Source: an uncultured SAR86 cluster bacterium (GTDB lineage Bacteria; Pseudomonadota; Gammaproteobacteria; Magnimaribacterales; D2472). Taken from it: a stretch of DNA of 35,579 nt. Under the pieces are notes generated by a model, which searched no databases, was not told where the DNA came from, and saw only the letters and a program-made list of their open reading frames with translations. The first letter of the stretch is position 1, and each line of letters begins with the position of its first letter. The DNA lies in assembly GCA_902559345.1 (NCBI GenBank), contig CACEHH010000009.1, positions 1 to 35,579 on the forward strand, written 5' to 3'. Both the position numbers and the translations under genes were made by a program. This document shows, piece by piece, positions 1-35,579 of the stretch.

Positions 1-447
1 ATGGATATAGTAATCTGGCTTTCTTCCAGTTTGACTCTTATTTGGTTTGTAATATGGAGTAGCAACTTTTATTTCTGGTGTATTTTTTTTACAAGCTAGT
101 GATATATCATTAATAATTTGGGCGATTGAATTACCAGTATCATGAACATCATCAACAATTAAGAGCCTGTCTTCCGATTCGAGCTGCCTGATAACATAAT
201 TTAATCCATATACTTGTACACTTTCTTTTCGAGCATCAATTCCAGAATAATATGAGGTTCTTACAGCTACATGATCAGACTTAATACCAAGGAAACTTAA
301 AAATTCTTGAACAGCAATGCCTATTGGAGCCCCTCCTCTCCACACACCAATTATATAGTTTGGTTTAAATCCAGACTCATAAACATTCCATGCAAGTTGA
401 GATGAATCTTTTAAAAGGCTTTCTGAGTGAATAAATAGTTTTTTCAT
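1..447 (-). CDS. Purine (hypoxanthine/xanthine-type) phosphoribosyltransferase, partial at left edge
   Basis: The minus-strand frame opens with ATG at 447 and runs off the left edge, giving 149 residues and no stop. Residues 95-107 (LLIVDDVHDTGNS) are the PRPP-binding loop of type I phosphoribosyltransferases, and VWRGGAPIG near residues 35-43 matches the early substrate loop of the COG2236 hypoxanthine/xanthine PRT family. Such enzymes join a purine base to PRPP in the cytoplasm. The TonB receptor gene lies just upstream on the same strand, and an AzgA-type purine permease diverges from that receptor, which fits purine salvage. There is no clear Shine-Dalgarno; a perfect hairpin ends 6 bases before the ATG instead. 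The exact base specificity cannot be read from the sequence. Confidence 0.85.
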   Translation of the reverse strand, partial: MKKLFIHSESLLKDSSQLAWNVYESGFKPNYIIGVWRGGAPIGIAVQEFLSFLGIKSDHVAVRTSYYSGIDARKESVQVYGLNYVIRQLESEDRLLIVDDVHDTGNSIAQIINDISLACKKNTPEIKVATPYYKPNKSQTGRKPDYYIH

Positions 448-453
448 AATTTT

Positions 454-478
454 ACAAAGGGCCTATATGGCCCTTTGT
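454..478 (-). terminator. Perfect 10-bp hairpin between receptor and phosphoribosyltransferase genes
   Basis: ACAAAGGGCC (454-463) and GGCCCTTTGT (469-478) are exact reverse complements around a 5-base loop. It lies 29 bases past the receptor stop codon and 6 bases before the phosphoribosyltransferase ATG. There is no T-run on either strand after the stem, so it is not a standard intrinsic terminator. It may attenuate, stabilise the upstream mRNA 3' end, or limit ribosome access to the downstream start. Confidence 0.5.
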
Positions 479-507
479 GAGAATTATAACTTCAAGAGAA
501 AAAGAAA

Positions 508-2832
508 TCAGAAATTATAACTAATTCTTGTCATAAACTGCCTAGGAGGAATAAGTTCAAGTCCTGTTGAAGCAACTCCAAATACATCTGTCATACTTGA
601 GTTAATACCATCTTCATCAGTAACATTTAGAAGCATCAAGTCTAAACCAAGATTATTGTTGTAATCTATTCCAATAGTAAAGTTAACAATATCATATCCA
701 GGAATTGCATCTACGATTGGATTATTACTAACTCTTTGCATAAACTTACCTCTTTTTACATACTGCACAATAGCAGTCAAGCTATTGCCTGATGGTAAAT
801 CTGTTTCATAAGTAAAATTAACATCTGCAGTAAACTCTGGAGTCTTAGCAAGCTGATTACCTTTTACATTTTCTCTTAGGCCATATCTTAAATCTTCTTC
901 TCCAAAGAAATATTGATAGGCATCAACATTGTCTAACACAAAGTAATCAGATGAAACTTCAGAGTTAAGGAATGCTAAATTCATATCAAAAGTGAATGAG
1001 TCCGATACTAAAGCAGTAAATTCAATTTCAACACCTGACATTTCTGACTCAGGAATATTAGCTACACCACCTCTGTATGGATCAGGATCAGTTGCTTGGA
1101 ATTGAAGATTTTCATAATCATAAGAAAATGCTGCAATATTTGCTCGAGCTTTTCCATTAAAAAGATCTGTTTTAATACCTACTTCTGTAGAATCAACTGT
1201 TTCTGCTTCAAATGTAGGAAAAACCATTGGAGGCGCATTATCATTGTCAAAACCAAATGTTAAATTACTCCCACCTGGCTTGAAACCACTAGCTAATGTT
1301 AAATAAATCATTGTTGCATCAGCTAAGTCATATTCACCAGTAATTCTTGATGTAACTTCATCTGTAGTGCCTTCTGTTACAAAAGTTTCTGTATTTAAAA
1401 AATTTGTAACGTCTGTTCCAAAAGTATCTTCAGAATATCTTAATCCAGAAACAAGTCTAAAAGTTTCACTGATGCTATAGGTGGTTTGAGCATAAACAGA
1501 TAGAGATTCTCTATATGGAAAAGCATCTGTAAAAAAGTCTACATCTGCGCCTGGGCCAAAAATATCAAATCTTCCTGGTATTCCATAATCGTGCTCATAG
1601 CAATAATTTGGATCAGCAAAAGAAGCATCGCAAACATATTTAAAAACCCCATCAAGATCATCATCCCTATAACCTCTTATTACATTTTCAATTTCATGAT
1701 CCATATAGAAGGCACCAACTGTCCAATCAAGTTTTCCATTCATTGCAGGCTCATTGGAAATAAGGTTAACTTCAAAAGTTGTTGTTTCAACAACTGAAGT
1801 TTCAGGTCTGAATTCTGCTTGTTGATATGTTGCACCAGCACCCAAGCCTGGAATCGAAAGAACAGAATCACCAAAATTATGACGATCGTTATCTCTCGTA
1901 ACTGAAATATCATCATCTTGAGAGCTAGCTAAAATCTTTAAATTTGCAAATCCAAGATCTGATTCAAAAATCATAGCAACTACCGAAGAGGTTAGTTCTT
2001 GTTTTGAAATTGTATTTTGTGATAGCTTTCGCATACCTGGTGATTGATCATCAATACCCCTCAAAGCTGCACCATTTCTATCTACATGCGCATATTGACC
2101 AAATATTCTTAAACTTGAGGTATCACTTAATTCAAAGAAAAAATCTGCTCTAAAGTTAAGATTATGAGCATCATCCAGATCTTGACCTGTAAAAATATTT
2201 TCGGTAAAGCCTTCACGAGTCATGGCAGAAAATGATAGTTTAGTGCTTGCTGAATCGGATAATGGTATATTTGAAGAAGATCTCAATTGCTTCATTCCAT
2301 AATCACCATATGTTATATCTGCTTTTGAAAACATCTCTTCAGATGTAGGTTTATTGCTAATAACATTAATAGCTCCACCGGTTGAGTTTTGACCAAAAAG
2401 AGTACCTTGAGGACCCCTTAATACTTCAATTCTCTGAACATCTAAAAAGTCTGTTTGTAATGAAAATGGTGAAGCGATAAAAATGCCATCCATATGGTAT
2501 GCAACTGAAGGCGCTGCAATAGCATTTTGGTTTGTCTCATTACCAACACCTCTAATAGATATAACTGTCTTATAACCTTCATTTTTTGCAACAGTTACAC
2601 CTGGTACAATGCTGGATAAATCAACAAAGGAATTAATATTTTTTGCTTCAATCTCTGAATCAGTAATCGCAGTAACAGCTTGTGAGACAGTTTGAAGACT
2701 TTCATCTCTTTTTTCAGCAGTAACAATAACTTCTTCAAACACTAATTCCCCCTCTTGAACAAAAATATCGTTTGAGAAAGAAAAAAGTAGAATAAAAGCA
2801 ATTGATGCTTTTAGTAAAATAGTAGATTTCAT
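508..2832 (-). CDS. TonB-dependent outer-membrane receptor
   Basis: The 774-residue protein is a TonB-dependent receptor, an outer-membrane beta-barrel with an N-terminal plug that imports scarce nutrients using TonB energy. It has a hydrophobic signal peptide (about residues 1-25), then a TonB-box-like segment EEVIVTAEKR, a plug domain at about 40-160 with the RIEVLRGPQGTLFGQNSTGG motif, and a long barrel ending in ISYNF, the terminal aromatic typical of outer-membrane proteins. The length is normal. The start is supported by AAAGAGGA about 9 bases upstream. A sigma-54-like promoter precedes it (2877-2893). Its neighbours are a purine phosphoribosyltransferase and a purine permease, so purines or nucleosides are a reasonable guess at substrate; the sequence itself does not show the ligand. 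Confidence 0.95.
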   Translation of the reverse strand: MKSTILLKASIAFILLFSFSNDIFVQEGELVFEEVIVTAEKRDESLQTVSQAVTAITDSEIEAKNINSFVDLSSIVPGVTVAKNEGYKTVISIRGVGNETNQNAIAAPSVAYHMDGIFIASPFSLQTDFLDVQRIEVLRGPQGTLFGQNSTGGAINVISNKPTSEEMFSKADITYGDYGMKQLRSSSNIPLSDSASTKLSFSAMTREGFTENIFTGQDLDDAHNLNFRADFFFELSDTSSLRIFGQYAHVDRNGAALRGIDDQSPGMRKLSQNTISKQELTSSVVAMIFESDLGFANLKILASSQDDDISVTRDNDRHNFGDSVLSIPGLGAGATYQQAEFRPETSVVETTTFEVNLISNEPAMNGKLDWTVGAFYMDHEIENVIRGYRDDDLDGVFKYVCDASFADPNYCYEHDYGIPGRFDIFGPGADVDFFTDAFPYRESLSVYAQTTYSISETFRLVSGLRYSEDTFGTDVTNFLNTETFVTEGTTDEVTSRITGEYDLADATMIYLTLASGFKPGGSNLTFGFDNDNAPPMVFPTFEAETVDSTEVGIKTDLFNGKARANIAAFSYDYENLQFQATDPDPYRGGVANIPESEMSGVEIEFTALVSDSFTFDMNLAFLNSEVSSDYFVLDNVDAYQYFFGEEDLRYGLRENVKGNQLAKTPEFTADVNFTYETDLPSGNSLTAIVQYVKRGKFMQRVSNNPIVDAIPGYDIVNFTIGIDYNNNLGLDLMLLNVTDEDGINSSMTDVFGVASTGLELIPPRQFMTRISYNF

Positions 2833-2876
2833 AATAAATGTATCCTCTTTATAGATGTATTATTTATATAAATATA

Positions 2877-2893
2877 TGCAACTTCTGTGCCAA
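2877..2893 (-). promoter_or_regulatory. Predicted sigma-54 (RpoN) promoter of the TonB receptor
   Basis: Read on the minus strand the site is TTGGCACAGAAGTTGCA. This fits the sigma-54 consensus TGGCAC-N5-TTGC, with GG and GC separated by the required 10 bases; only one position of the commonly conserved set (A for G after TGGCAC) differs. The start site would fall near 2867, about 35 bases before the receptor ATG. A sigma-70 -10-like TATAAT also lies at 2897-2902 but has no good -35. The GC-containing match stands out in this AT-rich spacer. Confidence 0.55.
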
Positions 2894-2915
2894 ATAATTA
2901 TATTAAATTCAAGTT

Positions 2916-2945
2916 TTGCAAATTGTAAAATTGTGATGTTATATT
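2916..2945 (+). promoter_or_regulatory. Possible sigma-70 promoter of the purine permease
   Basis: TTGCAA (2916-2921) and TATATT (2940-2945) are spaced 18 bases apart and precede the permease ATG at 2991 by about 45 bases. TATACT at 2964-2969 is an alternative -10 without a well-placed -35. AT-rich sequence makes such matches common, so this is tentative. Confidence 0.25.
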
Positions 2946-2990
2946 AACACTTTCGATGACATCTATACTAGATAGAATATACTTATTTAC

Positions 2991-4289
2991 ATGAAAAATT
3001 TTCTTAATAATTTCTTTAAACTTGATCTTAATAACACTAATGTTAAGTCTGAAATCGTCGCTGGTTTTACAACCTTTTTAACAATGGCATATATAATTTT
3101 TGTCAATCCACAAATAATGGAAGAAAGCGGGATGGATAAGAGTGCTATTTTTGTAGGCACATGTTTAGCAGCTGCCATTGCATGTTTGGTTATGGGAATT
3201 TTTGCAAATTGGCCAATTGGCCTTGCACCTGGAATGGGTTTGAATGCATTTTTTACATATGAGGTTGTTGGTGATATGGGTTATTCTTGGGAAATTGCTC
3301 TAGGTGCCGTTTTTATTGCTGGTATTTTATTTTTTATAATGAGTGTTACAAGCCTCAGGAGTTGGATGATTGCAAGCATACCAATGAATCTAAGAATTGC
3401 CATGGGAGCTGGAGTAGGATTATTTATTGGGATAATTGGTCTTAAGTCTGGAGACATAATAATTACTAATGATGACACACTTTTAGCATTAGGTGATTTT
3501 ACTAAGATTGAGACTCTCCTTGCTGCAATTGGGTTTCTAATAATTTCAGCCTTATCTATAAGAAAAATACCTGGTGCTATTATTATTGGAATATTGATAA
3601 TTACTTTAATTTCAATATTTGCTGATCTTATTCAGTTTAAAGGAGTAATTTCAACCCCGCCTGATATAGCGCCAACTTTTATGAAACTTGATATTCTTGG
3701 AGCTTTGAATCTTGGAATGTTAACAGTAATTATGTCCTTTCTATTTGTAAATTTATTTGATACCACAGGAACTCTGATAGGTGTCGCAACAAGGGCAAAT
3801 TTACTAGATGAAAATGGTGAGGCCGAAAGTCTTGATAAAGCTCTAAAAGCAGATAGCGGAGCTAGTATATTTGGTACATTTTTTGGATGCTCTCCAGTAA
3901 CAAGTTATGTTGAAAGTTCTGCTGGTGTGGAAGCTGGCGGAAGAACTGGTCTTACTGCAGTAGTTGTTGGATTATTGTTTATTTTAGCAATGTTCTTATC
4001 TCCATTAGCTTCTATCATTCCAGATTATGCTACAGCAGGTGCTTTGGTTTATGTAGCCATTTTGATGCTTGGAGGAATGGAAAAACTGAATTGGTCTCAT
4101 GTTACAGAACTTCTGCCTGCATTGGTTATCTTGATAATGATACCTTTAACATTTTCAATTGCTGATGGAATTGCTCTAGGTTTTTTATCCTATGTTGTTT
4201 TAAAAATAACAAATGGAGAAATAAAAAGCATAACATCTGCTGCTTGGTTCCTAACCATTATTTTTATTTCAAAATTTATATTTTTATAA
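2991..4289 (+). CDS. NCS2-family adenine/guanine/hypoxanthine permease (AzgA/PbuG type)
   Basis: The 432-residue polytopic inner-membrane protein has about 12 hydrophobic segments and the hallmarks of the AzgA branch of nucleobase-cation symporters: EIVAGFTTFLTMAYIIFVNP near the N-terminus, GLAPGMGLNAFFTY at about residues 77-90, LFDTTGTLIGVA near 256-267, and TSYVESSAGVEAGGRTGLTA near 305-324. Family members import purine bases with protons. The length is typical (430-450). It diverges from the TonB receptor, giving outer- and inner-membrane steps side by side with a phosphoribosyltransferase that could trap the imported base. The last six bases overlap the end of the convergent small membrane-protein gene. 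Confidence 0.93.
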   Translation: MKNFLNNFFKLDLNNTNVKSEIVAGFTTFLTMAYIIFVNPQIMEESGMDKSAIFVGTCLAAAIACLVMGIFANWPIGLAPGMGLNAFFTYEVVGDMGYSWEIALGAVFIAGILFFIMSVTSLRSWMIASIPMNLRIAMGAGVGLFIGIIGLKSGDIIITNDDTLLALGDFTKIETLLAAIGFLIISALSIRKIPGAIIIGILIITLISIFADLIQFKGVISTPPDIAPTFMKLDILGALNLGMLTVIMSFLFVNLFDTTGTLIGVATRANLLDENGEAESLDKALKADSGASIFGTFFGCSPVTSYVESSAGVEAGGRTGLTAVVVGLLFILAMFLSPLASIIPDYATAGALVYVAILMLGGMEKLNWSHVTELLPALVILIMIPLTFSIADGIALGFLSYVVLKITNGEIKSITSAAWFLTIIFISKFIFL

Positions 4290-4511
4290 AACTAACCCGA
4301 AAATATAGATTATTGTTAGTCCAGCATTTAAAACTACTAGAGTCATTTCTTTCCATAAGATTCCAACAATAACCCACAATGAATTGGCTATTATAAATGC
4401 CCAATGATGATATTCTAAAGCAGGAACAAAGCTAGCTAAAATTGCAGCAAGAATTAGCACTGCTGTTGCTGTCCATGCAAGAAATTGATATGGCTTTTCG
4501 TTTTGATCCAT
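4284..4511 (-). CDS. Small three-helix membrane protein of unknown function
   Basis: I do not recognise this 75-residue protein with certainty. It has three hydrophobic segments (about 10-30, 36-52 and 56-74) and the pattern NSLWVIVGILWKEMTLVVLN, reminiscent of half-transporter-like small membrane proteins of the SemiSWEET/CBU_0592 sort; that resemblance is by eye only. It begins 6 bases after the phhB stop, so it is probably co-transcribed with fumC and phhB. Its final six bases overlap the convergent permease gene. Good hydrophobic periodicity and tight packing argue it is real. Confidence 0.65.
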   Translation of the reverse strand: MDQNEKPYQFLAWTATAVLILAAILASFVPALEYHHWAFIIANSLWVIVGILWKEMTLVVLNAGLTIIYIFGLVL

Positions 4512-4517
4512 TTAAAT

Positions 4518-4865
4518 TTATTGTTTTTTAAAAAGATTGTCAGTTTTTGATGCACAAATAAAGTCATTTTTATGAAGGCCTTTAATTTTATGCGACCACC
4601 AAGAAACAGTAACATTCCCCCACTCTAGAACAATCTCAGGATGATGATCTTCCTCTTCAGCAAGTTTGGCTACTTTATTTGTAAAATTAACAGAATCCTC
4701 ATAGCTAGAAAAAGCAAAAGAACATATCAATCTTTTAATACCCTCCTCTTCATGAACTATCCAAGATGGTATTTCGGGAGCAAGCTCTTTTATTTCTTGC
4801 TCAGAAAGCACAGGGGCATCTACACTGCAGGCCTCGCAGCTATTTTGGGAAAGTTCGTTTGTCAA
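4518..4865 (-). CDS. phhB: Pterin-4-alpha-carbinolamine dehydratase
   Basis: The 115-residue protein dehydrates 4a-hydroxytetrahydrobiopterin-type carbinolamines, recycling the pterin cofactor of aromatic amino acid hydroxylases. The signature is clear: EEEDHHPEIVLEW with the paired histidines at about 73-74, then VSWWSHKIKGLHKNDF. The N-terminal CEACSVDAPVLSEQE is also usual for proteobacterial PhhB. The start is TTG at 4865, because no ATG is available between it and the conserved CEAC motif; AAGGGCGG inside the end of fumC could serve as ribosome-binding site. It starts 2 bases after the fumC stop codon. No phenylalanine hydroxylase is in the window, so the partner is unknown. Confidence 0.9.
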   Translation of the reverse strand: MTNELSQNSCEACSVDAPVLSEQEIKELAPEIPSWIVHEEEGIKRLICSFAFSSYEDSVNFTNKVAKLAEEEDHHPEIVLEWGNVTVSWWSHKIKGLHKNDFICASKTDNLFKKQ

Positions 4866-4867
4866 TT

Positions 4868-6259
4868 TTATATACCGCCCTTAGCAAGCTTGGATGGATC
4901 AAGTAATTTTTTAAGTTTTGCTTTTGATAAATCAGTCTCTTCGGCAGCAACTTCAATTATTGGTCTATTTTCTTTATAAGCTTTTTTTGCAATTGCTGCT
5001 GCTTTTTCGTAACCAATAATTGGATTTAATGCAGTTACTAGTATTGGATTTTTTGATAATGAAAGTTCTAAATTTTTGTGATTTACTTTAAATGTCTTTA
5101 TAGCTTTCTTCGATAAAACATTCATAGAACCGCTTAGGAGGTTAATACTCTTTAGAAGGTTGTAAGCTATGACAGGCAACATTACATTTAATTGGAAGTT
5201 TCCAGATTGAGCAGCAAGAGTAATTGTTACATCATTGCCAATAACATCTGCAGAAGCCATAGCAACTGCTTCAGGAATCACAGGATTAACTTTGCCAGGC
5301 ATAATGCTGCTTCCAGGCTGTAAAGCTTTCAGTTCGATATCTGATATTCCAGCCAATGGGCCGCTATTCATCCATCGTAAATCATTTGAAATTTTCATTA
5401 ATATAATAGCTAGGTTTTTTAATTCTCCTGATAGTTGAACTGAACAATCCTGAGCACTCAGCTCATGATAAAAATTCTTAGCTGGGGAGCACTTATATTT
5501 ATTGCCTGATAATTTTGTCATTTCTTGAGAAAAATATTTTGAAAATTGTTTATGGGCGTTTATGCCACTTCCAACAGCAGTTCCTCCCTGTGGAAGTTCA
5601 AGAAGTTTCTTTTCTATAATATTCAACATCTCTTTTGAAGATTTTAATTGGCTAGACCAAGCTTTTAATTCTTCTGAAAAATCTATAGGCATCGCATCCA
5701 TTAGATGTGTTCTACCTGTCTTAATAGTTCCTTTTATGGATTTAGCCTTATCATCAATTGATTTGATTAAGCCATCTAAAGTTGGAAAAAGTTTTTTAGT
5801 TAAGTCCATATGGGCGCTAATTTTTATTGCAGTAGGTATAACATCATTACTGCTTTGGCTCATATTTACATCATCATTTGGATTAACTTTAATTTTTGCA
5901 TATTTGGTTGCAATATTTGCTATAACTTCATTAGCATTCATATTTGAACTTGTTCCAGATCCTGTTTGAAATACATCAATTGGGAATTCATGATGATGTT
6001 TTTCTTGCCAAACCTCTTTAGATGCTCTTGAAATTGCCTTAGATTTTTTTGAAGAAATTAGTTTTAATCTTAAATTAGTCTTAGCCGCTGCATCTTTTAT
6101 AAGACCTAAAGATGAAACAAATGATTTTGTAAAAGGAAAATCCATCTTAATACCGCTTATAGGAAAATTATTCACAGCTCGTTGTGTTTGAGCACCCCAT
6201 AATGCTTTTGAAGGCACTTTTACTTCACCTAAGCTATCTTTTTCAATTCTATATTTCAT
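4868..6259 (-). CDS. fumC: Class II fumarate hydratase
   Basis: The 463-residue enzyme interconverts fumarate and malate in the TCA cycle. It begins MKYRIEKDSLGEVKVPSKALWGAQTQRAV, typical of FumC, and carries TGSGTSSNMNANEVIAN (about 97-113), the GRTHLMDAMP region and the superfamily signature GSSIMPGKVNP (about 317-327). The length matches the family. It heads a short minus-strand operon with phhB and the small membrane protein, and diverges from the class II aldolase-like gene across 59 bases. Confidence 0.95.
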   Translation of the reverse strand: MKYRIEKDSLGEVKVPSKALWGAQTQRAVNNFPISGIKMDFPFTKSFVSSLGLIKDAAAKTNLRLKLISSKKSKAISRASKEVWQEKHHHEFPIDVFQTGSGTSSNMNANEVIANIATKYAKIKVNPNDDVNMSQSSNDVIPTAIKISAHMDLTKKLFPTLDGLIKSIDDKAKSIKGTIKTGRTHLMDAMPIDFSEELKAWSSQLKSSKEMLNIIEKKLLELPQGGTAVGSGINAHKQFSKYFSQEMTKLSGNKYKCSPAKNFYHELSAQDCSVQLSGELKNLAIILMKISNDLRWMNSGPLAGISDIELKALQPGSSIMPGKVNPVIPEAVAMASADVIGNDVTITLAAQSGNFQLNVMLPVIAYNLLKSINLLSGSMNVLSKKAIKTFKVNHKNLELSLSKNPILVTALNPIIGYEKAAAIAKKAYKENRPIIEVAAEETDLSKAKLKKLLDPSKLAKGGI

Positions 6260-6318
6260 ATTTAGTTCTTAATTTGATAAGCTATTTTAACATTATTGAG
6301 CTTAGGAGTATAAAAACT

Positions 6319-7128
6319 ATGTCAAATGTTGCACCAATAAAAATTGATATTACCAATGGTAAATTGCCAATTAAAGAAAAAGGTCTTGTTTTCCAGGAAT
6401 TTGCTAATCCAGCAGAAGAAAGAAGAAATCAGCTAGAAAAACTAGCAGCTGGTTTTAGACTTTTTGATTACTTTGGATTTAATGAAGGGGTTGCTGGTCA
6501 TATTACTTATAGGGATCCAGAATTTAAGGATCATTTTTGGGTAAATCCTTTAGGTGTTCATTTCTCACAAATTTCTGTATCAGATCTCTTATTAGTCAAT
6601 CACGACGGAAAAGTTGTTCAAGGTGATAAAGATGTTAATGTTGCGGCATTTGCAATACATTCAAGGCTTCATAAAGCAAGACCAGACGTTAATGCCGCCG
6701 CTCATTCCCATTCAATATACGGAAGAACATTTTCTACTCTTGGGAAATTATTAGATCCTATTTCTCAAGATGCTTGTGCTTTTTATGAAAATCAAGGCAT
6801 CTATGAAGACTTCTCTGGTGTTGTCGAAGAAGTCAATGAAGGAGATGAAATTGCAAAAGCTTTAGGAGATAAAAAAGTTGCAATACTTCAAAATCATGGA
6901 ATCTTAACAACAGGACCTTCAGTAGATATCGCTTTATGGTTTTATATGTCAATGGAAAGATGTTGCCAAGCTCAGTTAATGGCAGAAGCAGCAGGTGAAC
7001 CAAAAATTATTCCGCATGAAACAGCTATTAAGACAAGGGAATTTATTGCAAATGACATTGCTGCTTGGGCAAGCTATCAACCTGCATTTGATAAGATTGT
7101 AAAAATGCAGCCTGATCTTCTAGATTAG
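6319..7128 (+). CDS. Class II aldolase/adducin-family protein
   Basis: The protein has 269 residues from ATG 6319, which is chosen over an in-frame ATG at 6184 because TTAGGAG lies about 10 bases upstream and the longer form would overlap the start of fumC. Zinc-ligand histidines are visible in NAAAHSHSIYGRTFS (about 129-143) and in ILQNHGILTTG (about 192-202), as in fuculose-phosphate aldolase relatives. Members cleave or decarboxylate small sugar or keto acids, but this longer proteobacterial subgroup has no firmly assigned substrate that I can name. It converges with the aldehyde dehydrogenase gene, overlapping it by 4 bases. Confidence 0.85.
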   Translation: MSNVAPIKIDITNGKLPIKEKGLVFQEFANPAEERRNQLEKLAAGFRLFDYFGFNEGVAGHITYRDPEFKDHFWVNPLGVHFSQISVSDLLLVNHDGKVVQGDKDVNVAAFAIHSRLHKARPDVNAAAHSHSIYGRTFSTLGKLLDPISQDACAFYENQGIYEDFSGVVEEVNEGDEIAKALGDKKVAILQNHGILTTGPSVDIALWFYMSMERCCQAQLMAEAAGEPKIIPHETAIKTREFIANDIAAWASYQPAFDKIVKMQPDLLD

Positions 7129-8549
7129 CTAGCTGGAATAATTATCGCTTTTGTTTCAAGGCACTCTTCTAAGCCATGTTTGCCATGCTCTCTTCCATTA
7201 CCTGAAGCCTTATAGCCTCCGAATGGAGCAGCATTTCCCCTGGCTCCGCCATTTATAGTAATTTGACCTGCACGAATTTTATTTCCGACCTCTATTGCAT
7301 GAGATAATTCACCTTGAACATATCCTGCAAGACCATATTCAGTATCATTCGCAATCTCAATTGCCTCTTCTTCAGTTTCATACTTCATAATGCATAATAC
7401 AGGTCCAAATATTTCTTCTTTTGCAATAGTCATATCATTAGTCACATCTGCAAATACTGTTGGTTTAACGTAATAACCTTTATCGTAACCCTCAGGTTTT
7501 TCAACCCCTCCAGCAACCAGCTTTGCTCCTTCTTCAATTCCAATTTGGATCATCTTTATAACCTTTTCATATTGAGTTTTATTTGAAATAGGTCCTATTC
7601 TAAACTCACCATTTGGATCTCCAATTGAAGTGTTGTTTGCAGTAGCTACTGCAACTTCAACTGCTTTATCATAATTTTTTGAAGAAACTAACATTCTAGT
7701 TGGAGCATTACATGACTGACCAGAATTTAAGAAACAATGCCCAGCACCGCCTTTAACTGATTTTTCAAGATCTGCAACATCATCAAGAATAATATTTGCT
7801 GATTTCCCACCTAGTTCTTGTTGAACTCTTTTAACAGTTGTTGCTGATGCTTGTGCTACAGCAATTCCTGCTCTTGTGGAGCCAGTGAATGACATCATAT
7901 CTACTTTTTCATGCTCCGATAAAGCTGCGCCAACTATTGGCCCATACCCATTCACTAAATTAAATACTCCCTTTGGAACACCAGCATCATGCATAACTTC
8001 AGCAAGTAACATTGAACAATATGGAGATATTTCACTTGGTTTTAAAATCATAGTACAACCTGTAGCAATAGCAGCAGACACCTTGGTTGTGATTTGGTTC
8101 ATTGGCCAATTCCATGGAGTAATCATTCCAATTACTCCAATTGGTTCTCTCCTTAAAGTATAACCACCCTCCTCTTTTTCAAATTTATACTCCTCAAGAG
8201 CTTCTAAAGTTTCTTTAAAATTTATTAACCCTGTATTTGCTTGAGCCCTTTCGGATAACCAATTTGGAGCACCCATTTCTTTTGTTATTACTTCAACAAA
8301 ATCTTTATATCTATTCTCATATTGTTGAATAATTTTCTTTAAGAGCTCGATTCTTTCATTTTGAGAAGATTTTGAAAAAGATGTAAACGCATTAAAGGCT
8401 GCATTAACCGCATCATCAATATCCTTCTTAGTACCTGCAGTAACTTGACCTATTATTTCTTCATTCGCAGGATTGATTACATCAATTAATTCACTTGAAT
8501 CAGATTTAACCCATTCACCATTAATGTAAAAATTTAAATCATTGCTCAT
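7125..8549 (-). CDS. NAD(P)-dependent aldehyde dehydrogenase
   Basis: The 474-residue enzyme oxidises an aldehyde to an acid. Visible motifs are TPWNWPMNQ (nucleotide-binding start), SFTGSTRAG, the general-base segment QELGGKSANI and the nucleophile segment NSGQSCNAPTRM with the catalytic cysteine. The start is placed at ATG 8549, not an in-frame ATG 12 bases earlier, because GGAG lies 8 bases before the second ATG. The family is too broad to name the substrate. It follows formate-THF ligase on the same strand after 68 bases and may be co-transcribed with it. Confidence 0.9.
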   Translation of the reverse strand: MSNDLNFYINGEWVKSDSSELIDVINPANEEIIGQVTAGTKKDIDDAVNAAFNAFTSFSKSSQNERIELLKKIIQQYENRYKDFVEVITKEMGAPNWLSERAQANTGLINFKETLEALEEYKFEKEEGGYTLRREPIGVIGMITPWNWPMNQITTKVSAAIATGCTMILKPSEISPYCSMLLAEVMHDAGVPKGVFNLVNGYGPIVGAALSEHEKVDMMSFTGSTRAGIAVAQASATTVKRVQQELGGKSANIILDDVADLEKSVKGGAGHCFLNSGQSCNAPTRMLVSSKNYDKAVEVAVATANNTSIGDPNGEFRIGPISNKTQYEKVIKMIQIGIEEGAKLVAGGVEKPEGYDKGYYVKPTVFADVTNDMTIAKEEIFGPVLCIMKYETEEEAIEIANDTEYGLAGYVQGELSHAIEVGNKIRAGQITINGGARGNAAPFGGYKASGNGREHGKHGLEECLETKAIIIPAS

Positions 8550-8617
8550 AAGTTTCTCCATGAAATTTTAGAATAAAATTATAACTAAATACTTATAAAT
8601 GAACTAGGGAGATCTTA

Positions 8618-10297
8618 TTAGAATAGTCCTTTTATTTCTTTATTTTCATCTAAGCCGATAGCTTCAGCTGCTGGAACTCTTGGCAATCCAGGCATAGTCA
8701 TAATCTCACCACAAACTACAACAATAAATTCAGCACCAGCAGAAAGCCTTACTTCTCTTATAGGAACATCATGGCCAATTGGGGCACCCATTAACAATGG
8801 ATCAGTTGAAAAGCTATATTGTGTCTTTGCCATACAAATCGGATAATCGCCGAAACCGTCATCTTCAAGTTTCTTAAACTGATTTCTTACTTTCTTATCC
8901 GCAATAATTTCTGAAGCTCCATATATATTTTTAGCGATATGTTCTGTCTTATCCCACAAGGTCATTTCATTATCATATAAAGTTTTAAAATCAGCGGTAT
9001 TTGAATCAGCAATCTTGGCTACTTCTTCAGCAAGATCTGCAGCACCTTCGCCACCTTTTTCCCAATGTGATGAAATCTTGCACTGTACTCCTAAATTCTT
9101 ACAGAAATTAATTATTTGCTCATGTTCATTTTTAGTATCAGTTACATAATCGTTAATGCCTACAATCACCGGAACACCAAATTTACCAATATTTTCTATA
9201 TGCTTTCCAAGATTCTCACAACCTTTTAAAACAGCATCAATATTTTCAGAGCTTAGTTCATCTTTTTTTACACCACCATGCATTTTTAAGGCTTTGGTAG
9301 TAGCCACCAAAACTACTGCATCAGGCTTTAGTCCAGATTTTCTACATTTAATATCAAAAAATTTTTCTGCTCCTAAATCTGCACCAAAACCTGCTTCTGT
9401 TACAACATAATCTGCAAGCTTTAATGCAGTTTTTGTAGATACTACTGAGTTGCAACCATGAGCAATATTTGCAAATGGCCCTCCATGCATGAATGCAGGA
9501 TTATTTTCTAATGTTTGAACTAAATTTGGTTGGAAAGCATCTTTTAATAATGCAGTAATAGCGCCATCTGCATTAAGTTGTTTTGCTCTCACTGGCTCAT
9601 TAGACCTTGTATATCCAATTACAATATTTCCAATTCTTTTTTGAAGATCATCAAGATCGGAGGCTAAGCAAAAAACTGCCATTATTTCTGATGCAACTGT
9701 AATATCATATCCACTTTGACGCGGTATGCCATTCCCAGTTCCACCAAGACCGCAAGTGATATCTCTCAAAGATCTATCGTTCATATCAACCACTCTTTTC
9801 CAGGTTATCCTTCTTGGGTCAATATCTAATTGATTTTTCCAGTGAATATGATTGTCGATTAAAGCTGATAATAAATTATGTGCTGCACCAATTGCATGAA
9901 AATCCCCTGTAAAGTGAAGGTTTATATCTGTCATTGGAATAACCTGAGCATATCCCCCTCCAGCAGCACCACCTTTCATGCCAAAACATGGCCCTAAGCT
10001 TGGTTCTCTTAGGCAAATCATTGCCTTCTTTCCAATATGACAAAGACCATCAACCAAACCAACGCTAGTTGTTGTTTTACCTTCTCCGGCAGGGGTGGGT
10101 GAAATAGCAGTAACAAGAATTAATTTACCATTATCATTCTTAGATAATGAGTTAACAAGATTATGAGTTAGTTTAGCTTTATCATCCCCAAATCTAATTA
10201 AATCATTTTTTTGTATATCTATTGACTCAGCAATCTCATCAATAGGTTTTTTATGAGCAGCGTTTGCTATCTCTAAGTCACTGGGATATGTTGCCAT
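8618..10297 (-). CDS. fhs: Formate-tetrahydrofolate ligase
   Basis: The 559-residue enzyme makes 10-formyltetrahydrofolate from formate, THF and ATP. The P-loop-like segment [14 protein letters not shown] (about 66-79) and the glycine-rich [13 protein letters not shown] (about 116-128) are characteristic, and the length is normal. The start is ATG 10297, with GGAGG 6 bases upstream; an earlier in-frame ATG at 10318 would place that Shine-Dalgarno inside the gene. Its product is the formyl donor for the formyltransferase encoded at 28375 and for purine synthesis. It sits downstream of the photolyase gene on the same strand. Confidence 0.95.
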
Positions 10298-10370
10298 ATT
10301 TCCTCCATATACCACCAAAATTAAACTTTAGTATATATAAGGATTAATTTGTAAACTAGCGAAATTTTTA

Positions 10371-11786
10371 TTAATTTTTAGCCTCATTAAAAGCATCTAT
10401 TGCTCTCAATCTTGATTCTTTTAAGTCCAATATTTTAGAAGGATAATTACAATTAAATCTTGTTTTGTCTAACGGATCATGTATTTCTTTTATATCTACA
10501 TCTGATAATTCGTTTAGATATTTTTTAATAAATAATCCATCGCTATCAAAGTTCTTTGACTGTGTTAGTGGGTTAAAAATCCTAAAATATGGAGCTGCAT
10601 CTGTACCAGTTGAACTACTCCATTGCCATCCACCGTTATTAGATGAAAAATCTCCATCTATAAGATTTTGCATAAAAAAAGCTTCACCAAGACGCCAATC
10701 ATGAAGCATATTTTTAGTAAAAAACATCGCAACTACCATTCTCAATCTATTGTGCATCCAACCCTCGTTAATCAACTGTTTCATAGCAGCATCGATTAAC
10801 GGGAAACCTGTTTTACCGTTTTTCCATGCCTCAAATTCTTCTTCATTGAATCTCCACTTAATTTTAGTTGTATATTCTTGAAATGGCTCACCTTTACTAA
10901 CTTTTGGAAAAGAGAACATTATATTTCTATAAAACTCTCTCCATACTAATTCATCAATCCACTTAGTTATGCCTTTATTACCAGAGTCTAATTCAAAATT
11001 ATTTTTTTTTAGTGCCTCTAAAATACATCTTTTTGAAGAAATAATTCCTGATGCTAAATATGGAGATAATCTGCTTGTGGCATCAACAATTGGATCATTT
11101 CTATCTCTTGCATAATCGAATATTTTTTTATCTAAATAATTGTTTAATTTTGTGAACGCCTTTTTCTCCCCAGCGGGCCATATAGAAATATCAACTGAAT
11201 GATGCGTCTTAAAACAAAAATCAAAATCATTTATATTGGAAGATATATTTGTCTTAGCTTTAGGGATATATTCAAATTCAATATCAAGAAGATCAATATT
11301 AAAATTATCTACCCACCTTTTTTTAAAAGGTGTGAAAACTGAATATGGATTACCTTCTCCAGTTTTAAATGTGCCAGCTGGAAAGACTACTTGATCATCA
11401 TATGATGCATAATTAATATTATTCTTTTTTAATAATTCTTTTACTTCTTTATCCCTCAGTCCTTCGTCTTCTCCGAATTGGTTGTTCCAATATATATTAG
11501 CAATCGACCTTTCATTAATTAGTTTATGAATTTTTTTAGGATTGTCATAAAACCCATCAGAGTTAATTATTGTTAATGGGATATTTAACTTACTTAATGA
11601 CTTTTCTAAACTTTTAAGATTTTCAATAATGAATTCAATCTTACAATTAGCTTCATTATGAAGTTTCATTTGATTATTTGAATATATGAAAATTGCATGA
11701 ACTTCTTCAGATTGAAAACATGCAGCTCTTAATGCTGGATTATCATCTGTTCGTAAGTCATTTCGAAACCAAACCAAACTTTTCAT
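10371..11786 (-). CDS. phrB: Cryptochrome/photolyase family, deoxyribodipyrimidine photolyase
   Basis: The 471-residue flavoprotein repairs UV-induced pyrimidine dimers with light energy. It starts with the alpha/beta antenna-binding domain (SLVWFRNDLRTDDNPAL) and ends with the FAD-binding helical domain: WIDELVWREFYRNIMFSFP, EGWMHNRLRMVVAMFFTKN, and NGGWQWSSSTGTDAAPYFRIFNP, all diagnostic of class I CPD photolyases. The length fits. It begins 7 bases after the upstream phosphatase gene, implying co-transcription. The run of A before the ATG contains no Shine-Dalgarno. A light-driven repair gene suits a sunlit surface-water organism. Confidence 0.95.
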   Translation of the reverse strand: MKSLVWFRNDLRTDDNPALRAACFQSEEVHAIFIYSNNQMKLHNEANCKIEFIIENLKSLEKSLSKLNIPLTIINSDGFYDNPKKIHKLINERSIANIYWNNQFGEDEGLRDKEVKELLKKNNINYASYDDQVVFPAGTFKTGEGNPYSVFTPFKKRWVDNFNIDLLDIEFEYIPKAKTNISSNINDFDFCFKTHHSVDISIWPAGEKKAFTKLNNYLDKKIFDYARDRNDPIVDATSRLSPYLASGIISSKRCILEALKKNNFELDSGNKGITKWIDELVWREFYRNIMFSFPKVSKGEPFQEYTTKIKWRFNEEEFEAWKNGKTGFPLIDAAMKQLINEGWMHNRLRMVVAMFFTKNMLHDWRLGEAFFMQNLIDGDFSSNNGGWQWSSSTGTDAAPYFRIFNPLTQSKNFDSDGLFIKKYLNELSDVDIKEIHDPLDKTRFNCNYPSKILDLKESRLRAIDAFNEAKN

Positions 11787-11793
11787 TTTTTTT

Positions 11794-12543
11794 TTATATT
11801 TTTGAATTTGAAAAGATTACGTCAGCTTGATGATTATCTTGAATATTGAATATTTCAGCCAAACCTCCAGCGGATTCAATAATTGCTGCTCCAGCTATAA
11901 TATCCCATATATATACGCCATTCTCTTTGTAAAGATCAGCTTTACCGCAAGCAATATAACATGAAGCCATTGCTGCTGAACCTAGCATTCTTAACTTCTT
12001 CCAAGATTTCATATCTTTAATCATATTGGTCAAGGCCTCATCAGAATAGTTTGTATTATGAGGTAGGCCTGTTATTAATATTCCATCTTTCTTTTTATTG
12101 ATCTTTGAAACATAAATTTTTTTATCATTTAAAATAGCGATCTTCTTAATGTTATTGCCAACATATAAATCATTGTTATTAAAATCATAAATAACTCCTG
12201 CTACAGGTTTCATTTTATGCACAAGACCGATTGAGACGCAGCATATAGGAATGCCTCTATTATAATTTGCTGTTCCATCTAAAGGATCTACAATCCAATA
12301 AGTATCTCCAAGATTATCTTTTGATTTGCCACTTTCTTCTGCAAGGATTGGATGGCTTGAATGTTGAGAAATGTATTCTTTTATTAAATTTTCTGACGCT
12401 ATATCTGCTTTTAATTTTGTATCTCTTAAATCAGTTGAGATTTCATTATTTAATTTACTTTTTGAATCAACTAATAGTTGACCAGAAGATTTCGCCGCTT
12501 TTATTGCTATCTCTATCTCAAAATCTAAATTATCTATGCCCAT
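11794..12543 (-). CDS. Inositol-monophosphatase-family phosphatase (SuhB/HisN/CysQ-like)
   Basis: The 249-residue protein has the metal-binding motifs of the family: ILAEESG (about 75-81), WIVDPLDGTANYNRG (about 92-106) and WDIIAGAAIIESAGG (about 214-228). These enzymes remove phosphate from inositol phosphate, histidinol phosphate, PAP or fructose bisphosphate; the sequence does not decide which. The stop codon of the upstream PQQ-type dehydrogenase directly abuts its ATG (TAAATG), so translation is probably coupled, with AAAGG as ribosome-binding site. Confidence 0.85.
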   Translation of the reverse strand: MGIDNLDFEIEIAIKAAKSSGQLLVDSKSKLNNEISTDLRDTKLKADIASENLIKEYISQHSSHPILAEESGKSKDNLGDTYWIVDPLDGTANYNRGIPICCVSIGLVHKMKPVAGVIYDFNNNDLYVGNNIKKIAILNDKKIYVSKINKKKDGILITGLPHNTNYSDEALTNMIKDMKSWKKLRMLGSAAMASCYIACGKADLYKENGVYIWDIIAGAAIIESAGGLAEIFNIQDNHQADVIFSNSKI

Positions 12544-13665
12544 TTAACCTTTATATTCAACTCTATATATTACATCATACTTATCATCAGATATAAGCAT
12601 TGATCCATCGCTCATTATGAATGGCTGGACTGGCCTACCCCAAGCATTTTGTCCATCAAGCCATCCAGTTATAAAGTCTTCTTGAGAAATATAATTTCCA
12701 TCCTTATCTAGATTTATAAGAATTATTTTATAACCAGATTTTTTTGATCTATTCCAAGAACCATGAAGAGCAATAAACAAATTATTCTTATATTTTTCAG
12801 GGAATCTATCATGATCATAAAATGCTATTCCAAGAGGAGCTACATGTGGCCCTAGTTCAGCAATAGGATCAACAAATTCCTTTTTAACTGTTGGTATAAA
12901 TCTTCCAAATTCTGGATCAATGATGGTCTTTGCATGCTTATATGGATACCCAAAGAAGCTTCCTTCTTTGTCTACAACATTTAATTCACAAGATGGTGAA
13001 TCATCACCCAGCCAATCTCTTCCATTATCAGAAAAATATAATTTTTTAGTAGCAGGATGCCAATCTATTCCAACAGAGTTTCTTACACCATCAGCAATCA
13101 TTACTAATTTGCCATTTTCATACTTATGGATTGCAGCAAATCTTTTATCTTTGGTCTGAGGCTCAAGACATATATTGCATGGAACGCCAATTGGAATATA
13201 AAGATTATTATCTGGCCCAAAGTTTAAATGCCTAAAACCATGCCATGTTTCAGATGGTAGATTATTCATATATAACTCAACTTTTGGAGGATTGTTTTTA
13301 CTAGATAGCAGCCAAGAATCTATTGCTTTAATTACCCACACTTCTTCAATTTCAGCAAAATATAAATTGCCATCATGATAAGTTACGCCTGTAGGATTCT
13401 GTAGATTGGATTTTATCAAAACTCGCTTTTCAGCAAAACCGTCCTTATCTTTATCATATAAGGCATATATCTTGTCACCATTCTTGGAACCAACTATTAT
13501 AAAGCCATTTTTAGTCTCAGTAATCTGTCTTGGTGAATCAAGATTGTCAGCATATATGCTTATTTCAAATCCTTCAGGCATGTACAAATTCTTAATACCA
13601 TTAGAATTAACTGGCAATGTGATAATTAAAGTTAAAACAAAAAATAAAATACTTTTTCTATACAT
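12544..13665 (-). CDS. Secreted PQQ-dependent sugar (sorbosone-type) dehydrogenase
   Basis: The 373-residue protein carries a signal peptide (MYRKSILFFVLTLIITLPVNS) and the beta-propeller features of the L-sorbosone dehydrogenase/YliI-like family: MPEGFEISIYADNLDSPRQI, FRHLNFGPDNNLYIPIG, the LYFSDNGRDWLGDDSPSCELN segment and HGSWNRSKKSGYKI. Such enzymes oxidise sugars or aldoses in the periplasm with PQQ. No PQQ synthesis gene is in the window. The first 8 bases overlap the end of the 4,6-dehydratase gene, so the two are co-transcribed. Many family members have no proven substrate. Confidence 0.85.
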   Translation of the reverse strand: MYRKSILFFVLTLIITLPVNSNGIKNLYMPEGFEISIYADNLDSPRQITETKNGFIIVGSKNGDKIYALYDKDKDGFAEKRVLIKSNLQNPTGVTYHDGNLYFAEIEEVWVIKAIDSWLLSSKNNPPKVELYMNNLPSETWHGFRHLNFGPDNNLYIPIGVPCNICLEPQTKDKRFAAIHKYENGKLVMIADGVRNSVGIDWHPATKKLYFSDNGRDWLGDDSPSCELNVVDKEGSFFGYPYKHAKTIIDPEFGRFIPTVKKEFVDPIAELGPHVAPLGIAFYDHDRFPEKYKNNLFIALHGSWNRSKKSGYKIILINLDKDGNYISQEDFITGWLDGQNAWGRPVQPFIMSDGSMLISDDKYDVIYRVEYKG

Positions 13666-15568
13666 CTTTTATCTCCTTAAACCCCTCTACGTGTTTTTTT
13701 AGGATATTTAATATACCTCTAACATCATTTGTTGTGATTGCATCTTGTAAGTCTTGAAGTGCTTTTTTTAGAATCTCTTTTTCAGGATAATTTTCAATTG
13801 ACCTAAATACCTTTGTATTGTCAGTTTTTAATTTATCACCTGAAATTAGAAGTTCTTCAAATAACTTTTCTCCAGGTCTTAGGCCGATTTCCTGAATTTG
13901 GATGCCTTCACTATCGCCATCATGACTGATATTTCTTCCAGATAAGTAAATTAATTTTTCAGCTAAATCTAAAATTTTTACCTGATCTCCCATATCAAGA
14001 ATAAAAACATCGCCGCCATTTGCAAATTCTCCGGCCTGTATTACAAGACTTGATGCTTCAGAGATAGTCATAAAATATCTTGTTACTTTTTTATGAGTGA
14101 TGGTAACTGGCCCTCCCTGTGCAATTTGTTTTCTAAATAAAGGAATTACTGAGCCTGAAGAATTAATAACATTACCAAAACGAACAATACAATATTTTGT
14201 ATTCTTTATCTCAGAATCTATTGATTGAACAATCATTTCAGCAAGCCTTTTAGAGGCGCCCATAATATTTTCTGGTCTTACTGCTTTATCGGTAGATATG
14301 AATACAACCTTTCTTACGCCACATTCTGCTGCGGCTTCACATAATGATTTTGTTCCAAATATATTATTTCTAAGTCCTTCAGAAATATTTTCATGATATT
14401 CAACAATAGGAACATGTTTGTAGGCTGCAGCATGATATACATAATCAATTTTATGATTGCTAATGATTTCTTTTAATCTTGGTTTATCTTTTACATCTCC
14501 AAGAAGATATATGACTTCAATAGCGATATTTCCAGCCTTAATAATCGACTCTATTTCTTCTTGAATAGTGTATAAATTAGTTTCTGATAATTCGAGCAAT
14601 ACTATTTTCTTTGGATTGCCTGATAAAGCTTGCCTTACTAATTCAGAACCAATAGATCCTCCAGCACCTGTTATCATTAGGTTTAATCCAAAAAAAGATA
14701 TCGAGGATCTTGCAACAGGATTTCTTGGCAAAATATCATGAATATTTAAATCCTGCATTTCAACTAATTTCTTTTGATTTACTACCAACTCTTTAAGCGA
14801 AGGAATAGTTCTAACCGCAAGTTTATACTTCTCTAGACTTGATATAACTGCCCTTCGATCAGACATGTTTAGACTTGGTATAGCTAAATATACTTCTAAG
14901 TCAGGGTATTTCTGAGATAGTTCTTTTAAATGCTTATCTTTACCATAAATTTTAATGCTATTAATTTCACCGCCACTTAAAGCTTTTGAGTTATCAAAAA
15001 AACCGATGATATTAAATTTAGAGTTGTGTTTAAGAGCTTGATATAATTCATTCCCTGCTGAACCTGCACCATATATTAAAACAGATTTTCCTAAATTATT
15101 AGGTTCCGGCGAATTCATAAGAATTCTTGCTAGATCGCGAGAAATTTGTATAAATGCATAAAAAACATATGCTAAAAATATTGATCTTAAAATAGTGGCA
15201 ATCAAAAATTGATTTCTTACAATCTCATATTCTGCCGCATATACTATACCCCATGATATTCCAAATATAGACGAGCCTAGTAAAGATCTAGAAATCAAAT
15301 CTCTTGATTCAGAATAACGTATTGATGATCTGTAAAATCCAGACTTAATGAAATAAATGTATGTAATAGACATTGGTATTAAAAAATTAAGATAATTCTG
15401 AATAATCGTCTGAAACATATTCACTTCAAAGTCAGATGCTAGAAACGCACTAAAAGGAGGACCAAAAACTATCCAACATAAGAAAGCAGTAATCAGATCT
15501 ACTAAAGTTAATATTAATAGTTTATATTTTCTTGATAAACTTTTTAAAACCGGAAAATTTACACCCAT
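13658..15568 (-). CDS. Membrane nucleotide-sugar 4,6-dehydratase (CapD/WbpM/PglF family)
   Basis: The 636-residue protein has four predicted N-terminal membrane helices (about 15-130), a first Rossmann domain (SVLIYGAGSAGNELYQAL, near 165) and a second, catalytic extended-SDR domain beginning LMITGAGGSIGSELVRQAL (near 290). The active-site segment STDKAVRPENIMGASKR has Met in place of the usual SDR tyrosine, as in WbpM/PglF. Family members convert UDP-GlcNAc to the 4-keto-6-deoxy sugar, the first step to bacillosamine- or QuiNAc-type residues. The aminotransferase and phosphoglycosyltransferase it would need are at 30.8-32.6 kb. The gene heads a minus-strand run that includes the PQQ-type dehydrogenase, the phosphatase and the photolyase. 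Confidence 0.92.
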   Translation of the reverse strand: MGVNFPVLKSLSRKYKLLILTLVDLITAFLCWIVFGPPFSAFLASDFEVNMFQTIIQNYLNFLIPMSITYIYFIKSGFYRSSIRYSESRDLISRSLLGSSIFGISWGIVYAAEYEIVRNQFLIATILRSIFLAYVFYAFIQISRDLARILMNSPEPNNLGKSVLIYGAGSAGNELYQALKHNSKFNIIGFFDNSKALSGGEINSIKIYGKDKHLKELSQKYPDLEVYLAIPSLNMSDRRAVISSLEKYKLAVRTIPSLKELVVNQKKLVEMQDLNIHDILPRNPVARSSISFFGLNLMITGAGGSIGSELVRQALSGNPKKIVLLELSETNLYTIQEEIESIIKAGNIAIEVIYLLGDVKDKPRLKEIISNHKIDYVYHAAAYKHVPIVEYHENISEGLRNNIFGTKSLCEAAAECGVRKVVFISTDKAVRPENIMGASKRLAEMIVQSIDSEIKNTKYCIVRFGNVINSSGSVIPLFRKQIAQGGPVTITHKKVTRYFMTISEASSLVIQAGEFANGGDVFILDMGDQVKILDLAEKLIYLSGRNISHDGDSEGIQIQEIGLRPGEKLFEELLISGDKLKTDNTKVFRSIENYPEKEILKKALQDLQDAITTNDVRGILNILKKHVEGFKEIKDV

Positions 15569-15659
15569 ATAATAATTTTACTTTAAAAAAATATGTATAT
15601 ATATTATTAATTTTATAGATCATGATTATAATGATAAATGCACTTTAATTTTAGAAAAA

Positions 15660-16091
15660 ATGTTCAAGTTTTTTAAGAAAAGCAAAGAAGAGCCTGAGAT
15701 AGAACAAACAGGTTTTGAGATTGAACTCACAGCTTCCGTACTGGCCTACGAACTTGCAAGATCAGATGGTGAAATCTCAGAAGATGAATTATCAGTTCTT
15801 ATGACTGAAATTGAAGATATTGCTGAAAAAGTTGGAAAGGATAAACAAGAAATACTTAAAATAATTAAAATATATAGTGAAAATAGCGTTTCATTTTATG
15901 AGTTTGTAGAAGATATAAATAAAAATTATTCAAAAGAAGAGAAGCTTAATTTATTAAAATTTATGTGGAAAATCGCTTATGCTGACAATAAGTTAGATGT
16001 AGATGAAGAGAGGTTAATAAGAAGGATATCTAACTTGATAAAGATAAAAGATATAGAAGTTTTAAAACTTAAAGATTTATTTAAAACTTAA
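15660..16091 (+). CDS. TerB-like (COG4103-type) cytosolic protein
   Basis: The 143-residue helical protein shows the two acidic TerB half-repeats, LARSDGEISEDELSVL (about 34-49) and AYADNKLDVDEERLIRRI (about 106-123), each with an Asp-rich loop that in TerB relatives can bind metal. TerB-domain proteins occur in tellurite-resistance and stress systems, and many small ones have no assigned role; there is no other ter gene here. It starts with ATG 15660 and lacks a strong Shine-Dalgarno. It diverges from the 4,6-dehydratase and overlaps the convergent carboxylesterase gene by 4 bases. Confidence 0.8.
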   Translation: MFKFFKKSKEEPEIEQTGFEIELTASVLAYELARSDGEISEDELSVLMTEIEDIAEKVGKDKQEILKIIKIYSENSVSFYEFVEDINKNYSKEEKLNLLKFMWKIAYADNKLDVDEERLIRRISNLIKIKDIEVLKLKDLFKT

Positions 16092-17881
16092 TATTCAATA
16101 AAGCTAGCATTATCGATTAAAAATTGTTCTGCTCTAGATCTATCGCATTTACCTGGATAATGTTGAATATTTTCATCATACAAATCATCACCAACAAAAG
16201 TAAACATTTGTAGCAATATCACGCATTTTTCAATTTCATTCACCCTATTGTCATAATAAAGTTCATTAGCTAATGATTTAAAAGTATTCGAGTTAGATTG
16301 CACCCTCAGATTTTTTTTATTATCTAAAACCATATATGATGCTTCTATATCTTCATTTGAAATAATAGGCTTCCAAACTACAGAGTTTGTTGATTCTCCC
16401 GGAACTCCAGTTTTAGCAAAATTTGTCCAAAACCCCATCATATTTCTTGATAAATAAAACTTGGATAGGCCTGCAGGATATAGCAAACTAGATAAAGGAT
16501 AGCCTCCTACTAACTTTGTATTTCCTACTAATAAAGGAATTTCAGTTGCGTGCGCAGCTCCAATAAGTTTTCTAAAATCAGCTATCAAGTATCTTCTATG
16601 GTCATCCCAGTCGTACCTGTATGAATAAAGATCTTTGTTTCCTGATTTATATAGACCATCGAGAGGTTTATCTACCCCCCTTATTTTCCATGCAGAACTC
16701 CTATAATAATTAAAAGCTTCGAAAGCATCCTCATTTTTTAATACTACTTTGGGAATTCCTAGCACAGCACTTGCTGCTGAATAATCTAAGTCTACAAAAT
16801 ATTCTGCAGAAGCTAACCATAATTTAACTTCGTCACGATTAGATCCAGCAATTGTTGGTACCTTATTAATATATTTTGGGTCTTGTAGAGCTCTTCTTAA
16901 TCCAATCTCTGGCACAACTATATTATCAGCTGTAAGCAAAGGGAGTTCTTCATACGTTTCTCTTTCAGAATAATATTTAAAGAATTCTTCTGAAGTAAGA
17001 TTTAATAATATGTCTCTTATTTCTTCATTTGAGTATTCCTTGTTAGCACTAGGCTTTGCATGGTCTTTAATAATTCTATTAACAACATTCCAACTTGCAT
17101 ATGAAGAAGTAGATGATAGTTTTTTTGGTTTGTATGCATCAATTGGCGTAATTGATGTTGTATATCCAGACATTGCGATAGCTTTGTGGAACAGCCCCTT
17201 TGATTTATCAGAGACAAGTAAAGAAAATACGTTATGTCCTCCTGCAGATTCCCCAAAAATAGTTACATTATCTGGATCTCCACCAAAAAGATGTATATTT
17301 TCCTGCACCCAATGCAAGGCGGCTATTATATCTAGCGTTCCAAAATTAGAAGACTTATCAAGTCCAGATTGAAAATCTTGAATTGATGGATGTGTGAACC
17401 AGCCAAATGGACCTAATCTATAATTTATTCTTACTACAATTACATCATGTCTTTTAGCCATCTTACTGAAATCATACAAATCTTTCAGACCAGAGGTATT
17501 TCCGCCTCCATGAATCCAAAACATAACTGGAAGAGGAGTATCTGCTTCCTTAGCTGGAGCAACTATATCTAAATATAAACAGTCTTCGGTGCCCGTAAGA
17601 ATCCCATCTCCATCAGCACCTCCAAGCGAAGATGGTCTTTGAACACAAAAATTATCTTCTTTAGGTAAGATGATGTTTTGAGGCTTATTAATTCCTCTTG
17701 GAGCTTTCCACCTTAACTCATTTATAGGGGGTTGAGCATAGGGGATATCATCCCAATATAAAACATTATTTTTTTTGAATCCGTCAACAGACCCTGACTT
17801 TGTGACTACCTCATAGTCAGCAATAATTATTGAAGAAAATATTAAAAAAAGTAGTAAAGATAAATTATATTGTGATTTCAA
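16088..17881 (-). CDS. Secreted type B carboxylesterase
   Basis: The 597-residue alpha/beta hydrolase begins with a signal peptide (about residues 1-21) and so is probably periplasmic or exported. The oxyanion-hole HGGG is at about 124-127 and the nucleophile elbow GESAGG has its serine near 212; AGSNRDE supplies a likely acid and GAAHATEIPLL the histidine. The N-terminal GFKKNNVLYWDDIPYAQPP matches the carboxylesterase/para-nitrobenzyl-esterase family, and the length is usual. The ester substrate is not evident. It diverges from tRNA-Pro across 65 very AT-rich bases. Confidence 0.92.
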   Translation of the reverse strand: MKSQYNLSLLLFLIFSSIIIADYEVVTKSGSVDGFKKNNVLYWDDIPYAQPPINELRWKAPRGINKPQNIILPKEDNFCVQRPSSLGGADGDGILTGTEDCLYLDIVAPAKEADTPLPVMFWIHGGGNTSGLKDLYDFSKMAKRHDVIVVRINYRLGPFGWFTHPSIQDFQSGLDKSSNFGTLDIIAALHWVQENIHLFGGDPDNVTIFGESAGGHNVFSLLVSDKSKGLFHKAIAMSGYTTSITPIDAYKPKKLSSTSSYASWNVVNRIIKDHAKPSANKEYSNEEIRDILLNLTSEEFFKYYSERETYEELPLLTADNIVVPEIGLRRALQDPKYINKVPTIAGSNRDEVKLWLASAEYFVDLDYSAASAVLGIPKVVLKNEDAFEAFNYYRSSAWKIRGVDKPLDGLYKSGNKDLYSYRYDWDDHRRYLIADFRKLIGAAHATEIPLLVGNTKLVGGYPLSSLLYPAGLSKFYLSRNMMGFWTNFAKTGVPGESTNSVVWKPIISNEDIEASYMVLDNKKNLRVQSNSNTFKSLANELYYDNRVNEIEKCVILLQMFTFVGDDLYDENIQHYPGKCDRSRAEQFLIDNASFIEY

Positions 17882-17946
17882 TTTTATTTTTTAATTTTAT
17901 TTTTTATAAATAATTATAGAAGCAGGTTAATATTATATATTATTTT

Positions 17947-18023
17947 CGGGATGTAGCGCAGCCTGGTAGCGCACTACACTGGGGGTGTAGTGGTCGTCGG
18001 TTCAAATCCGGCCATCCCGACCA
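17947..18023 (+). tRNA. tRNA-Pro (anticodon GGG)
   Basis: A complete 77-base cloverleaf. The acceptor arm CGGGATG (17947-17953) pairs perfectly with CATCCCG (18013-18019), followed by A and an encoded CCA. The anticodon stem CTACA/TGTAG encloses loop CTGGGGG, giving anticodon GGG for proline CCC/CCU codons. The T loop GTTCAAATC is standard. The convergent IHF/HU gene ends only 4 bases past the CCA. Confidence 0.97.
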
Positions 18024-18027
18024 AATA

Positions 18028-18300
18028 CTAATTTAAATTATTTTTTACAAATGTTGATGCTTTAAAGACTAACTTTTTTCTTTTTGAAATAGTATATTCT
18101 TTTTTTGTTTTTGGATTGCGTCCGACTCTTTCAGGTGTTGTTTTCATGCTGAAAGTTCCAAAATTAGATATTTTAATATTTTTTGAACTATTAGATTTTA
18201 TTATATTAATAAAAGTGTCTAAAAGATCCTTAGCTGTAGACTTTAATAAAAAAGCCTCGGAAGAAATATTGTTTACAATATCTTTCTTTCCGAGGCTCAA
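18028..18300 (-). CDS. ihfA: IHF/HU-family DNA-bending protein (IHF-alpha-like)
   Basis: The 90-residue protein aligns end to end with [14 protein letters not shown] at the first helix, [36 protein letters not shown] covering the DNA-binding arms with the conserved GRNPKT. The gene order (pheS-pheT, then this gene, close to tRNA-Pro) favours IHF-alpha, although HU cannot be excluded. The start must be TTG at 18300: an in-frame stop lies 4 codons upstream and the first internal ATG is past the core. There is no Shine-Dalgarno. Codons 2-18 form a terminator-like hairpin, described separately. Only 12 bases separate it from the upstream Ig-like gene. Confidence 0.85.
18248..18297 (-). terminator. 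Intrinsic-terminator-like hairpin inside the start of the IHF/HU gene
   Basis: On the minus strand AGCCTCGGAA (18297-18288) pairs perfectly with TTCCGAGGCT (18262-18253). The stem is extended by GATATTG/CAATATT-type pairing around a 4-base loop and followed at once by a T-rich tail (18253-18248, then A, TT). It starts 15 bases after the stop codon of the Ig-like gene and occupies IHF codons 2-18. Confidence 0.75.
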
Positions 18301-18312
18301 ATCTAATAATTA

Positions 18313-19617
18313 TTAATTAACGCCTGTTCCAGTCCCGCTTCCTGTACCAGTTGTACCCGTTCCTGTTCCAGTACCTGTACCGGTTCCAGTAGCTGTGCCA
18401 GTAGCAGTACTTACGACCGTCTCAACCTCTTCAACTGCAGTTCCTGTATCTGTTGCAACTGTAGCTGTTCCAGTAGCTGTACCGGTTCCAGTATTAGTAT
18501 TATCGTCAATACCGCCTACATCTCTAACCTTAACAGTAATTACTTGAGTTGCAGCATTGCCACTTGCATCTGTAGCAGTTACTGTAGCAGTAAAGTCCAT
18601 TGTACTGTTGTCATATTCAAAGCTTGATTGACTTTCAAAATCAGGAGCTGTGATGAATGATAAAACACCAGCAGAAGTAATTTGTAATACATCTGAGGCA
18701 ATTGTAAATGTTACAGTTTGAAGATCTGTAGCTGTAACTGTGCCAACAGCGGTTTGATTTTCATCAATTGTAAATGTTGATGATGAAGTAAATACAGGAA
18801 CTGTGGTATCAGTAACATTAACAGTTCTTGATGCTGTTCCTGCGTTACCAGAGGCATCAGTAGATGTATAAGTTACAACATATGAACCAACAGTATTTGT
18901 ATCAACTGTGCCAGATGAAACAACAGAAACAGTTCCTGAAGCATCTGTTGCAGTAGCACCAGCATCACTATAACTTGTACCAAGTTCAACCGTAGCAGGA
19001 TTATCGCCTGTTACAGTTACAACAGGTGCCGTTGTATCTACAACATTAACAGTTCTTGATGCAGTGGAAGTATTTCCGCTTTTATCAGTTGCTGAATATG
19101 AAATTACATAAGATCCAACAGTACTTGTGTCAACAGAACCTGAAGATGTTACAGGTGTATCACCATGGAAAGCATCATTAGCAGTTGCGCCAGCATCTGT
19201 GTAACTTGTACCAAGCTCAACCGTCGCAGGATTATCACCTGCGATTGTAATTACAGGTGGAGTCTGATCATTATAGCCTTCATCAGTAAATGCTGAAACT
19301 GCACCAAGACCAGCTACAGCTATTAAAGCTTTCTGGATTGCTGATAATTCAGCAGCTATTTCTGAAAGCCTGCTGCTTCCTGAAGAAGATGCGGTGTTTT
19401 CTTCTTCAACATCGGCACTTAAACTTGCTTGTTCAGATAATAAAATGTTTTTTCTAGCGTTAAGTTGCTCAATACTCATCTTATTTACACGAGCTTCTAT
19501 TTCGCTAAGTTTTTGATCTGTTACACCGTAGTCATTTGCATATACATTAGATGCAAGTAATAAACAAAATACTAAGGCAACCCCCGTTAAACTAAATCCT
19601 GTTTTTAAATTTTTCAT
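18313..19617 (-). CDS. Secreted repeat protein with two Ig-like (DUF5011/HYR-type) domains and a Thr-Gly tail
   Basis: The 434-residue protein starts at ATG 19617, supported by GAGG 7 bases upstream; an in-frame ATG at 19638 lacks this. It has a signal peptide cut near residue 28 (NVYA), a helical probably coiled-coil segment (about 30-95), two tandem Ig-like repeats of about 77 residues (near 120-196 and 197-272; each contains GDNPATVELGTSY, then DAGAT), a cadherin-like domain (about 275-365), and a low-complexity tail rich in Thr-Gly pairs. Such proteins are usually extracellular or surface-bound. It lies downstream of the YjbH and SLBB export genes on the same strand, so it could be a surface component linked to the glycan, which is inference. 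No sorting motif is visible. Confidence 0.8.
   Translation of the reverse strand: MKNLKTGFSLTGVALVFCLLLASNVYANDYGVTDQKLSEIEARVNKMSIEQLNARKNILLSEQASLSADVEEENTASSSGSSRLSEIAAELSAIQKALIAVAGLGAVSAFTDEGYNDQTPPVITIAGDNPATVELGTSYTDAGATANDAFHGDTPVTSSGSVDTSTVGSYVISYSATDKSGNTSTASRTVNVVDTTAPVVTVTGDNPATVELGTSYSDAGATATDASGTVSVVSSGTVDTNTVGSYVVTYTSTDASGNAGTASRTVNVTDTTVPVFTSSSTFTIDENQTAVGTVTATDLQTVTFTIASDVLQITSAGVLSFITAPDFESQSSFEYDNSTMDFTATVTATDASGNAATQVITVKVRDVGGIDDNTNTGTGTATGTATVATDTGTAVEEVETVVSTATGTATGTGTGTGTGTGTTGTGSGTGTGVN
18330..18500. repeat. Imperfect hexanucleotide repeats encoding the Thr-Gly tail
   Basis: Units of the type GTTCCA, GTACCT, GTACCG and GTAGCT recur in phase with the ACN-GGN codons of the C-terminus. 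The tract is interrupted near 18415-18455 by a Val/Glu-rich segment. Such tracts can change length by slippage without breaking the frame. Confidence 0.7.
18801..19262 (-). repeat. Tandem 231-bp duplication encoding the two Ig-like domains
   Basis: The same bases recur 231 positions apart (for example TAACTTGTACCAAG at 18971 and 19202, with TCAACCG and GCAGGATTATC nearby), exactly 77 codons. The copies have diverged mostly at third positions, so the duplication is not recent but its sequence is retained. Confidence 0.75.
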
Positions 19618-19653
19618 ATGTTTTCCTCTATAATTCATATGCAGTTCTTAAAT

Positions 19654-19681
19654 CCTATGAAATCTATACTTTTTTCATAGG
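19654..19681 (-). promoter_or_regulatory. 9-bp inverted repeat in the leader of the Ig-like gene
   Basis: CCTATGAAA (19654-19662) and TTTCATAGG (19673-19681) are perfect complements 10 bases apart. The element ends 36 bases before the start codon, so it is either an operator-like site or a 5'-leader hairpin. The rest of the 238-base spacer between this gene and the YjbH gene is very AT-rich; no promoter in it could be assigned with confidence. Confidence 0.4.
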
Positions 19682-19772
19682 AAGTGAATTGTATAATACT
19701 TTATTGCCTTAGGCTATAAATTTATAATTATTTAATATAATAGCTAATTTATACGTTAAATCCTAAAATTTC

Positions 19773-19809
19773 AAAAAGTATGTATTATTAATATACATAT
19801 AATACACTT
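19773..19809 (-). terminator. AT-rich hairpin with T-run downstream of the YjbH gene
   Basis: On the minus strand AGTGTATTAT and ATAATACATACT can pair with a 2-base bulge around a 10-base loop, followed directly by TTTTT. It lies about 47 bases past the stop codon, a usual place for an intrinsic terminator, but the stem is weak because it is AT-rich. Confidence 0.4.
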
Positions 19810-19855
19810 AAAAAATGATTTTTTTTGAAAAAACTTTCATAGATTACGAGTTTTA

Positions 19856-21841
19856 TTAATTTATTTCCCTAAATCTTACTAATAGATCGTGCAGTGAATG
19901 CCTTCTGACTAGTTTTGCACCTGGATCTTTGGTTAATGGTCTCCAAGTATATGTTATTAAATCTCCATATATTGGTATATTAAAAAATATACCTTTGTCA
20001 AAGCTTCCTTCGCCAAAATCATCTCTTGAGACATCGGTAAATGTTGCAAAAGCGCCAAATTTAACTCCATTATCAAATGTTCTTGAAAACTCAATTGTTG
20101 ACCCTATGTCTCCTGCAAGATATTCGCCAGCTGAAATTTTCATATCAAAAGGAACGGAGCCATAATTTCTATAATAAAAATTTGAAATTAGAATTGTATT
20201 TTCATAATCTAAATGGCCAAAACCCCAATCATAATCTCGCTTCTTTACCTTAAAAAGCTCAACACCAAAAGCATAATTTGATAATTGTTTATAGTATAAA
20301 TATTCCATGCCAATCCCAGAATACATATCTTCCAGAATTCCTGCTGTAGCCATTAAATGATGATTTGTTTTTGGTGTAATATGGTAATCAAACTGAGCTC
20401 TGCCAATTAAAATCCCCTTATCCATATTTTTTAGATATTGCTTAACATCTGATCTTACCTGTGCAGGAAATGTATCAACTGGTACAAATCTTAAATCATC
20501 AAAATTATCTGCAATTGAATATTTAAGATTCGAAGTAAAAAAAAGATTTTCTCTAATTACGTATTCTGAATTATTCTCAATCAAAAAAGCACCTTTAAAA
20601 AATTCTTCTCTTGATGCTAAGAAGGGTCTAAACTGCACACCTGTTGAAGATTCAAATTTTCTTGAAGGATTTCTTTCATATATTAATCGTGAATTTCTAT
20701 CAAATGATTGATCAATCTCATTATATGCATCAAGATTTGCAATCTTTAAATCTTTCTTAATGTTCTTGTTTATACCTGCATCAGCGGATGCTTCAAATAT
20801 AATTTCTTCTATAATTCTTAAATCGTTATGAGTAAATTGTGTAAGATCCAACCCAATAAATTGGGCACTTTCAGTTATTTTATTTACTCCAATACCATTA
20901 TTTTCTAAATTTTTTATTAGTTTGTCATACTTTGTATCGCTGACTTCTGTTTCTGCTGGTTGATATTCATATTTTTTGTAAGTTTTTTTAGGGTTATTCT
21001 TATATACGAACTTAATTGATAAATAGTTACCTCTTTCATAAGAAGCTCCAATTGTAAAATTGCTATTTACAGAGTAATCAAGACCAAAAGAATAATCACT
21101 TTTTCTCTTGTCATAAACAAGTTGAGAGTCTCCACTGCCTAAAGTATTTATAACATCCCTTTCAATTTTTAATAATGTTTTATTGTTTAAGCTATATGAA
21201 ATTCCATAAAAGGGAGATGTTGTTGCAGAAGAAAAATATTTATCTGGATCAAATTGACCGCCTCCACCTTTATTGCCCGACGGTCTGCTTTCAAAACTAT
21301 CAGAAATATAAGTTAATGGATTGGTAATTTTTTGGCTGGAGCCATTCAACTGACCCCAACCCAATCCAAAATGCATATCAATATTTTTTATGCCATAGGT
21401 TGCAACAATATATTCAGAACTATGTAATCCAGTTCCAGCAAAATCATACAGGCCAACAGCTATTGCAGGCATAATACCTTCTTCTTTAAGCCTAATTTTA
21501 AGATTAAAACCCTTATCTTTTAATGATTGTTTGCAAAAATCATATTGTTCGGTTTGAGGACAGTATGGTATGTTTTGAACTCTGGTATAAAAAATAGATG
21601 CTTCCAACCAGTCAAAGGGACTTGCTGAAAGAGTCATTTTTTGGTCAGGGGTACCATCATATATTGTTAGGCCGTACACTCCCTCATTATAAAATCTTGC
21701 AGTCGGTGAATTTATTAATCCTACTACGCCATGGTTATTGTATATATTGGTATCAAAGTTATCTGAATAAACTAAAGATGTGAAAGAAATCAATAAAGCA
21801 AAGTAAATTTTATAAAAAAAATTAACTAAAATTCTTAACAT
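19856..21841 (-). CDS. yjbH: YjbH/GfcD-family outer-membrane protein of exopolysaccharide export
   Basis: The 661-residue protein has a signal peptide cut near residue 26 (LVYS) and the YjbH opening NHGVVGLINSPTARFYNEGVYGLTI followed by LSASPFDWLEASIFYTRV, which matches the family's barrel start. The rest is rich in alternating beta-strand patterns, including AVGLYDFAGTGLHSSEYIVATYGI and the C-terminal strands, as expected for a large outer-membrane beta-barrel. YjbH/GfcD proteins act with polysaccharide secretion operons, probably at the outer membrane. It starts 13 bases after the SLBB export protein gene, clearly one transcription unit. Confidence 0.88.
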   Translation of the reverse strand: MLRILVNFFYKIYFALLISFTSLVYSDNFDTNIYNNHGVVGLINSPTARFYNEGVYGLTIYDGTPDQKMTLSASPFDWLEASIFYTRVQNIPYCPQTEQYDFCKQSLKDKGFNLKIRLKEEGIMPAIAVGLYDFAGTGLHSSEYIVATYGIKNIDMHFGLGWGQLNGSSQKITNPLTYISDSFESRPSGNKGGGGQFDPDKYFSSATTSPFYGISYSLNNKTLLKIERDVINTLGSGDSQLVYDKRKSDYSFGLDYSVNSNFTIGASYERGNYLSIKFVYKNNPKKTYKKYEYQPAETEVSDTKYDKLIKNLENNGIGVNKITESAQFIGLDLTQFTHNDLRIIEEIIFEASADAGINKNIKKDLKIANLDAYNEIDQSFDRNSRLIYERNPSRKFESSTGVQFRPFLASREEFFKGAFLIENNSEYVIRENLFFTSNLKYSIADNFDDLRFVPVDTFPAQVRSDVKQYLKNMDKGILIGRAQFDYHITPKTNHHLMATAGILEDMYSGIGMEYLYYKQLSNYAFGVELFKVKKRDYDWGFGHLDYENTILISNFYYRNYGSVPFDMKISAGEYLAGDIGSTIEFSRTFDNGVKFGAFATFTDVSRDDFGEGSFDKGIFFNIPIYGDLITYTWRPLTKDPGAKLVRRHSLHDLLVRFREIN

Positions 21842-21854
21842 TCATAATCTCTAT

Positions 21855-23672
21855 CTAATTATCATTAATGGCAGATAAAGATGCTAAAGCAACTCCCAAA
21901 TTACCCAAAATTGACACGTAAGCCTGAGCAGCTAGCCTTCTAGTAGCTGAGTTATCTAATTTCTTCGGAACAAATATTATTGATCCGGGATATAAATTTA
22001 TAGTCTGAGGCTGATTAGCAAATAAATTCTTTTTCTTTGAAAATTTTTCTGTTTCTCCATTTGGATGCAAAATATAGATTGATTCTGTATCTGCAAATCT
22101 TTTAAGCCCTCCGGATTTAGAAATAAAATATTCAACATCCTTATTCGGACTATACATAACCGAACCCTCTGATGATACTTCACCATATACATAAACATTA
22201 TTAGTTATTTCTGGAATTACTAAGGTATCACCCTCTCTAACATTCACATTACTGTATTGACTATCGCCTTGCAAATCAACTATAACTCTTCCACTTGGCT
22301 TTGAATTTTTAATTTCTTGTGTGAGCCTAATTATTGGTGTTAGGTCAAAATTCTCACTAATATTTTGTTGACTCATTATAATAATATTATCTAGGAATTC
22401 TTCATATAAAAGATCTTTAACATTTTTATTAATAATCTTTGCTTCATTATTTTCGTAGACTGCTCCAAAGGGATATGCATTTTCTGTGTATCCACCTGCT
22501 TTTTCCACCAAATCTTGTAATGTTTCACCTGCAGCCATAGTATAAAAACCTGGTTTATATATAGCACCTGAAATTCTTGCTGTCCTGTAAGAGTATTCTC
22601 TTACATAAACTAAATCACCATCTATTGGCTTAATCGATTTAAATTGAGATGTATTTACAACCGGTATAGATTTCAACGTCCCATCTAAAAGTCTCTCCAA
22701 TGAAATATTTTCTAGATCAGCTGTTTGTTTCATACCATTAGCAAATCTAAAAATACTGTCTAAATACTCTTCATCATTTAACTCATATTTAGCACTTCTT
22801 TTAACTGCGCCATCAATAGTTACTATATTTTTTCTTGGTTTTATAAAAATAACGTCACCTGACCTAAGGCGCTTATTTAAAGAATAATTACCATCTATTA
22901 AAAGATCATAAACATCAAGCGTTTCTATAGTCTCATTATTTCTTATTAAATTTATTTCTCTATATGAGCCAAACTCGTTTATGCCCCCTGAAACAGTTAA
23001 GGCATGTAAGATATTTGAATTTCCTGTCAAGGTATAAACTCCAGGATTTTTTGCATTTCCTGAGACTAAAATATTTACATCTCTTATTTCACTCAAGGTA
23101 ACGTAAGATTCTGTACCAAAATAAATATTTTCAACTCTTGATTTTATTAAAGATGCGGCTTCATTTAATGTGAGTCCTGCTAATACTAATTTACCAATAC
23201 CGGGAATATTAATTGAGCCATCGCCAGTAATTGGAAAGTTTTCAATAAATTCTTCTTGGCCAACTAGTTGAATATTAACAACATCACCATTATCAAGTGT
23301 ATAAGATGAATCTGGGTTTGGTTCATTTATTGGCATAAATGAAGTTTGAAATGTTGTGAAAAAATCAGAGCCAAAAATCTTTAACTCTTTATTTGCTGTG
23401 ATTTCATCATCGGTCTTTAATCTTCTTTCTAGCTCTTCTAAATCTGCTTCCAACCTTGCTTTAAGATTTATTAGACTTTCGTCCTCACCCATTCTGCTTG
23501 AATATATTGATGCTCTATAATTTTCCTTAGCGTTTTCGGTTTGTTTTTCTGATTTCTCAATCAAATCTTCTCTGATATCTTCTGGCAAACTATCAAGGTA
23601 GGATTCATCTAGCTGCTGTGACTGAGCAAAAGTACAGAACAATAACGTACAAAATATTCTAAAATTTTTCAT
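21855..23672 (-). CDS. SLBB/polysaccharide export protein (Wza-like)
   Basis: The 605-residue protein is taken from ATG 23672, where the signal peptide MKNFRIFCTLLFCTFAQS begins; an in-frame ATG at 23735 would prepend 21 residues and lies upstream of the predicted promoter. A charged, coiled-coil-prone segment (about 40-95) precedes the polysaccharide-export domain (YTLDNGDVVNIQLVGQEEF, about 124-142; DGSINIPGIGKLVLAGLTL), followed by several SLBB beta-grasp repeats (VSGNAKNPGVYTL, ISGAIYKPGFYTM, VYGEVSSEGSV). A hydrophobic C-terminal helix may span the outer membrane, as in Wza. There is no lipobox cysteine, unlike E. coli Wza. It forms an operon with the YjbH gene and probably makes the export channel. 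Confidence 0.9.
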   Translation of the reverse strand: MKNFRIFCTLLFCTFAQSQQLDESYLDSLPEDIREDLIEKSEKQTENAKENYRASIYSSRMGEDESLINLKARLEADLEELERRLKTDDEITANKELKIFGSDFFTTFQTSFMPINEPNPDSSYTLDNGDVVNIQLVGQEEFIENFPITGDGSINIPGIGKLVLAGLTLNEAASLIKSRVENIYFGTESYVTLSEIRDVNILVSGNAKNPGVYTLTGNSNILHALTVSGGINEFGSYREINLIRNNETIETLDVYDLLIDGNYSLNKRLRSGDVIFIKPRKNIVTIDGAVKRSAKYELNDEEYLDSIFRFANGMKQTADLENISLERLLDGTLKSIPVVNTSQFKSIKPIDGDLVYVREYSYRTARISGAIYKPGFYTMAAGETLQDLVEKAGGYTENAYPFGAVYENNEAKIINKNVKDLLYEEFLDNIIIMSQQNISENFDLTPIIRLTQEIKNSKPSGRVIVDLQGDSQYSNVNVREGDTLVIPEITNNVYVYGEVSSEGSVMYSPNKDVEYFISKSGGLKRFADTESIYILHPNGETEKFSKKKNLFANQPQTINLYPGSIIFVPKKLDNSATRRLAAQAYVSILGNLGVALASLSAINDN

Positions 23673-23715
23673 ATATATTCTCTGGTTGCCGTAAGATAAT
23701 CCTCTAAACTTCAAC

Positions 23716-23721
23716 ATTATA
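23716..23721 (-). promoter_or_regulatory. Probable -10 box of the polysaccharide export operon
   Basis: A perfect TATAAT on the minus strand would start transcription near 23708, about 36 bases before the SLBB gene's ATG. The -35 region is poor (TATTTA at 17-base spacing). Next to it, AGCATT (23731-23736) and AATGCT (23746-23751) form a short inverted repeat just after pheT. Confidence 0.35.
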
Positions 23722-23766
23722 TATAATTTTAGCATTTTTAAATAGAATGCTTGGGTATGTTAGAAA

Positions 23767-25674
23767 TTATTTCAATCCTGGAATGCTTACGGAGTCAATG
23801 CTAACAGTATTATTTATTATTTGATCAATGATATTGTTAACTTCATTTTCTGTGATTGTTTTTTCATTGGATTGAAAAACAAATCTAAAACCAATTTTAA
23901 TTTCAGATTGTTTCTCGTTATGGAAATAATCAAAAATAAAAACCTCTCTTAAAAGTCGATCTCTAAATTCATATATACGTTCTTCCAATATTTTAAATTT
24001 TGCAGGATCTTTTACCGAATATGATAAATCTCTTATAGACCGAGGAAAGTCCGATACAGGCGAATACTTAAAATTATTAATAGGTAAGGTTTTTGATACT
24101 TCACTAGAATAATTTATCTTAATTGAAGAATCGAGCAGAAATTCAATATAAGTTATTGGATGTTTTAATTTTGTATTCAAGCTCTCCCTAGAAATATCCA
24201 CTATATTAAGTTGGTTTAAATCTATGATTCCTTCGAAAATAGAACCTATATATTTCTTATCTATAAATTTAGAAAAGTCTCTATAATTCTTATCTATACG
24301 CCCAGATGCAATTATTCCAATTAATCTTTTGTTGGCATCAGGCGAAGATGAATAAACATTTGATATTTCAAAAAGCTTTACGCTATCTTGTTGCCGCCTT
24401 TCATTGTATAAAAGGTTATCTATAAGAGAGTCTTTTAGATTTTGTCTTAAAAATTTCCTACTTGAATCAAGCGGATTATCTATTTCAATTGCATCTTCAT
24501 TATTTTGTGAAGTAAAGGGATTATTTATCACCTCATAAAAACCATTTTCTGTAAGTAAATTTTTTAGCCTATCCTCTTGGCTAAATATTTTGCTATCTTT
24601 GTTAAACGTAATCTTAAAATTCGTTGATTTAATTTTATCGAAGCCAATTGATCTAGCTATTTCCTCTGATATATCATTAGAATTTTGAATGTCGTGCCTA
24701 TATGATGGCACTTCAATAGAATCTTCATTAATATAAAATCCTAATCTTTTTAAAATTTCAGAACATTTTGATTTTTCTATAGCTGTTCCAAGAACACTAT
24801 TAATCTTGTTAATCCTAAAAGGAACAATGGTTTTTTTTTCATGTGCATTTGACTCTGAAAATAATTCAATTTTATTTATATTTGCATGCTTTTCTATAAT
24901 TCTTAGAAATCTTCTCAAGACATATTCGTGGCAAGCAGGATCTGTATTTCTTTCAAATTTGTGAGAGGCATCTGATCTTATATCGTATAAAACAGATTTA
25001 CCTATAATTGCCTCTGGATCAAAATAGGCACATTCAACAATAACAGATCTGGTATTTTTAGAACATGCAGTATTTATACCTCCTACAATACCAGCAAGAT
25101 TAATGACATCATTATTCTCATTAAAAAAAACTAAATCACCTTTATTTAATTCAATTATTTTTCCAAGCAAAGTCTCAAATTTAACTTTTTTATCTAAAAA
25201 ATCTAATTTTATATAATTTCCGAGTTTTAATGCATCATAACAGTGTGTAGGTTGACCAGTTTCATATGAAATATAATTAGAAATGTCTGTAAAAAAATTA
25301 TTCCTTTTTACATCCATATCATCAAAATACTCCTTTAGCTCTCCATTGTAATTTTGTGAGACTTCATCCACCTCTATTTTTAAAAAAGAAATATTTGAAC
25401 AATGTTTTTTAACATTATTATTAAAGTTTAACGATAATGTGTTTATGGATTTATTGAAAATATCATTACTGATACTAACATCATAAAATAATTTTAAATC
25501 TCTTAATAACCCGTTAATTGATAAGCAATCTCCTCTATTTGGGGTAAATTCGAAATCATAAATATCATCATGAATTTCATGTTCATGACCAAGCTGAAAT
25601 AATTTGTCTGATAATTCATTTTTATTGAGCTTTGAATTAATTTTTTGTTTTAAATGTTGGTATGATAATTTCAT
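23767..25674 (-). CDS. pheT: Phenylalanyl-tRNA synthetase beta subunit lacking the B2 tRNA-binding domain
   Basis: The protein has 635 residues against about 795 in E. coli. It begins normally (MKLSYQHLKQKINSKL..., the B1 start) but passes directly from FQLGHEHEIHDD (about 26-37) to FEFTPNRGDCLSINGLLRDL (about 41-60). In E. coli those motifs are separated by the EMAPII-like OB-fold B2 domain, about 115 residues. The remainder is present: the B3/B4 editing region (IVECAYFDPEAI, SDASHKFERNTDP), the B5 region (SEEIARSIGFDKI), the catalytic-like B6/B7 region, and the C-terminal FDX-ACB domain (FPRSIRDLSYSV to the end). The start ATG overlaps the pheS stop as ATGA. The frame is intact, so this is a compact functional form, not a pseudogene. 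Confidence 0.95.
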   Translation of the reverse strand: MKLSYQHLKQKINSKLNKNELSDKLFQLGHEHEIHDDIYDFEFTPNRGDCLSINGLLRDLKLFYDVSISNDIFNKSINTLSLNFNNNVKKHCSNISFLKIEVDEVSQNYNGELKEYFDDMDVKRNNFFTDISNYISYETGQPTHCYDALKLGNYIKLDFLDKKVKFETLLGKIIELNKGDLVFFNENNDVINLAGIVGGINTACSKNTRSVIVECAYFDPEAIIGKSVLYDIRSDASHKFERNTDPACHEYVLRRFLRIIEKHANINKIELFSESNAHEKKTIVPFRINKINSVLGTAIEKSKCSEILKRLGFYINEDSIEVPSYRHDIQNSNDISEEIARSIGFDKIKSTNFKITFNKDSKIFSQEDRLKNLLTENGFYEVINNPFTSQNNEDAIEIDNPLDSSRKFLRQNLKDSLIDNLLYNERRQQDSVKLFEISNVYSSSPDANKRLIGIIASGRIDKNYRDFSKFIDKKYIGSIFEGIIDLNQLNIVDISRESLNTKLKHPITYIEFLLDSSIKINYSSEVSKTLPINNFKYSPVSDFPRSIRDLSYSVKDPAKFKILEERIYEFRDRLLREVFIFDYFHNEKQSEIKIGFRFVFQSNEKTITENEVNNIIDQIINNTVSIDSVSIPGLK

Positions 25675-26396
25675 TTAAATTGACTCAAAAAATCTAAATT
25701 TGATTTATAAAAATCTCTTATATCTAATACGCCAAATTTAAGCATTGCTATTCTTTCAATACCTAATCCAAAAGCAAGTCCAGAATACTGCTCGTTATCA
25801 ATTTTACAATTTTGAAGAACTATTGGGTTAACAACACCGCATCCCAATATTTCTAGCCATTTGCCATCTTTAGACAAAATATCAACTTCAGCTGAAGGCT
25901 CTGTAAATGGAAAATATGACGGTCTAAATCTAATCTTTATATCTTCACCAAATAAAAAGTGAACTATTTTATAAATTAGATCTTTTAGGTTTGAGAAACT
26001 AACATTATTATCAACATAAATTCCTTCAATTTGATGAAACATAGGCAAATGAGTGGAATCATCATCTTTTCTGTAAACTTTTCCCCCTGAAATAAATGCG
26101 AATGGAGGCTTTTTATTAAGCATTCCTCTTATCTGGACAGGAGAAGTATGAGTTCGCAATACATGTGATTTATTATTTACATAAAATGTATCATGCATTT
26201 GTCGAGCCGGATGTGACTCTTTAATATTTAACATATCAAAATTAAACTCTTCCGTCTCAATTTCTGGCCCATCTGCTATCTCAAATCCAAGGCTTATGAG
26301 AAAGTCGATTATAGAGTCTTTTACCTGATTTATTGGATGATGTGAACCTTGATTTTTAATTATTTTTGGAGGACCAAAGTCTCTATTCTGTGACAT
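25671..26396 (-). CDS. pheS: Phenylalanyl-tRNA synthetase alpha subunit lacking the N-terminal coiled coil
   Basis: The 241-residue protein contains the whole class II catalytic core: the GSHHPINQVKDSI start (E. coli GGLHPVTRTI), motif 2 (RKDDDSTHLPMFHQIEG), PSYFPFTEPSAEVDI, LGCGVVNP and motif 3 (GLAFGLGIERIAMLKFG). E. coli PheS has 327 residues; the missing part is the N-terminal segment of about 85 residues, the coiled coil that contacts tRNA-Phe. An in-frame TAA directly precedes the ATG at 26396, and rplT ends 12 bases upstream, so no longer start exists. There is also no room for a pheM-type leader peptide or attenuator. It attaches Phe to tRNA-Phe together with PheT. Confidence 0.95.
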   Translation of the reverse strand: MSQNRDFGPPKIIKNQGSHHPINQVKDSIIDFLISLGFEIADGPEIETEEFNFDMLNIKESHPARQMHDTFYVNNKSHVLRTHTSPVQIRGMLNKKPPFAFISGGKVYRKDDDSTHLPMFHQIEGIYVDNNVSFSNLKDLIYKIVHFLFGEDIKIRFRPSYFPFTEPSAEVDILSKDGKWLEILGCGVVNPIVLQNCKIDNEQYSGLAFGLGIERIAMLKFGVLDIRDFYKSNLDFLSQFK

Positions 26397-26408
26397 TTAA
26401 ACCAAGTG

Positions 26409-26756
26409 CTAGTTAACTGCTCGCTCAACAACCTTATTAAAAGTTGAATTATCGTTAACAGCTAGATCTGCAAGTATTTTTCTGTTCAAAACTATATTTT
26501 TTGCTGCTAATAAATGAATAAGTTTTGAGTATGACACTCCAGCTTGTTTAGAACCGGCATTAATTCTAGCAATCCAGAGAGATCTAAAATTTCTTTTTTT
26601 ATTTTTTCTATCTCTGAAAGCATATTGTAGCGACTTGATATTTGACTGCTTAGCAGTTTTATATAATCTACTTCTAGCTCCATAATGACCTTTTGTAGAT
26701 TTAAGAATTTTTTTATGCTTTGCTTTGGCTGTGACTGATTTAGTTACTCTTGACAT
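26409..26756 (-). CDS. rplT: 50S ribosomal protein L20
   Basis: The 115-residue basic protein is of normal length and has the L20 features: the extended arm AKHKKILKSTKGHYGARSRLYKTAKQ, RDRKNKKRNFRSLWIARINAG, and SYSKLIHLLAAKNIVLNRKILADLA. It binds 23S rRNA early in 50S assembly. The gene starts 5 bases after rpmI, as in the classic infC-rpmI-rplT operon, where L20 represses translation of its own operon in other bacteria. Confidence 0.97.
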   Translation of the reverse strand: MSRVTKSVTAKAKHKKILKSTKGHYGARSRLYKTAKQSNIKSLQYAFRDRKNKKRNFRSLWIARINAGSKQAGVSYSKLIHLLAAKNIVLNRKILADLAVNDNSTFNKVVERAVN

Positions 26757-26761
26757 GATAT

Positions 26762-26956
26762 TTACCTGTTAATCAACTTAGAGGCCATCTTTAAAACAGT
26801 GCTATCAAGTTTTTTAAGACCTCTATTATGTCTCTTCCTTTTTGTAGATTGTTTTGTAAGAATATGATTTCTATTAGCACTTCTGCTTTTTACAGATGTA
26901 CCAGTTTTTTTAAACCTTTTTGCGGCTCCAGAATGTGTTTTAAGTTTATATCCCAT
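26762..26956 (-). CDS. rpmI: 50S ribosomal protein L35
   Basis: The 64-residue basic protein shows the L35 pattern: [18 protein letters not shown] at the start and the [19 protein letters not shown] core. The length is standard. It starts 7 bases after infC and is followed 5 bases later by rplT. Confidence 0.97.
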
Positions 26957-26963
26957 AATAAAT

Positions 26964-27497
26964 CTAATTTTTTTTCTTTAATGGTGATAAAACCATTAAA
27001 AGTTGACGACCTTCTAATGAAGGCTCTTGGTCAACCTGAGCTATATCCTTAAGCTCATCTTTTAATCGATTTAGTAAATCGAGACCCATATTACTATTTA
27101 AGATTTCTCTACCTCTAAATCGGACGCTTATTTTAGTCTTTACTCCGTCAAGAATAAAGCTTTTTATCTTGTTAAATTTAATATTGTAATCACCTACATC
27201 TGTTGATGGCCTAAATTTAATTTCTTTAGCCGAAGTTCTTTTTACTTTTCCTTTAGATGCTGCATGGCTTTTCTTTTTATCAAAAAGATATTTTCCATAG
27301 TCTATAAGCTTACAAACGACTGGGTCTGCATCAAGTGGTGAAACCTGAACTAAATCAAGAGATGAAGATTTTGCTTCTTCAAGCGCTTGTGAAATAGAGA
27401 CTATGCCTTTCTTTTGTCCATCAGCATGAATTAGCAATACCCTACTGGCTTTAATTTTCTCATTAACAGGAGTTAATTGTCTTTTTGAGATTCTCAC
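26964..27497 (-). CDS. infC: Translation initiation factor IF-3 with a non-AUG start
   Basis: IF-3 binds the 30S subunit and discriminates against wrong start codons. The 177-residue frame shows the N-domain ([42 protein letters not shown]), linker and C-domain ([34 protein letters not shown]). No ATG precedes the conserved part. The candidates are GTG at 27497 and ATT at 27509, the latter directly after an in-frame TAG. From the ATT, the distance to the conserved core resembles that in E. coli IF-3, which starts with AUU. Either choice keeps a codon that IF-3 itself discriminates against, consistent with autocontrol. There is no clear Shine-Dalgarno. It heads infC-rpmI-rplT-pheS-pheT. Confidence 0.95.
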
Positions 27498-27517
27498 AGT
27501 TGATGAAATCTAATCAT
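27494..27517 (-). other. Seven-codon leader ORF overlapping the infC GTG
   Basis: ATG at 27517 opens the peptide MIRFHQL, whose TGA stop overlaps the infC GTG as GTGA. It has no visible Shine-Dalgarno. It may couple translation to infC or be accidental. Confidence 0.3.
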
Positions 27518-27634
27518 GTATAGTTTTAAAAAAAATGAAAGGCATTAAGAATTTAATGTGGAATTATTAAAAGTTATTATTGATAGCATAATTTGTGTTG
27601 ATTTTATACTAATTAACTAATTACGCAAATATTT

Positions 27635-28231
27635 TTATGGCTGTAGAATGCTTTTTTTCCATTCATTTTTTTGGAATTCATATTTCTCTCGTTTATTCAA
27701 TCTCAATTCACTTCCTTGCCAAAACTCGAAATAATATGGGATAAAAGAAAAGCCACCCCAGTGATCAGGACAATCAGTAAGATCATCGTTGTTAATAGAT
27801 TTATTATAATTTGATTTAACATTTTCATAAGATTCTATTTCAAATGATTGATTTGATGAAATAGCGAGAGCATTCTTTTTTTTGTCTCTTTGTTTAAAAT
27901 ACTTTTTATTAAAAATCTTTGGAGTTTTTTTTATAATTGCTTTAAGTCTTATCTGACAGTTAATGCTATTCCAGAATATTAACGCAGTTATTTGGTTATG
28001 CGATTCAAACTCTTTGGCTTTTGGTGAATTGTAGTTTGAAAAAAAAATAAACTCATTTTTATCAACAAATTTTAAATTCACATATCTTGAATTCACCTCA
28101 TTTGTTACATTTGAAAAAGATGAAATAGAGATAGCTTCAATATTCTCTTGACCTGCCTCAATCGAGTTATCATACCTTTGTTTTAAAACAAGGTATGGTT
28201 CATCAGGGCATAAATTTTTAAATGTAATCAC
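27635..28231 (-). CDS. pdxH: Pyridoxine/pyridoxamine 5'-phosphate oxidase family protein
   Basis: The 198-residue flavoprotein matches PdxH in order: SRYVNLKFVDKNEFIFFSNYNSPKAKEFESH (E. coli [30 protein letters not shown]), then the C-terminal HWGGFSFIPYYFEFWQGSELRLNKREKYEF and the terminal ILQP. It would oxidise PNP/PMP to pyridoxal 5'-phosphate using FMN and oxygen. It is slightly shorter and more divergent than the E. coli enzyme and rich in Lys/Asn, like its neighbours. The start is GTG at 28231, inside ATGTGA, with no Shine-Dalgarno. PLP is the cofactor of the aminotransferase at 30.8 kb, but that link is not specific. Confidence 0.87.
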   Translation of the reverse strand: MITFKNLCPDEPYLVLKQRYDNSIEAGQENIEAISISSFSNVTNEVNSRYVNLKFVDKNEFIFFSNYNSPKAKEFESHNQITALIFWNSINCQIRLKAIIKKTPKIFNKKYFKQRDKKKNALAISSNQSFEIESYENVKSNYNKSINNDDLTDCPDHWGGFSFIPYYFEFWQGSELRLNKREKYEFQKNEWKKSILQP

Positions 28232-28335
28232 ATTCGCTATTCTAATTAATAATTGAAAATAATCTATAAGAATTCATATTAATTATATATTCTATGCGTA
28301 TTTTTAAAATGTAAGCAACTAATAAAATATTGGAG

Positions 28336-28341
28336 TATAAT
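28336..28341 (+). promoter_or_regulatory. Probable -10 box for the formyltransferase operon
   Basis: A perfect TATAAT at 28336-28341 would start transcription about 27 bases before the ATG at 28375. No convincing -35 is visible at 16-18 bases. The 143-base divergent spacer to pdxH is otherwise AT-rich and featureless. Confidence 0.35.
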
Positions 28342-28374
28342 TTTAGTATTTCCAAACCTAATTAATTTTTAAAT

Positions 28375-29151
28375 ATGAATAAATTACTTTTCATGGGAAG
28401 GAAGTCATACGCTGCGGATGCGCTCTCATGGTGTGTTGATAATGGATGGGATGTTGTTGCCGTAGTTACTGATAATCACCAAGAAACATCACCTACTGCC
28501 AATGCAGCAAGAAAATTTGGATTAAGGCTTCTTGATTATGATTCCTTACTTGAGGCAATAAATTCAGACACTATTGAATTTGATCTGGCGGTCTCTTATG
28601 TATATTGGAGAATCTTAAAAAAGCCATTAATTCAATCACCAAAACTTGGAATTTTAAATTTTCATCCTGCGCCTCTACCAGATTTAAGAGGCACAGGCGG
28701 TTTTAATCTTGCAATACTTGAGAACCATGAAAATTTTGGTGTCACCGTTCATTATATGGATGAGGGAATCGATACTGGGCCTGTAATTGAAGTAGATAGA
28801 TTCTCAATTGATGCAAAGTCTGAGACAGCACAAAGTCTTGAGAAAAAAAGTCATAAGAGAATGGTAGATCTGTTTAAAAAAACATTAACTAGAGTGAAAA
28901 AAGATGGCATTCTTCCAAGTCAAAAATTCACAGGAGGAAGACATTTATCAAGAAATGAAATGGAAGAATTAAAAAAAATTAAGCCTGGCGACGATATTGA
29001 TGCAAAAATTAGAGCGTTTTGGTTTCCTCCATATGATGGGGCATATGTAGAAATTGATGGGAAAAGTTATACACTTGTTAATCGTAAAATTTTAGAAAAA
29101 TTGGATGGAGATGCAGAAGCAATTTTTCGTCATACTCAAATTGGTTCATAA
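28375..29151 (+). CDS. 10-formyl-THF-dependent formyltransferase, probably acting on an amino sugar
   Basis: The 258-residue protein has the catalytic Asn-His-Asp set of the Fmt/ArnA/sugar N-formyltransferase fold: LNFHPAPLPDLRGTGG (Asn95, His97) and MDEGIDTGPVIEV (Asp133). It is shorter than methionyl-tRNA formyltransferase (about 315) and its C-terminal part lacks the tRNA-binding domain I would expect; a short beta-rich end (FPPYDGAYVEIDGKSYTLV) resembles sugar-formylating enzymes. With nucleotide-sugar genes nearby, an amino-sugar substrate is likely (inference). Fhs at 8.6 kb can supply the donor. It is followed after 13 bases by the FAD-binding protein gene, one operon. Confidence 0.85.
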   Translation: MNKLLFMGRKSYAADALSWCVDNGWDVVAVVTDNHQETSPTANAARKFGLRLLDYDSLLEAINSDTIEFDLAVSYVYWRILKKPLIQSPKLGILNFHPAPLPDLRGTGGFNLAILENHENFGVTVHYMDEGIDTGPVIEVDRFSIDAKSETAQSLEKKSHKRMVDLFKKTLTRVKKDGILPSQKFTGGRHLSRNEMEELKKIKPGDDIDAKIRAFWFPPYDGAYVEIDGKSYTLVNRKILEKLDGDAEAIFRHTQIGS

Positions 29152-29164
29152 ATATAAATAGATT

Positions 29165-30802
29165 ATGTTTGAATGGGTTAGAAAAGATCTTCAGGAATTT
29201 GGCAACTATTTAAGTTCAGAAAATGAAATAAAAGAACTGAGCTCGAATGATATCGATCTTGCATTTATAGGCTCTGGCCTTTCATCAACTTACACTTTAA
29301 TTGAATTCATAAATCAATTAAGTGATAAACATCATTTTGCTTCTATATCAGATAGCAAAGATTTGATAAGAATAATCATGTTTGAAAAAGATTCTTGGCT
29401 TTGGGGTGGTATCCCATATGGAAGACGCTCTGGTTTTACCTCATTAATAATAACTCCGTTAGATGAGTTTCTTCCATCAAATGAACTAGAATTATTTATT
29501 AAATGGATGAGTAAAAATATTAGTTGGTTAATAGTGCCATTCAAAAAGGATGCTGGGGCAAGGTCAAAAAAATGGCTTCAAGATTCTGAAGAAAAAATAA
29601 TCTCAGGACAAAGTGCAAAGATCCATATACCGCGATATTTTTTTGGAATATACCTATGGGATAAATTAAAAGAAATTCTGTCTAAAACAAATAAAAATAT
29701 TAAATTAGAGTTTGTAAAATCTGAAATCACTTCGATAAGGTCTATTGATAGAGAGGGTCGAAATGGTTTTGATATATGCATTAAAGAAGGCGCCGTATTT
29801 TTCTCTAAGCAAGTTCTTTTAGGTATAGGAATACCACAGATAAGATCGCTTGGAAAACCTGAGGTGGTTGATAAGAATGTCTTATTTCTTGATGATCCGT
29901 ATTTTCCTGACCTAGATTCTTCATTAAGTAGTCTTAATAAATATATTGCAAAAAATAAATCTTCTAAAATTCTTGTAGTTGGTGCAAATGCTAGCGCTCT
30001 CGAGCTTATATATCAAATAACTAACTTAAAAAACTGTGATGATAATGAAATAACTTTTACTGTTATGTCCCCTCAAGGGAAATTGCCAAATCTATTTATT
30101 AAAGATAAGAGTTCTGATTTTTATGCAAAAGAACTTGAAAAGTTAAGTATTTCAGATAACCAAATTACCGCCGATATGATTCTTAATTCTTTAAAAGAAG
30201 ATCTAAATAATGCTAATAAAAGCAATTATGATATCTCCGATACATTACCTATATTCACAAATCATGTAGGCTCCTTAATTAAAAAATTATCAAAAAAAGA
30301 AAAGTTTAAATTCATTTCTTATCATGGGCTTGAAATAGGCAGACTACAAAGAAGAGCTGGTGCGGAATATACACAACCTGTAAAGGAGCTTATAAAATCA
30401 AAAAAAATTGAAATTATTAAAGGCAAGTTCCTTAATCTATGCTTTGAAGATGGAAAAACTCTTGTAAGTTTTATTGATGACACAAACACACCCAGGAAAG
30501 ATTTATTTAATATAGTAATTAACTGTGCTGGTTCTGCTGGTCTTGCTGAAGATGGCATGTCTCCACTCTTAAGACAGCTTAAAGAGTCTGGCTTATGTAA
30601 ACCAACAATATCAAATCATGGATTCGTTGTTGGCGATAAATTTGAAATAAAAAAAGGTTTTTATATTAATGGACCATTGCTTGCTGGCAATGTTGTTGGT
30701 GATATGGGAATTTGGCATGTAGAACATTGCGGTAGGATAATTTCTTTTTCTAAACAAATTGCAAAAAATATAATTGACGAAAAAATTCATCCAGAAAATT
30801 AA
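29165..30802 (+). CDS. FAD/NAD(P)-binding oxidoreductase (COG4529/YdhS-like)
   Basis: The 545-residue protein has two dinucleotide-binding motifs: LAFIGSGLSSTYTLIEFI (about 32-49) for FAD and KILVVGANASALELIYQI (about 275-292) for NAD(P). The segment KIHIPRYFFGIYLWDKLKEIL resembles YdhS-type FAD_NAD_binding proteins, which are related to N-hydroxylating monooxygenases. The C-terminal CAGSAGLAEDGMSPLL to GPLLAGNVVGDMGIWHVE resembles the closing flavin-contacting region. The substrate is unknown. It is paired with a formyltransferase, 13 bases apart, on the strand opposite to the flanking glycan genes. A role as amine hydroxylase or redox enzyme on the same product is a guess. Confidence 0.75.
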   Translation: MFEWVRKDLQEFGNYLSSENEIKELSSNDIDLAFIGSGLSSTYTLIEFINQLSDKHHFASISDSKDLIRIIMFEKDSWLWGGIPYGRRSGFTSLIITPLDEFLPSNELELFIKWMSKNISWLIVPFKKDAGARSKKWLQDSEEKIISGQSAKIHIPRYFFGIYLWDKLKEILSKTNKNIKLEFVKSEITSIRSIDREGRNGFDICIKEGAVFFSKQVLLGIGIPQIRSLGKPEVVDKNVLFLDDPYFPDLDSSLSSLNKYIAKNKSSKILVVGANASALELIYQITNLKNCDDNEITFTVMSPQGKLPNLFIKDKSSDFYAKELEKLSISDNQITADMILNSLKEDLNNANKSNYDISDTLPIFTNHVGSLIKKLSKKEKFKFISYHGLEIGRLQRRAGAEYTQPVKELIKSKKIEIIKGKFLNLCFEDGKTLVSFIDDTNTPRKDLFNIVINCAGSAGLAEDGMSPLLRQLKESGLCKPTISNHGFVVGDKFEIKKGFYINGPLLAGNVVGDMGIWHVEHCGRIISFSKQIAKNIIDEKIHPEN

Positions 30803-30813
30803 TAATTTATAAA

Positions 30814-31935
30814 TTAAAAAACTTCTAATATTAGATTGATGATTTCTTGTTGTTCATCTTTGGTCAAATCACTGGATGATGGCAAACAAAGTCCGGAATT
30901 AAAAATTGATTCATCAAATCCTGAGCCATGATATGGTATTCCATCAAATATTGGTTGAAGATGCATTGGTTTCCATAATGGTCTTGATTCAATTTTATGC
31001 TTCTCTAACATTTTAATAATATCTAAATGCGAAACATTAGTTTTTTGTGCATCAATAGTCAGAGCAGTAAGCCATCTGGTTGACTTATAGCCATCTGGTT
31101 CTGGCATAAAATTAATTGCTTCATTATTTAATTTGTTATAGTAATTATTAAAAATATCTCTTCTGGTTTTAACTCTATCATCCAAGACCGACATCTGACC
31201 GAGCCCAATTGCTGCAGATATATTTGATAGTCTGTAATTATATCCAACATTTGAATGTTCATAATGAAGCGCCTTATCTCTGGCTTGAGTGGAGAGAAAT
31301 CTTGCTTTATCAGCCCAAGATTTATTTTTTGTGACTAACATTCCACCTCCAGAAGTAGTGATAATTTTATTACCATTGAAAGATAGAATTGCAACGTCAC
31401 CACCTGAGCCAGCCTTTCTTCCATTTAAATATTCAGCACCTAAGCTTTCAGCACTATCAACAATCAAAGTTACTTCGTATTCCTTTGCAATTGCTTCAAG
31501 CGAATTTAATTCAACCGATTGTCCATAAAGGTCTGTTGGAATAATTGCTTTTGGCAATCTATTTTCATTAGAGGCCTTTTTTAACTCCTCTTTTAAGATA
31601 TTTTCATCAATACACCAAGTTTTTGGATTTAAATCAAAAAAACGAGGTACAGCGCCTATGTATTTTATCGGGAATACACCTCCTGCAAAAGTCATTGACG
31701 ATACCCAAACCTCATCATCCCTTTCAACCCCAGCTACTATTAATGCTAAATGCAAAGCAGAAGTGCCTGAGCTGAGTCCTACACAATAAAAATCTTGACC
31801 GATATAAGTTGATACTTTTTTTTCAAACGCGTCTAAATGAGGACCAAGTGGAGCAATATAATTTGATTCAAAAGCTTCTTTGACATAGATTTCCTCTTGT
31901 CCGCTCATATGTGGTTTAGATAAAAATATTTTCAT
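30814..31935 (-). CDS. DegT/DnrJ/EryC1 sugar aminotransferase (EpsN/PglE-like)
   Basis: The 373-residue PLP enzyme transfers an amino group to a 4-keto (or 3-keto) nucleotide sugar. Motifs are GLSSGTSALHLAL (about 53-65), IVDSAESLGAEYL (158-170) and SFNGNKIITTSGGGMLV with the PLP lysine near 190. The SFNGNKIITTSGGG form is typical of EpsN/PglE, which aminate UDP-4-keto-6-deoxy-GlcNAc, the product expected from the dehydratase at 13.7 kb. It converges with the FAD-protein gene (11-base gap) and lies 36 bases after the phosphoglycosyltransferase gene on the same strand. Confidence 0.93.
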   Translation of the reverse strand: MKIFLSKPHMSGQEEIYVKEAFESNYIAPLGPHLDAFEKKVSTYIGQDFYCVGLSSGTSALHLALIVAGVERDDEVWVSSMTFAGGVFPIKYIGAVPRFFDLNPKTWCIDENILKEELKKASNENRLPKAIIPTDLYGQSVELNSLEAIAKEYEVTLIVDSAESLGAEYLNGRKAGSGGDVAILSFNGNKIITTSGGGMLVTKNKSWADKARFLSTQARDKALHYEHSNVGYNYRLSNISAAIGLGQMSVLDDRVKTRRDIFNNYYNKLNNEAINFMPEPDGYKSTRWLTALTIDAQKTNVSHLDIIKMLEKHKIESRPLWKPMHLQPIFDGIPYHGSGFDESIFNSGLCLPSSSDLTKDEQQEIINLILEVF

Positions 31936-31971
31936 AGTTTGTAATTTAATTATTAACTAAATTGTAAAGTA

Positions 31972-32568
31972 TTATTTTTCATTTCCTGTAAATTTATCTT
32001 GTCCAACTCCAAGATCGTCGTCAATGCCAGATTTATCTATTACTTTTAAAATAGTTTTCAAAATAATCTTAATATCTATAAATAAATTATGGTGATCAAC
32101 ATACCATATGTCTAAATTAAACTTTTCATCCCAAGTAATTGAATTTCTTCCATTAATTTGAGCCCAACCAGTAATTCCAGGTAATACTTCATGACGTCTA
32201 GCCTGATGATCAGAATATAAAGGTAGATACTGAATTAATAATGGACGAGGTCCAACAATACTCATATCACCTTTTAATACATTTAAAAGTTCTGGTAATT
32301 CATCCAATGAAGAATTTCTTAGCCAAGTTCCAAATTTAGTAAGTCTTTGCTCATCGGGAAGCATCTCACCATTTGAATCCTTGTCATTAAGCATAGTCCT
32401 GAATTTAATAATTTTAAAAATTTTACCATTTTTACCTGGTCGCTCTTGAGTAAAAAAAACCGGCACGCCCATTGTATTGATTATTAAAATACAAATTATT
32501 AATAAAATAGGTGACATAATTATTAGAGCAGAAAAAGATACAAGGATATCAAAAATTCTTTTTAACAA
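31972..32568 (-). CDS. PglC/EpsL-like undecaprenyl-phosphate phosphoglycosyltransferase
   Basis: The 198-residue enzyme is a minimal bacterial sugar transferase that starts glycan assembly by moving a sugar-phosphate from a UDP-sugar to undecaprenyl phosphate. It has one N-terminal membrane helix (about 8-33), then KIIKFRTM, the catalytic-region SSLDELPELLNVLKGDMSIVGPRPLL with the Asp-Glu pair, and PGITGWAQINGRNSITW. The small size is that of PglC, not of the larger WcaJ/WbaP type. The start is TTG at 32568, with GAGG 7 bases upstream. It stands next to the aminotransferase gene that would make its sugar. Confidence 0.93.
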   Translation of the reverse strand: MLKRIFDILVSFSALIIMSPILLIICILIINTMGVPVFFTQERPGKNGKIFKIIKFRTMLNDKDSNGEMLPDEQRLTKFGTWLRNSSLDELPELLNVLKGDMSIVGPRPLLIQYLPLYSDHQARRHEVLPGITGWAQINGRNSITWDEKFNLDIWYVDHHNLFIDIKIILKTILKVIDKSGIDDDLGVGQDKFTGNEK

Positions 32569-32665
32569 TGTAAAACCTCACCTATATGAAGTCGCTAATG
32601 TTAGCATAACCCCTTATCCTTAGATAGAATTTTGATAAAAACAGATCGTTAAAGTCATTTAATTG

Positions 32666-33778
32666 CTATATACCCATATGTTCGATCATTTGTTCATTTA
32701 CTTTTTTAACGTCATATTTTTCCATAGCAATAATCCGAGATTGTGATCCCATTTTGTTGATCAATTCTGGATTTTTTATAAAATTTAACATTGCCTTTAC
32801 TAATGGGTCTACGGCTTTAACAGGAACAAGAAATCCATTACTACCATCTATAACAGTCTCTTTACATCCTGGTGCATCAGTTGTAATGATAGGTCTTCCC
32901 ATTGCCATTGCCTCTAGCACTGTACGAGGAGTACCTTCACGATAGGAAGGCAAAACATAGACACTACTATTTGTAATTGCAGGTTTTACATCGTCTAAAC
33001 GACCATAAAAATTTATATCGCCAGAATCTATTCTGTTTTGAAGATCTTCTTTAGAAATTGAACTAGGATTTTCATCAATCCAGCCAACTAAACCAAAAAT
33101 AATATCTGGGTATTCTTTTTTAATAATTCTTGATGCTTCAAAATATTCTCGTATCCCCTTATCTTTTAACAATCTAGCAATAAGCAAAAATGTTAATTTC
33201 TTTGGAAATGGTGCCTCTTCAAAACTCTGCAAATCAACACCAGAGCCATTTACCACAGCTGTCTTTTTATCTTTAGCTTTAAGTATTCGAAGATTAAAAA
33301 ATAATAATTCATCATCCTGATTTTGAAAAATAATTTTATGAGCATTGGAAAGAGAAAATCGATATAAAGATTTCACAATATAATTTAACCAAATTTTATT
33401 TCCTAAAAATGCATAACCCAGTCCAGTAATCAAGGCAAATCTATGTGGTACGCCAGCGATCCAAGAAGCCAAATTACCATATATTGCTGGTTTATGTGTA
33501 TAACCTAAAAAGTAATCAGGTTTGATTTTTTTCATTAAAGACCATAATTGATATATTGTCTTAATATCAATAAATGGATTTATACCTGTTCTGCTTAATG
33601 AAACTTCATGAACATTTGCTCCGATAGATTCGAGATTTTTTGCAATGCCGGTACTAAAAATATCTGGTGCCACAACATGCACCTCTATACCTTTCTTTAT
33701 TAGATCTTTTATAAGTGGTCCCCTGAAATTAACCAATGATTCTGGCGCACTTCCCATAATTAAAAATTTTAAAGACAT
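32666..33778 (-). CDS. GT4-family glycosyltransferase
   Basis: The 370-residue GT-B enzyme has an N-terminal acceptor domain (MGSAPESLVNFRGPLIKDLI and FALITGLGYAFLG near 115-127) and a C-terminal Glycos_transf_1 domain with FLLIARLLKDKGIREYFEA and the donor-binding PSYREGTPRTVLEAMAMGRPIITTDAPGCKE. The EGxPxxxxEA(M) pattern is the usual retaining GT4 signature. It would extend the lipid-linked sugar made by the PglC-like enzyme, like PglA. Its donor sugar cannot be predicted. It begins 3 bases after the asparagine synthase gene. Confidence 0.92.
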   Translation of the reverse strand: MSLKFLIMGSAPESLVNFRGPLIKDLIKKGIEVHVVAPDIFSTGIAKNLESIGANVHEVSLSRTGINPFIDIKTIYQLWSLMKKIKPDYFLGYTHKPAIYGNLASWIAGVPHRFALITGLGYAFLGNKIWLNYIVKSLYRFSLSNAHKIIFQNQDDELLFFNLRILKAKDKKTAVVNGSGVDLQSFEEAPFPKKLTFLLIARLLKDKGIREYFEASRIIKKEYPDIIFGLVGWIDENPSSISKEDLQNRIDSGDINFYGRLDDVKPAITNSSVYVLPSYREGTPRTVLEAMAMGRPIITTDAPGCKETVIDGSNGFLVPVKAVDPLVKAMLNFIKNPELINKMGSQSRIIAMEKYDVKKVNEQMIEHMGI

Positions 33779-33781
33779 ATG

Positions 33782-35579
33782 CTAACTATTATTTTCTAAC
33801 CAAGTTTGGAAAATTAAAACATTCCATAACTGATAATGCCAATTTCTTTTTCCACTTATATGTTCATTCCATTTATCTCTTACAACTTTTACGTTGAAGA
33901 ACCCTTCATTTTGGAGGCGTCTCTCATCTAGTAACATCTCCGCCCAATCTCTTAAAGGCCCTCTTAACCATTCTGCTAGAGGGACTGCAAATCCCATTTT
34001 AGGTCTTTGGATTAAATCTTTAGGAACATGTTTATACAATAGTTCTCTTAGTATCCATTTGCTCTCTCCATTACGTATTTTATAATTTAATGGTAATTGA
34101 GCTGAAAACTCAATAACGCTTGGGTCAAGAAAAGGAACTCGTGTCTCTAGTGAGACAGCCATTGCAGCCCTATCAACCTTTGTCAAAATATCTGTTGGTA
34201 AATAAGTTAATAGATCATAAATCATCATTTGTTCTATTTGACTGAATCCAACATATCTATCAATTCCATCATTTAATATTGTTAGATGTTCAGAAGCATC
34301 TATTAACCAATCAGTTGGATTCTGTATTAAAGATGCTAATTTAAAATGCAAATCTCTGATAGAAGTTGAATTAAGAACATTTGCTCCCTTATGAAGCTTG
34401 TAACCAAAATTTGAAAAACGTTTTTCAAATAGATTTCCAAAATATTTATTCCAATTTTCTTCAGATAAACTATAAATTAATTTTCTTGCTAAATATTTTA
34501 TTGGCGATGGGGTCTTTTTAATTTTTTCAAACATGCTTTTAGTAAAAATATATCGATTATATCCACCAAAAAGCTCATCACCTGCATCTCCAGACAAGGC
34601 AACGGTTACTTTTTGTTTTGCTATTTTGGATACTAAATATGTTGGAATTTGAGAAGAATCTGCAAAAGGCTCGTCGTAAATATGAGGTAAATCTGGTATT
34701 ACATCAAGAGCATCTTGTTCGGTAACATACATATCAAAATGGTCAGTACTAAGATGATTTGCAACAGCTCTTGCATGCTCTGCTTCATTGAAACCTTTGA
34801 CATCGAACCCAATTGAAAAAGTATTAACTCTCTGCTGAGATTGCTTCTGCATAAGTGAAACAATTAAGCTTGAATCAATACCACCCGATAAGAAAGCTCC
34901 AAGCGGTACATCTGCATTCATTTGTTGTGCTACTGCAGTGGACAAAATATTATCTAGCTCACTAATAGCATCTTTGTCTGAATTAAAATTTTTAAGTTTT
35001 TTACCCATTTTATATACTTCTTCTAAAGACCAAAATTTATAATTTTTAAGTTTTTTAGATTTCAGATTAAATTCAAGAATATAGCCTGGAAGCAATTTGT
35101 TAATGTCTTTATAAATAGAAAATGGTGCCGGTATTGCGCTATATCTTAATAATAAAGCAAGAGCACTTCTGTCAATTTCATTGTTAAAGTCGCCTACTTG
35201 CTTGAAAGCTTTTAATTCAGAAGCAAAAACAAAAACATTGTTAACCCAGCCATAATATAAAGGCTTTTCTCCTACTCTGTCTCTAGCTAAAGAAAGGATA
35301 TTTTTTTCTCTATCCCATAATGCTAAGGCAAACATGCCAGATGTCTTTCTTAATGTTTTTTCAAGTCCCCATTTTTCAATTGAAGCAAGAAGGACTTCTG
35401 TGTCTGAGTGACCTTCCATCTTTATTGTTGAAACTACCTCAAGCTCTCTTAAGATTTGTTTGTAATTATAAATCTCACCATTGAAAACAATCACATATCT
35501 TCCTGATTTAGAATGCATTGGCTGATGCCCTGCTGAGCTAAGATCGAGAATTGACAATCGTGAATGAGCTAAGCCTATT
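33782..35579 (-). CDS. asnB: Glutamine-dependent asparagine synthase, partial at right edge
   Basis: The frame continues to the window edge, so the N-terminus with the catalytic Cys2 is outside; at least 599 residues are present. A TTG at 35557 is not the start, because the sequence before it (IGLAHSRLS) is conserved AsnB sequence. Visible are the glutaminase residues in RYVIVFNGEIYNY and EGHSDTEVLL, the synthetase P-loop AFLSGGIDSSLIVSL, and VALSGDAGDELFGGYNRY. It makes asparagine from aspartate using glutamine; copies inside surface-glycan clusters often amidate sugar acids or peptides, and this one's position next to glycosyltransferases fits that, without proof. Confidence 0.92.
   Translation of the reverse strand, partial: IGLAHSRLSILDLSSAGHQPMHSKSGRYVIVFNGEIYNYKQILRELEVVSTIKMEGHSDTEVLLASIEKWGLEKTLRKTSGMFALALWDREKNILSLARDRVGEKPLYYGWVNNVFVFASELKAFKQVGDFNNEIDRSALALLLRYSAIPAPFSIYKDINKLLPGYILEFNLKSKKLKNYKFWSLEEVYKMGKKLKNFNSDKDAISELDNILSTAVAQQMNADVPLGAFLSGGIDSSLIVSLMQKQSQQRVNTFSIGFDVKGFNEAEHARAVANHLSTDHFDMYVTEQDALDVIPDLPHIYDEPFADSSQIPTYLVSKIAKQKVTVALSGDAGDELFGGYNRYIFTKSMFEKIKKTPSPIKYLARKLIYSLSEENWNKYFGNLFEKRFSNFGYKLHKGANVLNSTSIRDLHFKLASLIQNPTDWLIDASEHLTILNDGIDRYVGFSQIEQMMIYDLLTYLPTDILTKVDRAAMAVSLETRVPFLDPSVIEFSAQLPLNYKIRNGESKWILRELLYKHVPKDLIQRPKMGFAVPLAEWLRGPLRDWAEMLLDERRLQNEGFFNVKVVRDKWNEHISGKRNWHYQLWNVLIFQTWLENNS

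Follow-up and report, generated by a model that had tools for sequence, protein, structure and literature searches.

Introduction

Mitochondrial phenylalanyl-tRNA synthetase (PheRS) is built from a catalytic core and an FDX-ACB domain, and has neither a coiled coil nor a B2 domain. In 2006 Roy and Ibba reportedly studied an E. coli PheRS without B2, under a title that is said to present B2 as a dispensable RNA-binding domain that contributes to editing. These two modules are the N-terminal coiled coil (CC) of PheS (PF02912) and an OB-fold of PheT (B2, PF01588). According to passages of two papers (PMC3275996, PMC7948948) the alpha-subunit coiled coil is used for tRNA-Phe binding in bacterial PheRS, and one of them (PMC7948948) terms it critical for the interaction of Thermus PheRS with tRNA. 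Beta subunits without B2 have been reported for many CPR bacteria (in a passage of PMC5370408), and a viable Mycoplasma pneumoniae strain has been described in which PheT is split into a B1-B2-B1 and a B3-B8 piece (in a passage of PMC12494982). The mitochondrial enzyme is portrayed, in part of PMC7373986, as a single alpha-type chain without editing. Here we describe a PheRS from SAR86 (Magnimaribacterales), a group reported to account for as much as 6% of the microbes at the ocean surface (a passage of PMC11582366), encoded in a window of 35,579 nucleotides, the whole stretch of DNA that was analysed.

Results

PheS and PheT of the window

The pheS and pheT genes lie in an operon with the gene order infC-rpmI-rplT-pheS-pheT, which is conserved and is that of E. 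coli (Table 1). As the preliminary description had proposed, PheS lacks the coiled coil of about 85 residues: its first residue aligns opposite residue 88 of E. coli PheS, and the stop codon directly before the ATG leaves an open frame of 241 residues in total that cannot extend further. The only Pfam domain of PheS over its cut-off is tRNA-synt_2d, with tRNA_synthFbeta below threshold (0.23), and the family model TIGR00468 is passed with 302 bits against a cut-off of 237.45. The predicted fold (pLDDT 85.5) has E. coli PheS as its top PDB match, at 56% identity, and its structural matches include the mitochondrial PheRS entries 3cmq and 3tup. Across 43 PheS catalytic domains (33 from SAR86 without the coiled coil, 10 from other bacteria) 60 columns are invariant.

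Table 1. Coordinates of the PheRS locus and its features within the window.
Feature	Position	Strand	Remarks
pheT	23767..25674	(-)	635 aa beta subunit without B2; ATG overlaps pheS stop by 4 bases
FDX-ACB anticodon-binding domain B8, PF03147	23809..24054	(-)	57.6 bits, cut-off 31.1
Catalytic-like module B6/B7, PF17759, truncated	24133..24612	(-)	Pfam and alignment
B7 deletion point, after PheT residue 489	24207..24208	(-)	E. coli PheT 631-660 unpaired
B5 domain, PF03484	24640..24822	(-)	Pfam
B3/B4 editing domain, PF03483	24883..25338	(-)	Pfam
B2 deletion point, PheT residues 34/35	25572..25573	(-)	E. coli PheT 35-153 unpaired (alignment)
pheS	25671..26396	(-)	241 aa alpha subunit, catalytic module alone; without N-terminal coiled coil
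Class II PheS catalytic core, PF01409	25677..26363	(-)	321 bits
In-frame TAA immediately 5' of pheS ATG	26397..26399	(-)	Plus-strand TTA
rplT	26409-26756	(-)	Upstream operon gene
rpmI	26762-26956	(-)	Upstream operon gene
infC	26964-27497	(-)	Upstream operon gene

The missing B2 of PheT, estimated at about 115 residues in the preliminary description, is borne out by the alignment (Table 1), and the domain searches suggested there gave neither PF02912 for PheS nor PF01588 for PheT among Pfam matches with E up to 10. B3_4, B5, tRNA_synthFbeta and FDX-ACB all exceed their Pfam cut-offs in PheT. B1 (PF18262) scores weakly, with 16.4 bits against 26.8 (E 0.011), and is whole in the alignment without the B2 insert. 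The predicted PheT fold (pLDDT 90.1) shows no low-confidence break in B1 at the B2 scar, and its closest structural matches are bacterial PheT; superposed as a whole on PDB chains, the model fits poorly (TM ~0.5, rmsd ~20 Å), so its domain arrangement is unsure. PheT scores 365.3 bits with the pheT_bact equivalog TIGR00472, below the cut-off of 402.65. The locus does not resemble a mitochondrial-type monomeric PheRS: there are two genes, B3/B4 is present, and TIGR00469 gives 139.6 bits against 258.35.

H265, G318, E334, T354 and A356 of E. coli PheT, which we take to be editing-site residues, are kept in the window PheT apart from T354, which is Ser; the H265, G318 and E334 columns are identical in all 32 aligned PheT sequences. 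The window PheRS is very likely functional. The earlier statement that the catalytic motifs, editing region and FDX-ACB domain are intact stands for the regions themselves; it missed that B7 is also trimmed.

A third missing piece, beyond those of the preliminary description, is the part of B7 that corresponds to E. coli PheT 631-660.

Search for a second PheRS or detached modules

The window genome (G000) is a draft of 34 contigs, 71.7% complete, and was searched together with two SAR86 genomes of 96% (G015) and 97% (G038) completeness for the separate modules. A PF01409 profile search of the draft, made for the second PheRS that had been suggested as a check, found PheS and one sub-threshold match of 17.4 bits (at C19); this lies in a 588-residue ORF that is presumably AspRS, and was rejected as a second PheRS. 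No stand-alone EMAPII/OB protein, the other check, was found in the draft: its only PF01588 match forms the C-terminus of a 651-residue ORF which we take to be MetRS, and was likewise set aside as a detached B2. Neither a separate coiled coil (PF02912, E 0.01) nor a match to an E. coli B2 query was found anywhere in the three genomes. The window PheS/PheT is the only PheRS found in the draft, and a single PheS match is the rule in SAR86 (150 of the 153 genomes having PheS).

Distribution and order of losses within SAR86

SAR86 families were numbered f1-f4 and genera g1-g18, and frame lengths refer to the matches listed. PheS was matched in 153 of 203 SAR86 genomes searched and belonged to the short lineage in 61 of these, so the survey of related genomes that had been proposed leaves practically no room for chance or for an artefact peculiar to the window. 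Among the matches listed, 59 of the 61 have open frames of 239-256 residues; the other two are G202, with 232 residues and a match that begins 6 bases away from the end of its contig, and G160, with in-frame stops. Frames of pheS or pheT are broken in a few assemblies (G160, G156 and G130). The short frames occur in f4 and in f1 genera g1, g2, g12, g13, g15 and g17 (among the matches listed), and frames of 324-352 residues in f2, f3 and f1 genera g14, g16 and g18 (complete matches among those listed); of the nine f1 genera in which PheS was matched, six have therefore lost the coiled coil, as has f4. All 13 aligned CC-less rows begin at the same place, opposite about residue 88 of E. coli PheS, and no coiled-coil remnants or differing break points were seen among the aligned rows. 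Residues conserved in CC-bearing sequences are replaced in every CC-less row at 3 PheS and 13 PheT columns (three mis-started PheS rows left out).

PheT was matched in 151 of the 203 genomes, with frames of 632-700 residues in all four families (among the matches listed, fragments and broken frames aside). The B2 core holds no residue in any of 28 aligned SAR86 PheT sequences. The region of E. coli 631-660 is empty in all 10 CC-less f1 sequences and holds 27-34 residues in the other 18, which are those of f4 and of CC-bearing SAR86. Since B2 is absent from all four families, including those with full-length PheS, it was lost first; the coiled coil followed, and the last piece to go, in f1 alone, was part of PheT B7.

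Distribution beyond SAR86

Within a sample of 369 gammaproteobacterial genomes PF02912 was lacking in 18, namely three CC-less SAR86, 11 that also had no PheT match, G301 and G490, in which the locus is cut by contig ends, and G317 and G399. Loss of the coiled coil thus appears confined to SAR86 within this sample, G317 and G399 aside. Outside SAR86, 19 gammaproteobacterial genomes of the sample, from 11 families, had no B2, the gap being clean and inside B1, and all 19 match PF02912. Two genomes, G222 and G476, had no B2 match and PheT frames of 796 and 805 residues.

At 80 further loci the PheS frame was 239-256 residues in 42 and 290-480 in 38. Titles of the 42 are mostly SAR86, with some broader or other (L134, Neomarinimicrobiota; L149; L164), at 67-82% identity.

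The preliminary description knew of no account of this form. For B2 this does not hold, since a B2-less beta subunit is in print for CPR bacteria (passage of PMC5370408), and B2 loss alone is not new; for the alpha subunit it does, as a literature search that rested on passages of papers gave no description of a bacterial PheS without coiled coil.

tRNA-Phe

G34-A35-A36, U20, G44, U45 and U59 are present in all 31 SAR86 tRNA-Phe rows compared (16 CC-less and 15 CC-bearing), and A73 in all 30 with a 3' end. No compensating change was found in the 31 rows, and a tRNA-Phe change offsetting coiled-coil loss was rejected. The sole shift is at position 60, where C60 replaces U60 in 10 of the 11 rows of CC-less f1; it is absent in f4.

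Phylogeny

CC-less forms made one clade (100/100) in both the PheS and the PheT tree, and f1 as one clade was rejected (p-AU 7.8e-5 for PheS, 8.5e-79 for PheT), whereas RpoB placed f1 in one clade (100/100) and rejected the CC-less rows as one (p-AU 1.8e-7). RpoB groups f1 with f4 (89/85). The CC-less clade has CC-bearing f1 as its sister group, with support of 99/98 in PheT and 88/94 in PheS. Identity to the window is 62-65% for f4 RpoB and 72-75% for f4 PheS, and 78-80% and 51-56%, respectively, for CC-bearing f1. The branch leading to the CC-less clade is long, with 0.87 changes per site in PheS and 1.68 in PheT, which could mean relaxed function; the branches inside the clade are shorter. 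With infC and rplT combined, the CC-less rows as one clade were not rejected (p-AU 0.10), and the f4 branch in the RpoB tree is itself long (0.84). Since f4 joins CC-less f1 in the PheS and PheT trees and lies apart from it in RpoB, a transfer of the reduced pheST operon between f1 and f4, in one direction or the other, is probable.

Discussion

We think it likely that the window holds the sole, and very likely functional, bacterial-type PheS/PheT of this genome, cut back stepwise until it has no clamp for the tRNA elbow, with an operon that has passed between families. The four SAR86 families diverged after PheT had lost its B2 OB-fold; PheS lost its N-terminal coiled coil later, and part of B7 disappeared last, within f1. 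Such an enzyme would most likely still act as an (alpha-beta)2 heterotetramer, with the anticodon most likely read by PheT B8, the 3' end charged by PheS and Tyr-tRNA-Phe edited by B3/B4. With the elbow clamp gone, tRNA would be bound more weakly and be identified by its anticodon and acceptor end.

The preliminary description had seen in the two absences a paired loss that streamlined the recognition of tRNA-Phe in a coordinated way. In bacterial PheRS the coiled coil (a passage of PMC3275996) and B2 (the title ascribed to Roy and Ibba) are each connected with tRNA, and both are missing here, but the coiled coil is kept in f2, f3 and f1 genera g14, g16 and g18, as in all 19 B2-less genomes outside SAR86, while B2 is missing order-wide. 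The losses are therefore separate and ordered, tRNA-Phe is unchanged with coiled-coil loss, and one coordinated, simultaneous remodelling is very improbable. An artefact of assembly, binning or gene calling, or a decaying second copy, might be suspected in an incomplete draft, but has practically no probability and was rejected, given intact short frames in 59 genomes (among the matches listed), with many single-cell and metagenome assemblies among them, a conserved operon order, and conserved motifs with 60 invariant catalytic columns.

Two further explanations bear on the tree conflict. Independent coiled-coil losses in f4 and f1, united by convergence or long-branch attraction, are improbable: both lineages are fast-evolving, as the f4 RpoB branch illustrates, but the long shared stem, the common starting point of all CC-less rows, their jointly replaced columns and the high PheS identity of f4 to the window all speak for one origin. 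A single loss in an ancestor shared by f1 and f4, with vertical descent and later acquisition of CC-bearing pheST from elsewhere by g14, g16 and g18, is unlikely, if less so. A common origin of the Suzuki/D2472 and CHAB-I-7/TMED112 families, with which we identify f1 and f4, is found by phylogenomics (in a passage of PMC11582366) and agrees with the RpoB grouping; the donor of pheST could be unsampled, and the infC and rplT result and the long f4 RpoB branch leave vertical descent some room. However, the sister position of CC-bearing f1 PheT is that expected of native f1 genes, and the window PheS shows a much higher identity to f4 than the window RpoB does. We prefer the transfer reading, in which the reduced operon would have been handed across two SAR86 families and not made twice.

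Ordered loss followed by spread between families would make recognition independent of the coiled coil a stable and portable solution, and we lean, with some reserve, towards regarding the SAR86 enzyme as an editing-proficient, heterotetramer-type PheRS of this kind without an elbow clamp. SAR86 offers a ready-made series, B2-less with coiled coil, then without it, then with B7 trimmed, against a near-constant tRNA-Phe, in which the share of each module in tRNA binding, identity and editing could be measured. As a natural experiment, the window enzyme likewise probes how much of an essential PheRS can be dispensed with, as well as the minimum size of an editing two-subunit form.

Compared with the bacterial (alpha-beta)2 enzymes of E. 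coli, Thermus and M. tuberculosis, the window PheRS has the same operon, catalytic core, B1, B3/B4, B5, B6/B7, B8 and editing residues, but is without the N-terminal coiled coil and B2 and has a shortened B7. Clean absence of B2 is a feature it shares with the beta subunits described for CPR bacteria and with those of other Gammaproteobacteria; in the 19 cases from the latter, PheS retains its coiled coil. The E. coli enzyme minus B2 attributed to Roy and Ibba lacks the same module; in SAR86 the loss is natural and the coiled coil is lost too. The B1-B2 part is modular both here and in the split M. pneumoniae PheT, which keeps B2 on a separate piece. Unlike mitochondrial PheRS, the SAR86 enzyme has two subunits and an editing domain.

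Domain content of PheS and PheT in the window

The PheS encoded in the window starts with its catalytic module. Its ATG is immediately preceded by a TAA, and its Met1 lies opposite E. coli residue 88 when aligned to the E. coli reference locus (L205). Pfam searches matched the core in PheS and the B3/B4, B5, B6/B7 and FDX-ACB domains in PheT, and listed neither the N-terminal coiled coil of PheS (CC, PF02912) nor the OB-fold of PheT (B2, PF01588) for these proteins even at E 10. Alignment to L205 showed that E. coli PheT residues 35-153 are missing from the window PheT in a single clean cut within B1. Search and alignment thus bear out the absence of CC and B2 given in the preliminary description, which had overlooked a third gap in PheT (E. 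coli residues 631-660, in B7).

Genes at the pheST locus of the window
Gene	Positions	Strand	Remark
pheS	25671-26396	-	PheS, 241 aa
pheT	23767-25674	-	PheT, 635 aa
polysaccharide-export-like gene	in 21855-23767		stands after pheT in place of ihfA

The window PheS scores above the NCBIfam pheS cut-off and the window PheT below that of pheT_bact (TIGR00472); automatic annotation and completeness estimates may consequently overlook PheT of this lineage.

Occurrence and copy number

A PheS match was obtained in 153 of 203 sampled genomes of the order, and the short-lineage PheS recurs in 61 of these 153 SAR86 genomes. Among the matches listed, the frame is open over 239-256 aa in 59 of the 61; one of the other two adjoins a contig end (G202) and one has in-frame stops (G160). 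Every matched SAR86 genome has a single PheS match except G160, G169 and G176. The window's own genome has one PheS, and a further match, below the cut-off, sits in an ORF that we take from its sequence to be AspRS. PF01588 was matched only once in this genome, by the C-terminal part of an ORF presumed, again from its sequence, to be MetRS. Neither a second PheS nor a stand-alone EMAPII/OB protein was found in this draft genome. Neither PF02912 nor the E. coli B2 was matched in the own genome (71.7% complete), G015 (96%) or G038 (97%).

Some loci are disrupted, perhaps by sequencing errors: pheS is interrupted by in-frame stops in G160 (L099), pheT is broken into small pieces in G156 (L064/L125), and pheT holds two TAA in G130 (L092).

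Families and order of the losses

SAR86 cells are free-living plankton, and the closest PheS among named contigs come mostly from SAR86-cluster single-cell and metagenome genomes. The phylogenomic study PMC11582366 recognises four groups in the order Magnimaribacterales: Suzuki (GTDB D2472), CHAB-I-7 (TMED112), RedeBAC7D11 and Magnimaribacteraceae, with a common origin for the first two and likewise for the last two. Of our four families, f4 contains the TMED112 contig; from this and the RpoB tree we infer that f1 is Suzuki, and f2 and f3 are RedeBAC7D11 / Magnimaribacteraceae. The window belongs to the CC-less part of f1.

Among the matches listed, fragments and broken frames aside, PheT frames span 632-700 aa across all four families. 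PheS frames fall into two size classes among the matches listed: 324-352 aa for f2, f3 and the f1 genera g14, g16 and g18, and short for f4 and the six remaining f1 genera with a PheS match; genus g3 (f1) gave none. We aligned 32 PheS and 32 PheT sequences, each set comprising 28 from SAR86 and four others. The B2 core (E. coli 40-148) has zero residues in 28/28 SAR86 PheT. The E. coli 1-85 region of PheS has zero residues in all 13 CC-less sequences and 80-85 in 13 of 15 CC-bearing SAR86 sequences; the rows of f2g20, f2g11 and outgroup out_G328 began too late, their full frames being 334, 350 and 417 aa. PF02912 was matched in the f3 genome G037 (E 6e-20), and the three CC-less SAR86 genomes searched along with it gave no match. 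As PheT is B2-less in all families and CC is kept in some, B2 was lost before the families split and CC afterwards, and the coordinated paired loss proposed earlier is rejected. The B7 gap occurs in 10/10 CC-less f1 rows and is missing from three f4 and 15 CC-bearing rows, so trimming of B7 was the last step.

In E. coli pheT is followed by ihfA, and so it is in each of the CC-bearing SAR86 loci examined (among L085-L124). Of 15 CC-less f1 loci, only L097 and L100 retain ihfA there; no ihfA was found behind pheT in the other 13, nor in the four f4 loci.

One loss of CC and probable transfer of pheST

Trees were built from 238 (PheS), 610 (PheT) and 1137 (RpoB) columns. Every CC-less form falls in one clade in both the PheS and PheT trees (100/100), with stem lengths of 0.87 (PheS) and 1.68 (PheT) changes per site, and a monophyletic f1 is rejected (p-AU 7.8e-5 and 8.5e-79). 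In the RpoB tree, by contrast, f1 is a single clade (100/100) with f4 as its sister (89/85), and a single clade of CC-less rows is rejected (p-AU 1.8e-7). Identity to the window is 62-65% in RpoB and 72-75% in PheS for f4, whereas for CC-bearing f1 it is 78-80% and 51-56%. Fast evolution of f4 speaks against reading this conflict as transfer, and the other f1 genera may instead have regained CC from an unsampled donor. The infC+rplT tree places f4 outside f1 (91/86) and does not reject the CC-less grouping (p-AU 0.10). Taking the tree conflict together with the identities, we read these data as transfer of pheST between f4 and CC-less f1: CC was lost once, and the reduced pheST then probably moved between these lineages.

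Of the four f4 genomes searched for RpoB with PF00562, three matched and G041 (one contig, 95% complete) did not, which may reflect a gap, masked sequence or a genuine peculiarity of this genome.

Losses outside SAR86

Among 369 Gammaproteobacteria searched with the E. coli B2 (E 1e-6), 39 gave no match: four SAR86, 13 without any PheT match and 22 others. Alignment of 20 of these 22 showed B2 to be absent from 18, where no more than 12 residues replace it; in G453 a low-complexity stretch of 25 residues stands at the site of B2, and G264 retains a B2-sized stretch despite the missing match, as does a control with a weak match (G319). The 19 B2-less non-SAR86 genomes are spread over 11 families, and PF02912 was matched in all 19 (weakest in G367, E 1.4e-4). 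The gammaproteobacterium G520 (L116, family f108; 98% complete) is without B2 and has a full PheS in a genome of 3.0 Mb, so B2 loss is not bound to small genomes. Natural B2-less PheT is recurrent, previously reported for CPR bacteria (PMC5370408) and not new.

PF02912 was missing from 18 of the 369: three CC-less SAR86, 11 also without PheT, two cut by contig ends (G301, G490), and two ambiguous cases (G317, G399). Besides SAR86, no other clear bacterial CC-less case was found among these genomes, and CC loss is the rarer of the two.

Catalysis, editing and tRNA-Phe

Sixty columns are invariant across 43 PheS catalytic domains, and at the sequence level the catalytic motifs are conserved. Of the E. 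coli PheT residues that we take to form the editing site, H265, G318 and E334 are identical in 32/32 aligned PheT, and the A356 position carries either Ala or Ser whether or not CC is present. T354 is Ser in 13/13 CC-less PheT and, among the CC-bearing rows, in f3g9 alone; the others, like the outgroups, have Thr.

The tRNA-Phe of the own genome was called by ARAGORN. Anticodon GAA, U20, G44, U45 and U59 are present in all 31 SAR86 rows compared (16 CC-less, 15 CC-bearing), and A73 in all 30 reaching that position, one row ending at a contig end. Since these positions are kept across both groups, tRNA-Phe has not been remodelled. The tRNA-Phe of G143 (L279) has an acceptor stem and T arm unlike the other rows; either the single-cell genome may contain foreign DNA here, or its own tRNA gene may have been replaced.

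The AlphaFold model of PheS has a pLDDT of 85.5, with residues 1-17 and 234-241 below 50; that of PheT has 90.1 and no break at the B2 scar. Among solved structures, the two models come closest to bacterial PheS and PheT, the global superposition of PheT being poor. CC grips the tRNA elbow. It is counted as part of tRNA binding (PMC3275996, PMC7948948) and the B8 domain touches the anticodon loop (PMC3275996). From these roles we infer that CC-less PheRS would hold tRNA-Phe by the anticodon and acceptor end only, binding it more weakly with editing chemistry intact.

Comparison with known PheRS

The preliminary description knew of no account of this form, which fails for B2 loss and stands for CC loss: none was found in the literature searched, and CC loss in a two-subunit, editing PheRS appears to be a form of this well-known enzyme not described before. 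Mitochondrial PheRS is also without both modules. It is, however, one chain with no editing (PMC7373986), whereas the SAR86 enzyme has two subunits and an editing domain.
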